Of a stretch of 64,000 nucleotides of DNA, positions 1 to 64,000 are shown piece after piece. The translations under genes and the position numbers were made by a program. This DNA comes from Lutibacter sp. A64 (GTDB taxonomy: Bacteria; Bacteroidota; Bacteroidia; Flavobacteriales; Flavobacteriaceae). Numbering within the stretch: the first letter of the stretch is position 1; every line of letters begins with the position of its first letter. The stretch lies in contig NZ_CP092487.1 of assembly GCF_022429565.1 (NCBI RefSeq), forward strand, positions 2,684,001 to 2,748,000, in the 5' to 3' direction. Below the pieces are notes generated by a model that saw nothing but the letters and a program-made list of their open reading frames with translations, had not been told where the DNA came from and made no database searches.

Positions 1-844
1 GAAAATTAATAACAATTTAAAAAATACAGTTTTCTCATACATCCCAAATACAGCAGAAACTTCGTTCTATGGAATGCGAGAAGCAGCTGAAGATTTTTTA
101 AATCAACAAAAAACCGATGCTATTTTACACGGTCAACGTAATTTATCTGCCGAAAAAGTAAAAGAAATTTTAGCTGAAAGACCTCGTATAGAAAAACTAG
201 CAATTAAAGATGCTAAGCTTAGAACTTTTATTGCAGATGATAATAGTAGAGACGATTTGGTAGCACACGTTTATGATGTTACTTACGGTATTGTAAAATC
301 AGACGATAACCTAGTTATTATAGACGATAGTATTGTACGTGGAACCACGCTTAAGAAAAGTATTATTAAAATTTTAGACCGTCTAAATCCAAAAAAAATA
401 ATTATAGTTTCTTCTGCACCACAAATTCGTTACCCAGATTGTTATGGTATTGATATGGCAAGAATGGGTGATTTTATTGCCTTTAGAGCTGCTTTAGCCT
501 TATTAAAAGAAAACAATAATTACAATTTGGTTGAAGAAGTTTATAACAAATGTAAAGCACAACAACAGTTAGAAGACACAGAAATTGTAAACGCTGTTAA
601 AGAAATTTATAGTCAGTTTTCAGATGAACAAATTTCAAACAAAATTGCCGAAATGTTAAAAACAGATGCTATAAAAGCCGATGTTGAAATCATTTATCAA
701 TCTGTAGAAAACTTACATGTAGCGTGTCCAAATCATTTAGGTGATTGGTATTTTACTGGAGATTATCCTACACCTGGAGGAAATAGAGTTGTAAACGATT
801 CTTTTATTAATTTTTATGAAGGAAATAACAAAAGAGCTTATTAA
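1..844 (+). CDS. purF: Amidophosphoribosyltransferase, C-terminal part (gene cut by window edge)
   Basis: The reading frame is open from base 2, so this is the 3' part of a gene that starts outside the window; the internal ATG at 74 is not the start. The product catalyses the first step of purine synthesis, moving glutamine-derived ammonia onto PRPP. The phosphoribosyltransferase signature IIDDSIVRGTT is encoded near 320-350, and the tail contains the conserved stretch VACPNHLGDWYFTGDYP (about 735-772). Only the phosphoribosyltransferase half and C-terminal tail are visible; the glutaminase half is upstream. The tail matches the long (over 600-residue) Bacteroidota type of PurF. purD, a later step of the same pathway, lies 11 kb downstream in another unit. 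A strong hairpin follows the stop. Assignment is firm. Confidence 0.93.
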   Translation, partial: KINNNLKNTVFSYIPNTAETSFYGMREAAEDFLNQQKTDAILHGQRNLSAEKVKEILAERPRIEKLAIKDAKLRTFIADDNSRDDLVAHVYDVTYGIVKSDDNLVIIDDSIVRGTTLKKSIIKILDRLNPKKIIIVSSAPQIRYPDCYGIDMARMGDFIAFRAALALLKENNNYNLVEEVYNKCKAQQQLEDTEIVNAVKEIYSQFSDEQISNKIAEMLKTDAIKADVEIIYQSVENLHVACPNHLGDWYFTGDYPTPGGNRVVNDSFINFYEGNNKRAY

Positions 845-858
845 ATAAAAATATACTA

Positions 859-906
859 ACTTATAGACATTCTCTAAACCAAAAGAGACTGTCTATAAGT
901 ACCTTT
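859..906 (+). terminator. Hairpin terminator after purF
   Basis: An 11-base stem (859-869 with 890-900) continues, after one mismatch, into a second 5-base stem (871-875 with 884-888). It is followed by a short T-rich stretch (acctttttaa). It sits 15 bases after the purF stop. Confidence 0.7.
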
Positions 907-1000
907 TTAACTATCTTAAAAAGTATATTTTCTTAAAGCATTCTTTTTTCTACCATATCTTTTTAGATTTATTTAACACAATGTTAAATATAAATTAATG

Positions 1001-1008
1001 TATCTTTG
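1001..1008 (+). promoter_or_regulatory. Bacteroidota -7 promoter element before the MBL-fold gene
   Basis: TATCTTTG fits the TAnnTTTG -7 consensus used by the primary sigma factor of Bacteroidota. It would start transcription near 1015 and leave a leader of about 75 bases before the ATG at 1089. No clear TTG -33 box is seen at the usual spacing. Confidence 0.5.
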
Positions 1009-1088
1009 TAAAACTGTATCTAATTCAAAAAAAAATTATTAGCAAGTTTTAAACGCCATTATTATTGCATTAAAATTTAATATAAAGA

Positions 1089-1949
1089 ATGACAATTTAC
1101 CCAATCGAAACAGGAAACTTTAAGTTAGATGGAGGTGCTATGTTTGGGGTGGTTCCCAAAACCTTATGGCAGAGAACAAATCCAGCAGATAATAACAACT
1201 TAATAGACATGAGTATGCGAAGCATGCTTATTGAAGATGGAAACAGACTTATCTTAATTGACACTGGTACAGGCAATAAACAATCAGATAAATTTTTCGG
1301 TTATTATTACTTTTTTGGAGATTTTTCTTTAGATACATCATTAACAAAATATGGTTTTCATAGAGATGACATTACCGATGTATTTTTAACACATCTACAT
1401 TTCGATCATTGTGGCGGTGCTATTCAATGGAACAAAGACAGAACTGGATACGAACCAGCATTTAAAAATGCAAAATTTTGGTCTAACAAAAACCATTGGC
1501 AATGGGCAATTGAACCAAACGTTCGAGAAAAAGCTTCATTTTTAAAAGAAAATATAAATCCTATTGAAGCAAGCGGGCAATTAAATTTTATAAACCTGCC
1601 TGAAAGTGATTTTGCTACAAATACCGAACTTGGTTTCGATATTCTATTTGCAGACGGACATACCGAAAAACAAATGATTCCACACATTCAATACAAAGAA
1701 AAAACACTTGTTTTTATGGCTGATTTATTACCAACCGTAGGGCACATTCCACTGCCTTATGTTATGGGGTACGACACAAGACCTTTACTAACAATAGATG
1801 AAAAAGCTAAATTCTTAAACAAAGCAGCAACTAATAATTACTTTTTGTTTTTAGAACACGATGCCTCTAACGAGTTATGCACCTTAAAACATACAGAAAA
1901 AGGAGTACGATTAAACCAAACATATAAATTTAACCAAGTATTTAATTAA
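1089..1949 (+). CDS. MBL-fold metallo-hydrolase
   Basis: A 286-residue protein of the metallo-beta-lactamase fold. The metal site THLHFDHCGG gives the HxHxDH motif at H102, H104, D106 and H107. Later metal-ligand candidates are the histidine in FADGHT, the aspartate in FMADLLP and the histidine in LEHDAS. There is no signal peptide, so it is probably a cytoplasmic, dinuclear-zinc hydrolase of the lactonase/quorum-quenching-like branch; the substrate cannot be read from sequence. Its stop is only 8 bases before the next ATG, so it is very likely co-transcribed with the subtilase. A -7 element at 1001 fits as the shared promoter. Fold assignment is secure; a specific reaction is not. Confidence 0.88.
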   Translation: MTIYPIETGNFKLDGGAMFGVVPKTLWQRTNPADNNNLIDMSMRSMLIEDGNRLILIDTGTGNKQSDKFFGYYYFFGDFSLDTSLTKYGFHRDDITDVFLTHLHFDHCGGAIQWNKDRTGYEPAFKNAKFWSNKNHWQWAIEPNVREKASFLKENINPIEASGQLNFINLPESDFATNTELGFDILFADGHTEKQMIPHIQYKEKTLVFMADLLPTVGHIPLPYVMGYDTRPLLTIDEKAKFLNKAATNNYFLFLEHDASNELCTLKHTEKGVRLNQTYKFNQVFN

Positions 1950-1957
1950 AATAGTAA

Positions 1958-3604
1958 ATGAAAATGAGAATTTTAAAACCAATGTACGTAATGGCAATTG
2001 CAGCTGTTACATTAACTAGTTGTAGTTCTGTAAAAAAAATGACAGTACCAACTATGGATACAGCCGTTTCAATGGCTGAAAAACAAGGAGTGGTTAGTGA
2101 TGAACAATTTAAACATTGGGCACATGCTGATTTAGTAACAGATACTATACCTGGTATGAGTGTAGACAAAGCATACCAATTTTTAGAAGATAAAAAAGGA
2201 GAAACTGTAATTGTAGCTGTTATCGATTCTGGTATCGATATTGAACATGAAGATTTAAAAGATGTACTTTGGACAAATCCTAAAGAAATTCCTGGTAATA
2301 ATGTAGATGATGATAAAAACGGTTATGTAGATGATATTCACGGATGGAACTTTTTAGGTGGTGACGGTGTTGCTGCTCCAGAACAATTAGAACTTACACG
2401 CCTTGTAGCTGAATTAAACACTCGTTTTGAAGGTAAAACTGCTGATGAAATTTCTGATAAAGACAAAGCTGATTTTGAAAAATACCAAAAGTATTTAGAA
2501 GATTATAATAAAGCATCTGAAAAACATTTTGCTACTATGGATCGTTTAGCTCAAATTGAAGGAGTTATAACATCTGTAAAAAAATACATTGGAAAAGAAA
2601 CACTTACTTTAGAAGATTTAAAAGCTGTTGAAACAGACGATTTATCAATAAAAGGTCAAGTAAACGGCTTAATTGGTATGTTTAGTAACGGTTTTGACGA
2701 AGCTTCTTTTAACGATTATTACAAAAGTCAAAAATCAAATAAAAGCTACGACCTAGATTTTGACGGCAGAGCTATTGTTGGTGACAACCCAGAAGATATT
2801 AAAGACGTTAATTATGGTAATGGAAATGTAATTGGATCTAAAGATGCTGAATCTCACGGAACACACGTTTCAGGTATTATTTTAGCTTCTCGTACTAATG
2901 GTCTTGGAATGCGTGGTGTTGCTCACAATGCAAAATTAATGTCTGTTAGAGCAGTACCAGATGGAGATGAACGCGATAAAGATGTTGCTTTAGCAATTAG
3001 ATACGCTGTAGATAATGGTGCAAAAGTAGTAAATATGAGCTTCGGTAAAAGTTACTCTCCAAACAAAGAATGGGTTATTGACGCAATTAAATATGCTGAA
3101 AAACATGATGTTTTATTAGTACACGCTGCTGGTAATTCAAGTGAAGATATAGATGTAAGCGATAACTGGCCAAACGATTCTTTTGATAAAGTTATTGAAG
3201 TTGCTGACAATGTATTAACTGTTGGTGCAATGAGTATAAATAACAATGAAAACTTACCAGCAACATTTACAAATTATGGTAAAAAAAATGTAGACGTATT
3301 TGCTCCTGGAGTACAAATTTATTCAACAATACCAAAAAACGAATATGCTAAATTTAGCGGTACTTCAATGGCTTCTCCAGAAGTTGCTGGTGTAGCTACA
3401 TTAGTAAGATCCTATTATCCAGAATTAACTGCAAGTCAGGTAAAACATATAATTATGAATTCTGGAACTAAATTAAACCTTGATGTTTTAGTACCAGGGA
3501 AAAAAGGAGAAAAAACTAATTTCTCTAACCTATCTATCTCAGGTAAAGTAGCTAATGCATACAATGCCTTAATTTTAGCAGATAAAATGGTAAACGGAAA
3601 GTAA
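1958..3604 (+). CDS. S8-family (subtilisin-like) serine protease, lipoprotein
   Basis: A 548-residue subtilase. The N-terminus has a lipoprotein signal (hydrophobic stretch, then LTSCSS), so it is probably anchored in a cell-envelope membrane. The catalytic triad is clear: D90 in VIDSGIDIEHED, H300 in SHGTHVSG and S470 in SGTSMASPEVAG, with the oxyanion Asn in HAAGNSS. Roughly 210 residues separate the Asp and His, far more than the 30-40 of bacterial subtilisins; the charged, helix-prone insert occupies about residues 130-270. It overlaps no other gene and follows the MBL gene by 8 bases. A hairpin terminator follows. Likely role: envelope or secreted-protein proteolysis; substrate unknown. 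Confidence 0.92.
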   Translation: MKMRILKPMYVMAIAAVTLTSCSSVKKMTVPTMDTAVSMAEKQGVVSDEQFKHWAHADLVTDTIPGMSVDKAYQFLEDKKGETVIVAVIDSGIDIEHEDLKDVLWTNPKEIPGNNVDDDKNGYVDDIHGWNFLGGDGVAAPEQLELTRLVAELNTRFEGKTADEISDKDKADFEKYQKYLEDYNKASEKHFATMDRLAQIEGVITSVKKYIGKETLTLEDLKAVETDDLSIKGQVNGLIGMFSNGFDEASFNDYYKSQKSNKSYDLDFDGRAIVGDNPEDIKDVNYGNGNVIGSKDAESHGTHVSGIILASRTNGLGMRGVAHNAKLMSVRAVPDGDERDKDVALAIRYAVDNGAKVVNMSFGKSYSPNKEWVIDAIKYAEKHDVLLVHAAGNSSEDIDVSDNWPNDSFDKVIEVADNVLTVGAMSINNNENLPATFTNYGKKNVDVFAPGVQIYSTIPKNEYAKFSGTSMASPEVAGVATLVRSYYPELTASQVKHIIMNSGTKLNLDVLVPGKKGEKTNFSNLSISGKVANAYNALILADKMVNGK

Positions 3605-3624
3605 TTAAATTATAATATTCTGTT

Positions 3625-3657
3625 AAAAAAGCACATTCTAAAAGAATGTGCTTTTTT
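3625..3657 (+). terminator. Rho-independent terminator after the subtilase
   Basis: A perfect stem (gcacattct at 3631-3639 with agaatgtgc at 3643-3651) is extended by A6/T6 runs, with a three-base loop. It lies 20 bases after the subtilase stop. Confidence 0.9.
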
Positions 3658-3705
3658 GTTTTCTACACTTATGGTTATATTGCAATTTAATTAAATACAC
3701 TATAC

Positions 3706-5541
3706 ATGAAAAAACTATTAAGCCTGCTATTTTTTATCTCTTCATCACTACTTTTTTCACAAAATAACACCTCATATTGGCAACAACACGCCTCATACAC
3801 TATGGATGTTGATGTAGATGTTGAAAACTACCAATACAAAGGAACACAAAAACTAGTGTACACTAACAACTCACCAGATACTTTAAATCAGGTTTTTTAT
3901 CATTTGTATTACAACGCTTTTCAACCAAACAGTGAAATGGACGCACGTTTACAATCTATTGTGGACCCAGATAGAAGAATGGTAAATAACATTGGAACAA
4001 AAGAAAACCCTATTTATGAAAGTAGAATAGCCAAACTTAAACCAAATGAAATTGGCTATTTAAAAGTACTTTCGTTAAAACAAAACGGAGAAAATATTAC
4101 TTATAAAAATGAAGGAACTGTTTTAGAAGTTACCTTAAAAAAAGCCATTAAACCAGGTGAAAAAGTTGTGTTTGATATGACTTTTGAAGGACAAGTACCT
4201 GTAATGATTAGAAGAGCCGGTAGAAACAGTGAAGATGGCATAGCACTTTCTATGGCACAATGGTATCCTAAAATGGCTGAATACGATTTTGAAGGCTGGC
4301 ACGCAGATGCATATATTGCGCGTGAATTTCATGGTGTTTGGGGCGATTTTGATGTAACACTTCATATTAATAAAAACTATACTGTTGGAGGAACTGGTTA
4401 TCTTCAAAATCCTCAAGAAATTGGACACGGATATGAAGACAAAACAAAACCACTTTCTATTAAAAAAGGCAAAAAACTATCTTGGCATTTTATTGCTCCA
4501 AAAGTACACGATTTTACTTGGGCTGCTGATCCAAATTTTACACACGATATTTTAAAAACTAAAAGCGGAACAGACCTACATTTTTTATATAAAAACGATA
4601 AAAAATATGCAAAAGCCTGGAAAGAAGCACAAGCACTTACCGAAAAAGCACTTAATTATTTTAATGAAAATATAGGACCTTATCCTTGGAAACAATATTC
4701 AGTTATTCAAGGTGGTGATGGAGGAATGGAGTATGCTATGTGCACCTTAATATCTGGAGGAGAAACTCTTGGAAGTATTATTGGTACGGTGTATCACGAA
4801 TTAGCACATGCTTGGTTTCAACATTTATTAGCTACAAACGAAAGTAAACACTCTTGGATGGATGAAGGTTTTACAACCTATATTTCAACATTGGCTTCTA
4901 ATAAATTCATTAAAAATGGAGATGATAAACCAAATTCTGATAGCTACAGACGTTATTTCTATTTAGTAAATGCTGAAATTGAAGAACCATTAACAACACA
5001 TTCCGACAGGTACCACACAAATACAGCCTTTAGTACTGCAAGCTACACAAAAGGAAGTATGTTTTTAACGCAACTAAACTATATCATTGGCGAAGAAAAT
5101 GTAAAAAAATCATTAAAAAAATATTACAATGATTTTAAATTTAAACATCCTACACCTAACGATTATATAAGAGTTGCAGAAAAAGTATCTGGAATTCAAT
5201 TAGCTTGGTATTTAAATGAATGGACACAAACTTTACATACTATAGATTATGCTATAGCAAAAATTGAAGGCACTAATATAACCTTAGCTAGAGTCGGTAA
5301 AATGCCAATGCCTATAGATGTAAAAGTAACGTATACCGATGGAAGTTCTGAAGACTTCTACATTCCGCTAAGTATGATGCGTGGAGAAAAACCAACAACT
5401 GCAACCTTATTAAAAGATTGGGCTTGGGCAACACCAAAATATACTTTTTCAACTTCAAAAGAAATTAAAAAAGTTGAAATCGACACTTCTACTTTAATGG
5501 CTGATATAAATAGAGAAAATAATGTATATATAGTAGAATAA
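3706..5541 (+). CDS. M1-family metallopeptidase (aminopeptidase N-like)
   Basis: A 611-residue zinc aminopeptidase of the M1 family. The zinc motif is HELAH (H364, E365, H368) with the third ligand E387 in WMDEGFTTY, the usual HExxH-x18-E spacing. The substrate-binding GGMEYA-type motif of M1 enzymes appears as GGMEYAMCT about 20 residues before the zinc site. The N-terminus is a typical signal peptide (MKKLLSLLFFISSSLLFSQ), so it is exported. The N-terminal beta-sandwich is present; the C-terminal ARM-like domain of classic aminopeptidase N seems short, as in many flavobacterial relatives. It stands alone between two hairpins. Probably helps degrade peptides outside the cell or in the periplasm. 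Confidence 0.92.
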   Translation: MKKLLSLLFFISSSLLFSQNNTSYWQQHASYTMDVDVDVENYQYKGTQKLVYTNNSPDTLNQVFYHLYYNAFQPNSEMDARLQSIVDPDRRMVNNIGTKENPIYESRIAKLKPNEIGYLKVLSLKQNGENITYKNEGTVLEVTLKKAIKPGEKVVFDMTFEGQVPVMIRRAGRNSEDGIALSMAQWYPKMAEYDFEGWHADAYIAREFHGVWGDFDVTLHINKNYTVGGTGYLQNPQEIGHGYEDKTKPLSIKKGKKLSWHFIAPKVHDFTWAADPNFTHDILKTKSGTDLHFLYKNDKKYAKAWKEAQALTEKALNYFNENIGPYPWKQYSVIQGGDGGMEYAMCTLISGGETLGSIIGTVYHELAHAWFQHLLATNESKHSWMDEGFTTYISTLASNKFIKNGDDKPNSDSYRRYFYLVNAEIEEPLTTHSDRYHTNTAFSTASYTKGSMFLTQLNYIIGEENVKKSLKKYYNDFKFKHPTPNDYIRVAEKVSGIQLAWYLNEWTQTLHTIDYAIAKIEGTNITLARVGKMPMPIDVKVTYTDGSSEDFYIPLSMMRGEKPTTATLLKDWAWATPKYTFSTSKEIKKVEIDTSTLMADINRENNVYIVE

Positions 5542-5559
5542 CAATAATCTATTTTTTTT

Positions 5560-5600
5560 AAAAGCTCCTTTAAATTAAAATTTATAAGGAGCTTTTATTA
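5560..5600 (+). terminator. Hairpin terminator between convergent genes
   Basis: Stem aaagctcctt (5561-5570) pairs with aaggagcttt (5586-5595), followed by a T-rich tail. It lies between the M1 peptidase and the convergent ywbE-like gene. Confidence 0.75.
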
Positions 5601-5632
5601 TTTAATTATTAGTCGATAAAAACAACTGCAAG

Positions 5633-5842
5633 CTACGCTAAAACCCATTTAACTCTTCCAACTTCTCCGGTTTCTAGTTGCACTTTTATTCCGTGTGGAT
5701 GCTTTGGAGATTTTGTTAAAATCCGTTTTACAGTTCCTTCGGTTAATTCTCCGCTACGCTGATGATGTTTTTGAACAATTTCAACATCACTTCCAATTTT
5801 TATATTGTTTCTAATACTTCCAGTAATTTTATTAGACTCCAT
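5633..5842 (-). CDS. YwbE family protein (DUF2196)
   Basis: A 69-residue protein that matches the small YwbE family: the conserved core reads as a basic, KOW-like beta-barrel strand pattern with LTKSPKHPHGIKVQL followed by GEVGRVKWVL. The length is typical. Function in this family is not established; the basic, RNA-binding-like sequence is only suggestive. It lies 22 bases downstream of the exonuclease gene on the same strand and is probably co-transcribed with it. Confidence 0.85.
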   Translation of the reverse strand: MESNKITGSIRNNIKIGSDVEIVQKHHQRSGELTEGTVKRILTKSPKHPHGIKVQLETGEVGRVKWVLA

Positions 5843-5864
5843 AAATTTTTATTAACTTTTTAAA

Positions 5865-6581
5865 TTATACATGTACAATATTAACAGGTTCTATTAACGG
5901 TTCATTATTAAAACGAAGCAATAATTGAGCAATTGCAATAGTGTCTTTTTCGCAATAAGTTACAATGCGTTTAATATTTTTTTCTTTATAATAAACATCT
6001 CCTACTTCACTTCCACTAATATCATCTTTGGGTGATGGAATATTTAATATTGAAGTCAATAATTTTAATGAAGTATAATGCTTGTAATCTCCAAATTTCC
6101 ATAATTCCAAGGTGTCTAAATGCGGAATTTCCCAAGGTTTTTTACCAAATAAATTTAGCTTTTCTGGAAGTACTATTTGATGAATTATCATACGACGCGC
6201 AATGTATGGAAAATCAAATTCTTTTCCATTATGTGCACATAATACATGTGCTGGTTTATTAAAATGAAGGTTTATTAATTTTTTAAAATCTTCTAAAATT
6301 TTCACCTCATCACCAAAAAACGAAGTGACTCTAAATTTGCGTTCTTCCGTTTTAAAATTGGTAAAATATCCTACCGAAATACAAACAATTTTACCAAATT
6401 CTGCCCATATCCCAGCCCTTTCGTAAAACTCTTCTAGTGTAAATTCTTCTTTACGTTGATACTGTGTTTTTGAGGCAAACAGCTCTTGCTTTTCTTCAGA
6501 TAAATCTGAATAAAACTCTGTTTCTGGAACTGTTTCAATATCTAGAAATAGAATATTTTCAAAATTAATTTTAGTATTCAT
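5865..6581 (-). CDS. 3'-5' exonuclease, PolB-exonuclease-like (DnaQ fold)
   Basis: A 238-residue DEDDy-type exonuclease. Motif I is FLDIETVPE (DxE), motif II lies in HNGKEFDFPYIARR, and the last acidic residue is in YCEKDTIAI. This pattern matches the stand-alone exonuclease family related to the proofreading domain of DNA polymerase B, common in Bacteroidota. It should remove nucleotides from DNA 3' ends using two metal ions. There is no signal peptide. It is the first gene of a two-gene unit with ywbE. The biological role (repair or mismatch clearing) is inferred from the family only. Confidence 0.85.
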   Translation of the reverse strand: MNTKINFENILFLDIETVPETEFYSDLSEEKQELFASKTQYQRKEEFTLEEFYERAGIWAEFGKIVCISVGYFTNFKTEERKFRVTSFFGDEVKILEDFKKLINLHFNKPAHVLCAHNGKEFDFPYIARRMIIHQIVLPEKLNLFGKKPWEIPHLDTLELWKFGDYKHYTSLKLLTSILNIPSPKDDISGSEVGDVYYKEKNIKRIVTYCEKDTIAIAQLLLRFNNEPLIEPVNIVHV

Positions 6582-6604
6582 AGCTTTTTTTATATAAATA
6601 TAAC

Positions 6605-6640
6605 AAAAAAAATCATTCCTGAAATTGGAATGATTTTTTT
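6605..6640 (-). terminator. Strong symmetric hairpin terminator
   Basis: Stem aaaaaaatcattcc (6605-6618) pairs with ggaatgattttttt (6627-6640) around a 6-8 base loop. On the minus strand it follows the secreted lamin-tail-like gene that ends at 6661; the structure is symmetric and could also act on plus-strand transcripts. Confidence 0.85.
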
Positions 6641-6660
6641 ACTGTATATTTTATTAGCTA

Positions 6661-7380
6661 CTAATTAATTAAAACCTTCCTAACCGACACTTTCTTATCT
6701 TCCTCTACCTGAACTAAATACAAACCTGTACTTAAATTTTCTACATTGATTGTTTCGTTAGTTTTAACAGCTTTATTGTAAACTACACTTCCTAAAATAG
6801 AGTAGATTACAACATTCTTATCTAATGAATTTTTAGTAGAAATTGAAATTCTTCCATCCTTAACCGGATTTGGATATATATTAAAATCTTCAATTTGATC
6901 TTTTACCACTGAAAGCGATTTACTTGAATATGGTGCTTTCGGAGTTGGTTTTGAAGGAATCCAACCTGTTTCTGTTTTTTGCAAAGATATTTCTCCACTT
7001 GTACTTCCAATATTATAATATTTATTAAAGTTATTAGAACTTCCGTAACTTAAAGATTCAATGATATTGTTTCCATTTTTTAAAATAACTGCTCCTCCTG
7101 TAAAGTCAAAATCAATACCGTCTATAACTAAAAATTCTCCCTCTTTAAGTTTCCCTTGTAAGTCTATTTGTTCTACTGTATTTCCATTACTATTATACAA
7201 AACTAAGGTCCAATTTTTTAATTGAATATTTCCGTTTCCGTTTTCTCTATATACAGCTAATTCAATAAATGGGTTACTACCTGTATAATTAATCTCGGAA
7301 ATGTAAACAGTTTTTTCATTTTTAGCAAAACTTGAAGTTGCTACTAATAAAAAAGTAACTAAAGTGTAAAAATATTTCAT
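6661..7380 (-). CDS. Secreted lamin-tail-like protein with T9SS type A sorting domain
   Basis: A protein of 239 residues from the ATG at 7380; a longer frame from a TTG at 7392 is less likely because MKYFYTLVTFLLVATSSFA is a complete signal peptide. The middle (about residues 20-140) has the strand pattern of a lamin-tail-like domain (ISEINYTGSNPFIELAVY ... GGAVILKNG). The last 70-75 residues are a type A T9SS sorting domain: FNIYPNPVKDGRISI through VRKVLIN. The domain would be cleaved during export by the T9SS and the protein released or attached to the surface. Its neighbour at 7669 has the same tail and fold type, so the pair probably arose by duplication or shares a role. Function unknown. 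Confidence 0.85.
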   Translation of the reverse strand: MKYFYTLVTFLLVATSSFAKNEKTVYISEINYTGSNPFIELAVYRENGNGNIQLKNWTLVLYNSNGNTVEQIDLQGKLKEGEFLVIDGIDFDFTGGAVILKNGNNIIESLSYGSSNNFNKYYNIGSTSGEISLQKTETGWIPSKPTPKAPYSSKSLSVVKDQIEDFNIYPNPVKDGRISISTKNSLDKNVVIYSILGSVVYNKAVKTNETINVENLSTGLYLVQVEEDKKVSVRKVLIN

Positions 7381-7668
7381 GGGGATGAACAATTTATATC
7401 TATTACAAAGATCAGGCTTTAAGATGTAGCTTAACGTATTTACCCCTCTAACTTAGCCACTTGCAGTATTAACTAAACAAATGGTTTGTTTTAACCAATA
7501 AATTGAAATTAAATTCACCTACTTAAGTAAGGTTTTACCCTACTTTTTGTTGCTAATAGTATAAAACTTCGTAAAAAAACGCCTAGAACAGAGATTTAAC
7601 ACTCTAATTTTCACAGTGATTGATTAACTATAAATATGATGATTATGTTTGTAATGATAAATTCAAAA

Positions 7669-9303
7669 TTAATTTACAACCAATTTACGTGTAGCAATTT
7701 TTCCCCCTTCTTCTATTTTAACAATGTAAATTCCCTTATTTAGATTAGAAATATTTAAATACTCTTTGGTTTGTAGGTTTTTACTATACACTTGTTGTCC
7801 TGTTAAAGTGTAAATAGTAACATTTCTAGTTAATTTATTATTTGAAGCCATGTATAATTTTCCATTAGAAACTGGATTTGGATACATCGCAAAATTTTCT
7901 ATTTGGTTTTTTACTACGGAGAGTGTAAAGTTATTTTCAGTGCCAGGTGTCCCATAATCTCCACCACCATAAGTAGTTGTTGCCTCACCCCAATTTAAAG
8001 CAATAAGATTGTCAGCACTGTTATAATTCTCTAAACTTAACTCCATACTTTTTCCAGCTACTAAAGGATACCCTAAAACATCACTATAAACAACCCTATC
8101 AATTTCTGTGACACCACTTGTCAAAATAATTTCATCAATATCATTTGTCAAAATAAATCCAGAATACTCATAATTAGCAGTAAACCCACCATTTGCTCCA
8201 CTATTCGAATTTCTTGCAAAAACTGCATATCCATTTGCTGGCACTATAACAGACGAAGCTATAATATGCGAATCTGAATCAACATCTGAAATAACCCAAC
8301 CTTCCATATCAATAGCTGAAGCTGTGGTATTATAAACTTCAAAATATTCGCCTTCATCATCATCAACAGCACTTGGATCAGACATAATTTCAGTAATTAT
8401 TATGGAACCTGTAATTGGGGAAACAATACCAGCCAATAAACTGATTTTATCTGTAGCACCAGAACTTAAACAAGTAATATTTTGACTGTAACTTCCAATA
8501 ATTAAACCCAATTTTAAACGTACGTAAATTGTAGTTGGAGTAATTGTTCCTAATCCTTTTGGCAATGTAATAGATGCTCCAAAACCAACACCAGAAGTTG
8601 TTGAAATTTCAAAATCTGTAGGAGCTGTTATAATAATATCATCGGTTAAATTTGTACCTGAAACAACAAAACTACCTTCAGTTGCTGTAGGTGAACCAAC
8701 TTCATAATCTAAACCAGCAACTCTGTATGTATTACTTATAATTGCAGGAGCTGTATTAAATGTTTGCCCACTATTTATTGCATCTGCAGTTGCAGTTGTT
8801 GGTGAATTCCACGTAAAATCATCATAATAAACTCCAGAACCAGACAATTGTAGAGAATGACCAATTAAAGTATCTGGATCAGTTTCAAACACCCCAATAT
8901 CTGTAGATACCATACCTTTTGCTGCACCATCTGCAGCGGTTATAATACCTCCATAACTTAAAAACTGTACAACAATACCTAATGGATTAATTAAAGCCAA
9001 TCCATCAGGATTACCATTTTGAATACCTGGTTGAGGAAACCAAAGTGTTCCTCTATTATTTTGTTGATTTGGGATTACACCAGTCAAAGACATTGTAGTC
9101 CCATAAATCATAGAACTACTACCATTGTAAAGTTCAATACTCCAACCTGCTAAATCTGTTCCGGCAGGACCCGCAATTTCGATTCCTTCATCAACATCTC
9201 CCCCTTTATTATCATAATGAATTTCATTTATAAAAACTTCTGTTTGTCCAAAAGAAAGTGTAACCACAAAAATAGTTACAAGCAAAAAATAAAATTTCTT
9301 CAT
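7669..9303 (-). CDS. Secreted protein with two lamin-tail domains and T9SS type A sorting domain
   Basis: A 544-residue exported protein with signal peptide MKKFYFLLVTIFVVTLSFGQ. A first lamin-tail domain covers about residues 20-180 (VFINEIHYDNKGGDVDEGIE), then an Ig-like segment common in secreted Bacteroidota proteins (SFVVSGTNLTDDIIIT, about 190-290), then a second lamin-tail domain (about 300-450, IITEIMSDPSAVDDDEGEYF). The C-terminal 75 residues are a type A T9SS sorting domain (FAMYPNPVSNGKLYM to TRKLVVN). Lamin-tail plus Ig-like arrangements are often attached to extracellular nucleases or other enzymes, but no catalytic domain is present here. It is probably a surface or secreted binding protein. 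Confidence 0.88.
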   Translation of the reverse strand: MKKFYFLLVTIFVVTLSFGQTEVFINEIHYDNKGGDVDEGIEIAGPAGTDLAGWSIELYNGSSSMIYGTTMSLTGVIPNQQNNRGTLWFPQPGIQNGNPDGLALINPLGIVVQFLSYGGIITAADGAAKGMVSTDIGVFETDPDTLIGHSLQLSGSGVYYDDFTWNSPTTATADAINSGQTFNTAPAIISNTYRVAGLDYEVGSPTATEGSFVVSGTNLTDDIIITAPTDFEISTTSGVGFGASITLPKGLGTITPTTIYVRLKLGLIIGSYSQNITCLSSGATDKISLLAGIVSPITGSIIITEIMSDPSAVDDDEGEYFEVYNTTASAIDMEGWVISDVDSDSHIIASSVIVPANGYAVFARNSNSGANGGFTANYEYSGFILTNDIDEIILTSGVTEIDRVVYSDVLGYPLVAGKSMELSLENYNSADNLIALNWGEATTTYGGGDYGTPGTENNFTLSVVKNQIENFAMYPNPVSNGKLYMASNNKLTRNVTIYTLTGQQVYSKNLQTKEYLNISNLNKGIYIVKIEEGGKIATRKLVVN

Positions 9304-9772
9304 AGCTATATTTTTTTAGTTGCACTTAAATATATAAAAATAATTGAATTAAAAAAATATAAACAGCTAAACTATAGTGTTTTAACTGATTTTTTTTTAA
9401 AAATACTTTAATATCAGATCTCATTATTCTAACTTTAACTTTAAAAAAACAAATTAAATAGTAACAACTATTACTTCTTTAAATACCTACACATTTAAAT
9501 TTAATTATAAAATAATATCTTTTTATTTTTAACATTTAGCACAAAAACCAACTTAAAATTAATATTATGTAATTTTAATGTTACGTTAATGTTATAACTT
9601 TAAATTACTTTAGTTCTAATGTTTTCTAATTGTAATTAATGCTTACTTTTGAATGTTTTTACTTTTAATCAGTGTAAAAATTATGAAACGTGAATGCTAA
9701 AAAAAGTATCGCTAGCTAAAAAATAGTAGAGAACGAACTGCAATTATCGTTAAATAAAACAAAAGGAAAATT
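9304..9772. other. 469-base AT-rich intergenic region between divergent genes
   Basis: No coding frame is supported; a small 64-codon plus-strand frame at 9217-9411 overlaps the secreted gene and has no family features. The region should hold the promoter of the secreted protein gene on the minus strand and that of the response regulator on the plus strand. A -7-like box is at 9644. Otherwise only AT-rich sequence is seen. Confidence 0.5.
9644..9651 (+). promoter_or_regulatory. Candidate -7 promoter element for the two-component operon
   Basis: TACTTTTG matches TAnnTTTG. It predicts a start near 9658 and a leader of about 115 bases before the response regulator ATG at 9773. No well-spaced TTG -33 box is visible. 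Confidence 0.4.
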
Positions 9773-10468
9773 ATGAAAAAAACAGCTATTAAAATACTCT
9801 TAGTTGATGATGAACCAGACATTCTAGAAATTGTATCATACAATTTAAAAAATGAAGGTTATAAAGTTTATACCGCTAAAAATGGGATTGAAGCTATCGC
9901 TTCTGCCAAATTAAACAATCCGCATTTAATAATCTTAGATATAATGATGCCAGAAATGGACGGTATAGAAGCTTGTGAAAAAATAAGAGCCACTAAAGGG
10001 TTAGAAAATGTACTTATTACATTTTTTACAGCTAGAGGTGAAGACTATTCTCAAGTAGCTGGATTTGATGTTGGAGCAGATGATTATATTACAAAACCGA
10101 TAAAACCAAAAGTATTAGTAAGTAAAATTAAAGCACTACTTAGAAGGGTAAATGAAGTTCAAAATATTTCTTCTAACAATGTAAAAGTTGGGGAAATTGT
10201 TATAGATAGAGAAGAATATGTTATTATAAAAGAAGGAGAAAAACTATCTTTACCTAAAAAAGAGTTTGAATTGTTTGCTTTACTTGCATCTAAACCAGAC
10301 AAAGTTTTTAAACGCGATGACATTTTAGACAAAGTTTGGGGTAATGAAGTTGTAGTAGGCGGTAGAACTATAGATGTTCATATTAGAAAGTTACGTGAAA
10401 AAATTGGCGATAAATATTTTAAAACTGTAAAAGGTGTAGGTTACAAATTTGTTATTAATGAAGATTAA
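9773..10468 (+). CDS. OmpR/PhoB-family response regulator
   Basis: A 231-residue response regulator. The receiver domain (about 1-125) has the acidic pair D12-D13, the phosphorylation site D56 in ILDIMMPEMDG, the threonine in FFTARGED and the conserved lysine in YITKPIKP. A winged-helix DNA-binding domain (about 135-230) has the typical end GGRTIDVHIRKLREKIGDKYF then GVGYKF. It overlaps the kinase gene by 11 bases, so the two are translated together and should form a cognate pair. The sequence resembles PhoP/RprY-type regulators of Bacteroidota; the target genes are not evident. Confidence 0.95.
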   Translation: MKKTAIKILLVDDEPDILEIVSYNLKNEGYKVYTAKNGIEAIASAKLNNPHLIILDIMMPEMDGIEACEKIRATKGLENVLITFFTARGEDYSQVAGFDVGADDYITKPIKPKVLVSKIKALLRRVNEVQNISSNNVKVGEIVIDREEYVIIKEGEKLSLPKKEFELFALLASKPDKVFKRDDILDKVWGNEVVVGGRTIDVHIRKLREKIGDKYFKTVKGVGYKFVINED

Positions 10469-11504
10469 AAGAACATATTCATTTGCTTATTGGACAGCCT
10501 CATTTATTACATTATTTATTATTGGAACACTATTAATTTCAGCATATCTTTTTTTAGATGTAACCCTTAATATAACTTATTTACTAACATTTACTGCTGT
10601 TATTTTTTGTTTTACATTTATAATTATTCAATACCGATTAGAAAAATTTATTTATAAACGTATAAAGAAAATATACGATAGAGTTTCAATTTTAGACCGA
10701 TCTGATTTTAACAAAACTGCTATAACTTCAGACATTGACGCGCTTTCTAGAGAAGTTCAAAAATTTGCTGAATTTAATCAAGAACAAATTGCCAGTTTAA
10801 ATTTACGAGAAAACTATAGAAGAGAATTTCTAGGAAACGTATCTCACGAATTAAAAACTCCTCTTTTTACAGTTCAAGGCTATCTATTAACTTTAGCCGA
10901 CGGGGCAATAAATGACAAGAAAATCACTAAAAAATACCTTAAACGCGCTAATAAAGGTGTAGAGAGACTTATTTCTATTGTTAAAGACCTAGATTTAATT
11001 TCTAAACTAGAATCTGCCGATTTATCTATAAATAAAAAACCAATAAACATTCTAGAATTAACACAAGATGTATTTGAATTATTGGAAATGAAAGCCAAAA
11101 AAAGGAATATTTCAATGCATTTTAATAAACACTATATCTACCCGATAATGGTAATTGCTGATGGTGAAAAAATACAACAGGTACTTATTAACTTAATTGT
11201 AAATGCCATAAAATATTCCAAAAAAAATGGTACTATAATGGTAAGTTTCGAAAAAAAGGAAACCAAAGTTCTAGTAAAAGTTATTGATGATGGTGAAGGG
11301 ATAAAAAAAGAATATTTACCGCGACTTTTTGAACGTTTTTATAGAGTGGACCAAAGTAGATCTAGAGACCAAGGTGGTTCTGGCCTAGGACTTTCTATTG
11401 TTAAACATATTTTAGAATCACATCACGAACAAATTTTTGTAAAAAGTGAATACGGTAAAGGCTCTGAATTTTCATTCACTTTAGAAAAAATGAAAGTTCT
11501 TTAA
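10458..11504 (+). CDS. Membrane sensor histidine kinase (PhoR-like)
   Basis: A 348-residue kinase from the ATG at 10458; a TTG nine bases earlier also opens the frame but the ATG is preferred. Two hydrophobic helices (about 10-33 and 39-60) are separated by only a few residues, so there is almost no periplasmic sensor. The HisKA motif GNVSHELKTPL carries H130. The ATPase domain shows the N box LINLIVNAIKYSK, the G1 box DDGEGI, the F box LFERFYRVD and the G2 box GGSGLGLSIVKHIL. It overlaps the response regulator gene by 11 bases. Short sensor loops suggest it senses membrane state or works with a partner protein. Confidence 0.95.
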   Translation: MKIKRTYSFAYWTASFITLFIIGTLLISAYLFLDVTLNITYLLTFTAVIFCFTFIIIQYRLEKFIYKRIKKIYDRVSILDRSDFNKTAITSDIDALSREVQKFAEFNQEQIASLNLRENYRREFLGNVSHELKTPLFTVQGYLLTLADGAINDKKITKKYLKRANKGVERLISIVKDLDLISKLESADLSINKKPINILELTQDVFELLEMKAKKRNISMHFNKHYIYPIMVIADGEKIQQVLINLIVNAIKYSKKNGTIMVSFEKKETKVLVKVIDDGEGIKKEYLPRLFERFYRVDQSRSRDQGGSGLGLSIVKHILESHHEQIFVKSEYGKGSEFSFTLEKMKVL

Positions 11505-11577
11505 AACCAAACTATTAGCACAAACATTTTACTATAGCTTTATACAATTTCATCAAAAAAGAAAAAGTTTTGCACAT

Positions 11578-11615
11578 AAAAAACCTAACAGGTTCTAAAA
11601 TCTGTTAGGTTTTTT
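11578..11615. terminator. Bidirectional hairpin terminator
   Basis: Fourteen bases (11578-11591, aaaaaacctaacag) pair perfectly with 11602-11615 (ctgttaggtttttt). The element sits between the convergent histidine kinase and purD genes and can serve both. A very similar stem (ctaacaggttt) occurs at 18280. Confidence 0.9.
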
Positions 11616-11636
11616 ACACTTATATAATGCGTTATA

Positions 11637-12908
11637 CTACAAATCGAAACCGATATCTTTTCTGAAATTTATTCCATCAAAACATACTTTATCTATATTT
11701 TTATAAGATTGCTTTAACGCTTCGTTAAAATTAGCACCGTAAGATGTTATTGCAATTACTCTACCACCATTTGTTACAAGCTTACCATCTTTAATGGTTG
11801 TACCTGCATGAAACGGAATAGAATTTTCTATAGCATTTAAACCTATTATTTCTTTTCCTTTTTCATAAGCTTCTGGATATCCACCAGAAACTAACATAAC
11901 TGTACAAGCGCTTTCTTTTTTTAATTCTATAGTTTTGGTATGCAACTCTTTATTTCCTGTAGCAATTAAAAGTTCTAGAAAATCACTTTCAATGCGTGGT
12001 ATTACAACTTCTGTTTCTGGATCTCCCATACGGCAATTGTACTCAATTACTTTAACTTCGCCTTTATCTAAAATTAACCCAATAAACACAAACCCTACAT
12101 AACTAATATTGTCTTTTTGAAACCCTTCAATTGTTGGTTTAATAACCTGAGTTTCTATTTTTCCCATTATAGCATCTGTTAAAAATGGCACAGGTGATAC
12201 AGCTCCCATTCCTCCAGTATTTAAACCTTTATCGCCTTCGCCAATTCTTTTGTAATCTTTTGCGCTAGGTAAAGTAACATAACTTTTCCCATCGGTTAGC
12301 ACAAAACAGCTAAGTTCTATTCCAGTTAAAAACTCTTCAATAACAACTTTACTACTTGCCTCACCAAACTTTTTATTGGCTAACATTTCGGTTAGTTCGT
12401 CTTTTGCTTCTTGTAGATCACTTAAAATTAATACTCCTTTTCCAGCAGCCAAACCATCAGCTTTTAAAACATACGGAGCGGTTAATGTTTCTAAAAACTT
12501 GTAACCTTCTTCTAAATTTTCTGAAGTAAAACTTTTGTACGCTGCTGTTGGAATGTTATGTCTAAACATAAATTCTTTAGCAAACTCTTTACTACCTTCT
12601 AACTGTGCAGCATATTTTTGAGGTCCAATTACAGGTATATTTTTTAATGCAGCATCGTTTAAAAAGAAATCGTGAATTCCTTTAACCAAAGGATCTTCTG
12701 GACCAACAACAACCAATTTAATTTGATGCTCTAAAACAGCTTGTTTTACCTCTTTAAAATTGGTTTGATTAATATTTAAATTAGTACCTACTTCTTGTGT
12801 CCCAGCATTTCCAGGAGCAATAAATAACTTATTTAACAAGTTACTTTGTGCAATTTTCCAAGCTATTGCGTGTTCTCTTCCTCCTGATCCAAGTATTAAT
12901 ACATTCAT
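11637..12908 (-). CDS. purD: Phosphoribosylamine-glycine ligase (GAR synthetase)
   Basis: A 423-residue ATP-grasp ligase, the normal family length. It starts with the N-domain motif MNVLILGSGGREHAIAWK. The ATP-grasp glycine-rich stretch is DGLAAGKGVL, and GDKGLNTGGMGAVSP and NCRMGDPETE are signature PurD motifs. It joins glycine to 5-phosphoribosylamine, the product of PurF, in purine synthesis. It lies 35 bases downstream of the 562-residue gene on the same strand and is probably co-transcribed with it; a bidirectional terminator follows. Secure assignment. Confidence 0.97.
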   Translation of the reverse strand: MNVLILGSGGREHAIAWKIAQSNLLNKLFIAPGNAGTQEVGTNLNINQTNFKEVKQAVLEHQIKLVVVGPEDPLVKGIHDFFLNDAALKNIPVIGPQKYAAQLEGSKEFAKEFMFRHNIPTAAYKSFTSENLEEGYKFLETLTAPYVLKADGLAAGKGVLILSDLQEAKDELTEMLANKKFGEASSKVVIEEFLTGIELSCFVLTDGKSYVTLPSAKDYKRIGEGDKGLNTGGMGAVSPVPFLTDAIMGKIETQVIKPTIEGFQKDNISYVGFVFIGLILDKGEVKVIEYNCRMGDPETEVVIPRIESDFLELLIATGNKELHTKTIELKKESACTVMLVSGGYPEAYEKGKEIIGLNAIENSIPFHAGTTIKDGKLVTNGGRVIAITSYGANFNEALKQSYKNIDKVCFDGINFRKDIGFDL

Positions 12909-12943
12909 TTGTAAATTTATTTTAAGCTATTTATAGTTTTGAA

Positions 12944-14632
12944 TTAAAAAATTTGTTCTAATATTTTTTGAGTAATAACATAGGTTGGTAGTACACCTGA
13001 CGTTCCTAAACCTCCAGAAGCTAAAGTACTTCCTGTTTTTAAAGGATTATCTGAAGCATAATAAGCATATCTTACTTTTACTTTTTTAGAGATATTCCCC
13101 CTAATTTTTGAAGCTGCCTGTATGGCTTTTTGATAATGTGCACCTTCCATTTCTAGACCCGTAACTTTCCAAGTTGAATTATGGAAGAATTTTAAAATAT
13201 CTTTATTTTGAAGCGATGTACCTAAAACAGTAACCATTGCTCCTGTATAAACATTTACTCCGCACCCTTCAAATTGATTTTTTTTAAGTTGATTTTTAAA
13301 CGGATAATTATCTGCTGTTCCTTCAAAAATATGCGAAGAAGGAATCATAATATCTCCTTTTCCTCCATCTAAAATACCAGCTTTACCCATTATTGAAACA
13401 GAATCTACGTTTAAATGGTACTTTTTCCCCTCTTCATCTGTATAAGGTTTTAAAAGTTCATCCATAGTTTCATAAGCTTGTTCACCAAAAGCATAATCCA
13501 TAACAATAATTACGGGTTTTTCTTCTTCACTTAAACTATTTTCTAGCTTATATTGTGTTTTAGAAATTGCTATTTTTTCGGTATCAATTACCTGAACATT
13601 AATATTGGTTCCTGAATTATCTTTTATATAAATTAGTCCGTTTTCACCTGCAAACTCTTTTACTTGGTGACGTAAATCTTCGTTTTCGTCTTTACTTAAT
13701 AATTGAAATAAAGAAATTAAATTTTTATCTTTTATTTGTTGTGGCAATACAATTGGCGCGTAAATAGAATTCATAACACTATGCATATTTGCACTTATAA
13801 TATGAATTGGTCTGTTTAACAAATTATTTTCTTCTAATACACGTTTAATATTAGTTGCCCAAATTTCACCAAAAATATGATGTCCAATACGCTCTCTCAA
13901 TACCGGACTAAAGTTAATTTCTCTTTTTAAGTTGTGTACTTTTTCATTAATAGCCAATTTACCTAACCAATAAATAATTTGAAAAAATCGGTCTTTATTA
14001 TTTTCTAAACTTAAAGCTAAATATACGTCTAAAGCTTCTTCAAAAGTACGTCCTAAAATGCTTGCTAAATGCGCCAACATAATGTCGCGTTCGTCTCTCG
14101 ATATTTTTCTATTATGAAGTACTAAATCTTCTAATTTACTCCATTCTCGTATTGTTTTAGTTCCGTCTTCTATTAGAACTTTATTTGCAATTTTATGAGA
14201 TTCGACAAATAGAAATGTTAAATGTGTAAGAATATCATAGATTTCAGATCTTCCTCTGGTAACTTCAATATTCATTTGATCTTTATCTATTCTATAGCAA
14301 TTTCTTCTTCTTTTTGGAGGTACAATAGCTTTAAAATGTGATTTAGAATAACCTTCATCTGAAGTTAAATTAACAAATCTACACTCTTCAATTCCTATTG
14401 GCAATCGCTCAATAACGTAAATTAATCCATTTAATTCAACTTTTTCATCGGCAATAGAACCATAAATTTCTGGACGCAATAATAATAAAGATTCTCTTAA
14501 CGCATCACCCGAAATACCCATTGGTTTATAAAACCCTCTACTAAATAAATGGCGCATAGTAATATATAAGCGTTCTATAGCATTAGAAGACTCTTGCGCT
14601 CTAGTTCTATCTTGAATTTTAGATTGTGTCAT
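12944..14632 (-). CDS. Conserved Bacteroidota protein (DUF6909-like) with nucleoside-phosphorylase-like C-terminus
   Basis: A 562-residue soluble protein without a signal peptide or membrane segment. I believe it belongs to the family called DUF6909 in flavobacteria, but that name is from memory. The N-terminal 320 residues are mostly helical and unlike any enzyme I recognise. The C-terminal 200 residues look like a nucleoside phosphorylase/nucleosidase fold: a strand VIIVMDYAFG, then IMGKAGILDGGKGDIMIP, then TGLEMEGAHYQKAI (compare the MEGA motif of phosphorylases), then YYASDNP (compare the late SD motif). It is 35 bases upstream of purD, which makes a nucleotide-related role plausible. No catalytic function is established; medium confidence in the fold, low in any reaction. 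Confidence 0.65.
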   Translation of the reverse strand: MTQSKIQDRTRAQESSNAIERLYITMRHLFSRGFYKPMGISGDALRESLLLLRPEIYGSIADEKVELNGLIYVIERLPIGIEECRFVNLTSDEGYSKSHFKAIVPPKRRRNCYRIDKDQMNIEVTRGRSEIYDILTHLTFLFVESHKIANKVLIEDGTKTIREWSKLEDLVLHNRKISRDERDIMLAHLASILGRTFEEALDVYLALSLENNKDRFFQIIYWLGKLAINEKVHNLKREINFSPVLRERIGHHIFGEIWATNIKRVLEENNLLNRPIHIISANMHSVMNSIYAPIVLPQQIKDKNLISLFQLLSKDENEDLRHQVKEFAGENGLIYIKDNSGTNINVQVIDTEKIAISKTQYKLENSLSEEEKPVIIVMDYAFGEQAYETMDELLKPYTDEEGKKYHLNVDSVSIMGKAGILDGGKGDIMIPSSHIFEGTADNYPFKNQLKKNQFEGCGVNVYTGAMVTVLGTSLQNKDILKFFHNSTWKVTGLEMEGAHYQKAIQAASKIRGNISKKVKVRYAYYASDNPLKTGSTLASGGLGTSGVLPTYVITQKILEQIF

Positions 14633-14753
14633 ACTTCTTTTTTTGAAATGTAAAGATACTATTTAGTAATTAGTTATTGAAAAATTAAAAAATTGAATTA
14701 TATATTAGCTTAATGGTTAAATCTTTGAATTATTTAATATTTTAATTTTTCAA

Positions 14754-16391
14754 TTATTTCAATAAACCACTATACTCTGCTTGGTTATTTAAAATTGTTG
14801 TTGCTTTTAAAATTGTTGAATCAAATACAGCTTTTTGTTGATAAACACCTTCAATATAAAAATAACGTTTTACAATTTCTTCAGTTAATTTATCTATAAT
14901 TTCTTCTTTATTTTTTTCTAATTCGTTTAGTTTTTCAATCTGAATAGCTGCTAACAAATCTTCATATTTTCTTTCAATATTTTTTCCTAAATTTTCTGAA
15001 GTAGCTTTTTCAAGTGCCTTTTTAAACTCTGCTTCAGTTTCAGTTTCAAAATCTAATTGATTTTTACTTAAATATTGTAATAAATCCTTAAAATCTGTTT
15101 CGTTTAAATTAAATTTTGAAGGCTCTAAAATAGTTGAATTATCATAAAAATAAGTGGTTGCATAATTAAAAAACGCATCCGATTTTAACAATACTTCAGT
15201 AGTTTTAGTAGTTGTTGGTTTTTCAATTTCAAAATCAGGTAAAATACCTCCACCACCATACACAATTCTTCCATTTTCAGTTGTATAAGCTTCTCTTCCA
15301 GCATCAGAAAACTTAGGAACATTTCCTTTCTCATCTCTATTTGTATAATCTAACTCTTGAATACATCTTCCGCTTGGTGTATAATATTTAGAGATGGTTA
15401 ATTTCATTTGGGTTCCATAAGAAAGCGGTTTGTAACGCTGTACTAAACCTTTCCCAAAAGAGCGTTCACCAAGTACCACTGCCCTATCATAATCTTGCAA
15501 TGCTCCGGCTAAAATTTCTGAAGCCGATGCCGATCTATTATTAATTAAAATGGTTAACGGAATATCTAAATCTATAGGTTCGTTTTTGGTTTTATAAGTA
15601 GCACTTTCTTTTTTAGTTTTTGCTTTTGTAGTAACTACAATCTTGTCTTTTGGTATAAAAAAATTAACAATTGATACCGCTTCATTTAATAAACCTCCAG
15701 GATTACTTCTTACGTCGATAACAAGCTTTTTCATGCCTTCTTCTTTTAGTTCTAAAAAGGCTTCCTTTACCTCTTTTGCAGCTTTTTGATTAAACTTTAC
15801 AAAAGATATATAGCCAACTTCCGCATCAAGCATTGTATAATAAGGCACTGCTTTTTCTGTAATTTTTTTTCGTGTTACTTCAACGTCTAATTCTTTATTC
15901 TGACGTTCAATTTTAAGTGTTACTTTAGTATTTGGCAAACCGTTTAACACACTAGAAATACCAATTTCTTCAAAATCTTTAACCTCAAGATTGCCAACTT
16001 TTAATAGTTTATCACCAACTTTTAAGCCTGCTTTTTCCGCAGGAGAATTTTTTAAAATTTCTCGAATAACCGCAGTTTTATTTTTAAATTGTGAAATTGC
16101 TCCAATACCTCCATATTCTCCAGTGGCTCTAATTCTGGCATCTTCTACACCTTGCTCGTCGTAAAAACGTGTATAAGGGTCTAAATTACTAAGCATATAA
16201 TTTATAGACTTATTGGTTAATTCTCCAGGATTTACCTCATCTATATAATACATATTTAACTCTTTAAACATGCTTGTATAGATATCTATTTGTTTTGCTA
16301 TTTCAAAAAAATCTGATTGAAATCCTGCAGAAATTGCAACTGAAATAGTTACAAAAACAGCAAGCATCCATTTTTTAATTTTAGTTTTCAT
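14754..16391 (-). CDS. S41-family C-terminal processing protease
   Basis: A 545-residue protease with an N-terminal membrane anchor or signal (WMLAVFVTISVAISAGF). A PDZ domain (about residues 85-165; KVGDKLLKVGN) precedes the S41 catalytic domain. The Ser-Lys dyad region reads NNRSASASEILAGALQD with the lysine in ERSFGKGLVQ about 25 residues later, as in CtpA/Prc enzymes. The C-terminal 150 residues are a lysine/glutamate-rich helical extension. It probably trims or degrades envelope proteins. It lies 72 bases downstream of rnpA on the same strand with a small palindrome in between. Confidence 0.93.
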   Translation of the reverse strand: MKTKIKKWMLAVFVTISVAISAGFQSDFFEIAKQIDIYTSMFKELNMYYIDEVNPGELTNKSINYMLSNLDPYTRFYDEQGVEDARIRATGEYGGIGAISQFKNKTAVIREILKNSPAEKAGLKVGDKLLKVGNLEVKDFEEIGISSVLNGLPNTKVTLKIERQNKELDVEVTRKKITEKAVPYYTMLDAEVGYISFVKFNQKAAKEVKEAFLELKEEGMKKLVIDVRSNPGGLLNEAVSIVNFFIPKDKIVVTTKAKTKKESATYKTKNEPIDLDIPLTILINNRSASASEILAGALQDYDRAVVLGERSFGKGLVQRYKPLSYGTQMKLTISKYYTPSGRCIQELDYTNRDEKGNVPKFSDAGREAYTTENGRIVYGGGGILPDFEIEKPTTTKTTEVLLKSDAFFNYATTYFYDNSTILEPSKFNLNETDFKDLLQYLSKNQLDFETETEAEFKKALEKATSENLGKNIERKYEDLLAAIQIEKLNELEKNKEEIIDKLTEEIVKRYFYIEGVYQQKAVFDSTILKATTILNNQAEYSGLLK

Positions 16392-16431
16392 ATGTCTTTT
16401 TTTATATTTTTAATGGTCATATGCTAGTCTC

Positions 16432-16451
16432 AGTTTCGTTAAAACGAAACT
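16432..16451. repeat. Palindrome between rnpA and the S41 protease gene
   Basis: AGTTTCGTT (16432-16440) pairs perfectly with AACGAAACT (16443-16451) across a two-base gap. On the minus strand no T-run follows it, so it may be a processing or attenuation hairpin rather than a terminator. Confidence 0.4.
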
Positions 16452-16463
16452 TTTTTACATGTG

Positions 16464-16844
16464 CTAATCATCTTCTTTAATTTTTGTATGAAATCTTACA
16501 GCTAATTTTTTTAGTGACGACTCTAAATCAATATAATTTGGAGCTTCTTTTGCCATATAAATAAACATAAAAATATATGGTTCACTTAAATTTTCAGTAA
16601 AAGAATGTTTATTTTTTCTATAAACTTCGCGCATTAATCTTTTTATTCTATTTCTATTAACAGCAAGTTTTACATTTCTTTTTGGCACAGTAACCCCTGC
16701 CTTTATAAGAGATTCTCCTCCATGATTTATTGGTAAATATATCAATCTAAAAGGAAATGCTTTTACGTGTTTTCCTTCAGCAAATAATTGCTCTATTAAT
16801 TTTTTACTTTTTAATTTTTCTTTTTTTCCTAATGTGTATTGCAT
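16464..16844 (-). CDS. rnpA: Ribonuclease P protein component
   Basis: A small basic protein of 126 residues from the ATG at 16844. The frame continues to another ATG at 16874, but the family N-terminus matches MQYTLGKKEKLKSKKLIEQL, so the shorter start is chosen. The RNR signature appears as NRNRIKRLMREVYR, and VTVPKRNVKLAV is the conserved preceding stretch. It binds the RNase P RNA and helps process tRNA 5' ends. Usually rnpA neighbours rpmH; here the next gene downstream is instead the S41 protease, an arrangement common in flavobacteria. Confidence 0.93.
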   Translation of the reverse strand: MQYTLGKKEKLKSKKLIEQLFAEGKHVKAFPFRLIYLPINHGGESLIKAGVTVPKRNVKLAVNRNRIKRLMREVYRKNKHSFTENLSEPYIFMFIYMAKEAPNYIDLESSLKKLAVRFHTKIKEDD

Positions 16845-16995
16845 ATATACAGTGACTAAAATAACTAAACGCATTGTTTAAAGTTTAAATAACTTTAATA
16901 AACTACAAACGCTAACTAGTTTAAGTCTTTTATTAATACGACAAATGTAAGGAATAAAAGATTTTAAAAAATTAAATTGAAAAGACTTTAATTAG

Positions 16996-17003
16996 TAAAT
17001 TTG
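16996..17003 (+). promoter_or_regulatory. Candidate promoter of the acyl-CoA dehydrogenase gene
   Basis: TAAATTTG matches TAnnTTTG, with a TTG at 16977-16979 upstream (16-base spacer, slightly short). It ends 23 bases before the ATG at 17027. Confidence 0.45.
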
Positions 17004-17026
17004 TGTAAAACCAAAATATTAACCAC

Positions 17027-18205
17027 ATGTCTCAAGATTTATTTCAAGCTCCAGATTACTATCAGTTAGATGATTTATTAACTGAAGAACATTTATTAGT
17101 TAGAGATACAGCCAGAGCATGGGTAAAACGCTCGGTTTCTCCAATTATTGAAGAAGCTGCTCAAAAAGCTAAGTTTCCAACATCAATTATTAGTGGTTTA
17201 GCCGAAATTGGCGCTTTTGGACCTTATATTCCATCAACATATGGCGGAGCAGGTTTAGATCAAATAAGTTACGGCTTAATTATGCAAGAAATTGAACGTG
17301 GCGATTCTGGAGTTCGGTCAACTGCTTCTGTACAATCTTCTTTAGTTATGTATCCAATTTGGAAATATGGAAACGAAGCACAACGTAAAAAATACTTGCC
17401 AAAATTAGCTACTGGAGAATTTATGGGTTGTTTTGGTTTAACGGAACCCAACCACGGATCTAATCCGAGTGGTATGGAAACTAAAATTAAAGATATGGGC
17501 GACCATTTTTTATTGAATGGAGCAAAAATGTGGATTTCAAATGCGCCGTTTGCAGACATTGCAGTCGTTTGGGCTAAAAATGAAGAAGGTCGTATAAAGG
17601 GATTAATTGTTGAACGTGGCATGGAAGGATTTACAACTCCAGAAACACATAATAAATGGAGTTTAAGAGCTTCGGCAACTGGTGAGTTAATTTTTGACAA
17701 TGTTAAAATTCCAAAAGAGAATATTTTACCAAATAAAGATGGCTTGGGCGCTCCACTTGGCTGTTTAGACTCTGCTCGTTACGGAATAGCTTGGGGCGCC
17801 ATTGGTGCCGCAATGGATTGTTACGCTACTGCTTTACGCTATGCTAAAGAACGTATCCAGTTTAATAAACCAATTGCAGCAACACAATTACAACAAAAAA
17901 AACTGGCAGAAATGATTACCGAAATCACCAAAGCACAATTGTTAACTTGGCGCTTGGGGACTTTAAAAAACGAAAATAAAGCAACCTCTGCGCAAATATC
18001 AATGGCAAAGCGAAATAATGTAGCTATGGCTTTAAAAATAGCTAGAGAAGCGCGTCAGGTTTTAGGTGCAATGGGTATTTCTGGTGAATTTTCTATAATG
18101 CGACACATGATGAATTTAGAAAGTGTAATTACATATGAAGGTACACATGACATTCATTTATTAATAACTGGATTAGATATTACAGGCTTATCGGCTTTTA
18201 AGTAA
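17027..18205 (+). CDS. Acyl-CoA dehydrogenase, glutaryl-CoA dehydrogenase type
   Basis: A 392-residue flavoenzyme. It has the acyl-CoA dehydrogenase signature GCFGLTEPNHGSNPSGM, the FAD-binding WISNAPFADIAVVWA segment and the C-terminal YEGTHDIHLLITG, where the glutamate is the catalytic base. This last motif is nearly that of human and bacterial glutaryl-CoA dehydrogenase (YEGTHDIHALILG), so the substrate is probably glutaryl-CoA, giving crotonyl-CoA in lysine and tryptophan breakdown. There is no direct test of substrate here. It is a single-gene unit, ending in a hairpin terminator. The ALDH7-type gene 3 kb downstream could belong to the same pathway. Confidence 0.88.
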   Translation: MSQDLFQAPDYYQLDDLLTEEHLLVRDTARAWVKRSVSPIIEEAAQKAKFPTSIISGLAEIGAFGPYIPSTYGGAGLDQISYGLIMQEIERGDSGVRSTASVQSSLVMYPIWKYGNEAQRKKYLPKLATGEFMGCFGLTEPNHGSNPSGMETKIKDMGDHFLLNGAKMWISNAPFADIAVVWAKNEEGRIKGLIVERGMEGFTTPETHNKWSLRASATGELIFDNVKIPKENILPNKDGLGAPLGCLDSARYGIAWGAIGAAMDCYATALRYAKERIQFNKPIAATQLQQKKLAEMITEITKAQLLTWRLGTLKNENKATSAQISMAKRNNVAMALKIAREARQVLGAMGISGEFSIMRHMMNLESVITYEGTHDIHLLITGLDITGLSAFK

Positions 18206-18279
18206 AACCAACCGATTTGTAATACCTACTCTGTATAAAAAAGTACTTTGTTTTAATAACAAAACCTATAAAGTTAAAC

Positions 18280-18310
18280 CTAACAGGTTTTAGAAACTTG
18301 TTAGATTTTT
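18280..18310 (+). terminator. Hairpin terminator after the acyl-CoA dehydrogenase gene
   Basis: CTAACAGGTTT (18280-18290) pairs with AAACTTGTTAG (18294-18304), one G-U pair, followed by attttt. The same CTAACAG stem is present at the 11578 terminator. Confidence 0.75.
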
Positions 18311-18326
18311 ATATTGTGTGAAATGG

Positions 18327-18345
18327 ATTCCTCCTTCGTAGGAAT
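18327..18345. repeat. Small dispersed palindrome (ATTCCT...AGGAAT)
   Basis: ATTCCT (18327-18332) and AGGAAT (18340-18345) flank a 7-base loop, followed by GAC. It resembles a short dispersed intergenic repeat seen in flavobacterial genomes, and its TGAC end is like the copies at 28891 and 58552. Confidence 0.45.
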
Positions 18346-18428
18346 GACAATGTGTTTTACAACACCAATAAGTTTCCAGCCATTGTTGGTGTTTTTCACC
18401 ATCAATTTCACTCCCCAAACCTCTTAAT

Positions 18429-19406
18429 TTACAACACTAACAAATTGCAACCTCTAATATCAGAATTATCAAAACGACCTAATACTTCAAAAGTGTCATT
18501 TTTATAGGTTTTCCCTAAATCTTGCGTTGCAATAAACGAACACGAATTTAAATTCGCTAAATCTATTATGTTAATGCCTCCCGATTTTCCTTCTGGCAAA
18601 ATAGTTAAAGCATCTTCGGTATCTCTAGTTAAAATTTTCATCCACGGTGGGCACTCAAAAATTCCATCTCCTTTAGAATATCCTTGACTTAGTAATTCAG
18701 TCATACCATATTCTGAATGAATTTTAGAAACGCCAAAACCATCACATAAAATACTATGCAACTCTTCTCTAATAAGTTCTTTTCGTTTTCCTTTCATTCC
18801 TCCTGTTTCCATAATAATGGTATTATTTAGGTTGAATTTATACGTATCAAGCAAATCTAACAAGGCAAAAGAAACTCCAATTAAAAGCACTTTTTCACCT
18901 TTTTTATCTAATTCTTGTAAATTTTCAGCCAACTCATCTAAATTATTTAAATAAAAACCACTTTTTGGGTTTTTAGATTTTTTAATAAAATTATCGGCCA
19001 TATAAATTAACGATGAGCCTGTACGCTCTAGATAAGAAGGCAATAAGGCTAAAACCGTATAATTTTCTATAGCTCCATAAAAATATTGAAAGGTTTTGGT
19101 AAAACTTTCTTCATAAATAGAGATATCGGTAACATAGTGCTTACTTTGCTGCATACCTGTAGTACCACTACTTAAAAAAATTTGTTCAACAGCTTCATTA
19201 GAAGCAACAATTTTATGTGTTTTAAAAAATTGAATAGGCAAAAAAGGAATATCTTCAATTTTTTGAATGGAATCTATATCAACCTTTAAATGTTTTAAAA
19301 AGGTTTTATATACAATATTATTAATAGCTTGAAACCTGAAAATATCCAAAGCTATTTCATTAAAATTGTTTGTATTATGTAACTTAAACAGTGTATTTCT
19401 TTTCAT
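18429..19406 (-). CDS. LuxE-like acyl-protein synthetase / acyl-activating protein
   Basis: A 325-residue protein from the ATG at 19406 (a TTG at 19448 opens the frame earlier). It belongs to the adenylate-forming LuxE/PaaK-like group: the phosphate-binding loop LSSGTTGMQQSKHYV, the SEYGMTELLSQGYS motif near the adenylation site and the late LGRFDNSDIRG stretch. LuxE activates fatty acids for the luciferase pathway, but no luxC, luxD or luxAB gene is near, so it has some other acyl-activating job. In Bacteroidota it may serve surface polymer or lipid chemistry. It is divergent from the sigma factor, 82 bases away. Family good, substrate unknown. Confidence 0.8.
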   Translation of the reverse strand: MKRNTLFKLHNTNNFNEIALDIFRFQAINNIVYKTFLKHLKVDIDSIQKIEDIPFLPIQFFKTHKIVASNEAVEQIFLSSGTTGMQQSKHYVTDISIYEESFTKTFQYFYGAIENYTVLALLPSYLERTGSSLIYMADNFIKKSKNPKSGFYLNNLDELAENLQELDKKGEKVLLIGVSFALLDLLDTYKFNLNNTIIMETGGMKGKRKELIREELHSILCDGFGVSKIHSEYGMTELLSQGYSKGDGIFECPPWMKILTRDTEDALTILPEGKSGGINIIDLANLNSCSFIATQDLGKTYKNDTFEVLGRFDNSDIRGCNLLVL

Positions 19407-19488
19407 AAAAATTGGGAAACTCCACAAAAGTAATGTAAATTTACGCAACCTATTATCTTTTTAGGCATCTTATTAACAATTAAAACGC

Positions 19489-20031
19489 TTGTATTTGGGT
19501 TTAGAAAAGCTCATAAAAAAATGTGCAAATAATGATCGAAAGGCACAAAAAGAGATTTACCAGCTTTTTGCAGGTAAATTGTTCTCTATTTGTCTTAAAT
19601 ACTCTAAAAATAAACAAGAGGCTCAAGACAATTTTCAAGACGGCTTTGTAGCCATTTTTGATAAAATTGGGCAGTTTAGTTTTAAAGGATCATTTGAAGG
19701 CTGGATTAAGCGCGTTATGATTAACACGATTTTATTAAAATACAGAAAAAAAACCGTGTTAAGTATTGTTACCGAAGAAATTCCTGATGAGGTAGTTGTT
19801 GACATCGACGATGATGAAATTTCTTTGGATTATTTGTTAAATCTCATTCAAGAGTTGCCAGAAAGATACAGAATGGTATTCAACCTTTATGTATTAGATG
19901 GTCATTCTCATAAAGAGATTGCAAAAATGTTAAAAATTGCTGAAGGCACATCTAAATCTAATTTAGCTAGAGCGAGAGGTATTTTAAAACAAAAAATAGA
20001 GAGACATCAAGAAAGTCAACAGTCTGTTTAA
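19489..20031 (+). CDS. ECF-type sigma-70 family RNA polymerase sigma factor
   Basis: A sigma factor of about 178-180 residues. Region 2 spans about residues 20-90 (FQDGFVAIFDKIGQF ... WIKRVMINTILLKYRKK), region 4 about 125-170 (LPERYRMVFNLYVLDGHSHKEIAKML then GTSKSNLARARGIL). No ATG lies in frame before the conserved core; the start must be TTG at 19489 or 19495, as a stop (TAA) sits at 19474. The next gene begins 14 bases after the stop with GTG and has an anti-sigma-like N-terminus, so the two probably form a regulatory pair. The signal is unknown. Confidence 0.88.
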   Translation: MYLGLEKLIKKCANNDRKAQKEIYQLFAGKLFSICLKYSKNKQEAQDNFQDGFVAIFDKIGQFSFKGSFEGWIKRVMINTILLKYRKKTVLSIVTEEIPDEVVVDIDDDEISLDYLLNLIQELPERYRMVFNLYVLDGHSHKEIAKMLKIAEGTSKSNLARARGILKQKIERHQESQQSV

Positions 20032-20045
20032 GATAAAAGGTTAAA

Positions 20046-21260
20046 GTGAGAGATTATAAGAATATAGATAGGATTTTTCAAGAAAAGCTAAAGGATTTAG
20101 AGGTCTCACCTCCAAGTCAATCTTGGAATTCAATTCAAAAGAAATTAGCCCCGGTTTCTAAAAAGAAGCAATTTCCTTTATGGCTTAAATTTTCTAGCGT
20201 AGCTGCACTACTTTTATTGTTCTTTAGTCTTGGAACAATTTATTTTATACCAAACAACAATTTCTCAAACAACTTCTTAAATGAATCTAACCCTGAAAGT
20301 ATAGCCACAGATAAAGGTGATAGTACACTAACAACAACTTCAAACAATAATATTGTTACTAAAAAAAACTTAGCACAACCTAAAGTAAATGAACTTATTA
20401 ATACTAAAAGTAGCACTAAAATAACCGCTATAAACGGTAATGATGAAAATTCTAATAGTAAAAATACTGGCTTAAAAGAAAATAATTCTATTTTAACAGA
20501 TGCACTTAGTTTACCATTACCAGATAACAATGAAACAAAAATGGCTAAACCTTCTCTAATGTCAAGTGGAAGAATAACCATTGCAACTATTTTTGCGCCA
20601 ATTTATATAAGCTCATTTGGAGATGGATCAGGTATAGATAGTCAGTTTAAAAATAATCCAGCTTCTGGAAACTCATCTTACTCTTACGGTGTAAAATTTG
20701 CCTATAAATTAAATAACAAATTTAGCATTCAATCTGGTGTAAACCTTATCAACTTAGGGTATACCACCAATGATATTTATGTAACGCCTGGTGTTTCTGT
20801 TGTAGAATATTCAAATATTTCTACAAATCCGATAAGTTTAGGAAAACCAGAAAAATTTGCGACTTCAAAATTAAGAGAACTTAATGCTGTTGATCCAAAT
20901 AAAGGAAGTCTAAACCAAGTTTTTGGTTATGTTGAAATACCTGTTGAATTAAAATACAGTGTTACAGATGGTAAATTAGGAGTAAATTTAGTAGGTGGTT
21001 TTAGTACACTTTTATTAAATAAAGACGAAGTTTTTGTAGAAACAAATTCTATTAATCAAAGTTTAGGTTCTTCAAACAATTTAAGAGACATAAACTTTAG
21101 TGGAAACCTTGGACTAGATATAGATTACTCTATACGAGAAAATTTATACATTAATATTTCTCCAATGTTTAAAATGCAAACAAATACCTTTTCAAAAAAT
21201 TCTGGTAGTATACAGCCATATTACCTAGGAATTTATACAGGATTAAATTATAAGTTTTAG
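20046..21260 (+). CDS. Predicted membrane protein with anti-sigma-like N-terminus and beta-barrel-like C-terminus
   Basis: A 404-residue protein starting at GTG (20046). Residues 1-40 are cytoplasmic-like and hold SPPSQSWNSIQKKL, a W..I..KL pattern common in Bacteroidota anti-sigma proteins. A single hydrophobic helix follows (about 46-67, FSSVAALLLLFFSLGTIYF), then a Ser/Asn/Lys-rich linker and from about residue 170 a beta-rich domain resembling outer-membrane beta-barrel proteins, ending YLGIYTGLNYKF. Such sigma-plus-barrel gene pairs are frequent in flavobacteria. The combination of an inner-membrane helix and a barrel-like domain in one chain is odd topologically. It may be the anti-sigma partner of the gene before it; this is inference. 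Confidence 0.7.
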   Translation: MRDYKNIDRIFQEKLKDLEVSPPSQSWNSIQKKLAPVSKKKQFPLWLKFSSVAALLLLFFSLGTIYFIPNNNFSNNFLNESNPESIATDKGDSTLTTTSNNNIVTKKNLAQPKVNELINTKSSTKITAINGNDENSNSKNTGLKENNSILTDALSLPLPDNNETKMAKPSLMSSGRITIATIFAPIYISSFGDGSGIDSQFKNNPASGNSSYSYGVKFAYKLNNKFSIQSGVNLINLGYTTNDIYVTPGVSVVEYSNISTNPISLGKPEKFATSKLRELNAVDPNKGSLNQVFGYVEIPVELKYSVTDGKLGVNLVGGFSTLLLNKDEVFVETNSINQSLGSSNNLRDINFSGNLGLDIDYSIRENLYINISPMFKMQTNTFSKNSGSIQPYYLGIYTGLNYKF

Positions 21261-21300
21261 TTGGTTTATTATTTGGTTGGTTACCAAATATTGAATGAAG

Positions 21301-21335
21301 AAAGCCGTTTCAAATTTTGAAATGGCTTTTCTTTT
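21301..21335 (+). terminator. Hairpin terminator after the sigma/barrel operon
   Basis: AAAGCCGTTTCA (21301-21312) pairs with TGAAATGGCTTT (21318-21329) with one G-U pair, followed by a T-rich run. Confidence 0.75.
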
Positions 21336-21353
21336 AATACCATTTAATATTCG

Positions 21354-21361
21354 TAGCTTTG
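21354..21361 (+). promoter_or_regulatory. Candidate promoter of the ALDH7-type gene
   Basis: TAGCTTTG matches the TAnnTTTG -7 element, 29 bases before the ATG at 21391. No clear -33 TTG. Confidence 0.4.
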
Positions 21362-21390
21362 TTAGAAGCAACATTTAAAACCTATTCACT

Positions 21391-22944
21391 ATGAAAGCTA
21401 AAACTATAAATAACACAATACAAAAAGCACTAAAAAGTTTAGGTGTTAAAGAACTAAATAACGGAACTTCAACAGGTTCCATATCATTTGGAAATGGTGA
21501 AATAATTGAATCGTTTTCTCCGGTTGACGGCGCATTAATTGGAAAAGTAACTACCACTACTAAACAAGATTACGAACAAGTTGTTGAAACTGCTCAAAAA
21601 GCATTTAAAAGTTGGAGGCTAAAACCAGCTCCTCAACGTGGAGAAATAGTAAGGCAATTTGGTGATAAATTAAGAGAACTAAAACAACCTTTAGGCGAGC
21701 TTGTTTCTTATGAAATGGGTAAATCGCTACAAGAGGGCTTGGGTGAAGTACAAGAAATGATTGACATCTGCGATTTTGCCGTAGGTTTATCAAGACAATT
21801 ACACGGACTTACCATGCACTCTGAACGCCCTGGACATAGAATGTACGAACAATACCATCCACTAGGAATTGTTGGAATTATTTCAGCATTTAATTTCCCA
21901 GTAGCTGTTTGGGCTTGGAATACAGCTTTAGCTTGGATTTCTGGAGATGTTTGTATTTGGAAAGCTTCAGAAAAAACACCTTTATGCAGTATTGCCTGCC
22001 AACATATTATTGCCGAAGTTTTAAAGGAAAACAATTTACCTGAAGGAATTTCAACAATTATTAATGGAAATTATGTTGTTGGTGAATTTATGACAACCGA
22101 TAAAAGAGTTCCACTAATTTCAGCAACAGGCTCAACTAGAATGGGAAAAATAGTAGGTAAAACAGTTGGTGAACGCTTAGGAAAATCGTTATTAGAATTA
22201 GGCGGAAATAATGCCATAATTGTAACATCTGATGCCGATTTAAAAATGACTGTTATTGGTGCTGTTTTTGGCGCTGTTGGTACTGCTGGACAACGTTGCA
22301 CCTCTACACGTAGATTAATAATACACGAGTCTATGTACAATAAAGTGAAAGACGCTTTAATAGCTGCGTACAATCAATTACGCATTGGAAATCCTTTAGA
22401 TGAAAACAATCATGTAGGTCCTTTAATTGATAAAGATGCTGTTGAGATGTATAAAAATGCTTTAACAAAAGTTGTTGATGAAGGAGGAAAATTAATAGTA
22501 GAAGGTGGCGTTTTGACTGGCAAAGGTTTTGAATCTGGTTGTTATGTAAAACCAGCCATTGCAGAAGCAGAAAATCATTTTAAAATTGTACAACACGAAA
22601 CGTTTGCACCTATTTTATATTTATTAAAATATTCTGGTGATGTTAACAACGCTCTTGAAATTCAGAATGGTGTTAACCAAGGACTTTCATCTGCTATAAT
22701 GACAAATAATTTGCGTGAAGCTGAATTGTTTTTATCGCAAGCAGGATCCGATTGTGGAATTGCAAATGTAAATATTGGAACTTCTGGCGCCGAAATTGGA
22801 GGTGCTTTTGGTGGTGAAAAAGAAACAGGTGGTGGAAGAGAATCTGGGTCTGATGCTTGGAAAATTTATATGCGAAGACAAACAAATACCATAAATTACA
22901 CAACAGAATTACCGCTTGCACAAGGGATAAAATTTGATTTGTAA
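21391..22944 (+). CDS. Aldehyde dehydrogenase, ALDH7 (antiquitin/aminoadipate semialdehyde) type
   Basis: A 517-residue NAD-dependent aldehyde dehydrogenase. The catalytic cysteine is C303 in GQRCTSTRRL and the glutamate motif is LLELGGNNAI. The C-terminus FGGEKETGGGRESGSDAWK, together with YEQYHPLGIVGIISAFNFP, points to the ALDH7 branch (2-aminoadipate-6-semialdehyde dehydrogenase) rather than betaine or succinate semialdehyde enzymes. The reaction would give 2-aminoadipate in lysine catabolism. It is a single-gene unit. A glutaryl-CoA dehydrogenase-type gene lies 3 kb upstream. Family firm, substrate probable. Confidence 0.87.
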   Translation: MKAKTINNTIQKALKSLGVKELNNGTSTGSISFGNGEIIESFSPVDGALIGKVTTTTKQDYEQVVETAQKAFKSWRLKPAPQRGEIVRQFGDKLRELKQPLGELVSYEMGKSLQEGLGEVQEMIDICDFAVGLSRQLHGLTMHSERPGHRMYEQYHPLGIVGIISAFNFPVAVWAWNTALAWISGDVCIWKASEKTPLCSIACQHIIAEVLKENNLPEGISTIINGNYVVGEFMTTDKRVPLISATGSTRMGKIVGKTVGERLGKSLLELGGNNAIIVTSDADLKMTVIGAVFGAVGTAGQRCTSTRRLIIHESMYNKVKDALIAAYNQLRIGNPLDENNHVGPLIDKDAVEMYKNALTKVVDEGGKLIVEGGVLTGKGFESGCYVKPAIAEAENHFKIVQHETFAPILYLLKYSGDVNNALEIQNGVNQGLSSAIMTNNLREAELFLSQAGSDCGIANVNIGTSGAEIGGAFGGEKETGGGRESGSDAWKIYMRRQTNTINYTTELPLAQGIKFDL

Positions 22945-23000
22945 CAATTTAGTTGTTAGTTCTCGGTTTGGGGAAATGTTAAAATTCAAAACCTTATAAT

Positions 23001-23055
23001 CCGTCATTCTAAAGCAGCACTTCAATTCAGCACAGTGTTCAATTTAGTATGACGG
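23001..23055. repeat. Dispersed palindromic repeat, composite copy
   Basis: Ends CCGTCAT (23001-23007) and ATGACGG (23049-23055) form an inverted repeat around two internal palindromic arms (e.g. GCACTTCAATTCAGCACAGTG-like stems). The TGACG ends match those of the copies at 28891 and 58552. It fills the gap between convergent ALDH and acyltransferase genes and may act as a terminator for both. Confidence 0.55.
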
Positions 23056-23058
23056 GTT

Positions 23059-24888
23059 TTATATTTTTTCTACACTAATAGTAGGTTCGGCACTCTCATT
23101 TTCTAAGCGACTTTCTAACTCAGCCTGAAATTCTTCCATTACTGGTTTTACGGTACTTTCAGGTATGTCTGCAACTCTAATATACATTAATCCATCTACA
23201 GCATTGTTAAATTTTGGATCAACATTAAAAGCAACTAAACGCGCATTTTGTTTTACGTATTTTTTAATTAAAACTGGCATTCTAAGCGCTCCAGGCTCAA
23301 TTTCATCAATAACTTTATCAAATTTATTCATATCTGATTGCGTTGCATCAAAAACAAAATCTTTATCAGCATCTTTTAACTTTACCTTATATTCTTTTTT
23401 TGGATGAATGTATTGCGCAATATACGGGTCGTAATAATGAGATTTCATAAACTCTATCATCAACGATTTTGAAAAATTAGAGAATTGATTGCTAATACTA
23501 ACACCACCAATTAAATATTTATATTCTGGGTAGCGTAAAGTTACGTGCACAATTCCTTTCCAAAGTAGAAACAATGGCATTGGTTTTTGTTGGTATTCTT
23601 TAATTATAAAAGCTCTCCCCATTTCTATAGAATTCTCCATCATAGTGTACAATTCGGGCTCAAACTTAAACAGTGTATGTACATAAAATCCTTCTATTCC
23701 ATATTTTTTATAAATACCTTTTCCTAAGCCCATCCTATAAGCTCCAACCAATTTTTTTTCGGCATCATCCCATAAAAACAAATGATGATAAAACCCATCG
23801 AACTTATCTAAATCTATAGACTCATTTGTACCTTCTCCAACTTCTCTAAAAGTTATTTCACGCAAACGTCCAATCTCAAATTTTAGGTTTGGAATTTTAT
23901 TACTAGGAGCAAAAAACACTTCGTAATTTTTACTTTTTAACAACCTTCCATTAGATGAACGAAGAGTGTTAACTTCTTCAATAATTTTATCATTATTTTT
24001 TTGGCAAACAATAGCTTTTGGCTGTCTTGTTTTTTTTAATGATGATGCATTTATAGTTTTAGAAACCTTTTCAAAAGGGTTTGCTAACATATATGTTTTT
24101 CTTCTAATAAACTGACAGAAATCTTGTGTATTTTTATACGTTTCTTGATCTTTAACTGGTATTGCCTTTCCAATTCTAACTTTAATAACACGTTCTTTTT
24201 GCGACAATAATTCCGAAGGCAATTTAGCTGTTCTAAGTGTTGGATTTAACTTAGATAAAAAATAAAACAACCTACTATTTTTAGCATGAAAATATATAGG
24301 AATTATAGGAACTTGTGCTTTTTTTATTAGTTTAATTGCTCCTTCTTCCCAAGGTTTATCAACAATTAATTTACCTTCTTTATAAGTAGAAACCTCACCT
24401 GCCGGAAATATCCCCAAAGGATTCCCTTCTTTAATATGTGTAAGTGCTCTTTTAATACCTGCAATACTAGATTTTACATCTTTTCTATCTTCAAAAGGGT
24501 TTACAGGCATTATAAAAGGCTTCATAGGCTCAATTCTATGCAGTAAAAAATTTGCAATTATTTTATAATCTGGCCGCTTTTCAGTCAATAATTTTAATAA
24601 CAAAATACCATCTATACCCCCTAAAGGATGATTAGAAACCGTAATAAATGCTCCATCTTTTGGAATTCTTTTTAAGTCTTCTTCAGGAATTTCAAATTTT
24701 ATTTGAAGGTCATCTAAAAGGGCTGTAAAAAACTCTAAATCTTTTAAATGCTTATGCTTATTGTATATTTTATTTATGGTAGAAATTCGAAGAAACTTCA
24801 TTAATACCCATCCAAAAAACGTACCTATAAATCCATATTTATCTAGATTTATTACTTTTGAAACCTCTTTTGGCGTTACTAAACTCAT
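23059..24888 (-). CDS. Bifunctional acyltransferase (OlsF-like): PlsC-type plus OlsB-type GNAT
   Basis: A 609-residue two-domain protein. The N-terminal half (about 60-270) is a PlsC-type acyltransferase with VSNHPLGGIDGI (an H-x5-D form of the catalytic motif) and FPAGEVS. The C-terminal half (about 320-600) is an OlsB/hemolysin-like N-acyltransferase with GAYRMGLGKGIY and NSIEMGRAFIIKEYQQKP. The order O-acyltransferase then N-acyltransferase is that of OlsF, which makes ornithine lipid in one polypeptide and is known from Flavobacterium. Relatives make glycine lipids, so the amino acid head group is unsure. The product would be a phosphorus-free membrane lipid. A -7 box is at 24912. Single-gene unit. 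Confidence 0.82.
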   Translation of the reverse strand: MSLVTPKEVSKVINLDKYGFIGTFFGWVLMKFLRISTINKIYNKHKHLKDLEFFTALLDDLQIKFEIPEEDLKRIPKDGAFITVSNHPLGGIDGILLLKLLTEKRPDYKIIANFLLHRIEPMKPFIMPVNPFEDRKDVKSSIAGIKRALTHIKEGNPLGIFPAGEVSTYKEGKLIVDKPWEEGAIKLIKKAQVPIIPIYFHAKNSRLFYFLSKLNPTLRTAKLPSELLSQKERVIKVRIGKAIPVKDQETYKNTQDFCQFIRRKTYMLANPFEKVSKTINASSLKKTRQPKAIVCQKNNDKIIEEVNTLRSSNGRLLKSKNYEVFFAPSNKIPNLKFEIGRLREITFREVGEGTNESIDLDKFDGFYHHLFLWDDAEKKLVGAYRMGLGKGIYKKYGIEGFYVHTLFKFEPELYTMMENSIEMGRAFIIKEYQQKPMPLFLLWKGIVHVTLRYPEYKYLIGGVSISNQFSNFSKSLMIEFMKSHYYDPYIAQYIHPKKEYKVKLKDADKDFVFDATQSDMNKFDKVIDEIEPGALRMPVLIKKYVKQNARLVAFNVDPKFNNAVDGLMYIRVADIPESTVKPVMEEFQAELESRLENESAEPTISVEKI

Positions 24889-24911
24889 CTAATTATAATT
24901 AAAGATAACTA

Positions 24912-24919
24912 CAAAAATA
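24912..24919 (-). promoter_or_regulatory. Candidate -7 element before the OlsF-like gene
   Basis: On the minus strand the sequence reads TATTTTTG, matching TAnnTTTG, about 24 bases before the ATG at 24888. Confidence 0.4.
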
Positions 24920-24926
24920 CATAAAA

Positions 24927-26174
24927 TTATTGCATTATAAGTTGCACAGTACCTTTTGTAGATTGTTTTAATAATACCGTTCCTTTTTTTTCTACCAAAT
25001 CAATGGCTTTTTGATTGGCATGTCTAATAGTGTAAAGTGCAACATTACTTACAAAAGTAACATTATATTTAGATACTATTTGTGATAAAAATGCTTCAAA
25101 ATTATTGAATTTATCTTCTAAACAAACCGAAAAACTTAATGCAGAATTTTGAATAAGGTTTACTTTTAATTTATAATTATGTAAAATTTTAAAAATATCA
25201 CTTAAATTATGTTCTACCATAAAAGAAAAATCTAACGCTGTAATAGAAACTAAAATTTGTTTATTTTTTAAAATAAAACAAGGTGTTTCGGGCAATAAGT
25301 TAGGCACTTTACCAACTGTAGTTCCTTTATTTTTTAAATTATAAAATGAACGCACATATAAAGGAATATTTTTATTTTCTAACGGTTTTAGTGTTTTTGG
25401 ATGTATTACAGAAGCCCCATAAAAAGCCATTTCAATTGCTTCATTATAAGAAATTTGATTTAATAAAACGGTTTCTTTAAAATATCTAGGATCTGCATTT
25501 AAAACTCCATCAACATCTTTCCATATAGTTACACTTTCTGCCCCTAAGCAATGTGCAAAAATTGCTGCAGTATAATCAGAGCCCTCTCTTCCTAAAGTTG
25601 TAGTTTTCCCTTTTGAATCTGCCCCTAAAAAACCTTGAGTAATGTATAAGTTTTGAGAGTCTAATATTTGTATATTAACCTTGGTTTCTTGCCAATTAAC
25701 AGTTGCATTTCTATAAGACACGTCTGTTTTAATAAAATCTCTAACATCAATCCATTTTGTTAAAATACCAATAGTATTTAAATAACTACTTATAATTTTT
25801 GTTGAAAGCAATTCTCCATAACCTACAACTTGATCGTAGATATAATTATAATTGGCAGATTTATTAATGGCTAAAAACCCACTTAATTGTCCGAATAATA
25901 ATTCAAGTTCAAATAAAATAGGCTGTTTTTTATCTTCAAATAAATTTTCAATTATAGTTATATGAAAATTTCTAACACTATTTATGTTTGTTGCTAAATC
26001 TTCAGAATTATTATAATATGCATCTACTATTTTTTCAAACGCATTGGTCATTTTACCCATTGCAGAAATAACAATAAGCGTATTTTTAAAGCCTTCGTTT
26101 TTTAAAACTTTAACTACATTTTTTATAGTATCTGCATCTTTAACAGATGCGCCTCCAAACTTAAAGATCTTCAC
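24927..26174 (-). CDS. Aspartate kinase
   Basis: A 415-residue amino acid kinase, starting with MKIFKFGGASVKDADTIKNV, the aspartokinase N-terminal KFGG signature. The region GREGSDYTAAIFA and WKDVDGVLNADPR are conserved aspartokinase motifs, and the C-terminal 120 residues form ACT-like regulatory segments. It phosphorylates aspartate at the entry of lysine, threonine and methionine synthesis and may be feedback-regulated via ACT. It is monofunctional: no homoserine dehydrogenase domain follows. It begins only one base after the GNAT gene stop, so the two are translated from one transcript. Confidence 0.93.
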   Translation of the reverse strand: MKIFKFGGASVKDADTIKNVVKVLKNEGFKNTLIVISAMGKMTNAFEKIVDAYYNNSEDLATNINSVRNFHITIIENLFEDKKQPILFELELLFGQLSGFLAINKSANYNYIYDQVVGYGELLSTKIISSYLNTIGILTKWIDVRDFIKTDVSYRNATVNWQETKVNIQILDSQNLYITQGFLGADSKGKTTTLGREGSDYTAAIFAHCLGAESVTIWKDVDGVLNADPRYFKETVLLNQISYNEAIEMAFYGASVIHPKTLKPLENKNIPLYVRSFYNLKNKGTTVGKVPNLLPETPCFILKNKQILVSITALDFSFMVEHNLSDIFKILHNYKLKVNLIQNSALSFSVCLEDKFNNFEAFLSQIVSKYNVTFVSNVALYTIRHANQKAIDLVEKKGTVLLKQSTKGTVQLIMQ

Positions 26175-26175
26175 T

Positions 26176-26652
26176 CTAAACGTTTAAATATTTTTTCATA
26201 GAAGCTCTATCTATTTGAACTGAATCCCAATCTCTTAATACTTTTGCACCTGTACTTTCGTAAAATTTAACTGCGGGTTCATTCCAATCTAGCACATTCC
26301 ACTCAATTCGTTTTACACCTCTATTATAGCCATATTCAATTACTTTTTTATACAAAGCACTTCCTATTTTTTGACCTCTTTTTTGCTCTGTAACAAGCAA
26401 ATCTTCTAAGTGAATTGTTGGTCCTTTCCAAGTAGAATAACGATGATAAAATAATGCAATTCCAACAATTGCTTCAGCAGTTTCTGCTACAAATACTTTA
26501 AATAACGGATTAGCTCCAAAACCATCTTTTTCTAAATCACTTATCGTAACTTCAACGGCATCTGCTTCATTTTCAAAAACAGCTAACTCTTGTATTAAAT
26601 TTAATATTGAAGGTGCATCTTCAATTTTCGCTTCTCTAATTGTAAAACACAT
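26176..26652 (-). CDS. GNAT-family N-acetyltransferase (diamine/thialysine acetyltransferase-like)
   Basis: A 158-residue GNAT protein of normal family size. The acetyl-CoA binding loop is EQKRGQKIGSALYKK (motif A), preceded by HLEDLLVT. The overall pattern (FYHRYSTWKGPTIHLEDL, LDWNEPAVKFYESTGA) resembles the spermidine/spermine and thialysine acetyltransferase branch. The substrate is probably a small amine; not provable here. It is followed after one base by aspartate kinase, whose lysine-pathway role gives a loose link to amine metabolism. It is divergent from fbp. Confidence 0.85.
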   Translation of the reverse strand: MCFTIREAKIEDAPSILNLIQELAVFENEADAVEVTISDLEKDGFGANPLFKVFVAETAEAIVGIALFYHRYSTWKGPTIHLEDLLVTEQKRGQKIGSALYKKVIEYGYNRGVKRIEWNVLDWNEPAVKFYESTGAKVLRDWDSVQIDRASMKKYLNV

Positions 26653-26776
26653 TTTATATTTAGTTTGTAAAATTACGGCTAAAATAAAAAATCTTTATTC
26701 AAACTATCTTACAAATTGAGGCCTTTTTCAAATTTAATTTTTCGATATTTGTAATACTAAACTTCAAAAAACAACT

Positions 26777-27799
26777 ATGGAAACCAAGAACTTAACACTA
26801 GGTGAATTTATTATTGAAAATCAAAAACATTATAAATCCACTTCTGGAGAATTTTCTAGACTTTTAAGTTCAATGAAATTAGCCGCTAAAATTGTAAATC
26901 ATAAAGTAAATAAAGCAGGCTTAGTTGACATTATGGGCAATGCTGGTGAAACAAATATTCAAGGTGAAGATCAACAAAAATTAGATGTTTATGCTAATAA
27001 AGTATTTATGGAAACCTTAATAAACCGAGAAATTGTTTGTGGAATTGCTAGTGAAGAAGAAGAAGATTTTGTTACCATTAGAGGAAAACAAGGCACAAAC
27101 GAAAATAAATATGTGGTTTTAATTGATCCATTAGACGGCTCATCTAACATAGACGTAAATGTTTCTGTCGGCACCATTTTTTCTATTTATAAACGTGTAA
27201 CACCTATTGGAACTCCGGTTAAAATAGAAGACTTTTTACAACCAGGAAACCTACAAGTAGCCGCAGGATATGTAGTTTATGGAACTTCAACAATGTTAGT
27301 TTATACATCTGGACATGGTGTAAATGGATTTACGTTAAATCCTGCAATTGGTTCATTTTATTTATCTCATCCTAATTTTAAATTTCCAGAAGAAGGTAAA
27401 ATTTACTCCATAAACGAAGGAAATTATGTTCATTTTCCACAAGGTGTAAAAGATTATTTAAAATATTGTCAAGAAGAAAAAGATAACCGACCATATACTT
27501 CTCGTTATATCGGCTCTTTAGTTTCTGATTTTCATAGAAATATGATAAAAGGTGGAATTTATATGTATCCAACTAGTGCTATTGGTCCAAAAGGAAAATT
27601 ACGCTTGTTATACGAATGCAACCCTATGGCTTTTTTAGCTGAACAAGCAAATGGTAAAGCAACCGATGGGTACAGAAGAATTATGGATATTAAACCAACA
27701 GAATTACACCAACGCGTTCCATTTTTCTGCGGAAGTAAAAAAATGGTAGAAAAAGCTGAAGAGTTTATGGCAAAATACCCAAACGATGCTAATTATTAA
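26777..27799 (+). CDS. fbp: Class I fructose-1,6-bisphosphatase
   Basis: A 340-residue class I enzyme of normal length. The metal and sugar phosphate motif [19 protein letters not shown] and the later [22 protein letters not shown] are diagnostic. It hydrolyses fructose 1,6-bisphosphate to fructose 6-phosphate in gluconeogenesis, in the cytoplasm. It stands alone and is divergent from the GNAT-aspartate kinase pair. Confidence 0.97.
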
Positions 27800-27896
27800 A
27801 AAAATAAAAATTAATAATTTCATCAAATATAACAAATGCTAATACCACTATAAGAACATTTGATTTTTAAGATTTTTTAAAGTGAAAATGGTTCAT

Positions 27897-27904
27897 TACC
27901 TTTG
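27897..27904 (+). promoter_or_regulatory. Candidate promoter of the superoxide dismutase gene
   Basis: TACCTTTG matches TAnnTTTG. It lies about 54 bases before the ATG at 27959. Confidence 0.45.
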
Positions 27905-27958
27905 AAAAAAGGCAGAAAAAGAAATAATTTTAAGTTTAACTAAAAAAAATATACAACT

Positions 27959-28567
27959 ATGTCATTTGAATTACCAAAATTACCATACGCTTATGATGCG
28001 TTAGAACCACATATTGATGCAAAAACTATGGAAATTCACCATACAAAACACCATCAAGGTTACACAAACAACTTAAATAACGCAATTGCTGGAACAGACC
28101 TAGAAGGAAAATCTATTGAAACTATTTTAGAAGGATTAGATATGAATAATGCTGCTGTTAGAAATAACGGTGGAGGTTTTTACAATCACAGTTTATTTTG
28201 GGATGTAATGAATCCTGAAGGAAAAGGATATTTATCTGGAGAATTAAAAGATGCTATTATTGCTGAATTTGGTTCTGTAGATGCTTTTAAAGATGCTTTT
28301 GCTAAAGCTGCAGCAACTCGTTTTGGATCTGGATGGGCTTGGTTATGCGTTCATAAAGGAGGAAAAGTTGAAATTTGTTCAACACCAAATCAAGACAACC
28401 CATTAATGCCTGGTGTTAGCTGTGGAGGTTTTCCGATTTTAGCTTTAGATGTTTGGGAACACGCTTACTATTTAAATTACCAAAACAGAAGACCAGATTA
28501 TATTAATGCGTTTTTTAACGTAATTAACTGGAATCATGTTGAAAAATTATATGCTGAAAATAAATAA
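27959..28567 (+). CDS. Superoxide dismutase (Mn/cambialistic type)
   Basis: A 202-residue iron/manganese superoxide dismutase. Metal ligands lie in [14 protein letters not shown] and in [17 protein letters not shown]. The metal-type residues favour manganese: [13 protein letters not shown] (Gly-Gly before the second His) and [11 protein letters not shown], as in SodA-type enzymes rather than iron-type AAQ. It converts superoxide to peroxide and oxygen in the cytoplasm (no signal peptide). A strong terminator follows. Metal preference is an inference from residues; cambialistic enzymes occur in Bacteroidota. Confidence 0.95.
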
Positions 28568-28587
28568 GATTTTTAATAAAAAAGCAT

Positions 28588-28617
28588 AAAAAAACTCGCC
28601 AAATTGGCGAGTTTTTT
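28588..28617 (+). terminator. Rho-independent terminator after sod
   Basis: A stem of about 12 bases (28588-28600 with 28606-28617; actcgcc/ggcgagt core) around a 5-base loop, ending in T6. It lies 20 bases after the sod stop and separates it from the convergent tRNA gene. Confidence 0.9.
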
Positions 28618-28625
28618 GTTTAGTG

Positions 28626-28696
28626 AGGCGACGAGCGGATTCGAACCGCTGTAGGAGCTTTTGCAGAGCCCAGCCTAGCCACTCGGCCACGACGCC
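28626..28696 (-). tRNA. tRNA-Cys (GCA)
   Basis: A 71-nt tRNA on the minus strand. The anticodon loop CTGCAAA carries GCA; the anticodon stem is GGGCT/AGCTC, the D arm is GCC/GGC, and the T arm is AGCGG-TTCGAAT-CCGCT. The acceptor stem GGCGTCG pairs with CGTCGCC except for a U-U mismatch at 5:68. The discriminator base is U, as expected for Cys. CCA is not encoded. The mismatch could be a real variant. Confidence 0.95.
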
Positions 28697-28890
28697 TTAA
28701 TTGGATTGCAAATTTAAGCAATTTTAATAAGTTAGCAACTTTTTTTAACAATTATTCTACAACTGCCTTATTCGAGCTTTTTAAAGTACTTTAAAATAAA
28801 CTACTACAGATTTAAAATCCAACATTTTATCAATATCAGGTTTTACATTGTGAAACTAGAAATGACAATTGAATTATAAATAATAATGCT

Positions 28891-28918
28891 GAGATGCTAA
28901 AATAAATTCAGCATGACG
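28891..28918. repeat. Dispersed small palindromic repeat
   Basis: GAGATGCTAAAATAAATTCAGC-like sequence ending in ATGACG, with arms ATGCT and AGCAT. It matches the copy at 58552 in layout (GAG + palindrome + TGACG). The intergenic DNA from 28697 to 28981 contains nothing else I can support. Confidence 0.55.
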
Positions 28919-28981
28919 ATTACTTATATACAAATCAACAACCAAACGATTAAACAAATAATTATGGATTTTAGAGATAAG

Positions 28982-29341
28982 CTACTTTCTTCGTTTACTC
29001 ATTTCAATAGTAACCATTGCAACATTACCACCAATTGGCGGATTTAATTTAGAAACCTCAACCTTAACAGATTTTACAATATCAATTTCAGCCAAAATAC
29101 GATCTAAAATACGTTTGGCTACTTGTTCTAAAAGCTTAGACCTAATTGCCATTTCTTGCTTTACAATTTTATTTAAATGTACATAATCTACTGTATCTGC
29201 TAAATTATCTGTAATAGCCGATTTAGATAAATTTGCTTTTACAGTTAAATCTACTCTATAATCTGAACCTATTTTACCTTCTTCAACCAAACAACCGTGG
29301 TAGGCATATACTCGAATATTTTTTACTTTTATAACTCCCAT
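28982..29341 (-). CDS. folB: Dihydroneopterin aldolase
   Basis: A 119-residue protein of the expected FolB size. The N-terminal IRVYAYHGCLVEEGKIGSDY is the typical YGYHGVLPEE-like active-site stretch, and the conserved C-terminal VEVSKLNPPIGG contains the catalytic lysine. It makes 6-hydroxymethyl-7,8-dihydropterin in folate synthesis. No other folate gene is in the window. It is divergent from glnS, across an AT-rich repeat and structured element. Confidence 0.9.
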   Translation of the reverse strand: MGVIKVKNIRVYAYHGCLVEEGKIGSDYRVDLTVKANLSKSAITDNLADTVDYVHLNKIVKQEMAIRSKLLEQVAKRILDRILAEIDIVKSVKVEVSKLNPPIGGNVAMVTIEMSKRRK

Positions 29342-29347
29342 CTCTAT

Positions 29348-29424
29348 TGAATTATGAATTACAAATTTAGAATTATGAATTTAGAATTACGAATTACGAG
29401 TACTAAATTATAATTTATGAATTC
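29348..29424. repeat. AT-rich short direct repeats
   Basis: Repeated units around GAATTATGAATT and GAATTACGAATTACGAG occur in tandem (three related copies in about 52 bases). No gene is supported between 29342 and 29652 apart from this repeat and the structured element at 29467. The repeat has no known function and may be relic mobile DNA. Confidence 0.5.
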
Positions 29425-29466
29425 AAATTTTGATAAATAACTGTATTTCAGTTATAAAACAAAAAC

Positions 29467-29562
29467 TACGTTAGGGATTGAACGACATGTTTGAGCTCTT
29501 TTTTGTTGTTTTTTACAACAAAAAAAGCGAGTAGTGAAAGCCCGACCTGAAAGGGAACGCCC
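29467..29562 (+). ncRNA. Structured intergenic element, possible Flavo-1-like non-coding RNA
   Basis: A compact element between convergent-looking gaps upstream of glnS. An 11-base perfect hairpin (29499-29509 with 29515-29525, loop TTTTT) sits between GC-containing blocks: CGTTAGGGATTGAACGACATG before it and GAAAGCCCGACC then GGGAACGCCC after it, where GGG/CCC stretches could pair. In my memory similar blocks recur upstream of genes in Flavobacteriaceae and may be the Rfam Flavo-1 motif, but this is not verified. Strand is uncertain; it has been listed on plus. Confidence 0.4.
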
Positions 29563-29624
29563 AAAATATACTTTTTAAACTTAGGTACTATTAATTATTT
29601 ATAGCTATTGCCAAAAAAAATCGA

Positions 29625-29632
29625 TAATTTTG
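29625..29632 (+). promoter_or_regulatory. Candidate -7 element before glnS
   Basis: TAATTTTG fits TAnnTTTG and lies 20 bases before the chosen ATG (29653); it supports this start over the TTG at 29608, which is upstream of the promoter. Confidence 0.5.
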
Positions 29633-29652
29633 TAACTTATTATTTTAGAATT

Positions 29653-31332
29653 ATGAGTGAAGAAAAAAAGTCGCTGAATTTTATTGAACAAATTATTGAG
29701 GAAGATTTAGCAAACGGATTATCAAAAGATAAATTACGATTTAGATTTCCGCCAGAACCAAATGGATATTTACATATTGGACATGCAGCTTCTATTTGTT
29801 TAAATTTTGGATTAGGTTTGCGCTATAATGCACCTGTAAATTTACGTTTTGATGATACAAACCCTGCAAAGGAAGAGCAAGAATATGTAGATTCTATAAA
29901 ACAAGACATTGAATGGCTTGGTTTTAAATGGGATAAAGAATTGTATTCATCTGACTATTTTCAGCAATTATTTGATTGGACAATTACCTTAATAAAAGAA
30001 GGTAAGGCGTATGTAGACAATCAAACTTCAGAACAAATGGCGGTACAAAAAGGAACGCCAACAGAACCCGGAACTAATAGTCCAAACAGAGATAGAAGTG
30101 TTGAAGAAAACTTAGAACTTTTTCTTAAAATGAAAAATGGAGAATTTGAAGAAGGTTCTCATGTTTTACGCGCAAAAATTGATATGAAACATACCAATAT
30201 GCACATGCGCGACCCTATTATGTATCGTATTTTAAAGAAACATCATCATAGAACTGCAAACGATTGGTGTATTTACCCAATGTATGATTGGACACACGGT
30301 GAAAGTGATTATATTGAACAAATCTCACATTCTATTTGTACTCTAGAATTTAAAAGCCACAGAGATTTATACGATTGGTATGTAGATCAAGTATACGATC
30401 CAGCCAAATTACGTCCAAAACAACGAGAATTTGCGCGTAGAAATTTAAGTTATACTGTTATGAGTAAACGTAAATTACTGCAATTGGTTGAAGAAAAAAT
30501 TGTTTCTGGCTGGAATGATCCTCGTATGCCTACAATTTCTGGTTTAAGAAGACGTGGTTACACACCAAGCGCTATTAGAAAATTTAGCGATACTGCAGGA
30601 ATTTCTAAAAGAGACAATGTTACAGACGTGGCATTATTAGAACACTGTATTAAAGACGATTTAAACAAAACAGCACCACGTGTAATGGCTGTTTTAGACC
30701 CTGTTAAAGTGGTTATTACAAATTATCCTGAAGATAAAGAGGAATTTTTAGATGCTAATTATAACGATTATGCTGAAGGTTTTGGTAGTAGATCAGTACC
30801 TTTTAGTCGTGAAATTTATATTGAAAAAGAAGATTTTAGAGAACAAGCAAATAAAAAGTTTTTCCGTTTAAAATTAGGAAAAGAAGTGCGTTTAAAAAAT
30901 GCATATATAATTAAAGCTGAAAGCTGCATTAAAAATGAAAACGGTGACGTTACCGAAATTCACTGTACTTATGACGAAGATTCTTTAAGCGGAAGCGGAA
31001 CAGAAGCTAGTAAACGTAAAGTAAAAGGTACATTGCACTGGGTTTCTATAAAACACGCCGTTAAAGCAGAAGTAAGAGTGTATGATCGTTTGTTTACAGA
31101 TGAAGCTCCTGACGGACATAAAGACAAAGATTTTAAAGAATTTATAAATCCAGATTCTTTAAATATTATTGAAGCTTTTGTAGAACCAAGTTTAAAAACC
31201 GCTAAGATTTTAGATAGGTTTCAATTTCAACGCTTAGGATATTTTTGTGTTGATACAGATGCTACAGAAAATCACCTAATTTTTAACAGAACTGTTCCTT
31301 TACGTGATAGTTGGGCTAAAATGGGTGAATAA
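29653..31332 (+). CDS. glnS: Glutaminyl-tRNA synthetase
   Basis: A 559-residue class I synthetase from the ATG at 29653. The frame is open from a TTG at 29608, but the short MSEEKK start is typical and a promoter box lies between. The HIGH motif is in PPEPNGYLHIGHAAS, the second motif is VMSKRKLL (KMSKS equivalent), and the region DFRFDDTNP-like FDDTNPAKEEQEYVD is conserved in GlnRS/GluRS. It charges tRNA-Gln with glutamine. A long hairpin follows. Confidence 0.97.
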   Translation: MSEEKKSLNFIEQIIEEDLANGLSKDKLRFRFPPEPNGYLHIGHAASICLNFGLGLRYNAPVNLRFDDTNPAKEEQEYVDSIKQDIEWLGFKWDKELYSSDYFQQLFDWTITLIKEGKAYVDNQTSEQMAVQKGTPTEPGTNSPNRDRSVEENLELFLKMKNGEFEEGSHVLRAKIDMKHTNMHMRDPIMYRILKKHHHRTANDWCIYPMYDWTHGESDYIEQISHSICTLEFKSHRDLYDWYVDQVYDPAKLRPKQREFARRNLSYTVMSKRKLLQLVEEKIVSGWNDPRMPTISGLRRRGYTPSAIRKFSDTAGISKRDNVTDVALLEHCIKDDLNKTAPRVMAVLDPVKVVITNYPEDKEEFLDANYNDYAEGFGSRSVPFSREIYIEKEDFREQANKKFFRLKLGKEVRLKNAYIIKAESCIKNENGDVTEIHCTYDEDSLSGSGTEASKRKVKGTLHWVSIKHAVKAEVRVYDRLFTDEAPDGHKDKDFKEFINPDSLNIIEAFVEPSLKTAKILDRFQFQRLGYFCVDTDATENHLIFNRTVPLRDSWAKMGE

Positions 31333-31350
31333 TAATTTATTTTACAAAAT

Positions 31351-31429
31351 AAAAGGCTGTTTAAAAAATAGATAAATCAAACTGAAACAAATTCAGCGTG
31401 GTGGATTTAGACTTTTTAAACAGTCTTTT
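31351..31429 (+). terminator. Long hairpin terminator after glnS
   Basis: Seventeen bases (31351-31367) pair with 31413-31429 with one G-U, around a 45-base loop that itself carries the palindrome CTGAAACAAATTCAG (31382-31396), another copy of the dispersed repeat. Terminal T-run tttt. Confidence 0.65.
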
Positions 31430-31505
31430 CTATTTATATATCTCAAAAAATGTATGTTATTTATAGTTTCTTTATATTTAGAACTACTAATCTAAAATCA
31501 AAAAA

Positions 31506-31865
31506 ATGGCTACACACAACGAATTAGGTAAAAAAGGAGAAGAACTTGCCGCTGAATATCTTTTAAAAAACGGCTATCAAATTCTAGAAAAAAATTGGTT
31601 TTACAAAAAAGCAGAAGTTGATATTATTGCCTTAAAAGGTGAAACTTTAGCTGTTATAGAAGTTAAAACACGCTCTAGCGATTATTTTGGAAATCCACAA
31701 GATTTTGTAAATCAGAAAAAAATTAGACTATTGGTAGAAGCTATTAACCAATACATTACCACAAAAGATTTAGATGTAGAAGTCCGATTTGATATTATTG
31801 CAATCTTAAAAAATCAATACACCTTTAAAATTGAACATCTAGAAGATGCTTTTTTACACTTTTAA
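31506..31865 (+). CDS. YraN family protein (UPF0102, nuclease-like)
   Basis: A 119-residue protein of the YraN family, normally about 120 residues. It has the restriction-endonuclease-like core: EVDIIALKGETLAVIEVKTR with the D and E-V-K pattern of PD-(D/E)xK enzymes. It starts MATHNELGKKGEELAAEYL, a typical YraN N-terminus. The function is not settled; a role in DNA processing is suspected. It is a single gene converging with the thioesterase with a gap of only 7 bases. Confidence 0.88.
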   Translation: MATHNELGKKGEELAAEYLLKNGYQILEKNWFYKKAEVDIIALKGETLAVIEVKTRSSDYFGNPQDFVNQKKIRLLVEAINQYITTKDLDVEVRFDIIAILKNQYTFKIEHLEDAFLHF

Positions 31866-31872
31866 AATTTTT

Positions 31873-32247
31873 TTAAATTCTAATTGGCTTGTTATTTTTA
31901 TCAACTGCAGCAAACACAAAAAAAGCTTCAATTGCTTTTTGCTTTGTTTCTGAATCTAATTGCTCGGAAAATAATTCTAGTTTAATTGTAATTTTAGCCA
32001 AGCCAACTTTAATAACTTTTCCAACTAATTGTACTATTTCACCTGATTTTACAGGTTTTAAAAACTTAATTTTATCCGTTGATACCGTTACCATTTTCTT
32101 TCTAGTAAAACGCATTGCAGTAATATACGCAACTTCGTCCATCCATTTCATTGCTATACCGCCAAACAAATTATTTTGATCGTTTAACATCTTAGAAAAA
32201 ACAACTTTGTATTGTGTTGTTATTGAATTATTAATTTTTGTTTCCAT
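31873..32247 (-). CDS. Acyl-CoA thioesterase, hotdog fold
   Basis: A 124-residue hotdog-fold thioesterase of the YciA/BACH type. The active-site helix starts at NNLFGGIAMKWMDEVAYI, where the Asp in WMDE is the usual catalytic acid and GG precedes it. The beta core is RKKMVTVSTDKIKFLKPV. It hydrolyses acyl-CoA to free acid and CoA in the cytoplasm. Single-gene unit, length normal. Confidence 0.88.
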   Translation of the reverse strand: METKINNSITTQYKVVFSKMLNDQNNLFGGIAMKWMDEVAYITAMRFTRKKMVTVSTDKIKFLKPVKSGEIVQLVGKVIKVGLAKITIKLELFSEQLDSETKQKAIEAFFVFAAVDKNNKPIRI

Positions 32248-32290
32248 TTAAATAAAAAATTTATCAAATATAACTAATAATGTTATAATT

Positions 32291-32306
32291 ATGAACCTAC
32301 GTTCAT
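32291..32306. promoter_or_regulatory. Candidate operator (inverted repeat) upstream of the DUF134 gene
   Basis: ATGAAC (32291-32296) and GTTCAT (32301-32306) form a perfect inverted repeat with a four-base gap. It lies directly before the -7 element at 32307, a position suited for a repressor. The DUF134 product is a predicted DNA-binding protein, so self-regulation is possible. Confidence 0.45.
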
Positions 32307-32314
32307 TATATTTG
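32307..32314 (+). promoter_or_regulatory. -7 promoter element of the DUF134 operon
   Basis: TATATTTG fits TAnnTTTG and touches the inverted repeat at 32291-32306. The leader before the ATG at 32343 would be about 20 bases. Confidence 0.55.
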
Positions 32315-32342
32315 TATTTTATTTTAAACTTTAGATATAAAT

Positions 32343-32750
32343 ATGGCAAGACCAGAAAAAAACAGAAGAGTTTCCAAACCTCCGAAAATGAGAGGGTATA
32401 AACCTTTTGGAATTCCAAAATGCAAACTTGAAGTTGTACAATTAACTATGGAAGAATACGAAAGTATTCGCTTGGTTAATTATGAAATGTTACAACAAAA
32501 AGAAGCAGCTGTATTAATGAATATCTCTAGGCCAACACTAACCAGAATTTATAATAAAGCACTAAAAAATATTACCAAAGCATTTGTTGAAGGGAAAGCA
32601 ATTGTAATTGATGGTGGCAACTACGAGTTTAAAAAAGAATGGCACAGATGTAAAAAGTGTTTTAAACTAGTTGAAGATAAAAGAAGTCATAAAAAATGCA
32701 TTAAAAACAACGAAAATAGCTTTGAAGAGTTTATTCAATTAAATAATTAA
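32343..32750 (+). CDS. DUF134 / UPF0251 putative DNA-binding protein
   Basis: A 135-residue protein of the DUF134 (UPF0251) family, recognised by ARPEKNRRVSKPPKMRGYKPFG at the N-terminus. A helix-turn-helix similar to sigma region 4 lies around YESIRLVNYEMLQQKEAAVLM-NISRPTLTRIYNKA (about 42-75). The C-terminus has RCKKC and a third cysteine later (HKKC), a possible zinc or metal-cluster site. It is followed after 25 bases by a NifX-like gene, a pairing seen in many bacteria. It may regulate metal or Fe-S related genes, including itself. Confidence 0.87.
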   Translation: MARPEKNRRVSKPPKMRGYKPFGIPKCKLEVVQLTMEEYESIRLVNYEMLQQKEAAVLMNISRPTLTRIYNKALKNITKAFVEGKAIVIDGGNYEFKKEWHRCKKCFKLVEDKRSHKKCIKNNENSFEEFIQLNN

Positions 32751-32775
32751 CAAGTCTTTTAAAATTTAAATAAAA

Positions 32776-33150
32776 ATGAAAATAATTGCAATACCAGTAA
32801 CTGAAAACAACCAAATAGAAGATCATTTTGGTAAATGTGAATTTTATGAAATCTATACTATTTCAGAAGAAAACGAAATAATTGCGACTAAAATATTAGA
32901 ATCTAATCAAGGTTGTGGTTGTAAATCTAATATTGCTCAAGTTTTAGCAGAGCACGGCGTTACAACTATGTTAGCCGGAGGAATTGGACAAGGAGCAATA
33001 AACGTATTAAATAAATTTAATATTGAAGTAATACGTGGGTGTAGTGGAAACACAAAAGAAATTGTAACAAACTTTTTAAAAGGAGAAATTTTAGATAATG
33101 GTATTACGTGTTCTCATACACATGAAGAAGACCACCAATGTAGCCATTAA
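32776..33150 (+). CDS. NifX/NifB-like (dinitrogenase cofactor) family protein
   Basis: A 124-residue protein of the small NifX/NafY-like family, as in archaeal MTH1175. The motif ENNQIEDHFGKCEFY and the central GVTTMLAGGIGQGAINVL mark the fold. It has Cys in GCGCKS and a His/Cys-rich tail HTHEEDHQCSH, a probable metal-binding site. Such proteins bind Fe-Mo or Fe-S cluster precursors, but no nitrogenase gene is near and Flavobacteriaceae are not nitrogen fixers, so a general metal or cluster carrier role is more likely. Follows the DUF134 gene on the same transcript. Confidence 0.87.
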   Translation: MKIIAIPVTENNQIEDHFGKCEFYEIYTISEENEIIATKILESNQGCGCKSNIAQVLAEHGVTTMLAGGIGQGAINVLNKFNIEVIRGCSGNTKEIVTNFLKGEILDNGITCSHTHEEDHQCSH

Positions 33151-33157
33151 ATTAAAA

Positions 33158-33225
33158 ATTTAGGCTGTGTAAAATAGTAATATTGTGTTATTTTAAACTT
33201 TCAAAATATTTTAGACAGCCTAAAT
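33158..33225. terminator. Hairpin between convergent operons
   Basis: ATTTAGGCTGT (33158-33168) pairs perfectly with ACAGCCTAAAT (33215-33225) around a 46-base AT-rich interior. Lies between the NifX-like gene and the convergent TlpA-like gene, so likely a shared terminator. Confidence 0.55.
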
Positions 33226-33235
33226 ATAATTTATT

Positions 33236-34585
33236 TTAATCTTTTTTAAAATAATTCTGAACATCACTTAAAGCATAAGGTTTAGAAATTATTTTTTTAT
33301 TAGCATCTAAAATAAAATAACTTGGTGTAGATGTAATATTATATGCATTTCCAATAGGGTTTTCCCATTTATTTAAACCAAGAACATTTGTCCATTTTTC
33401 AAATTTTTCAGAATAATGATTGAAACCTAATTCATCATTTTCTAGAGCAATAGCAATAACTTTTACATCTTCATCATCTTTCAGTAAATCGTACAATTGA
33501 GGAACTTCATTTAAACAATGAGAACAAGTTGTACTCCAAAAAATCAACATATAAGTTGTAGCTTCATTTTCATTATATAAACTTTTTTGTATGCCCTTTT
33601 CATCCCAAGTAAAATCAGGTGCTGGTCTACCAACAGCCAATTTAACACTTTCTAATATTTGATCAATATCGGTTTGATTTTGATTTTCTACTGGAAGTTT
33701 ATTATAAAGGTTTTCAATAATATAATCTATAAGTGTAATATTTTCTAACTGAGAAAAATTATACATTAATGTTATTAACATTTCGCTTTTTAATGCTGTA
33801 TTATCCCCTATTTTTTCTGAAATTTCATTTACTGCATTTATATACAATGTATTTTGAACATCAATTTCATCTGACCTATTTAAATAAAATACATAATCTA
33901 CAATTTTCTCAGTGTAAAAAATTGAATTTTGTAATACGATATCATTAAAATCAACTGCATCAAAATAATGTAATTTTTCACTATTTAAATATAATTGTGG
34001 AGAAGAAAATACTTCAGGAGCATAGTACCTTTCACTTGCTTTTATAAAATTATATGCTAGTTTGTTTTTAGATTTATTTATAAAATCCGCTTGTGTTTCT
34101 TTATAATTCTTAAGCGTTTTATTATAATTTTCACTTGTAAGTTTAAGTGCCGATTCATTTTGCAATCTAAAATATACTAACTGTAAAGAATCTAATTGCT
34201 GCTTTAAATTATCTGTTTTAGATTTATAATTTTCATAGAGTTTATTTTCTTCGGAAGTTATAAATTCAGTAGTTCCAGAAGGGAAACTTGGATTAAATTT
34301 TAATTCAACACTTTCTTTTGAATATAAAAAATCTACATATCCTCCATTGTTTATATCGTACATTAATCGATAGACTCCTTTGGGCGAATTTTCTGGAAAA
34401 CCTATTTTAAACTCCCCATTATCTATATCAACATTAGTAATATATAACTGTTTTGCTCCTTTTAGTTGATATAAAATTACATATTCTAAATCGCTAATTA
34501 CAGGACTCATAGTTCCTTTAACAAAAGTTTGACTTTGAGCTGCTGCACTAATAAACAGCAGTATTAATACTATTTTTTTTAACAT
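33236..34585 (-). CDS. TlpA-family thioredoxin-like protein (exported)
   Basis: A 449-residue exported protein (signal MLKKIVLILLFISAAAQSQ). Residues 20-110 form a beta-rich DUF4369-like domain, residues 110-310 are helical (TlpA-associated), and the C-terminal third is a thioredoxin domain with FWSTTCSHCLNEVPQL, active-site CSHC. The cis-proline loop is TSTPSYFILD. It probably reduces disulfides in periplasmic proteins. The unusual CSHC site differs from the CPPC of the paralogue at 35742. Single-gene unit. Substrate unknown. Confidence 0.87.
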   Translation of the reverse strand: MLKKIVLILLFISAAAQSQTFVKGTMSPVISDLEYVILYQLKGAKQLYITNVDIDNGEFKIGFPENSPKGVYRLMYDINNGGYVDFLYSKESVELKFNPSFPSGTTEFITSEENKLYENYKSKTDNLKQQLDSLQLVYFRLQNESALKLTSENYNKTLKNYKETQADFINKSKNKLAYNFIKASERYYAPEVFSSPQLYLNSEKLHYFDAVDFNDIVLQNSIFYTEKIVDYVFYLNRSDEIDVQNTLYINAVNEISEKIGDNTALKSEMLITLMYNFSQLENITLIDYIIENLYNKLPVENQNQTDIDQILESVKLAVGRPAPDFTWDEKGIQKSLYNENEATTYMLIFWSTTCSHCLNEVPQLYDLLKDDEDVKVIAIALENDELGFNHYSEKFEKWTNVLGLNKWENPIGNAYNITSTPSYFILDANKKIISKPYALSDVQNYFKKD

Positions 34586-34748
34586 TTTATTTTTTGTTAC
34601 AATTATTCAAAAATTAGACCAAATATAAGTGATTCTATTATTTGAAATAAAATCACTTATTATTAGTTAAACAAATTAAACGTATTTTGGATTTCAAACT
34701 GCTCTAAAATTATACACTTCCATGTATCAATTTAAAACAATAACTAAA

Positions 34749-35108
34749 TTAATCTGGTATTAATTTTTGTTCTTTAAAATATAAGACTATGGCTTCTTTC
34801 ATAAGCACAGTTTGTTCGCCAGATTTTAATGGTGGTAATTCTTCTAAAGTTTTATAATGTGGCCAACCATCATCATCAAAAAAGTCAAATTCGTAGTAAC
34901 CAAAAGGCTCTAATAACCTACAAATTGCAATATGCATTAAATTAACTTTGTCATCTTTTTTAAATTCTATAGCACCTTTTCCTAATTCTTGCACACCTAT
35001 TAAATAAATAATTGCATCTAAGTTTAACTGCTCACCATCTCCAAACCTGCTTGCTAAGATTTCGAGAATTCGCTCGTAATCTTCCTTTAATTTTTCATCT
35101 CTTGCCAT
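34749..35108 (-). CDS. Conserved hypothetical protein, Bacteroidota
   Basis: A 119-residue acidic, soluble protein with no signal peptide. Residues 1-40 are helical (DYERILEILASRFGDGEQLN), followed by the aromatic stretch FGYYEFDFFDDDGWPHYKTLEELPPL and a helical end. I recall the same pattern as a short conserved protein of flavobacteria but no function is known. A -7 box (TATATTTG on minus) lies at 35130-35137 before it. It is divergent from cvpA. Confidence 0.7.
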   Translation of the reverse strand: MARDEKLKEDYERILEILASRFGDGEQLNLDAIIYLIGVQELGKGAIEFKKDDKVNLMHIAICRLLEPFGYYEFDFFDDDGWPHYKTLEELPPLKSGEQTVLMKEAIVLYFKEQKLIPD

Positions 35109-35129
35109 TTGATATTTTTTGTTAGGTTA

Positions 35130-35137
35130 CAAATATA
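35130..35137 (-). promoter_or_regulatory. -7 element of the hypothetical gene
   Basis: On the minus strand the sequence reads TATATTTG (TAnnTTTG), 22 bases before the ATG at 35108. Confidence 0.5.
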
Positions 35138-35172
35138 CAAATCGATTCATGTATATTTACAAAAACATTAAT

Positions 35173-35682
35173 ATGAATACTTTTGACATTATTATAGCAG
35201 CACTCTTATTATTTGGTTTTATCAGAGGTTTGTTTAAAGGCTTATTTGTTGAAGTAGCTTCACTACTTGCGCTAATTGCTGGTGTTTATGGAGCAATTCA
35301 CTTTTCTTATTTTGTTGCAGATTTTTTATCTGATAAATTAACTTGGGAAGAAAGATATATTACAATTATTTCTTTTGCAATTACCTTTGGAATAATTGTT
35401 TTAACAATTGGTTTATTGGGTAAATTATTCACAAAAATTGCCGATTTTGCAGCTCTTGGAATGTTGAATAAACTACTTGGCGGTGTTTTTGGTGTTTTAA
35501 AAATTGGACTTATTTTAAGTATTGTACTTTTAGTTTTCACCAAATTAAACAACACTATTCCGTTTATTTCTGAAGAACAAAAAGAAGCTTCTATTTTATA
35601 TGAACCTATAAAAAATTTAGCTCCTAGTCTATTTCCAAACTTTTTAACTGTAGTTAAAGAAGAAACAGATTTAGATATATAA
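35173..35682 (+). CDS. CvpA family membrane protein
   Basis: A 169-residue inner-membrane protein from the ATG at 35173 (the frame opens at 35119, but MNTFDIIIAALLLFGFIRG is the usual CvpA start). Four hydrophobic helices are seen, in residues 4-21, 26-45, 60-80 and 99-120 (approximate). The GFIRGLFKGLF stretch is the conserved CvpA core. Family members are needed for colicin V export and in other bacteria for purine-related stress; no exact job here. The next gene lies 59 bases downstream on the same strand. Confidence 0.85.
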   Translation: MNTFDIIIAALLLFGFIRGLFKGLFVEVASLLALIAGVYGAIHFSYFVADFLSDKLTWEERYITIISFAITFGIIVLTIGLLGKLFTKIADFAALGMLNKLLGGVFGVLKIGLILSIVLLVFTKLNNTIPFISEEQKEASILYEPIKNLAPSLFPNFLTVVKEETDLDI

Positions 35683-35741
35683 AAAATAATTTTGTTAGTT
35701 AAAACAGTTACTTACGTCAAAGAAATTAAACCTTTTAAATA

Positions 35742-36860
35742 ATGAAACTTATTAACTATCTAAACTTTTTAACCATACTATCTTTAACTCTAGTATTAAA
35801 TGGATGTACAACTGAAAAAAACAATTCATTTATTATTTCTGGAAGTATTTCTAATTTAGAGACCAATTATATATTACTATCTCAAGTAGAAGATATTCAA
35901 ACTAAAAAAGCACAAATAATCGACACTTTAAAAGTTGATAAACGCGGAAAATTTAATGCTGTCTATTTTTTAGAACCTAATATTTACAATTTAACTTTTA
36001 ATAGCAAAAAAACTCTTCAGCTTGCAATAAACAAGGGGCAACACATTAAGATTAATGGAAATTTGAACGATGATTTAATAGTTTCTGGATCTAAAGACAC
36101 ACAATTACTAACCGATTATGAAACGTTTAGAAAAGCATCTTTAAAGAGATTGGTTACCTCTGTAAGAGACAGTATAAAAGGCTTAAACCAAGAAAAAAAT
36201 AAACAATTAATAACAGAATTAAGAACCCTTGAAGTTGAAAATTACAAAATTCATCTTAAAGAATTGGTGCAATTTGTAAAAGATACTATGGCAACTTCAA
36301 TTGCTATTTACCCAACATCTACACGCTGGAATAACGAAAATTTAGAAACTCTTAATGAAATTGTTACAAATTTTAAAGATGTATATCCTAATTTAGAAAT
36401 TACAAAAAAACTTATACAAAAAATTGAACTTCTTAATAGAACAAGTATCGGTAGTAAAATTTCAACCATTAAAATGCCTAATCAAACAAATAAACTAATC
36501 TCTTTAGATTCTATAAAAGGTGATTATACATTAATAGATTTTTGGGCAAGCTGGTGTCCACCTTGTAGAGCAGAAAGCGCTTTATTAAACAACCTTTATA
36601 AAAGCTACAATGCTAATGGTTTCGAAATTTATGGAATCTCTCTAGACTCTAACAAAGAACGCTGGTTAAAAGCACTTAAAACAGATAATAGAACTTGGGT
36701 AAATGTTTCTACTGTTGAAGGATTTAAAACTCCAGTGGCTGTTGAATATGGAATCACCTCTTTACCAACAAACTATATAATTGATAAAGAAGGAAAAATT
36801 ATTGCAAGCAATCTTCACGGAGAAAAATTAAGGGATTTTATAAAAAAACTATACAATTAA
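35742..36860 (+). CDS. TlpA-family thioredoxin-like lipoprotein
   Basis: A 372-residue lipoprotein (LVLNGCTTEKN lipobox). A DUF4369-like beta domain (about 28-125), a helical linker (130-240) and a C-terminal thioredoxin domain with FWASWCPPCRAES (active site CPPC) follow. The cis-proline loop is TSLPTNYIID. It is a membrane-anchored periplasmic disulfide oxidoreductase; electron source not visible. Together with the protein at 33236 it is one of two TlpA-like proteins within 4 kb. A bidirectional terminator follows. Confidence 0.9.
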   Translation: MKLINYLNFLTILSLTLVLNGCTTEKNNSFIISGSISNLETNYILLSQVEDIQTKKAQIIDTLKVDKRGKFNAVYFLEPNIYNLTFNSKKTLQLAINKGQHIKINGNLNDDLIVSGSKDTQLLTDYETFRKASLKRLVTSVRDSIKGLNQEKNKQLITELRTLEVENYKIHLKELVQFVKDTMATSIAIYPTSTRWNNENLETLNEIVTNFKDVYPNLEITKKLIQKIELLNRTSIGSKISTIKMPNQTNKLISLDSIKGDYTLIDFWASWCPPCRAESALLNNLYKSYNANGFEIYGISLDSNKERWLKALKTDNRTWVNVSTVEGFKTPVAVEYGITSLPTNYIIDKEGKIIASNLHGEKLRDFIKKLYN

Positions 36861-36941
36861 CGTAAATTCTATGCTCGCGATAAATTTCAAAAAGACTTTA
36901 ATTACAAAAAGATGCTTTTTTAAAAAAAAACTACATTAAAT

Positions 36942-36972
36942 AATAAAATGCCACAAATTGTGGCATTTTATT
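36942..36972. terminator. Bidirectional hairpin terminator
   Basis: A long perfect stem (aataaaatgccaca at 36942-36955 with tgtggcattttatt at 36959-36972; loop 3 or more bases) sits between the convergent TlpA lipoprotein and OmpA genes. Confidence 0.85.
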
Positions 36973-37000
36973 GTTTTTAAAGATGTTTATTTACCTTTTA

Positions 37001-38599
37001 TTATTCTTCTATTGGTTGATTGATTACCTCAGGGTTTACAATCACAAATTCTGTTCTTCTGTTTAATTGGTGTTCTACTTCTGAACATTTAACGCCATCA
37101 GAACATCTGTTTACCAATTGTGTTTCTCCATAACCTTGTCCTGTTATTCTTGAAGGATCTATACCTTGTGAGATTATCCATTCTACAGATGATTTTGCTC
37201 TTCTGTTTGATAATGCCCAGTTGTATTGGTCTGATGCTCGACTGTCTGTATGAGATCCTGAAGCTATTTTTATATTCGGGTATTTTTTCATTATTTGTAC
37301 CACTTTTGCTAATTCTATTGCAGCATCTGGACGTATAAATGACTTGTCTAAATCAAAGTATATTGGATCTATTTTTACTAATAATCTACCATCTACATTT
37401 ACAAACTCATTAGAATCTAAACTTAAGCCTAATTCCAATTCTAAATCGCGTTCATCTGTGGTTGTAAACACCTCACTATCTTCACTGTAACTTTCTTTTG
37501 TTCCAACAACTTTATATGCTGTTTCACAATCTACTTTAAAACTAAAAGTGGCAAACTTATCGGCTATTACACTTTCTAGTTTTTCTCCTTCTGCATCATA
37601 TAATGTTACTAAAGCTCCTGGTAATAATGCTCCTGATTGTTTTTCACGTACTTGACCTGCTACTAACTGCTCACAAGGTAAAACGCTTTCTGTTGCTTCA
37701 AAATAATAAATATCATCATCTCCGTTTCCTCCGTCTCTATTTGATGAAAAATGTCCCCAATTTTGGCCTGGCTTCTTTACAAATGAAAAATCATCGCCTA
37801 CACTATTTATTGGATATCCTAAGTTTTTTGATGCTGTTAAGGCTCCTTCTTCTTCTATTTGAACTGCATATACATCTAATCCTCCATTGCCTTCAAAATA
37901 ACCATCTGATGAGTAATAAAGCACATTATGCTCGTCTATAAATGGAAACATCTCTTTTCCTGAGGTATTTACATTTGGCCCTAAATTTTGTGGTGTTCCA
38001 TAACTTCCATCTTCATTTATTGCCACTACAAATATATCTGTAGAACCTAATGTGCCTGGCATATCTGATGTAAAATACAACTTGTCTTCTTCTGCATTTA
38101 ACGATGGATGTCCTGTTTGGTAATTATCACTATTAAATGGCATAGGGGTAATATCAGTCCATTCGCCATCTTCACCTACAGTTGCTTTGTATAATTGGAT
38201 TAAAACCCAACCTTCTTCGTCTTTTGTTATCGATTTATTTATATAGTTATTTCTTGAGAAATAAACCGTTTTTAAATCTTTGGTAAAGGCTACGTTAGAT
38301 TCGTGATATTTTGTATTGATTACTTCTGAAAAACGCTCTACATCTATTAATTCTCCTTCTTCGCCTATGGTTCCTTTAAATAATTCTAAATAAGGTTGAT
38401 GGTTGTAATACCAGTTTCTTTTTCTTATTGATTTATCTTTTCGTGATGATGCAAATACGGCTTCATTTTCTCCATAATAGGTTACTCCAAAATCTGCCAA
38501 TTTTGTGTTCTCAGAAATGTTTTTTATGCTATAACTTACTTCTTGTGCATTGATAAACCCTGCACAAAATAATAGTATAAGTAGTGTAATTTTTTTCAT
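37001..38599 (-). CDS. OmpA-family protein with PD40 propeller and C-terminal peptidoglycan-binding domain
   Basis: A 532-residue exported protein (MKKITLLILLFCAGFINAQ). Residues 30-305 show repeated PD40/WD40-like propeller strands (KLYFTSDMPGTLGSTDIFV; NVLYYSSDGYFEGNGG). A carboxypeptidase-regulatory-like Ig domain follows (about 312-385, GALLPGALVTLYD). The C-terminal 120 residues are an OmpA-like peptidoglycan-binding domain: IYFDLDKSFIRPDAA, then SGSHTDSRASDQYNWALS and NRRAKSSVEWI. It should anchor an outer-membrane complex to the cell wall. It is 18 bases downstream of PorP/SprF and closes the giant-adhesin operon, a layout seen at sprB-type loci. Confidence 0.9.
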   Translation of the reverse strand: MKKITLLILLFCAGFINAQEVSYSIKNISENTKLADFGVTYYGENEAVFASSRKDKSIRKRNWYYNHQPYLELFKGTIGEEGELIDVERFSEVINTKYHESNVAFTKDLKTVYFSRNNYINKSITKDEEGWVLIQLYKATVGEDGEWTDITPMPFNSDNYQTGHPSLNAEEDKLYFTSDMPGTLGSTDIFVVAINEDGSYGTPQNLGPNVNTSGKEMFPFIDEHNVLYYSSDGYFEGNGGLDVYAVQIEEEGALTASKNLGYPINSVGDDFSFVKKPGQNWGHFSSNRDGGNGDDDIYYFEATESVLPCEQLVAGQVREKQSGALLPGALVTLYDAEGEKLESVIADKFATFSFKVDCETAYKVVGTKESYSEDSEVFTTTDERDLELELGLSLDSNEFVNVDGRLLVKIDPIYFDLDKSFIRPDAAIELAKVVQIMKKYPNIKIASGSHTDSRASDQYNWALSNRRAKSSVEWIISQGIDPSRITGQGYGETQLVNRCSDGVKCSEVEHQLNRRTEFVIVNPEVINQPIEE

Positions 38600-38617
38600 A
38601 TTTCTGTTTTTTTATTT

Positions 38618-39526
38618 TTAAAAGAATCTTGGACTCTTCAGTTTTTTTCTATTAAAATCAAATAATAAAAGTATTTCATGTGAGCCTGAATTGAAATCTC
38701 CGAATTTTGAAGTTGTATAATCGTAGGCATAACCAACTCTAAAATCGTTATTTACCTGAAAGCCAATCATTCCACTTATAGAATCATCAAACCTATGAGA
38801 CAATCCTAATTCGACACGTTCATCTATTAATAGATTTAGTGATAAATCTACAGATAATGGTGCTCCTGCTGTGGCTTTTAGCATAGTAGATGGCTTTAAT
38901 TTTAAATTGTCTGCAATATCAAACACATAACCTGAAGTCAAGAAATAGTGCATCTTTTCTGAGGCTGTACTTACAATTCCTCCATCTTTTTCTAAGTGAC
39001 GTGTCTCTAAAAAATTTGGTACTGATAATCCTGCATAAAACCTATCTGTATAATAATACACACCGGCTCCAAAATTCGGTGAGGTTTCATGAACTGGTAT
39101 ATTTAATGGGTCTGGATCTATCATTAACAATTCACGTACATCCATAAAAGTAACTCCGGCTTTTAATCCAAACGCCAACCTTCCTGTGCTTGAGGTGAAA
39201 ATTGTATATGAAAAATCTGCATAAACATTATCTTCCTTTACTGGTCCTATTTCATCGTGAATTACGGATAATCCTAATCCTACAGCGCGACCTACTGGAG
39301 AATGCATAGCTAAAGTAAAGGTTTGTGGTGCTCCTTCTACTCCAACCCACTGTGTTCTTCCTAATAATCCTATACTTGTTACTCCTTTTGAGCCTGCATA
39401 GGCCGGGTTTAGTATATTCATATTATACATATACTGAGTATATTGTGGATCTTGCTGTCCAAAAACCGTTGTTAGTGACATTAAGGCGAAAACCCCTAAA
39501 ATTAATCTGAATTTTTTCATAAACAT
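38618..39526 (-). CDS. PorP/SprF family type IX secretion membrane protein
   Basis: A 300-302 residue outer-membrane protein; ATG at 39526 or 39520 (MKKFRLILGVFALMSL). The N-terminal mark DPQYTQYMYNMNILNPAYAGS is diagnostic for the PorP/SprF family, and the rest is beta-barrel strands, ending in FDFNRKKLKSPRFF. In Flavobacterium johnsoniae SprF is needed for export of SprB, a giant adhesin with a type B T9SS tail. Here the upstream giant protein has exactly such a tail, so this is the likely partner. A hairpin at 39544-39576 lies in the 62-base gap between them. Confidence 0.93.
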   Translation of the reverse strand: MFMKKFRLILGVFALMSLTTVFGQQDPQYTQYMYNMNILNPAYAGSKGVTSIGLLGRTQWVGVEGAPQTFTLAMHSPVGRAVGLGLSVIHDEIGPVKEDNVYADFSYTIFTSSTGRLAFGLKAGVTFMDVRELLMIDPDPLNIPVHETSPNFGAGVYYYTDRFYAGLSVPNFLETRHLEKDGGIVSTASEKMHYFLTSGYVFDIADNLKLKPSTMLKATAGAPLSVDLSLNLLIDERVELGLSHRFDDSISGMIGFQVNNDFRVGYAYDYTTSKFGDFNSGSHEILLLFDFNRKKLKSPRFF

Positions 39527-39543
39527 GCTTTATAAAATATGAA

Positions 39544-39576
39544 AGGAAAGAGAGTTTTATTAACCCTCTCTTTCCT
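39544..39576 (-). promoter_or_regulatory. Intercistronic hairpin between the giant adhesin gene and porP
   Basis: AGGAAAGAGAG (39544-39554) pairs perfectly with CTCTCTTTCCT (39566-39576), loop 11 bases. On the minus strand it is not followed by a good T-run, so it may reduce but not stop readthrough, or protect mRNA ends, and thus set the ratio of adhesin to PorP. Confidence 0.5.
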
Positions 39577-39588
39577 AAAATTAGTGTT

Positions 39589-42500
39589 TTATTTTCTTAA
39601 ATAAATCCAACCTGTTTGTGGAGCTCTCTTCTTATCATTATCTCCAAAATAAATTGTATAAAAATAAGTTCCTGTTGGAAGTATATCATCAGAGAAGTTC
39701 CATCTTCCTGTTGAGTATCCATCCCACCATGTTGGTACTGTATTAGGGTTGCCATCATGTTTATATTCATAAACTTTATTACCATATCTATTTACAATTT
39801 CCATAGAGAAATTAGGATATAATATCGGTAAAAATGGTATTTCAAATACATCGTTTACTCCATCTCCGTTAGGCGTAAATCCTTCTGGTAATATGTATGA
39901 TATTGGCTCTGTACCAATACAACTTGTATTGTTACTTAAGTCTGGATCTGTTTGATGCATTTCAGTAATTGTTGCACAGTTTAAATACTCTCCTGTTGCA
40001 TTTACTATAACATCAATTAATAATATTTCTGTTTCACCATTCATTATACTTCCAACATTCCATATTCCAGTATTAGGCTCATAAGTACCTTTTGAAGAAC
40101 TATATGTTACAAACTCGTAACCTGAAGGCAATAGATCTTCTACTTCTACTTCAGTACCTTCTATATTACCATCATTAATCAATCTAATTTCAAAAGTAAT
40201 AACTGACTCTTCTAAAGGAGTTATATCATCAGAAACGATTGTTTTTTCAAGTCTTAAATCAAGTTCTTGATATGGTGGTGCAGAAGCACAATCATAATCA
40301 TCTTCAGTAGCATCTCCATTTCCAGGCGTAGAATCGATATCTATTTCATTGGCTGCTGTTATTTCAGCACAATTCACATACTCTCCTGATTCTAATACCT
40401 CAACTTCAATTGATAAAACAGCTGTATTACCAACTTCAATAAAGCCTATATTCCAAATACCAGTGTCTTTATCATAAGTTCCAATTGTCGCGTTCCAAAT
40501 TCCATAATAAGCATATCCAGAAGGAATCACATCAGTAACCTGAACTCCGGTTGCTTCAGTTGGACCTTCATTCGCTACATGTATTTCGAACGTAATCATA
40601 TCTCCAACTTCAAGAAATTCTAAATCTCCAACTACATCTTTTGTTAAACTTAAGTCGATATATGCTGTTGGTACAATTGAAGCACTACCTACGTTATTAG
40701 TAGTATCAGAATCTGTTTGATCTGCAATTAATTCACTTGTTGTGTTTGTAATTGTTTGTCCTAATGTTCCATCATTAACTGTTGCAGTAATGTTTAATGT
40801 TACAGTTGCTCCATTTGCTATAGTTCCAATATTCCATAATCCTGAACCATAATTATAAGCGTCTGTTGAACTACTTACATAAGTAACTCCTACTGGTAAC
40901 TTATCAACTAAACTTACACCAGTTGCATCACTTGGTCCGTTATTAGTAACTGTTATCGTATAAGTAATTGTATCTCCCTCATTTGGTGTTGCATTACTTA
41001 CTGTTTTTACAGTTGCTAAATCTGAACTTGTTACTACAATTGTAGCATTATCATCATCTTCTGTTAAGTTTGCATCTACTTGGTCTTGTGTATTTGACAC
41101 TACATTTGTCAATGTCGTACCTCCTTGATCCATTCCTACAAGTACTTCTAACACAATGCTTTCTTCTTCTCCTGACTCTAGTAAATCTATATTCCAAGTT
41201 GGTGCTGTCCAAACTCCATCACTTGGCATAACATTCGCTGTATAAGTCAAGCCTGCTGGTAAAACATCCGTTACTACTAAGTTGGTAACTTTTGCTGGTC
41301 CATTATTTCTAACGGTTACGGTATAGGTTACTATATCTCCAGCATTTGGTGTTTCATTGTCTACAACCTTAGTTAATACAATATCTGAATAATTTTCAAC
41401 TTTAATAATAGCTTCTAAATCATCTCCTTCTGTTGTTGGGTCAGATTGATCTCCTGTTGCTGCAGTAGTTATATTAGTTATTGTTTCTCCTGTGGTATCT
41501 ACATTAACAGTTGCTGTAATATTTAAGGTTGCTGTTGCCCCATTTGCAATGGCACCAACTGTCCATATTCCTGAACCACTATTATATGCTCCAGATTGAT
41601 CATCACTTACGTAAGTAACTCCTGCTGGCAATAAGTCTGTTAAACTTACACCCGTTGCATCACTTGGTCCATTATTTGTAACTGCTATACTATAAGTAAT
41701 TGTATCTCCTTCATTTGGTGTAGGATCACTTACTGTTTTTACGGTTACAAGATCTGAACTTGTTACTACAATTGTAGCGTTATCATCATCTTCTGTTAAG
41801 TCTGAATCTACTTGGTCTTGTGTATTTGACACGATGTTTGTTAATGTCATACCGCCTTGATCCATTCCTACTAGAGCTTTTATAATTAATGTTTCAAATT
41901 CTCCAGACTCTAATAAATCTACATTCCAATTTGGTGCAGTCCATGTTCCATCACTTGGCATTGCTCCATTTGACACATAAGTCAATCCTGTTGGTAAAGC
42001 ATCAGTTACTACTAAGTTGGTAACTTTTGCTGGTCCATTATTGGTAACTGTAATTTCATAGGTTACAATGTCTCCAACATTTGGTGTTGCATTGTCTACT
42101 ACTTTAGTTAAAACAATGTCTGCATAATTCTCAACTTCAATAGTAGCTTCTAAATCATCTCCTTCTGTTGTTGGATCTGACTGATCTCCTGTTGCTGCTG
42201 TAGTTATATTCGTTATTGTTTCTCCTGCAGTATCAATATCAACTGTAGCTGTAATATTTAAGGTTGCTGTTGCTCCATTTGCAATGGCTCCTATTGTCCA
42301 TATTCCTGAACCACTATTATATGCTCCAGATTGATCATCACTTACATAAGTAACTCCTGCTGGTAATAAGTCTGTTAAACTTACACCCGTTGCATCACTT
42401 GGTCCGTTATTAGTAACTGCTATACTATAAGTAATTGTATCTCCTTCGCTTGGCGTAGCATCACTTACTGTTTTTACTGTTACTAAGTCTGAGCTTGTTA

Positions 42501-45500
42501 CTACAATTGTTTCGCTAGCATCATCTTCTGTTAAGTCTGAATCTACTTGATCTTGTGTGTTTGACACTACATTTGTTAATGTCATTCCTCCTTGATCCAT
42601 TCCTACAACAGCTTCAATTACTATTGTTTCTTCTTCTCCTGATTCTAATAAATCAATGCTCCAGTTTGGTGCTGTCCAAGTTCCATCACTCGGTGAAACA
42701 ATACCATAAGTTAATCCTGTAGGTAAAGCATCTGTTACAACTAAATTGGTAACTTTTGCAGGTCCGTTATTAGTAACTGTTACCGTATAAGTTACGGTAT
42801 CTCCAACATTTGGTGTAGCATTGTCTACTACTTTAGTTAAAACAATGTCTGCATAATTCTCAACTTCAATAGTAGCTTCTAAATCATCTCCTTCTGTTGT
42901 TGGGTCAGATTGATCTCCTGTTGCTGCTGTAGTTATATTCGTTATTGTTTCTCCTGCAGTATCAATATCAACTGTAGCTGTAATATTTAAGGTTACTGTT
43001 GCTCCATTTGCAATGGCACCAACTGTCCATATTCCTGAACCACTATTATATGCTCCAGATTGATCATCACTTACGTAAGTAACTCCTGCTGGTAATAAGT
43101 CTGTTAAACTTACACCCGTCGCATCACTTGGTCCGTTATTTGTAACTGCTATACTATAAATAATGGTATCTCCTTCACTTGGCGTAGCATCACTTACTGT
43201 TTTTACTGTTACTAAGTCTGAACTTGTTACTACAATTGTTTCTCTATCATCATCTTCTGTTAAGTCTGAATCTACTTGGTCTTGTGTATTTGACACGATG
43301 TTTGTTAATGTCATACCGCCTTGATCCATTCCTACTAGAGCTTTTATAATTAATGTTTCAAATTCTCCAGACTCTAATAAATCTACATTCCAATTTGGTG
43401 CAGTCCATGTTCCATCACTTGGCATTGCTCCATTTGACACATAAGTCAATCCTGCTGGTAAAGCATCAGTTACTACTAAATTGGTAACTTTTGCTGGTCC
43501 ATTATTGGTAACTGTAATTTCATAGGTTACAATATCTCCAACATTTGGTGTTGCATTGTCTACTACTTTAGTTAAAACAATGTCTGCATAATTCTCAACG
43601 TCAATAAAAGCGTCTAAATCATCTTCAGGAAACCCTTCAGTTGTTGTATCTGGATCTGTTTGATCACCTGATGCTGCAGTTGTTACATTAGTTATTCTTT
43701 GTCCTGAGGTATCTTCATCAACTGTTGCTACAATATTTAAAGTTACCGTTTCATCAACATTAATACTTCCAATCATCCAGTTTCCGTCACCACTATTGTA
43801 CGCACCTGACTGATTATCTTCCACATAGGTAACACCTGCTGGTAATAAATCTACAAGGCTCACATTTGTCGCAATACTTGGTCCATAATTAGTAACTGCT
43901 ATTGAGTAAGTAATGGTCTCTCCTTCTACTGGAGTTAGATTACTTACCGTTTTTATTGTTACTAAATCTGAACTAGTTACTGTTATAGCTTCTTCTAAAT
44001 CATCTCCTACATCTGTAGGATCAATTTCAGTTAATGAAATATCTGTAATTCTATTTGTAATTGCTGTTTGATCATAAGTTCCAGTAGCTACTACTAAAGC
44101 ATCAATCTCTATTGATACCGATGTAGCATTTTCTATAGCTCCTATATTCCATATTCCTGTTCCAGCATCATAAGTATTAACTGAACCTCCTATTGGTCTA
44201 GCTTCAACAAATGTTAATCCTGCTGGTAATATATCCGTAATTACAACATTAGATGCATCACTTGGACCATTATTTATAACATTAATAGTATATGTGATAG
44301 TATCTCCCTGATTAGGATTGTTATCATTAACTACTTTTGTTGTTACTAAATCTGCAATTGCTTGTGGTACTGGTGTTACTTCATCAAAATCATCTTCTTC
44401 TGGGTTATTATTACCAGGAATAGATGTTGGATCATTTTGATCTAATGCAGTTACTTCTGCTGTATTTCTATAATCTCCCGTTGCATTTACAAGAGCTTCA
44501 AGCGTTAAAATAACACTATCACCACTTGTTACTATATCTATATTCCAAGATCCAGAACCTTCGTCATAAGTAACTCCAGAAGGTAGTGGTCCTACATCAA
44601 CAAATGTATATCCTGTTGGTAAATAATCTACAACATTTACTGTTGTAGCGTCATTTAAACCTTCATTTTCTAATGTAATAGTAAATATTACATTATCTCC
44701 TACATTAGGAGTTGGATTATCAACTGTTTTTTCTAAAATTAAATCTGCAAACTCTTCAACCTCTACAGTTACAACAGCAATATCACAATTTGCTGGGTTT
44801 AACACCTCACATATTTGATATTCTATTGTATAAACTCCACCTGTTGTACCTGCTGGCACACTAATATTTCCAGTTGTTGGATCTACTACAGGAATATTTC
44901 CACCATTAATTGAAGTTGCAGGCGTAAGTACTGTTATAGTAACTTCATTTTCTAATGCTGCTACCCCGTTAATTGTATCTGGCCCTTCTCCATTATCCAA
45001 TAATACATTTCCAGCATATGGGTTTCCATTATAACCATCTACATTTCCAATAGTATCATCTATTGCAACTATTGGTGATGGTACAACCTTAACAATTACG
45101 TTTGCGTCATCACAATTACTAGGATTTAACTCCTCACAAATTGTATATGGTATTGTGTAAACCGCTGCTGGTGTTCCTTCAGGTACAATTACTGTTCCTG
45201 TTGTTTCATCAATATAAGGAAGTGGTCCTGCCACGACTGCTACATCTGGCACTGCTGGTGAAGCTGTTATATTTACAGCATCAACATCTACCGCAACTCC
45301 ATTTAAAGTATCTGGTCCTGCTCCATTATCTTCAAGAATATTTCCAACATTAGGATTTCCATCTAAACTATTTACATCATTTAAAGGGTCTGCTGAAAAA
45401 TCATCAACTACAGCATCAATTTCAGGAACTATAACATCTACTGTTACAACTGCATTATCACAATTGGTTGGATTTAATACTTCACAAATTTTGTATTCTA

Positions 45501-48500
45501 AAGTATACTGTCCAGCTGGTGTTCCTGGCGCTACATCTACCGTTCCATCTCCATTTAAGGTAAGTGCACCTTGTGGATCTGCTGTTACTAATGTTAACGT
45601 AATTTCTGAAGGATCAGAATCAGCTAAAATAGCAACCGTATTTAAGGTGTCTTCGCCATTTTCATTATCATTAAAAACATTCAATACTCCTACTTCACCT
45701 TCTAATCCATTTACTGAATTTCCATCTGCTAATATATAATCATCATTATTAGCAACAATTGGTGGTGCTTCTACTCGTACTCGAATAAAGTCTGTATCAC
45801 AATTTGTTGGGTTTAAAACCTCACAAATGCTATATTCAATTTCATAATCATCTGCTGGTGTTCCTGGCAGAACACTAATAGATCCAGTTAAAGGATCTAA
45901 TACTGGCACTGGTGCTCCTGCTATTGGTGTTGCTGGTGTTATTACACTAATTATTACATCTCCTATATCAGTTCCAACAGTTGCTGAAGATCCATTTAAT
46001 TGATCTTCACCTGCTCCATTATCAGCTAATACATTTCCAACATTTGTATTTCCATCTGCTCCATTCACTGGACTTGCTAAGAAATCATCTAACTGAGCAT
46101 CAATTGTGGTTGCACCAACTTGGATTGTAGCGACTGCTGAATCACAATTTGTTAATGGATTTAAAGCATCACATATAGTATATGGGAAATAATAAGTTCC
46201 TTCTGGTGTTTCTGGATCTACTGTAATAATCCCTGTTTCATCATCCATGGTAAATCCACCTGATGTAGTTGTTGGCGCTGTTCCAGGTGTTAAAACAACA
46301 TTTCCTGTAGTAGGTGTTGCATCTGCTGGATTACCATTTAAAGTATCCAAACCAGCTCCATTATCAACCAATACACTTACTGTATCACCTCCTACAGCAC
46401 CATTAATTACGGTATCTGTAAAATCATCATCAACAGCGTTAATTACTGGCGGGTCAACTGTTATTGTTACAACAGCTGTATCACAATTTCCTGGTGTTGG
46501 AGGTGCTGTTGTATTTAAATTTTCACATATTGTATAACTAACCGTATAAACCCCTGCTGGTGTATTTGCAGGAATTGATACATCTCCTGTGGCTTCATCT
46601 ATTACTGGAACTATTCCTGTTGCTGGTACTGATGTGCCAGTTCCAGGATCAAACATCATACCCGGAATTAGATCTATGGTAACTTCTGAAACATCAGTAG
46701 CTAAGCCATCTAAGGTATCATAACCATCATCATTATCTTCTAATATATTTCCAGCATTTGGATTTCCATCTAAGCCATTTCCACCTACAATTAGATCATC
46801 TTGTGCTATTATAGAAACCTCTCCTACAAGTACCGTTACTATTGCTGTATCGCAATTTCCTGGTGTTGGAGGTGTTGTTGTATTTAGATTATCACAAATT
46901 GAATATGTTATTTCATAAGTTCCTGCTGGTGTTCCTGGTGGTACACTTACATTACCTGTAGTTGGATCTACTTCAGGAACTAGTCCTCCTAACGATACGG
47001 CTGGCGTTACTACTGTTATAGTAACATCTCCAGTTAAGGCTTGACCTCCATTTAAAGTATCAACACCTGAACCTGTATTACTTGTTAAAACATTACCTAC
47101 TAAAGGATCTCCTTCAGCTCCATTAACTTTTGCTGTTCCTCCTAAACTAAAATCATCATCTTGTGCTAATATGAATGGTAAAGCAACCTTAACTTTTATT
47201 GTTGCCTCATCACTACAGTTACCAGGGTTTAATTCCTCACAAATATTATAAACAATTTCATAATCACCTGCAGGTGTTCCTGGTGGTACACTTACAATTC
47301 CAGTTGTTGGATCAACTTCTGGAACTGGTGCCCCTCCTATTGATGTTGCTTCTGTAACTATTGTTATATCAACCTCATCTATTTCTGCGGGTTCTCCGTT
47401 TAAAGTATCTGCTCCAGATCCATTATCGCTAAAAATATTTCCAAGGTTTGGATTTCCTTCAAAACCATTTACTGGAGTTGCTGAAAAATCATCATCTTGA
47501 TCTAAAATTGGGGCTTCTACTACCTCTACAGTAACAGTTGCTGATTCACAATTTGTTGGATTTAATACTTCACAAATTTTATATACCAATGTATATGTTC
47601 CTGCTGGTGTATTTGGCGCAACATCTACCGTTCCATCTCCATTTAAAGTTATTGCATTTTCTGAATCTTCAGCTACTAATGTTAATGTAACTTCTGATGG
47701 ATCTGCATCATCTAAAATACCAATACCATTTAAGGTGTCTGGACCATCTTCATTATCATTGAAAACATTCAATACTCCTGCAGCACCTTCTAAACCATTT
47801 ATACCTCCTACAGCATCATCTTCAGCAATTATCTCTGCTGCTGGAACTGTTATTAAAACAAAGTCTGTATCACAATTTGTTGGGTTTAACACCTCGCAAA
47901 TTCTATACTCAATTTCGTAATCACCTGCTGGTGTAAATGGAGACACCGTAACTTCTCCTGTAGCTGTATCTACAGTTGGGACTAATCCTCCTCCTATAGA
48001 TGTTGCAGGTGTTACAATACTTATTTTTACATCTCCTAAATCGGTACCTACAGTTGCTTGAGTTCCATTTAAAGTATCTTCTGCTCCTGGCGTAGAATCA
48101 GTTAATACATTTCCTAAATTTGCTCCAACATAACCATCAATAACAACAGTTGTGTAATCATCAACTTGTGCATCTATAACGGCAGGTTCAACTACTATTG
48201 TTGCTATTGCTGAATCACAATTTGTTGGATTACCATTTTCACATATAGTATAAGGATAATAATAGGTTCCTGCAGTAGTATTTGATGCTACCACAATTTC
48301 ACCTGTAGTAGTATTCATTGTTATACTACCATTATCTGGTGTTGGTGCTGTACCTGGTGTAAGAACAACATTTCCTGATGGTGTTGCATCTACTAGACCA
48401 AAATTAAATGAATCTTCTCCTGGTGTATAAGTTAGCACACTTGGTGTTGTACCTCCATCTGTACTATTAATAGGTGTTACTGAAAAATCATCATCAACAG

Positions 48501-51500
48501 CATCAATTACTGGTGCTGCAAATTCTATATTTACCGATGCTTCATCAGTATTACCTTCACTATCCGCTATTGTATATTCAATATCTGTAGGGTCTCCTAA
48601 AAATGTTGATAATGCTGTAAACGTTAATGATCCTGCTCCATCATACTCCCAAGTTCCTTCACCTGGAATAAAAACTGAGTAACCATTTGTTCCTGGTGTT
48701 CCTGAAATATCCACTGATGGATACGTAATTCCTGAAGAACCAAACACAAAAGTGTCATCCTCTACTACATCTCCTAAGGTATCGTTTGAAGTTATATCTA
48801 AAATTACAGGACTTCCCACTGGGTTTCCTAAACTTTCATCATCTGCAGCTTCTGGTGCATAATCTATTATTACTGTGGCATCATTTGAAACATTACCATC
48901 ATTATCTTTTATATTATATTCTATTGGTGTTGGATCTTCCGTAAAACCTGTTAATGGTGTAAAGGTTATTTCTCCTGTTGTTCCATCAACATGCCAGTTT
49001 CCTTCTCCGGTTACATCAAAGTTTATAAGCTCTCCTGCAGGATCATAGCTAGCACCTGTTATTGAGACAGATGGTATTACTAAACTTACTGTTGTGGCAT
49101 CTAATGTGCCATCTGAATCTGAATCTGCTGTAGTTGGATTTGCAATTAATGGGTTTACATCTACAGCTCCCTGTGCATGACCTAATCCTCCATTATCACT
49201 TAAATCATCTACTGCAACTGGTGGTATTGGAGTATAAATAATTGTAACCAGTGATGCATTTGAAATATTTAAGTCATTATCATATACCGTATAACTAATT
49301 GGTGTTGGATTTGCTGTGAAATTATCCGCAAATCCTCCTGAAATTGTTTTTGGTGTAAAAGTAATAGCTCCTGTTGTAGCATTCACTATCCAAACACCTT
49401 CTCCCGGAACTGTAACTTCAACACAGTCTCCATCAGTATCTGTATCAGTACACGTTGAACCGCTTGGTAAACCAGTAGTATATAATGAAACTCTTTCAGG
49501 TAATAAAGAGCCATCTGGATCATAATCTGCTGTTCCAGTTCCTGCTAACACATCTACTTCAACATCTAAAAGTGTTGTATTTCCAGTACTTTCATCATCA
49601 TAAGTGATAGGTGGGTTATTAATAGATGTACTAGAAGATGCTGCTGCCAATACGTTACCATTTGGGTCATCTGCTTCAAAAGTAGCTTCGTTATCTCCAG
49701 GACACGGACTAGCCAGTTCTACTAAAATTTGAACAATTATTTGTTCTCCTGGTTTTAATATTCCGGAATTATTATCAAAAATATCTGTATCTCCGGTAGA
49801 TAAACCATTATAATTTAAATTAATATTTGGATTTTGAGTTGCAGATGACGAAACTATTTGAGGAGTCCCAACATGTATTACATTTGATGCACCACAAATA
49901 GCACTAAGTTCATCTGAAACTTTCAAATTCTCTACTTCAACAGTAGATAAAAATAAATTTCTTAATTCTAATTGAAAAAGAACATCTCTATTACCTTCAG
50001 TACCACTAGCTGCAGGTACATCGCTTATAGTAGTTTTGTCTAAAGTAAGGAAAACACTGTAATCAAAAGACATACTTTGTGAATCACAAAGACATTGATC
50101 AGTAGAAGATGTTACATCTGTAGGAGAATTTATTATACTACCCTCACTTCCATTGTAATACCTATCTACATGTACACCTTTAGAATCTTCCCATTCAACA
50201 TATGTAAGTGCATTAGGTGTCGCAGAATTTCCTTCATCAACACCATCAGCTGCTCCTTTTGACATAGCAGTACCGATAGTTTCAAAACCTCTTGAAACAC
50301 CAAGATCTTGTGTTGGTCCTACATTATAATCTATTCTTAAGACTACATTTTCACCTGCTGGCAATATTGTATTTGGTGCTAAAATTCCTTTTTGAGTACC
50401 ATCACCATTATACGATGTATTTAATTTTCCTGCTATAGGTGCATAACCAGATATAAAATTAACAACAGCAGTATTTATTGTATTTGGATCAGCAACAGAT
50501 GCATGGATAAATTGTTCCCACGGCAAGTAATATTGAACATTAGTTGCATCTGCACCTGCAACTGGCGTAGGATAACCTTGATTACTATCATTAGTTAATG
50601 TTACATAAATACTAAAATCATAAGTTCCATCAGCTTTTACTGGAGGCGAAGTAACTGGTATAAACATTTTTGCAGCAACATTTGCTTCAGTTGAATGGAA
50701 ATCCTTAATTTCAACACTAGATGTTATTCCTGTATTAATATTAGAATCTACACTAATTAAATTTGTAAAATTTACATCACCAGAATTTGCAAGTGATGTT
50801 ATACCCTCTCCTATTCCACCTCCATCATCAGCATAACGTGGATCTATATAAACACAATACGAAAAATCAATTACCTGTCGTGGTCGTAATATATTACTTG
50901 CTACTGAAGCTGGAAGAAAAACCCCACTTGCACCAGGTGTTGTGTTTACATTACCAGTTGGAGATGTACCTAATAGATCTTCTTGAGGCACAAAACCAGA
51001 AGATGTAAAATCCACATCTGAATTATCCCAATCTAAGTTTGCATGGTCCCAAATTCCTGCAGTTCCCCCTAAATTAGAAGTGTCACCAACTCTATTTCTA
51101 GTAGAAAAAATTACATTTTCTATACCAACAATTGCATTGTTAGCTGTGGAACCATTTGCAAAAATTGCAACTAAATCATTTGTTAATTGGATATTTGTAA
51201 TAGCATCTTCATAACTTGGGTTAGCAATAGAACCTGTATATTCTATTTTATATAATCCATTTGGATATTCTGTTGATGGTGGTATATTACCTGCATTACA
51301 ACTAGTAAGAGTTGTTATTTGATCTTTAGCAGCATCTTTTATATCTACTATTATATCAAAACTAGCAGTATCTATTAAATCTCCATCTGTAATTGTATAT
51401 GTAATAGTAACTTTAGTTCCTGGAGCTACACCTGTAACATTTAATTCTATATTTCCAGCGTTATATATTACTGTACCTGCTGAAGCATATAGTTCTGAAG

Positions 51501-52068
51501 GATTAGTTAGCAATGTAATAGGATCTCCATCAGGATCAGAATCATTAACTAACAAAGTAGCTTCTGTTGTTATTATACCATTAAAATCTTCTTCAACATA
51601 AATTAAAGCATCGTCTTCAGCAACTGGAGCAATATTTGTAATATTAATAGTTGCTGTTGCTTCTCCTAATATGGTTACTGGTGTTACAGAATCATCAATT
51701 TCATAAGTAAACGTTAACGGTGTACTTAAATTTCCAGATGTTAACATTGTAACTACTCCAAATTCGTTAATTTCATATGTATTCCCCCCTGCATCTATAA
51801 GAGGTATTATACCACCTGAAACTATTGGAGTACCATTTACACTTTTTAAAACAGGTGTATTAGCCGAATCATCATTAGTTAAAATATTACCAATAACAAC
51901 AGGAGAAGCAGCCACATGACTTACATTAAATATTTCGTCATTTGCAGCAATTTCTACAACATTTATTTCAACTGTAGGTGTACCGTTGCTATTTGCTGCA
52001 CCATCATTTGCATTATAAGTAAAGGTAATGACATCTCCAACTACATTACTAATAGCATCATAAGTAAA
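39589..52068 (-). CDS. Giant T9SS type B adhesin, main part (C-terminal of a frameshifted gene)
   Basis: The frame is open from 52068; the GTG at 51915 is not a credible start because the real N-terminus lies in the upstream fragment (52041-52895). Together they would make about 4,435 residues. From N to C in whole-protein numbering (approximate): cadherin/VCBS-like repeats to 520; a unique region 520-1095; three CshA-type fibril repeats 1095-1455; 11 repeats of about 114 residues ending in a CEVLNPTNC-type motif 1455-2715; 13 DUF11 domains 2715-4325; then a type B T9SS sorting domain (PEGFTPNGDGVNDVFEIP ... GWIYLRK). It should be a surface fibre or adhesin of the SprB type, secreted with the help of PorP/SprF. 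DUF11 copies 5-9 are near-identical at DNA level. Confidence 0.85.
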   Translation of the reverse strand, partial: FTYDAISNVVGDVITFTYNANDGAANSNGTPTVEINVVEIAANDEIFNVSHVAASPVVIGNILTNDDSANTPVLKSVNGTPIVSGGIIPLIDAGGNTYEINEFGVVTMLTSGNLSTPLTFTYEIDDSVTPVTILGEATATINITNIAPVAEDDALIYVEEDFNGIITTEATLLVNDSDPDGDPITLLTNPSELYASAGTVIYNAGNIELNVTGVAPGTKVTITYTITDGDLIDTASFDIIVDIKDAAKDQITTLTSCNAGNIPPSTEYPNGLYKIEYTGSIANPSYEDAITNIQLTNDLVAIFANGSTANNAIVGIENVIFSTRNRVGDTSNLGGTAGIWDHANLDWDNSDVDFTSSGFVPQEDLLGTSPTGNVNTTPGASGVFLPASVASNILRPRQVIDFSYCVYIDPRYADDGGGIGEGITSLANSGDVNFTNLISVDSNINTGITSSVEIKDFHSTEANVAAKMFIPVTSPPVKADGTYDFSIYVTLTNDSNQGYPTPVAGADATNVQYYLPWEQFIHASVADPNTINTAVVNFISGYAPIAGKLNTSYNGDGTQKGILAPNTILPAGENVVLRIDYNVGPTQDLGVSRGFETIGTAMSKGAADGVDEGNSATPNALTYVEWEDSKGVHVDRYYNGSEGSIINSPTDVTSSTDQCLCDSQSMSFDYSVFLTLDKTTISDVPAASGTEGNRDVLFQLELRNLFLSTVEVENLKVSDELSAICGASNVIHVGTPQIVSSSATQNPNINLNYNGLSTGDTDIFDNNSGILKPGEQIIVQILVELASPCPGDNEATFEADDPNGNVLAAASSSTSINNPPITYDDESTGNTTLLDVEVDVLAGTGTADYDPDGSLLPERVSLYTTGLPSGSTCTDTDTDGDCVEVTVPGEGVWIVNATTGAITFTPKTISGGFADNFTANPTPISYTVYDNDLNISNASLVTIIYTPIPPVAVDDLSDNGGLGHAQGAVDVNPLIANPTTADSDSDGTLDATTVSLVIPSVSITGASYDPAGELINFDVTGEGNWHVDGTTGEITFTPLTGFTEDPTPIEYNIKDNDGNVSNDATVIIDYAPEAADDESLGNPVGSPVILDITSNDTLGDVVEDDTFVFGSSGITYPSVDISGTPGTNGYSVFIPGEGTWEYDGAGSLTFTALSTFLGDPTDIEYTIADSEGNTDEASVNIEFAAPVIDAVDDDFSVTPINSTDGGTTPSVLTYTPGEDSFNFGLVDATPSGNVVLTPGTAPTPDNGSITMNTTTGEIVVASNTTAGTYYYPYTICENGNPTNCDSAIATIVVEPAVIDAQVDDYTTVVIDGYVGANLGNVLTDSTPGAEDTLNGTQATVGTDLGDVKISIVTPATSIGGGLVPTVDTATGEVTVSPFTPAGDYEIEYRICEVLNPTNCDTDFVLITVPAAEIIAEDDAVGGINGLEGAAGVLNVFNDNEDGPDTLNGIGILDDADPSEVTLTLVAEDSENAITLNGDGTVDVAPNTPAGTYTLVYKICEVLNPTNCESATVTVEVVEAPILDQDDDFSATPVNGFEGNPNLGNIFSDNGSGADTLNGEPAEIDEVDITIVTEATSIGGAPVPEVDPTTGIVSVPPGTPAGDYEIVYNICEELNPGNCSDEATIKVKVALPFILAQDDDFSLGGTAKVNGAEGDPLVGNVLTSNTGSGVDTLNGGQALTGDVTITVVTPAVSLGGLVPEVDPTTGNVSVPPGTPAGTYEITYSICDNLNTTTPPTPGNCDTAIVTVLVGEVSIIAQDDLIVGGNGLDGNPNAGNILEDNDDGYDTLDGLATDVSEVTIDLIPGMMFDPGTGTSVPATGIVPVIDEATGDVSIPANTPAGVYTVSYTICENLNTTAPPTPGNCDTAVVTITVDPPVINAVDDDFTDTVINGAVGGDTVSVLVDNGAGLDTLNGNPADATPTTGNVVLTPGTAPTTTSGGFTMDDETGIITVDPETPEGTYYFPYTICDALNPLTNCDSAVATIQVGATTIDAQLDDFLASPVNGADGNTNVGNVLADNGAGEDQLNGSSATVGTDIGDVIISVITPATPIAGAPVPVLDPLTGSISVLPGTPADDYEIEYSICEVLNPTNCDTDFIRVRVEAPPIVANNDDYILADGNSVNGLEGEVGVLNVFNDNENGEDTLNTVAILADSDPSEITLTLVTADPQGALTLNGDGTVDVAPGTPAGQYTLEYKICEVLNPTNCDNAVVTVDVIVPEIDAVVDDFSADPLNDVNSLDGNPNVGNILEDNGAGPDTLNGVAVDVDAVNITASPAVPDVAVVAGPLPYIDETTGTVIVPEGTPAAVYTIPYTICEELNPSNCDDANVIVKVVPSPIVAIDDTIGNVDGYNGNPYAGNVLLDNGEGPDTINGVAALENEVTITVLTPATSINGGNIPVVDPTTGNISVPAGTTGGVYTIEYQICEVLNPANCDIAVVTVEVEEFADLILEKTVDNPTPNVGDNVIFTITLENEGLNDATTVNVVDYLPTGYTFVDVGPLPSGVTYDEGSGSWNIDIVTSGDSVILTLEALVNATGDYRNTAEVTALDQNDPTSIPGNNNPEEDDFDEVTPVPQAIADLVTTKVVNDNNPNQGDTITYTINVINNGPSDASNVVITDILPAGLTFVEARPIGGSVNTYDAGTGIWNIGAIENATSVSIEIDALVVATGTYDQTAITNRITDISLTEIDPTDVGDDLEEAITVTSSDLVTIKTVSNLTPVEGETITYSIAVTNYGPSIATNVSLVDLLPAGVTYVEDNQSGAYNSGDGNWMIGSINVDETVTLNIVATVDEDTSGQRITNVTTAASGDQTDPDTTTEGFPEDDLDAFIDVENYADIVLTKVVDNATPNVGDIVTYEITVTNNGPAKVTNLVVTDALPAGLTYVSNGAMPSDGTWTAPNWNVDLLESGEFETLIIKALVGMDQGGMTLTNIVSNTQDQVDSDLTEDDDRETIVVTSSDLVTVKTVSDATPSEGDTIIYSIAVTNNGPSDATGVSLTDLLPAGVTYVSDDQSGAYNSGSGIWTVGAIANGATVTLNITATVDIDTAGETITNITTAATGDQSDPTTEGDDLEATIEVENYADIVLTKVVDNATPNVGDTVTYTVTVTNNGPAKVTNLVVTDALPTGLTYGIVSPSDGTWTAPNWSIDLLESGEEETIVIEAVVGMDQGGMTLTNVVSNTQDQVDSDLTEDDASETIVVTSSDLVTVKTVSDATPSEGDTITYSIAVTNNGPSDATGVSLTDLLPAGVTYVSDDQSGAYNSGSGIWTIGAIANGATATLNITATVDIDTAGETITNITTAATGDQSDPTTEGDDLEATIEVENYADIVLTKVVDNATPNVGDIVTYEITVTNNGPAKVTNLVVTDALPTGLTYVSNGAMPSDGTWTAPNWNVDLLESGEFETLIIKALVGMDQGGMTLTNIVSNTQDQVDSDLTEDDDNATIVVTSSDLVTVKTVSDPTPNEGDTITYSIAVTNNGPSDATGVSLTDLLPAGVTYVSDDQSGAYNSGSGIWTVGAIANGATATLNITATVNVDTTGETITNITTAATGDQSDPTTEGDDLEAIIKVENYSDIVLTKVVDNETPNAGDIVTYTVTVRNNGPAKVTNLVVTDVLPAGLTYTANVMPSDGVWTAPTWNIDLLESGEEESIVLEVLVGMDQGGTTLTNVVSNTQDQVDANLTEDDDNATIVVTSSDLATVKTVSNATPNEGDTITYTITVTNNGPSDATGVSLVDKLPVGVTYVSSSTDAYNYGSGLWNIGTIANGATVTLNITATVNDGTLGQTITNTTSELIADQTDSDTTNNVGSASIVPTAYIDLSLTKDVVGDLEFLEVGDMITFEIHVANEGPTEATGVQVTDVIPSGYAYYGIWNATIGTYDKDTGIWNIGFIEVGNTAVLSIEVEVLESGEYVNCAEITAANEIDIDSTPGNGDATEDDYDCASAPPYQELDLRLEKTIVSDDITPLEESVITFEIRLINDGNIEGTEVEVEDLLPSGYEFVTYSSSKGTYEPNTGIWNVGSIMNGETEILLIDVIVNATGEYLNCATITEMHQTDPDLSNNTSCIGTEPISYILPEGFTPNGDGVNDVFEIPFLPILYPNFSMEIVNRYGNKVYEYKHDGNPNTVPTWWDGYSTGRWNFSDDILPTGTYFYTIYFGDNDKKRAPQTGWIYLRK
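41000..43980 (-). repeat. Near-identical tandem repeats encoding DUF11 domain pairs
   Basis: The pair SDLVTVKTVSD.../ADIVLTKVVDNATP... recurs with a DNA period of 729 and 735 bases (for example the actttagttaaaacaatgtc stretch at 42101, 42830 and 43565). Long stretches are identical between copies, suggesting recent duplication or gene conversion and a site prone to recombination or assembly collapse. Confidence 0.8.
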
Positions 52069-52895
52069 CTACCATTTGAAGCTAAAGATACACTTCCAGA
52101 AGCTAAAACAGCTGTAAGCGCATCTAAATCCGTATCAGTGTCATTTATTAAAACACCATCTGAAGCCGCTACATTTAAAGTTTTACCTTCAACAACATAA
52201 TAGGGCCCATCTATATTTGCAACAGGTCTAATATTTGTAAATCTTACCCTTAATCTAGCCGTATCGGTATTTGTACCATCTGAAATATTATAATTATAAT
52301 CAACTCTACCATTTACTGCATTATTTAATCCAGAAGCCTGAACCGTAACATCTCCATTACTGGTAATTGTAATTAAATTACCATTACCATCATCTAGTAA
52401 GTTAACAGGGTTTGTTACCGTAGTAGAAGCCGCAAAAGAATCATTATCAAGTACATTCCCTAAATATATAGGATCAGTTTGAGTATGACTAATACTATAT
52501 GTATCATTATTAGCTAAAATACCCGCAACAACGTCAAAAGTTAAAACAGCAATGTCAAACTCCCCTGCTGGATTCACTGCTACATAGTCAATTGTTACAG
52601 TAGTACCTGGAGCTACTCCTGTTGCATCATAAGTATAAACTCCATTAGAATTCATAGTAATAACTCCTTCCGAAGCTATTGCATTAGGCACTATAAGTGA
52701 AGAACCAATATCATTACCTAAAACATTTCCGGACATACTTGCATTTTCAGCAATTGAAATAGGACCATCATCATTTGCCGTCACCTGAGCATGTGCCTTA
52801 TTATTAACAAGACAAATTACCGCTAACAATAATATAACTATTGTCCTTTTTAATTTGTTTCCGGATTTTTTTTTTGCAGCGTAATTTTTTTCCAT
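52041..52895 (-). CDS. N-terminal fragment of the giant adhesin (frameshifted)
   Basis: A 284-residue frame with signal peptide (TIVILLLAVICLVNNKAHAQ) followed by cadherin/VCBS-like repeats (VTANDDGPISIAENASM, then SNGVYTYDATGVAPGTTV). It ends out of frame in SNGSLLMMLLVM. Adding one T to the run at 52066-52068 restores SNGSFTYDAISNVVGDVITF, which has the same NGxYTYDA pattern as the previous repeat, and continues into the main frame. The two pieces are therefore one gene with a one-base deletion: mutation, phase-variable tract or sequencing error. It starts at 52895 after a 450-base upstream region. Confidence 0.85.
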   Translation of the reverse strand: MEKNYAAKKKSGNKLKRTIVILLLAVICLVNNKAHAQVTANDDGPISIAENASMSGNVLGNDIGSSLIVPNAIASEGVITMNSNGVYTYDATGVAPGTTVTIDYVAVNPAGEFDIAVLTFDVVAGILANNDTYSISHTQTDPIYLGNVLDNDSFAASTTVTNPVNLLDDGNGNLITITSNGDVTVQASGLNNAVNGRVDYNYNISDGTNTDTARLRVRFTNIRPVANIDGPYYVVEGKTLNVAASDGVLINDTDTDLDALTAVLASGSVSLASNGSLLMMLLVM

Positions 52896-53346
52896 ATATA
52901 ATTTATTTTAAATCATTTAAAAACATTAAACACCACCTTATTGAGGTACCCATTAAATGCATTAACTACTATAATTAAAACTTGCTTATTCCTAAAATAT
53001 GAATCTCGTATATTTTTTTTAAAAAAATTATAAATAAACGCAACTCAATGTTTTAAGAATTTACAAATCTTTATGTTAACATAAATTTATGTTAATTTTT
53101 TGACATAACAAATTAATAATTTTTTTTTATTAATCACACGCTTATTAATGATATATAAATAAATAACCATTTTTTTATAATAAACTACCTGTTTTCAACA
53201 ATAAACAGTCGCTAAATAAAATTAACACTCTAAGCTTGAAAAAAACAACAACAATTTCACAAATTGAATCAAGTAAAATAAATTAACACCGAATATTTTA
53301 CTTCAAGACGTCAAAGTCAACTATAATTTTGAGATTTGATGAATTA
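52896..53346. other. 451-base AT-rich region upstream of the giant adhesin gene
   Basis: No gene is supported. It holds the expected promoter region of the giant gene (minus strand) and the palindromic cluster at 53070. The 3' end of the convergent serine hydrolase gene borders it. Confidence 0.5.
53070..53110. promoter_or_regulatory. Palindrome cluster upstream of the giant adhesin gene
   Basis: TTTATGTTAACATAAA (53070-53085) is a perfect 16-base palindrome. The half TTTATGTTAA recurs at 53086-53095 and a related GACATAAC follows at about 53102. The half-site array about 175 bases before the giant gene could be an operator. Factor unknown. Confidence 0.45.
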
Positions 53347-54684
53347 CTATTCAATTGCCACTAAAATTTCACTTAAAAAAGTATCTAAATTAAAATCTGG
53401 ATGCTCAGTCAAACCAAACTTAACAACAACAACATCTTTTGAAGGAATTATAAACACATGCTGCCCTTGATAACCGTTACAAGAAAACAAATCTTTTGGT
53501 ACATTCGAATATACACCTCCAGCATTTAACCAAAATTGCGCTCCATATCTCCCATTTGAAGTATTAGTAGGAGTTTTGGTATAATCTACCCAAGATTTAT
53601 TTAATATCTGCTCCCCATTCCAATTCCCTTCATTTAAATATAAAAGTCCAAATTTTGCCCAATCGCGCGCAGTAGCCCAACCATAAGAAGAAGCAATATA
53701 ATTTCCTGAAATATCGGTTTCAATTACCATAGAATTCATTCCAATTTTATCTATTAGTTCTGCATACCAGAAATCTAAATATTCTTGGTGTGTTTTAAAC
53801 TGATTTCTAATAAATCCAGAAAGTAAGTTTGTAGTTCCAGAAGAATAATTCCAACTTTCGTTAGGTTTACTTTTTAAAGGTTTTTCAAGTTGTATTTTAG
53901 TCATATCTTCAGCTAAAAACAACATCTTTGTAACATCTGAAATAGTATTGTAATCTTCAACCCACTCCAAACCACTATTCATTTGCAATAAATTATTTAA
54001 CGAAATCTTTGAACGTTCGTCATTTTCCCATTCCGGAAATAAATTGGTAGTATTTACATTAATTTTACCTTGTTTTTCCAAAATACCTAAAACAGCACTT
54101 GCAATACTTTTTGTCATAGACCAACCCAATAATTTTGTTTCATTTGTAAATCCAGGTGCATATTTTTCTGCAATTATCTGGTTTTTATAAATTACTACAA
54201 CCGCACGTGTTCTTTTAATGGTATCCTCTGGTTTATCAAAAGCATTAGCTACAGCAGTATTTAAAGCCTTATAATTTACATTATTAAATAAAGTATCTTT
54301 TTGAGGTAAATTTCCATAAGGATATGGTAAATTTTTAGTTGTAATTTTTCTATTAGGCTTAAATTTCACATTTTCATTTCCCTTTGGAAGCAATACACAA
54401 CCAACACCCTCTTTATATATTGCCTTTCTTGGTTTTAACCCAAACACTGTTGACGTAACTGATTTCTCTTCATTATTAATAGTATTTTTAGCCAAATTTA
54501 TTGGGCTAAATCCGTTATCCCCAACCTCAATTGAAGCTAAATCTCTACCAGCTTCAAACGTACAAGAACAAACGCTTTTTGCTGAAAAACCAGTAATTAT
54601 ATTTAAACGCGAATAATTAAAAATTATAACAGCAATAATTATAATTAGCAAAGGAAGTATTCCAAATTTTAGTATTTTTTTCAT
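53347..54684 (-). CDS. Serine hydrolase, beta-lactamase/esterase family
   Basis: A 445-residue protein of the class C beta-lactamase-like serine hydrolase family. The nucleophile motif is SMTKSIASAVLG (SxxK), the tyrosine motif is YSSGTTN (YxS-like) and HVFIIPSKDVVVVKFG is the late strand. An N-terminal hydrophobic segment (ILPLLIIIIAVIIFNY) makes it membrane-anchored or secreted. The N-terminal 110 residues before the domain are unlike the typical enzyme. Activity could be esterase or peptidase; beta-lactamase action is not implied. It is divergent from the TetR gene, 104 bases away. Confidence 0.87.
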   Translation of the reverse strand: MKKILKFGILPLLIIIIAVIIFNYSRLNIITGFSAKSVCSCTFEAGRDLASIEVGDNGFSPINLAKNTINNEEKSVTSTVFGLKPRKAIYKEGVGCVLLPKGNENVKFKPNRKITTKNLPYPYGNLPQKDTLFNNVNYKALNTAVANAFDKPEDTIKRTRAVVVIYKNQIIAEKYAPGFTNETKLLGWSMTKSIASAVLGILEKQGKINVNTTNLFPEWENDERSKISLNNLLQMNSGLEWVEDYNTISDVTKMLFLAEDMTKIQLEKPLKSKPNESWNYSSGTTNLLSGFIRNQFKTHQEYLDFWYAELIDKIGMNSMVIETDISGNYIASSYGWATARDWAKFGLLYLNEGNWNGEQILNKSWVDYTKTPTNTSNGRYGAQFWLNAGGVYSNVPKDLFSCNGYQGQHVFIIPSKDVVVVKFGLTEHPDFNLDTFLSEILVAIE

Positions 54685-54746
54685 TTAATAGCATTAAAAA
54701 TGTGAGTCTAAAATACTATTTATTTTGCCAACTAAAAAAAAGGTTA

Positions 54747-54754
54747 TAAATTTG
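54747..54754 (+). promoter_or_regulatory. -7 promoter element of the tetR-efflux operon
   Basis: TAAATTTG fits TAnnTTTG and lies 35 bases before the ATG at 54789, right beside two inverted repeats. Confidence 0.55.
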
Positions 54755-54781
54755 TTAACCATTTAGTTAAACTATATAGTT
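54755..54781. promoter_or_regulatory. Candidate TetR operator
   Basis: TTAAC (54755-54759) and GTTAA (54766-54770) form an inverted repeat, followed by the perfect 12-base palindrome AACTATATAGTT (54770-54781). Both overlap the start region of the operon, where the TetR-family product could repress its own promoter. Confidence 0.5.
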
Positions 54782-54788
54782 AATTTTA

Positions 54789-55403
54789 ATGAAAAAAGAA
54801 AAAGATACAACCACAGAAGCTACAATTTTAAATGCTGCAAAAGTAATTTTTGAACGTAAAGGAATGGATGGTGCACGTATGCAAGAAATTGCCGATGAAG
54901 CTGGCATAAACAAAGCCTTGCTGCATTATTACTATAGAAGTAAACAATTGCTTTTTGAAGCCGTTTTTAAAAATGCTTTTTTAATGCTAGCGCCACAATT
55001 AAATAAAATTTTAAATAGCAATGATAGTTTAAATGATAAAATAAAAGGATTTACAAAAAATTACATTTCATTTATAATTAAGCATCCTTATTTACCTAAT
55101 TTTATAATAAATGAATTAAATAGAAGTCCGGAATTTGTTCAAAAATTTATTTCAGAAAAACATTTTCCTAATATTCAAAAATTCAAACAACAGGTTACAG
55201 AAAATGTAAATGATGGAAAAATAAGACCTATTAAAGCCGAACAACTTTTTATAAATATTATGGCATTAAATATTTTCCCATTTGTTGCAGCTCCTCTACT
55301 AAAAGGCTTTTTATCAATAGACAATAACGATGACTATAGGCAACTTATGGAAGAACGAACTACCGAAGTTTCTAATTTTATAATTAATGCTTTAAAAGTT
55401 TAA
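54789..55403 (+). CDS. TetR/AcrR family transcriptional regulator
   Basis: A 204-residue TetR-family repressor. The helix-turn-helix is at about residues 27-48 (GARMQEIADEAGINKALLHYYYRSKQ), with the conserved ligand-binding helices after it. It is the first gene of an efflux operon: the TolC gene begins 4 bases after its stop. The layout matches E. coli cecR (ybiH), which controls ybhGFSR. It should repress the operon until a toxic compound binds; ligand unknown. Two palindromes lie just upstream. Confidence 0.93.
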   Translation: MKKEKDTTTEATILNAAKVIFERKGMDGARMQEIADEAGINKALLHYYYRSKQLLFEAVFKNAFLMLAPQLNKILNSNDSLNDKIKGFTKNYISFIIKHPYLPNFIINELNRSPEFVQKFISEKHFPNIQKFKQQVTENVNDGKIRPIKAEQLFINIMALNIFPFVAAPLLKGFLSIDNNDDYRQLMEERTTEVSNFIINALKV

Positions 55404-55407
55404 AAAA

Positions 55408-56664
55408 ATGAAAAAAACACTTTTTTTACTCATCCTATTCTTTTCTCAAATACTATTTTCTCAAGAAAAATTAAACTTAGAAACCTGTTATTCTCTATTG
55501 AATAAAAATTATCCTTTAGCAAAACAATTAGATATTTTTACTAAACAAAACAACATAGATTTAGCAACTATTTCAACCAATAAATTACCTAAGTTGGAGT
55601 TGGGCGCACAATCAACCTACCAGTCTGATGTTACAAAAATGCCGATTTCAATTCCAAATATCACAGTTGAACCACCAAATAAAGACCAATACAAAGCAAC
55701 ACTTTCAATTAATCAACTTATTTATAACGGAGGCAAAATAGATGCTACAAAAAAAGTGAGTGAAGCTACTTTAAAAGAACAAAAAAAAAATATTGAAGTA
55801 AGTTTATACCAACTAAAAAACAGTGTAAATGCATACTATTTTTCTATATTACTTTTTAATGAAAAAATTGAATTATTACACGCTAAAAAAAAGCTTTTAG
55901 AGAGCAAATTAACAGAGGTTAAAGCAGGAATTAAATTTGGAGCATTATTACCAAGTTCAGACAGTGTTATAGAAGTAGAACTATTAAAAATTAAACAACA
56001 ATTAGAAGAAATTAATTTAAATAAAAACAGCTTAATTACTTCTTTATCGCAGCTTATTGGCACTTCAATTTCAACAACAACAGCATTTGAAAACCCAACT
56101 ATTTCAACAGATTTTAATTCCGAATTAAAAAGACCTGAATTAACACTATTTCAACTTCAAAAAGAAAAAATTGAGTCTTCAGAAAAGCTTCTTTCAAAAC
56201 AAAACGCACCCAATTTAATAGGTTTTGCTACAGGAGGTTATGGAAATCCTGGTTTAAACATGCTAGATAATTCTTTTCAAACTTATTACCAAGTTGGTAT
56301 TAAATTAAATTGGACAGTTTTTGATTGGAATGCAACAAAAAAACAACAAGAATCTTTATTAATAAACAAAGAAATTGTTGATAATAAAAAACAAGTTTTT
56401 GAATTAAACACAAACATCCAATTACAACAAAAACAAACAGACATTAACAAGCTTTCTAGCCTTATAAATTCAGACAAAGAAATTATTGAATTACGAAAAC
56501 AGGTAGTAGATGCTGCGGCATCTCAACTAAAAAATGGCGTTATAACTTCATCTGCATTTATTACAGAAGTAACCAATCTATTTGAAGCCGAAAACAGCTT
56601 ACGCACACATAAAATTGAAATGCTTTTAGAAAAAGCAAACTACAACATTTTAAAAGGAAATTAA
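55408..56664 (+). CDS. TolC family outer-membrane efflux protein
   Basis: A 418-residue outer-membrane channel protein with signal peptide MKKTLFLLILFFSQILFSQ. Two copies of the long coiled-coil/beta pattern (about 20-200 and 230-418) as in TolC, with segments such as LSINQLIYNGGKIDATKK and KLNWTVFDWNATKKQQE. It forms the outer-membrane exit duct of an efflux system with the HlyD-like and ABC products encoded next. It ends 2 bases before the next ATG. Confidence 0.9.
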   Translation: MKKTLFLLILFFSQILFSQEKLNLETCYSLLNKNYPLAKQLDIFTKQNNIDLATISTNKLPKLELGAQSTYQSDVTKMPISIPNITVEPPNKDQYKATLSINQLIYNGGKIDATKKVSEATLKEQKKNIEVSLYQLKNSVNAYYFSILLFNEKIELLHAKKKLLESKLTEVKAGIKFGALLPSSDSVIEVELLKIKQQLEEINLNKNSLITSLSQLIGTSISTTTAFENPTISTDFNSELKRPELTLFQLQKEKIESSEKLLSKQNAPNLIGFATGGYGNPGLNMLDNSFQTYYQVGIKLNWTVFDWNATKKQQESLLINKEIVDNKKQVFELNTNIQLQQKQTDINKLSSLINSDKEIIELRKQVVDAAASQLKNGVITSSAFITEVTNLFEAENSLRTHKIEMLLEKANYNILKGN

Positions 56665-56666
56665 TT

Positions 56667-57554
56667 ATGAATAATTACAAAATACTACTCTTAATTTTAG
56701 CCGTAACAAGCAGCTTACTCTCTTGCAATAATAACGAGAGAGCAGATGGTTACGGTAATTTTGAAGCTACAGAAATTACAATTTCAGCTGAAAATAATGG
56801 AAAATTATTACACTTTGAAATTGAAGAAGGCACAACTCTAAAAAAAGGAGATTTTATTGGTTATATAGATACCATATCTTTAGCTTTAAAAAAACAACAA
56901 TTACTTATTTCTAAAGAAATTGTTTATTCAAAATCCAAAGGAGTTCTATCTCAAATAAACGTGTTAAATGCCGAATTAAAAACTGCTAAAATCTCAAAAA
57001 ACAGAATCGAAAATCTACTTAAAGAAAATGCCGCAACAAAACAACAATTAGATGCCATAGATGGTAAAATTGATGTTTTAAACCAACAAATAAGAAGTAT
57101 TGAAATCCAAAATGCACCTATAGTTAACGAATTAAAAAATTTAGATATTCAATTAGAACAAATCCAAGATCAACTTAAAAAAAGTAACATTATAAATCCT
57201 GTTACAGGAACTGTTTTAGTAAAATATGCAGAACCAAACGAACTAGTTTCTTTTGGAAAACCACTTTATAAAATTGCAGATTTAAACACTATGCAATTAC
57301 GAGTTTATGTTAATGAAACTCAATTATCAAACATTAAAATAGGACAAGAAGTAACCATAAAAATTGATGAAGGAGACACCATGAAAAATTATACAGGAAC
57401 AATTTCATGGATTGCTTCTGAAGCAGAATTCACACCAAAAATAATTCAAACAAAAGAAGAACGCGTAGCATTGGTATATGCAGTAAAAATTAATGTTGTA
57501 AACGATGGAAGCTTAAAAATAGGAATGCCTGCAGAAATGTGGATTTCAGAATAA
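56667..57554 (+). CDS. HlyD-family membrane fusion lipoprotein (YbhG-like)
   Basis: A 295-residue periplasmic adaptor. The N-terminus LLILAVTSSLLSCNNNE is a lipoprotein signal. Residues 35-95 and 160-200 form the split biotinyl-lipoyl-like domain (GNFEATEITISAENNGKLLHFE; NIINPVTGTVLVKYAEPNELV), with a coiled coil between them. It links the inner-membrane ABC transporter to the TolC-like channel. It fits the E. coli YbhG role. ABC gene follows after 16 bases. Confidence 0.9.
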   Translation: MNNYKILLLILAVTSSLLSCNNNERADGYGNFEATEITISAENNGKLLHFEIEEGTTLKKGDFIGYIDTISLALKKQQLLISKEIVYSKSKGVLSQINVLNAELKTAKISKNRIENLLKENAATKQQLDAIDGKIDVLNQQIRSIEIQNAPIVNELKNLDIQLEQIQDQLKKSNIINPVTGTVLVKYAEPNELVSFGKPLYKIADLNTMQLRVYVNETQLSNIKIGQEVTIKIDEGDTMKNYTGTISWIASEAEFTPKIIQTKEERVALVYAVKINVVNDGSLKIGMPAEMWISE

Positions 57555-57570
57555 TTGCTTTATATTAAAA

Positions 57571-58473
57571 ATGAGTATTTCTGTAAAAAATATTAGCAAA
57601 TCGTACAAAAAAGTAAATGCTTTACAAAACATTACTTTCAATATAAAAGAAGGTGAATTATTTGGACTAATTGGACCAGATGGAGCAGGCAAAACAACCT
57701 TATTCAGAATTTTAACCACACTTTTAATTCCAAATCAAGGAAAAGCTACAGTCGCCAATTTTGACATTCTTAAAGATTACAAAAAAATCAGAAATAATGT
57801 AGGATATATGCCTGGACGGTTTTCGCTGTATCAAGATTTAACTGTTGAAGAAAATTTAGAATTTTTCGCTACAATTTTTGGAACTACCATTCAGCAAAAT
57901 TACGATTTAATAAAAGATATTTACATTCAAATTGAACCTTTTAAAACCCGAAGAGCAGGAAAACTATCTGGCGGAATGAAACAAAAATTAGCGCTTTGTT
58001 GCGCTTTAATTCATAAACCTAAAGTACTATTTTTAGATGAACCAACCACTGGTGTTGATCCTGTTTCACGAAAAGAATTTTGGGAAATGTTAAAACGTTT
58101 ACAAACTAAGGGAATTACCATTTTAGTTTCTACACCTTATATGGATGAGGCCGCTTTATGCGATAGAATTGCGCTTATTCAAGACGGAAAAATTCTAGAA
58201 ATTGACACACCAAAAGCTATTGTAAAACACTATCCAAATCCAATATATAATATTCGTTCCAATAATATGTATCAATTAATAAACAGTTTAAATGAGTATA
58301 AATATAAGCACAGTGTCTATCCTTTTGGTGAATTTGTACACTATACAGATAGCAGAACAGATTTTAACCCAAAAGAGATAAAAACATATTTAGAATCTAA
58401 AAACTTTTATAATATAGAAATTGAAGAAACACAACCAACCATAGAAGATACTTTTATGGAATTGGCAAAGTAA
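57571..58473 (+). CDS. ABC transporter ATP-binding protein (NBD1, YbhF-like)
   Basis: A 300-residue ATP-binding subunit. Walker A is GPDGAGKTTLF, the signature is LSGGMKQKLALC and Walker B is VLFLDEPTTGVDP. The H-loop histidine is missing: the motif reads VSTPYMDEA where His would be expected. The domain corresponds to the first half of E. coli YbhF. An extra C-terminal stretch of about 80 residues follows the core. It pairs with the next ABC gene, whose signature is degenerate, giving one complete and one degenerate ATP site. A 125-base gap with a dispersed repeat separates the two. Confidence 0.92.
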   Translation: MSISVKNISKSYKKVNALQNITFNIKEGELFGLIGPDGAGKTTLFRILTTLLIPNQGKATVANFDILKDYKKIRNNVGYMPGRFSLYQDLTVEENLEFFATIFGTTIQQNYDLIKDIYIQIEPFKTRRAGKLSGGMKQKLALCCALIHKPKVLFLDEPTTGVDPVSRKEFWEMLKRLQTKGITILVSTPYMDEAALCDRIALIQDGKILEIDTPKAIVKHYPNPIYNIRSNNMYQLINSLNEYKYKHSVYPFGEFVHYTDSRTDFNPKEIKTYLESKNFYNIEIEETQPTIEDTFMELAK

Positions 58474-58551
58474 ATAAAGACCAATATAGAGCGAATTTGC
58501 GTCGACCTGAACCTGTTTAAGGTTCTCATAATAATTGAAAAACTATATAGT

Positions 58552-58579
58552 GAGATTCTGAAACAAATTTAGAATGACG
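58552..58579. repeat. Dispersed small palindromic repeat inside the efflux operon
   Basis: GAGATTCTGAAACAAATTTA-type arm ending in AGAATGACG, with stems ATTCT and AGAAT. It lies in the 125-base gap between the two ABC genes. A small hairpin GAACC/GGTTC (58509-58525) is just before it. Confidence 0.55.
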
Positions 58580-58598
58580 AGTTTAATAATGAAGAAAA

Positions 58599-59324
58599 AT
58601 GAAACAAGAAAATGTAATACACGTTGAAAACCTTACCAAAAAATTTGGAGATTTTACGGCTGTAAATAACATTACTTTCGAAGTTAAAAAAGGTGAAATA
58701 TTTGGTTTTTTAGGAGCCAATGGAGCAGGAAAAACCACCGCAATGAAAATGTTGATTGGAATCTCCACACCAACATCTGGAGCAGCAAATGTAGCCGGTT
58801 TTAATGTGTTTACAAATGCCGAAGCAATTAAAAAAAATATTGGCTATATGAGTCAGAAATTTGCTTTGTATGATGATTTAACTGTAAAAGAAAATATTAC
58901 ATTTTTTGGAGGTATTTATGGCTTAAATCGTAAACAAATAAATGAAAAAAGATGCCAGTTAGTTGAAGAATTAGGCTTGCAAAACATTACAAACAAACTT
59001 GTAGGCTCGTTACCACTAGGTTGGAAACAAAAAATATCTTTTTCGGTAGCTCTTTTACACAATCCAAAAATTGTGTTTTTAGATGAACCAACTGGTGGTG
59101 TAGATCCAATTACTAGACGTCAATTTTGGGAAATGATTTATAAAGCGGCTCACCAAGGCACTACCATTTTTGTAACAACGCATTATATGGACGAGGCGGA
59201 ATATTGCGATAGAGTATCTATAATGGTAAACGGTAAAATTGAAGCTTTAGATACACCTAAAAAATTAAAAGAACAATTTAATGTAAATAATATGAATGAT
59301 GTGTTTTTAAAATTAGCAAGGTAA
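58599..59324 (+). CDS. ABC transporter ATP-binding protein (NBD2, YbhF-like)
   Basis: A 241-residue ATP-binding subunit. Walker A is GANGAGKTTAM, Walker B VFLDEPTGGVDP and the H-loop histidine is present (FVTTHYMDEAEYCDR). The signature is degenerate, SLPLGWKQKIS instead of LSGGQ. It matches the second half of E. coli YbhF. With NBD1 it would form a heterodimer where the complete site uses NBD2's ATP motifs and NBD1's signature. It is followed by two permease genes. Confidence 0.92.
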   Translation: MKQENVIHVENLTKKFGDFTAVNNITFEVKKGEIFGFLGANGAGKTTAMKMLIGISTPTSGAANVAGFNVFTNAEAIKKNIGYMSQKFALYDDLTVKENITFFGGIYGLNRKQINEKRCQLVEELGLQNITNKLVGSLPLGWKQKISFSVALLHNPKIVFLDEPTGGVDPITRRQFWEMIYKAAHQGTTIFVTTHYMDEAEYCDRVSIMVNGKIEALDTPKKLKEQFNVNNMNDVFLKLAR

Positions 59325-59346
59325 ACCAACTAACAGTAAGTAAATT

Positions 59347-60453
59347 ATGAAACGTTTTATAGGATTTATAAAAAAAGAATTTTACCATATTATTAGAGAT
59401 AAACGTTCGTTGTTTATTCTTTTTGGTATGCCAATTGCACAAATAATGTTATTTGGTTTCGCCATTACCAACGAAATCAACAATGTAGATATTGCTATTT
59501 TAGACCATTCAAAAGATGTAACAACCAAAGAAATTATTAATAAAATTTCAGCTTCAAAATATTTCAGCATTAAGCAAATGCTAGAAAAAGAAGAAGATAT
59601 TGCTTCAGTCTTTAAAAAGGGCCACGTTAAAGCAGTTTTAAATTTTGAACAAAACTTTAGTGAGAATTTAATTAAAGAAAATAAAGCTAACATACAAATT
59701 GTTACAGATGCTACAAACCCAAACACAGCCAATACAATTAGTAATTATATTAATGCTATTGTAATTCAATATCAAAAAGAATTAAATAAAAATAGTGTCT
59801 CTAATTACCAAATAAACACCAAAACACGCTTGGTTTACAATCCAGAATTAAAAAGCGTATATATGTTTGTACCTGGTGTAATGACAATGATTCTTATGCT
59901 AGTATCTGCTATGATGACATCTATTTCCATAACCAGAGAAAAAGAATTAGGAACAATGGAAATTCTATTAGTATCACCTCTAAAACCTTTTCAGGTTATT
60001 ATTGGTAAAGTTTTTCCGTATATTTTTCTATCTATAATTAATGCAATCATTATTATTTTATTAAGCATTTTTATTTTTAAAATGCCTGTTCAAGGAAGTT
60101 TATTTTTATTAGGATTAGAAAGCGTGTTATTCATTATAACATCACTAGCATTAGGTATTTTAATTTCAACAATTTCTGCCACACAACAAACCGCTATGAT
60201 GATTTCTTTAATGGGATTAATGCTCCCTGTTATTTTGTTATCTGGCTTTATTTTTCCTATTTCAAGTATGCCTTTACCAATGCAAGTAATAAGTAATATT
60301 GTTCCTGCCAAATGGTTTATAATTATTATAAAAGGCATTATGTTAAAGGGTGTTGGGTTGCAATATATCTGGAAAGAAACGCTGATTTTAGCAGGAATGA
60401 CTGTTTTTTTTATTGGATTAAGTGTAAAGAAATATAAAATAAGATTAGAATAA
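59347..60453 (+). CDS. ABC-2 type transporter permease (YbhS-like)
   Basis: A 368-residue membrane protein with one helix near the N-terminus (about 20-40), a large periplasmic loop (about 45-165) and five C-terminal helices (from about 170). The start KRFIGFIKKEFYHIIRDKRSL and the loop EKELGTMEILLVSPLKPFQVIIGK are classic for ABC-2 exporters. It probably pairs with the next gene to form the transmembrane pore, in the role of YbhS/YbhR. Follows NBD2 after 22 bases. Confidence 0.92.
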   Translation: MKRFIGFIKKEFYHIIRDKRSLFILFGMPIAQIMLFGFAITNEINNVDIAILDHSKDVTTKEIINKISASKYFSIKQMLEKEEDIASVFKKGHVKAVLNFEQNFSENLIKENKANIQIVTDATNPNTANTISNYINAIVIQYQKELNKNSVSNYQINTKTRLVYNPELKSVYMFVPGVMTMILMLVSAMMTSISITREKELGTMEILLVSPLKPFQVIIGKVFPYIFLSIINAIIIILLSIFIFKMPVQGSLFLLGLESVLFIITSLALGILISTISATQQTAMMISLMGLMLPVILLSGFIFPISSMPLPMQVISNIVPAKWFIIIIKGIMLKGVGLQYIWKETLILAGMTVFFIGLSVKKYKIRLE

Positions 60454-60528
60454 GTTTTATAATTTTTGAAGGAACATAAAAATATTAAAAACACCTGATA
60501 CAGAATACTAGTTACCAGATACTACAAA

Positions 60529-61650
60529 ATGAAAACAATACTATACATAATACAAAAGGAATTCAAACAAATCTTTAGAAATAAAGGAATGCTTCCTATT
60601 ATTTTTATTATGCCTATAATGCAGCTTTTAATATTAGCAAATGCAGCTACTTTTGATATTAAAAATATTAAGTTTGGATATATTGATAATGATCGCACAT
60701 CAACCTCAAGAGAATTAATTGAAAAATTTAATGCTTCAACATATTTTAATGTACTAACAGATTTTCCTTCAGAAAAATTAGCTAGTTCAGAAATGTTAAA
60801 CGGAAAAGTAGATGTTGTTTTAGAAATTCCACAATATTTTGAACGCGACTTACAAGCAGAAAAATACAATAGTTTAGGTGTAACCATTAATGCAATTGAT
60901 GGTGCAGCAGCAGGAGTAGAAAATGTTTATGTTTCTCAAATTATACAACGTTTTAATCAAAAAATAAAAGTGGAGTTATCTCATATTTCAGACACACAAA
61001 TTAAACCCGTATACATTGAGACCATTCCCCTATTTTGGTACAACAAAACCCTAAACTATAAAACGTTTATGGTACCAGGAATATTGGTTTTACTTGTAAC
61101 TATGATTATTTTATTTTTATCTGGAATGAACATTGTAAGAGAAAAAGAAATTGGAACATTAGAGCAAATAAATGTTACACCAATAAAGAAAAGTCAATTT
61201 ATAATAGGTAAACTTTTCCCATTTTGGATAATAGGATTAGGTCTATTATCCGTTGGATTAATTATAACAAAACTTGTATTTAATGTTCCAATGGTTGGTA
61301 GCTTAGCACTTATGTATTTATACACTTCCGTTTATATTTTAGTAATTTTAGGTATTGGCCTATTTATTTCAAATTTTACAGACACACAGCAACAAGCTAT
61401 GTTTATCTCTTGGTTTTTTATGGTTATTTTTATTCTAATGAGTGGTTTATTTACACCTATAGAAAGTATGCCTAAATGGGCTCAAGTAATAACAGAATTT
61501 AATCCAATAAGATACTTTGTAGAAATTATGCGAATGGTAATGTTAAAAGGATCTGGACTTAACGACATACTTCCTCAACTAATAAAAACAACTATTTACG
61601 CAGTTATTATGAATGGTTTGGCTGTTTGGAGCTATAAAAAAACAAATTAA
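60529..61650 (+). CDS. ABC-2 type transporter permease (YbhR-like)
   Basis: A 373-residue membrane protein of the same fold as its neighbour (KTILYIIQKEFKQIFRNKGMLPI start; EKEIGTLEQINVTPIKKSQFIIGK after the loop). One N-terminal helix, a 130-residue periplasmic domain and five C-terminal helices. The last gene of the efflux operon; its stop overlaps that of the convergent YdjM-like gene by a shared TTAA (61647-61650). Substrate unknown; relatives export drugs or sodium. Confidence 0.92.
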   Translation: MKTILYIIQKEFKQIFRNKGMLPIIFIMPIMQLLILANAATFDIKNIKFGYIDNDRTSTSRELIEKFNASTYFNVLTDFPSEKLASSEMLNGKVDVVLEIPQYFERDLQAEKYNSLGVTINAIDGAAAGVENVYVSQIIQRFNQKIKVELSHISDTQIKPVYIETIPLFWYNKTLNYKTFMVPGILVLLVTMIILFLSGMNIVREKEIGTLEQINVTPIKKSQFIIGKLFPFWIIGLGLLSVGLIITKLVFNVPMVGSLALMYLYTSVYILVILGIGLFISNFTDTQQQAMFISWFFMVIFILMSGLFTPIESMPKWAQVITEFNPIRYFVEIMRMVMLKGSGLNDILPQLIKTTIYAVIMNGLAVWSYKKTN

Positions 61651-62645
61651 TTTCCCTTTAAACGAACCCACAAATCTGACAATAACTTTTTGCCATCACG
61701 TCTATCTTTTGGTTCCTCTATAAATGTTAATCCTCCTAAATTATCAACTGCTATTTTATATTTAAAAACAAAATTTTGAGATGCTGGCTCTAAACTTAAA
61801 AGTCCAAAACGTAAATCGTTGAAATACAGATTCCCTTTATCTTGAGATATAATATACCATCCTTTAGAAATTGAAATCATACGTTTTACTTTGTTATTTT
61901 CAACAAGATTTCCTAATAAATGATGATTTTTAGGATAACTTTCAAAATTGATTGGTTTTGAATCAAAAAATGAATAATTGGCTAATAAATATGAGTCCTC
62001 AGTTTCTACATTAGCACTCCAAAGTATTGTATTTAAAAGTGAAGGCCGTGTATCTAATTGTATATAATTTATATCTTGTTTATCCAATGCAGATTCAAAT
62101 TGGTTAAAAGCTATCCACTTTAATAAAAATGTAAGCACTAAATAGGATGAACTTATTATTAAACCAATATTATTATAGAATCTTCTTTTTTTTGCTAATC
62201 GTTTTTGAAACATAGCTAAAATTAAAAACACTAAAAAAGGTACTGTATACAAAGGGTCGATTACAAAAACTGTTTTTAAAGCTAATCTAAAATCAATAGG
62301 CCAAAACACCTGTGTACCCCAAGTGGTGTGTGCATCTAAAATGGAATGTGTAAAAAATGCCCAGAAAAATAACCAAAACCAACCTTTAAAATTTTTATAC
62401 ATCTCATATTTGGAAACAATCCAACCAAAAATAAAAGCAAAAAGCACTGCAAACACAATAGAATGTGTAAATCCGCGATGTATAGAAATTGCAGTTACAG
62501 TATCTGTAAAATACGAAGAAATTATATCTAAATCAGGAATAGTACCAGCAATTGCACCATAAAGCATTGCTTTATTTCCAACTTTTTTACCTAAAACAGC
62601 CTCTCCAACGGCAGCTCCTAATACTATTTGAGTTAATGAATCCAT
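61647..62645 (-). CDS. YdjM/DUF457-type metal-dependent membrane hydrolase
   Basis: A 332-residue membrane protein with several hydrophobic helices in its first 190 residues. The family marks are MDSLTQIVLGAAVGEAVLG, AGTIPDLDII, HRGFTHSIVF and HSILDAHTTWGTQVF; these His/Asp residues suggest a metal site, and relatives are called metal-dependent hydrolases, though the reaction is unknown. The C-terminal 140 residues are a soluble tail specific to Bacteroidota. Convergent with the permease gene, sharing stop bases. Confidence 0.87.
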   Translation of the reverse strand: MDSLTQIVLGAAVGEAVLGKKVGNKAMLYGAIAGTIPDLDIISSYFTDTVTAISIHRGFTHSIVFAVLFAFIFGWIVSKYEMYKNFKGWFWLFFWAFFTHSILDAHTTWGTQVFWPIDFRLALKTVFVIDPLYTVPFLVFLILAMFQKRLAKKRRFYNNIGLIISSSYLVLTFLLKWIAFNQFESALDKQDINYIQLDTRPSLLNTILWSANVETEDSYLLANYSFFDSKPINFESYPKNHHLLGNLVENNKVKRMISISKGWYIISQDKGNLYFNDLRFGLLSLEPASQNFVFKYKIAVDNLGGLTFIEEPKDRRDGKKLLSDLWVRLKGN

Positions 62646-62905
62646 AAAGTTTTCAAAAGTAAGTCTTGTAATTCAGATAACATAAAATATTTAATTTTTG
62701 GCAGTAATAAGTTTATTAAACAATTACAGAACTTACTAAAACCAAACAAAAAGTATAGAATATTATCACAAAAAGAATGGCTTCTCTAAACACCTCCTAA
62801 AGTTGAAGCCCTCAAAATTCAAATATTAGCAAGCATACAACCCTTAAAATAATAATTTCTTAAGAAAAGATTTTAAGAACTTCAATTAAAACAATCTCAA
62901 TTTTG

Positions 62906-62913
62906 TAATTTTG
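62906..62913 (+). promoter_or_regulatory. -7 element of sufS
   Basis: TAATTTTG matches TAnnTTTG, 27 bases before the ATG at 62941. No clear TTG -33 box. The 62646-62940 gap holds nothing else I can support. Confidence 0.5.
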
Positions 62914-62940
62914 TATTTAGAATCATTCTAAAAAACAAAA

Positions 62941-64000
62941 ATGATAGATATTGATAAAATTAGAGCTGATTTTCCTATTCTAAAAGAAACAGTAAATGGA
63001 AAACCATTAGTTTATTTAGACAATGCCGCAACTACTCAAAAACCACAAGTTGTAATAGATTCCATTGTAAATTATTATACCACTATAAATTCAAATATTC
63101 ATAGAGGTGTTCATACTTTAAGTCAAAAAGCAACAGATGCATATGAACAAGCTCGTATAAAATTACAACAGCACTTTAATGCAAAAAAAAGTTACGAAAT
63201 TATACTTACTTCCGGTACAACACACAGTATCAATATTGTTGCTACGGGTTTTACTTCATTATTAAATAAAGGTGATGAAATTATAGTTTCTGCCTTAGAG
63301 CATCATTCAAATATAGTTCCTTGGCAAATGTTATGTGAACGTACTGGAGCTATTTTAAAAGTAATTCCAATGAATTTAGATGGTGATTTAGTACTTTCTG
63401 AATACGACAAATTACTTTCAGATAAAACAAAACTAGTTTTTGTAAATCACGTTTCAAATGCATTAGGTACCATAAATCCTATTGAAGAAATTATTAAAAA
63501 AGCACACAACGTAGGTGCAGCCGTTTTAATTGATGGTGCACAAAGTTGCCCACATATAAAACCAGATGTACAAACCTTAGATGTTGATTTTTATGTAGCA
63601 TCTGCACACAAATTATGTGGCCCAACAGGCGTTGGAATTTTATACGGAAAAGAGGAGTGGCTAAACAAATTACCGCCATACCAAGGTGGTGGTGAAATGA
63701 TAAAACAGGTGACTTTTGAAAAGACTACTTATGCCGATTTACCTCATAAATTTGAAGCCGGAACTCCAAATATTGCTGGCGGAATAGCCTTTGGAACTGC
63801 TATTGATTATATGAACAATATTGGCTTTGATAATATTACCGCATATGAAGATAAATTATTAAAGTATGCAACCAAAAAACTACTTGAAATTGAAGGTTTA
63901 AAAATTTATGGAACTTCAAAACATAAAACTGCCGTAATTTCATTTAATATTGGAAACATTCATCCGTATGATATTGGTTCAATTATAGATAAATTAGGAA
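62941..64000 (+). CDS. sufS: SufS-type cysteine desulfurase (cut by window edge)
   Basis: The frame is open from the ATG at 62941 to the window end (353 residues visible of about 405). Typical marks are ADFPILKETVNGKPLVYLDNAATTQKP at the N-terminus, HHSNIVPWQ, and the PLP lysine K224 in SAHKLCGPTG. This is the group II (SufS) type. The catalytic cysteine would lie past the window. It removes sulfur from cysteine for Fe-S cluster assembly, usually within a suf operon; the rest of that operon is not visible here. Confidence 0.95.
   Translation, partial: MIDIDKIRADFPILKETVNGKPLVYLDNAATTQKPQVVIDSIVNYYTTINSNIHRGVHTLSQKATDAYEQARIKLQQHFNAKKSYEIILTSGTTHSINIVATGFTSLLNKGDEIIVSALEHHSNIVPWQMLCERTGAILKVIPMNLDGDLVLSEYDKLLSDKTKLVFVNHVSNALGTINPIEEIIKKAHNVGAAVLIDGAQSCPHIKPDVQTLDVDFYVASAHKLCGPTGVGILYGKEEWLNKLPPYQGGGEMIKQVTFEKTTYADLPHKFEAGTPNIAGGIAFGTAIDYMNNIGFDNITAYEDKLLKYATKKLLEIEGLKIYGTSKHKTAVISFNIGNIHPYDIGSIIDKLG

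What the first reader, a model, noticed from the sequence alone, without database searches (positions are those of the whole stretch)
52041..52895. One-base deletion splits the giant surface-adhesin gene
The fragment at 52041-52895 and the main frame 39589-52068 fit as one gene if one T is added to the minus-strand run at 52066-52068. The corrected sequence SNGSFTYDAISNVV matches the NGxYTYDA repeat pattern seen in the fragment itself. The adhesin of about 4,435 residues would then be complete, with signal peptide and T9SS type B tail. The cause could be a sequencing or assembly error, a strain-specific loss of function, or slippage phase variation.
Basis: seen in the sequence. Interest (0 to 1): 0.7.

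Follow-up and report, generated by a model that had tools for sequence, protein, structure and literature searches.

The report
Giant surface protein gene, recently broken
A bacterium's gene for a giant protein that should sit on the cell surface is split by one recent frame change, and the same gene is broken in a different way in its nearest relative, which points to repeated loss of a dispensable surface protein rather than to a built-in switch.

Summary
An N-terminal ORF (52041-52895, -, 284 aa) and a 4,159-codon frame (39589-52068, -) are two parts of one gene. An internal repeat pins the frame change to within about one codon of 52071-52068, and five related species carry a homologous gene uninterrupted with a similar leader. 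It ends in a T9SS type B sorting domain and is followed by PorP/SprF and OmpA/PorE-like genes. The PorP/SprF has no cysteine, so this is probably a static adhesin, not the gliding adhesin.

Slippage and recoding are not supported: the site is an ordinary three-base run without a slippery heptamer. The lesion is recent (no further stop in 12.5 kb: at most about 0.6% neutral divergence, against dS 0.4-0.9 to the sister species). The sister's copy is broken too, by an in-frame stop elsewhere, as is its largest shuttle-linked type B gene. Among 448 and 445 compared ORFs two internal breaks were found, both in this genome.

Best reading: a recent strain-level null in a repeatedly lost surface protein. 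A base error is the main rival and needs reads. Side result: an inverted paralogous locus shares a homogenised sprF/ompA, and adhesin 3' ends have changed places.

The parts
52041..52895 (-). N-terminal piece of the adhesin gene: leader plus cadherin-like domains, 284 aa, ends just after the frame break
   Evidence: PF17803, residues 212-277; leader like those of relatives
39589..52068 (-). Main frame, 4,159 codons: Ig-like and CshA-like repeats, 13 DUF11 stretches, type B sorting domain
52041..52071 (-). Zone of the frame break; overlap of the two frames; no slippery heptamer
39598..39888 (-). T9SS type B C-terminal sorting domain (TIGR04131 / CHU_C)
38618..39526 (-). PorP/SprF-family shuttle, no cysteine; DNA-identical to the copy at the inverted paralogous locus
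37001..38599 (-). OmpA-domain, PorE-like protein of the same module
   Evidence: CHU_0125 and PorE models match below their cut-offs
52866..52875 (-). Run of ten A in the leader codons, the longest homopolymer of the gene; in frame here
51913..51915 (-). First possible start codon (GTG) of the main frame; would give a protein without the leader
53347..54684 (-). Beta-lactamase-fold gene upstream, used as synteny marker

Best explanation
This is one gene for a giant type B T9SS surface protein, probably a static adhesin held by its own PorP/SprF barrel and a PorE/OmpA-like protein. Its frame is broken once, near codon 276. The break is most likely a real, recent, strain-level null mutation. Translation would stop shortly after the break, so the cell would make only an exported fragment without the sorting domain, and the surface protein would be lost (inferred). 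The same gene and one other giant type B gene were broken independently in the sister species, so loss of such proteins appears to recur, perhaps under laboratory passage or phage pressure (inferred, not shown).
For: Frames, repeat alignment and leader show one gene. The homologous gene is uninterrupted in G006, G007, G003 and G009 (with the same upstream marker gene) and in G037. The sister G026's gene is broken by an in-frame stop at 2432097-2432099 with 2,595 codons open behind it, and its roughly 11,000-codon type B gene by an in-frame stop at 2415274-2415276. Recency: no other stop in 12,477 bases bounds neutral divergence since the break at about 0.58%, against dS 0.42-0.86 between the sisters in sprF and ompA. 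Control in the fetched stretches: 2 internal breaks in G000 among 448 G026 ORFs compared with it, 0 in G026 among 445 the other way. Over both genomes 3 of 5 breaks fall in the 12 shuttle-linked type B genes (about 15% of the bases; post hoc P about 0.025). The T9SS translocon SprA is present without internal stop.
Against: No reads and no second strain of the species were available, so an assembly error cannot be ruled out. One of the two other breaks in G000 is in an eight-A run, a context typical of sequencing error. The enrichment test is small, post hoc and rests on stretches, not whole genomes. In nine other genomes 0 of 17 evaluable shuttle-linked genes were broken, so recurrence is shown only in the two sisters; those nine are drafts in which the longest repeat genes often end at contig ends.
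Confidence: 0.55

Rival explanations
1. The frame break is a base error of the assembly; the strain carries an intact gene.
For: A single one-base event in a short run; another G000 gene has a break in an eight-A run, which may be an error too; no reads available.
Against: Only 2 internal breaks in 448 compared ORFs (172,079 residues), which gives about 0.05 expected in a gene this size. The sister's two copies are broken by in-frame stops, unlikely as errors when 0 of 445 other ORFs show one. The site is not a long homopolymer.
Confidence: 0.35
2. Slippage phase variation: the gene is switched off and on by gain and loss of a base at this site.
For: The frame behind the break is fully maintained; the gene encodes a surface protein, a usual class of phase-variable gene (recalled).
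Against: The site is a three-base run; the gene has 156 runs of exactly three T and 50 of exactly four. The sister is broken elsewhere by an in-frame stop. The longest tract (A10; A9 in the sister) is in the leader and in frame in both.
Confidence: 0.04
3. Programmed frameshifting joins the two frames during translation.
For: Both frames are open and overlap by 28 bases.
Against: No canonical slippery heptamer near the break; the arrangement is not conserved: five relatives have one frame and the sister has a different lesion.
Confidence: 0.02
4. The main frame is an independent gene started at GTG 51915, and the 284-aa ORF a separate exported protein.
For: A start codon exists at 51915.
Against: The product would lack the leader. 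In five relatives leader and type B tail lie in one frame. The repeat runs across the break.
Confidence: 0.03

Closest known systems
Fjoh_3952 / Fjoh_3951 / Fjoh_3950 operon of Flavobacterium johnsoniae (type B substrate, PorP/SprF-like shuttle, PorE-like protein); PMC12618676, passages seen
   Same: Gene order type B substrate, PorP/SprF-like shuttle, OmpA/PorE-like gene.
   Different: Here the substrate gene is broken, and shuttle and OmpA genes are duplicated at an inverted locus. Orthology to Fjoh genes was not tested.
SprB / SprF gliding adhesin pair of F. johnsoniae (PMC12635249 and PMC9143113, passages seen)
   Same: Giant repetitive type B protein with a downstream PorP/SprF gene.
   Different: The SprF here has no cysteine, so lacks the C-tail CxC that links SprF to the gliding track, and a PorE-like gene lies next to it, unlike sprF of F. 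johnsoniae.
PG1035 / PorP / PorE complex of Porphyromonas gingivalis (PMC9143113, passages seen)
   Same: Type B protein, PorP barrel and PorE, proposed to anchor to the cell wall.
   Different: The P0004 match to the PorE model is below its cut-off (278.9 of 600 bits).
Inverted 10-kb adhesin - PorP/SprF - outer membrane protein repeats of F. psychrophilum, with a roughly 1.9-Mb inversion between isolates (PMC5808330, passage seen)
   Same: Two inverted copies of the same three-gene kind of module in one chromosome.
   Different: Here the upstream neighbour of locus a and the immediate neighbours of locus b are the same in both complete genomes, while the adhesin 3' ends have changed places; downstream of locus a the two genomes differ (another type B module lies there in G026). 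No inversion between isolates was seen or testable.

Membership tests
T9SS type B CTD surface protein | C-terminal TIGR04131 / CHU_C domain | tested here: met
   TIGR04131 35.9 bits (cut-off 35), PF13585 72.6 bits (cut-off 27); also (42.5 bits)
T9SS type B CTD surface protein | Sec leader at the N-terminus | tested here: inconclusive
   Basic and hydrophobic leader similar to relatives by alignment; no signal-peptide predictor was run; in this assembly the leader lies in another frame than the CTD
T9SS type B CTD surface protein | PorP/SprF shuttle gene directly downstream | tested here: met
   PF11751 295.1 bits, TIGR03519 269.8 bits, 38618-39526
T9SS type B CTD surface protein | Shuttle-dependent secretion | not testable with these tools
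   needs a bench assay
Gliding (track-linked) SprB/SprF pair | CxC motif in the C-tail of SprF | tested here: not met
   P0003 has no cysteine; 0 of the 7 PorP/SprF-family matches in G000 (E up to 0.001) has CxC
Slippage phase-variable (contingency) gene | Repeat or homopolymer tract at the switching site | tested here: not met
   three-base run at the break; the longest tract (A10) is elsewhere and in frame
Slippage phase-variable (contingency) gene | Tract length varies between clones | not testable with these tools
   no reads, no second strain
Programmed -1 frameshift gene | Slippery heptamer in the overlap | tested here: not met
Programmed -1 frameshift gene | Same arrangement conserved in relatives | tested here: not met
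Recent pseudogene | Single disabling lesion, frame otherwise intact | tested here: met
Recent pseudogene | Lesion confirmed by independent reads | not testable with these tools
   no reads held

The most novel reading that the evidence does not exclude
The two inverted loci (a in the window, b at 3.376-3.394 Mb) form an adhesin-shuffling pair. A near-identical sprF-ompA module and DUF11 arrays let the loci recombine, exchanging adhesin 3' ends, while individual adhesins are from time to time switched off by point lesions and could be rebuilt by exchange with the other locus, so that a broken gene serves as a silent donor rather than as a dead end.
Probability: 0.1. Interest if true: 0.6.

Novelty: new member of a known kind. 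Interest (0 to 1): 0.3.

Why it matters
If the break is real, two sister species have each recently lost the same giant surface protein by different mutations, and one of them has also lost its largest shuttle-linked type B protein. Sequenced strains of such bacteria would then be a poor guide to their natural surface, and selection against these proteins (handling or phage, not shown) could be tested. The inverted, partly homogenised pair of loci is a concrete place to test adhesin shuffling outside Flavobacterium psychrophilum. If the break is an error, the value is a corrected annotation.

Tried and rejected
Orthologues by the N-terminal piece alone: 2 of 38 genomes of the genus matched P0001 (the own genome, and a 65-residue match in G026), because the ectodomain is not conserved; synteny and the shuttle gene were used instead. 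The genome-contig scan gave one irrelevant locus, a 44-residue match in a gammaproteobacterial MAG. Organism name: not found. A search for the two genome lengths as numbers held 42 papers, of which the 10 listed are unrelated by title; a structure search with another window protein returned nothing. I recall the gene content as looking like a genus such as Polaribacter; no call supports that name. Rescue of the frame by slippage at the A10 tract was rejected because the main frame is closed by a stop directly upstream of 52068. A smaller first run of the break control (170 and 167 ORFs compared) was replaced. Two searches for flanking genes showed that the gene downstream of the module differs between species; I drew no conclusion from them.

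Literature: six searches were seen as listings; six papers were seen as passages found by term; none was read whole. PMC7345892 passages say that phage resistance in F. columnare goes with non-gliding colonies; that is the only basis here for the phage idea. The PMC8400371 passages held nothing on broken adhesins. I make no claim that such breaks are unreported.

Rows dropped before the survey count of 29 genes (26 uninterrupted, 3 broken): stretches with N runs (L088, L090, L091; G013 and G028), contig ends (L078, L085; the G008 and G020 copies; L086, L089, L092 fetched but not analysed), G019 (a 1,135-aa ORF without sorting domain, then decayed sequence and a separate gene), and PorP-like genes with no adhesin upstream. 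The survey covers only a part of the PorP/SprF hits, from 11 of 38 genomes. In the nine genomes other than G000 and G026 the genes were taken as type B by their place before PorP/SprF; the sorting domain was scanned only in G000 and G026.

Full report
What is there. The window is positions 2,684,001-2,748,000 of a single-contig 4.03-Mb chromosome. On the minus strand lie an N-terminal ORF (52041-52895, 284 aa) and a main frame (39589-52068, 4,159 codons stop to stop; first start GTG 51915). Pfam and NCBIfam find cadherin-like domains in the first piece. In the main frame they find CshA-like and Ig-like repeats, 13 DUF11 stretches, CHU_C and the T9SS type B sorting domain TIGR04131. Directly downstream are a PorP/SprF gene and an OmpA-domain gene that resembles PorE below the model's cut-off.

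One gene. The first residues of the main frame repeat residues 87 onward of the first piece (E 1e-21 in a one-sequence search; E 2e-10 in the genome search). The start of the first piece resembles the leaders of adhesins upstream of PorP/SprF in G026, G006, G037, G003, G007, G009 and G028. In G006 (2,820 aa), G007 (4,109), G003 (4,915), G009 (4,503) and G037 (4,969) leader and type B tail lie in one frame. The first four have the same beta-lactamase-fold gene upstream; in G037 that gene lies on another contig. The frame change is therefore inside one gene, within about a codon of 52071-52068.

Not a switch, not recoding. The site is a three-base T run; the gene holds 156 runs of exactly three T and 50 of exactly four. 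The longest homopolymer is A10 in the leader (52866-52875), in frame; the sister has A9 there, also in frame, and the longest A run in the first 96 bases of five other relatives is 4 to 8. No slippery heptamer lies near the break. The arrangement is not conserved.

Recent. No further stop occurs in the 12,477 bases behind the break. With 4.14% of single-base changes giving a stop, this bounds neutral divergence since the break at about 0.58%. The sister species differs at dS 0.42-0.86 in sprF and ompA, and omega over the last 1,300 codons of the two locus-a adhesins is 0.21 (1,150 codons aligned). That last comparison mixes paralogous ends, because of the exchange described below, so it is only a rough sign of past selection on the protein.

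The sister species. G026 has a gene at the same place (similar leader; beta-lactamase-fold gene upstream; sprF and ompA downstream) with a largely different ectodomain. It is broken by an in-frame stop after 1,617 codons, and 2,595 codons remain open behind it. Its largest shuttle-linked type B gene is broken too, by an in-frame stop after 2,031 codons (counted from the previous stop) with 8,965 open behind; the G000 counterpart is open over 10,083 codons.

Control for errors. In the fetched stretches I compared 448 of 540 G026 ORFs with G000 (172,079 residues) and 445 of 575 G000 ORFs with G026 (166,541 residues); the rest had no match over at least 70% of their length at 70% identity. Internal breaks: in G000 one frameshift at an eight-A run of a TPR-histidine kinase gene and one stop in a rhodanese-like gene; in G026 none. 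The other flagged rows, eight in G000 and three in G026, I set aside: stops within about the first 22 or last six residues, plus one short ORF antisense to the giant gene. Breaks that close to gene ends were thus not counted. Among shuttle-linked genes 3 of 12 are broken in the two sisters and 0 of 17 evaluable ones in nine other genomes. With 3 of 5 breaks in about 15% of the bases the binomial P is 0.025. This is post hoc, and the compared ORFs may include some intact type B genes.

How it would work. From the literature (passages of PMC9143113, PMC12635249 and PMC12618676): type B proteins reach the surface by the T9SS, leave it on a PorP/SprF barrel, usually their own, and stay bound to it. 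Gliding SprF has a C-tail CxC that binds the track; [quoted passage not shown] The PorP/SprF here has no cysteine and has a PorE-like neighbour, so I infer a static adhesin. The translocon SprA is present (2,565 bits, no stop inside). In the strain as assembled, translation would end shortly after the break. The first piece has a leader but no sorting domain; the main frame has a sorting domain but no leader. Loss of the surface protein is inferred, not shown.

The paralogous locus. G000 and G026 each have a second, inverted locus (b; in G000 3,375,993-3,394,157) with an uninterrupted adhesin of 5,195 or 4,006 aa. The sprF genes of a and b differ at 0 of 302 codons in each genome but at dS 0.86 between genomes; ompA a/b dS is 0.003 in G000 and 0.135 in G026, against 0.42-0.48 between genomes. 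This is concerted evolution. The adhesin 3' ends have changed places: over the last 1,200 bp G000 a is 88.1% identical to G026 b and G000 b is 85.5% identical to G026 a, against 60.9% (a-a) and 59.9% (b-b). In trees of the last 110 residues and last 330 bp, G000 a and G026 b group with support 1.0, and the genes of five other species lie outside that group, which suggests that the exchange happened in the G000 lineage. The trees do not resolve G000 b with G026 a as a pair, so that half rests on identity alone. The loci lie on either side of the lowest cumulative GC skew in the 564 kb examined (about 2.92 Mb; perhaps the origin, inferred) and point away from it. In F. psychrophilum inverted adhesin - PorP/SprF - outer membrane protein repeats flank a 1.9-Mb inversion (PMC5808330, passage). 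Whether the exchange here came from inversions or from conversion is open. It has no shown link with the break, which lies in the unshared ectodomain.

Verdict. The most likely cause is a recent null mutation in a surface protein that is lost repeatedly. An assembly error is the main rival, at about one in three. Phase variation at this site is unlikely. Scored as ordinary to moderately interesting.

Noticed in passing
window 37001-39526 and G000:C1:3391644-3394157 (L027): sprF and ompA of the window locus are nearly identical to an inverted second locus about 0.65 Mb away; sprF a and b are identical within each of two species while dS is 0.86 between the species (concerted evolution).
   Followed up: yes
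window 39589-41800; G000 b, G026 a and b 3' ends: The 3' ends of the two adhesin genes have changed places between the loci, apparently in the G000 lineage.
   Followed up: partly
G026:C1:2415274-2415276: The largest shuttle-linked type B gene of the sister species (about 11,000 codons) is interrupted by one in-frame stop; the G000 counterpart is open over 10,083 codons.
   Followed up: partly
window 52866-52875: Run of ten A in the leader codons (nine in the sister); if the gene ever phase-varies, this is the likelier site.
   Followed up: partly
G000:C1:3113200 and 3184425-3184859 (L109, L112): Two other broken genes: a TPR-histidine kinase with a frame change at an eight-A run, and a rhodanese-like gene with an internal stop.
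   Followed up: partly
G026:C1:2385404-2421369: The giant type B module lies directly next to locus a in G026 but about 0.35 Mb away in G000, a rearrangement close to the adhesin loci.
   Followed up: no
L041 (G019:C129:165555-172698): At a comparable position G019 has a DUF11-like ORF of 1,135 aa without sorting domain, then decayed sequence, then a separate gene upstream of PorP/SprF.
   Followed up: partly
G000:C1:3538109-3538243, G026:C1:1978687-1978821: Open frames of about 8,586 codons with a sub-cut-off partial match to the type B sorting domain in both sisters.
   Followed up: no
G026:C1:3155450-3157435 (L031): Three open frames of 150-186 codons antisense to the repeat region of the locus b adhesin, probably a by-product of its codon composition.
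   Followed up: no
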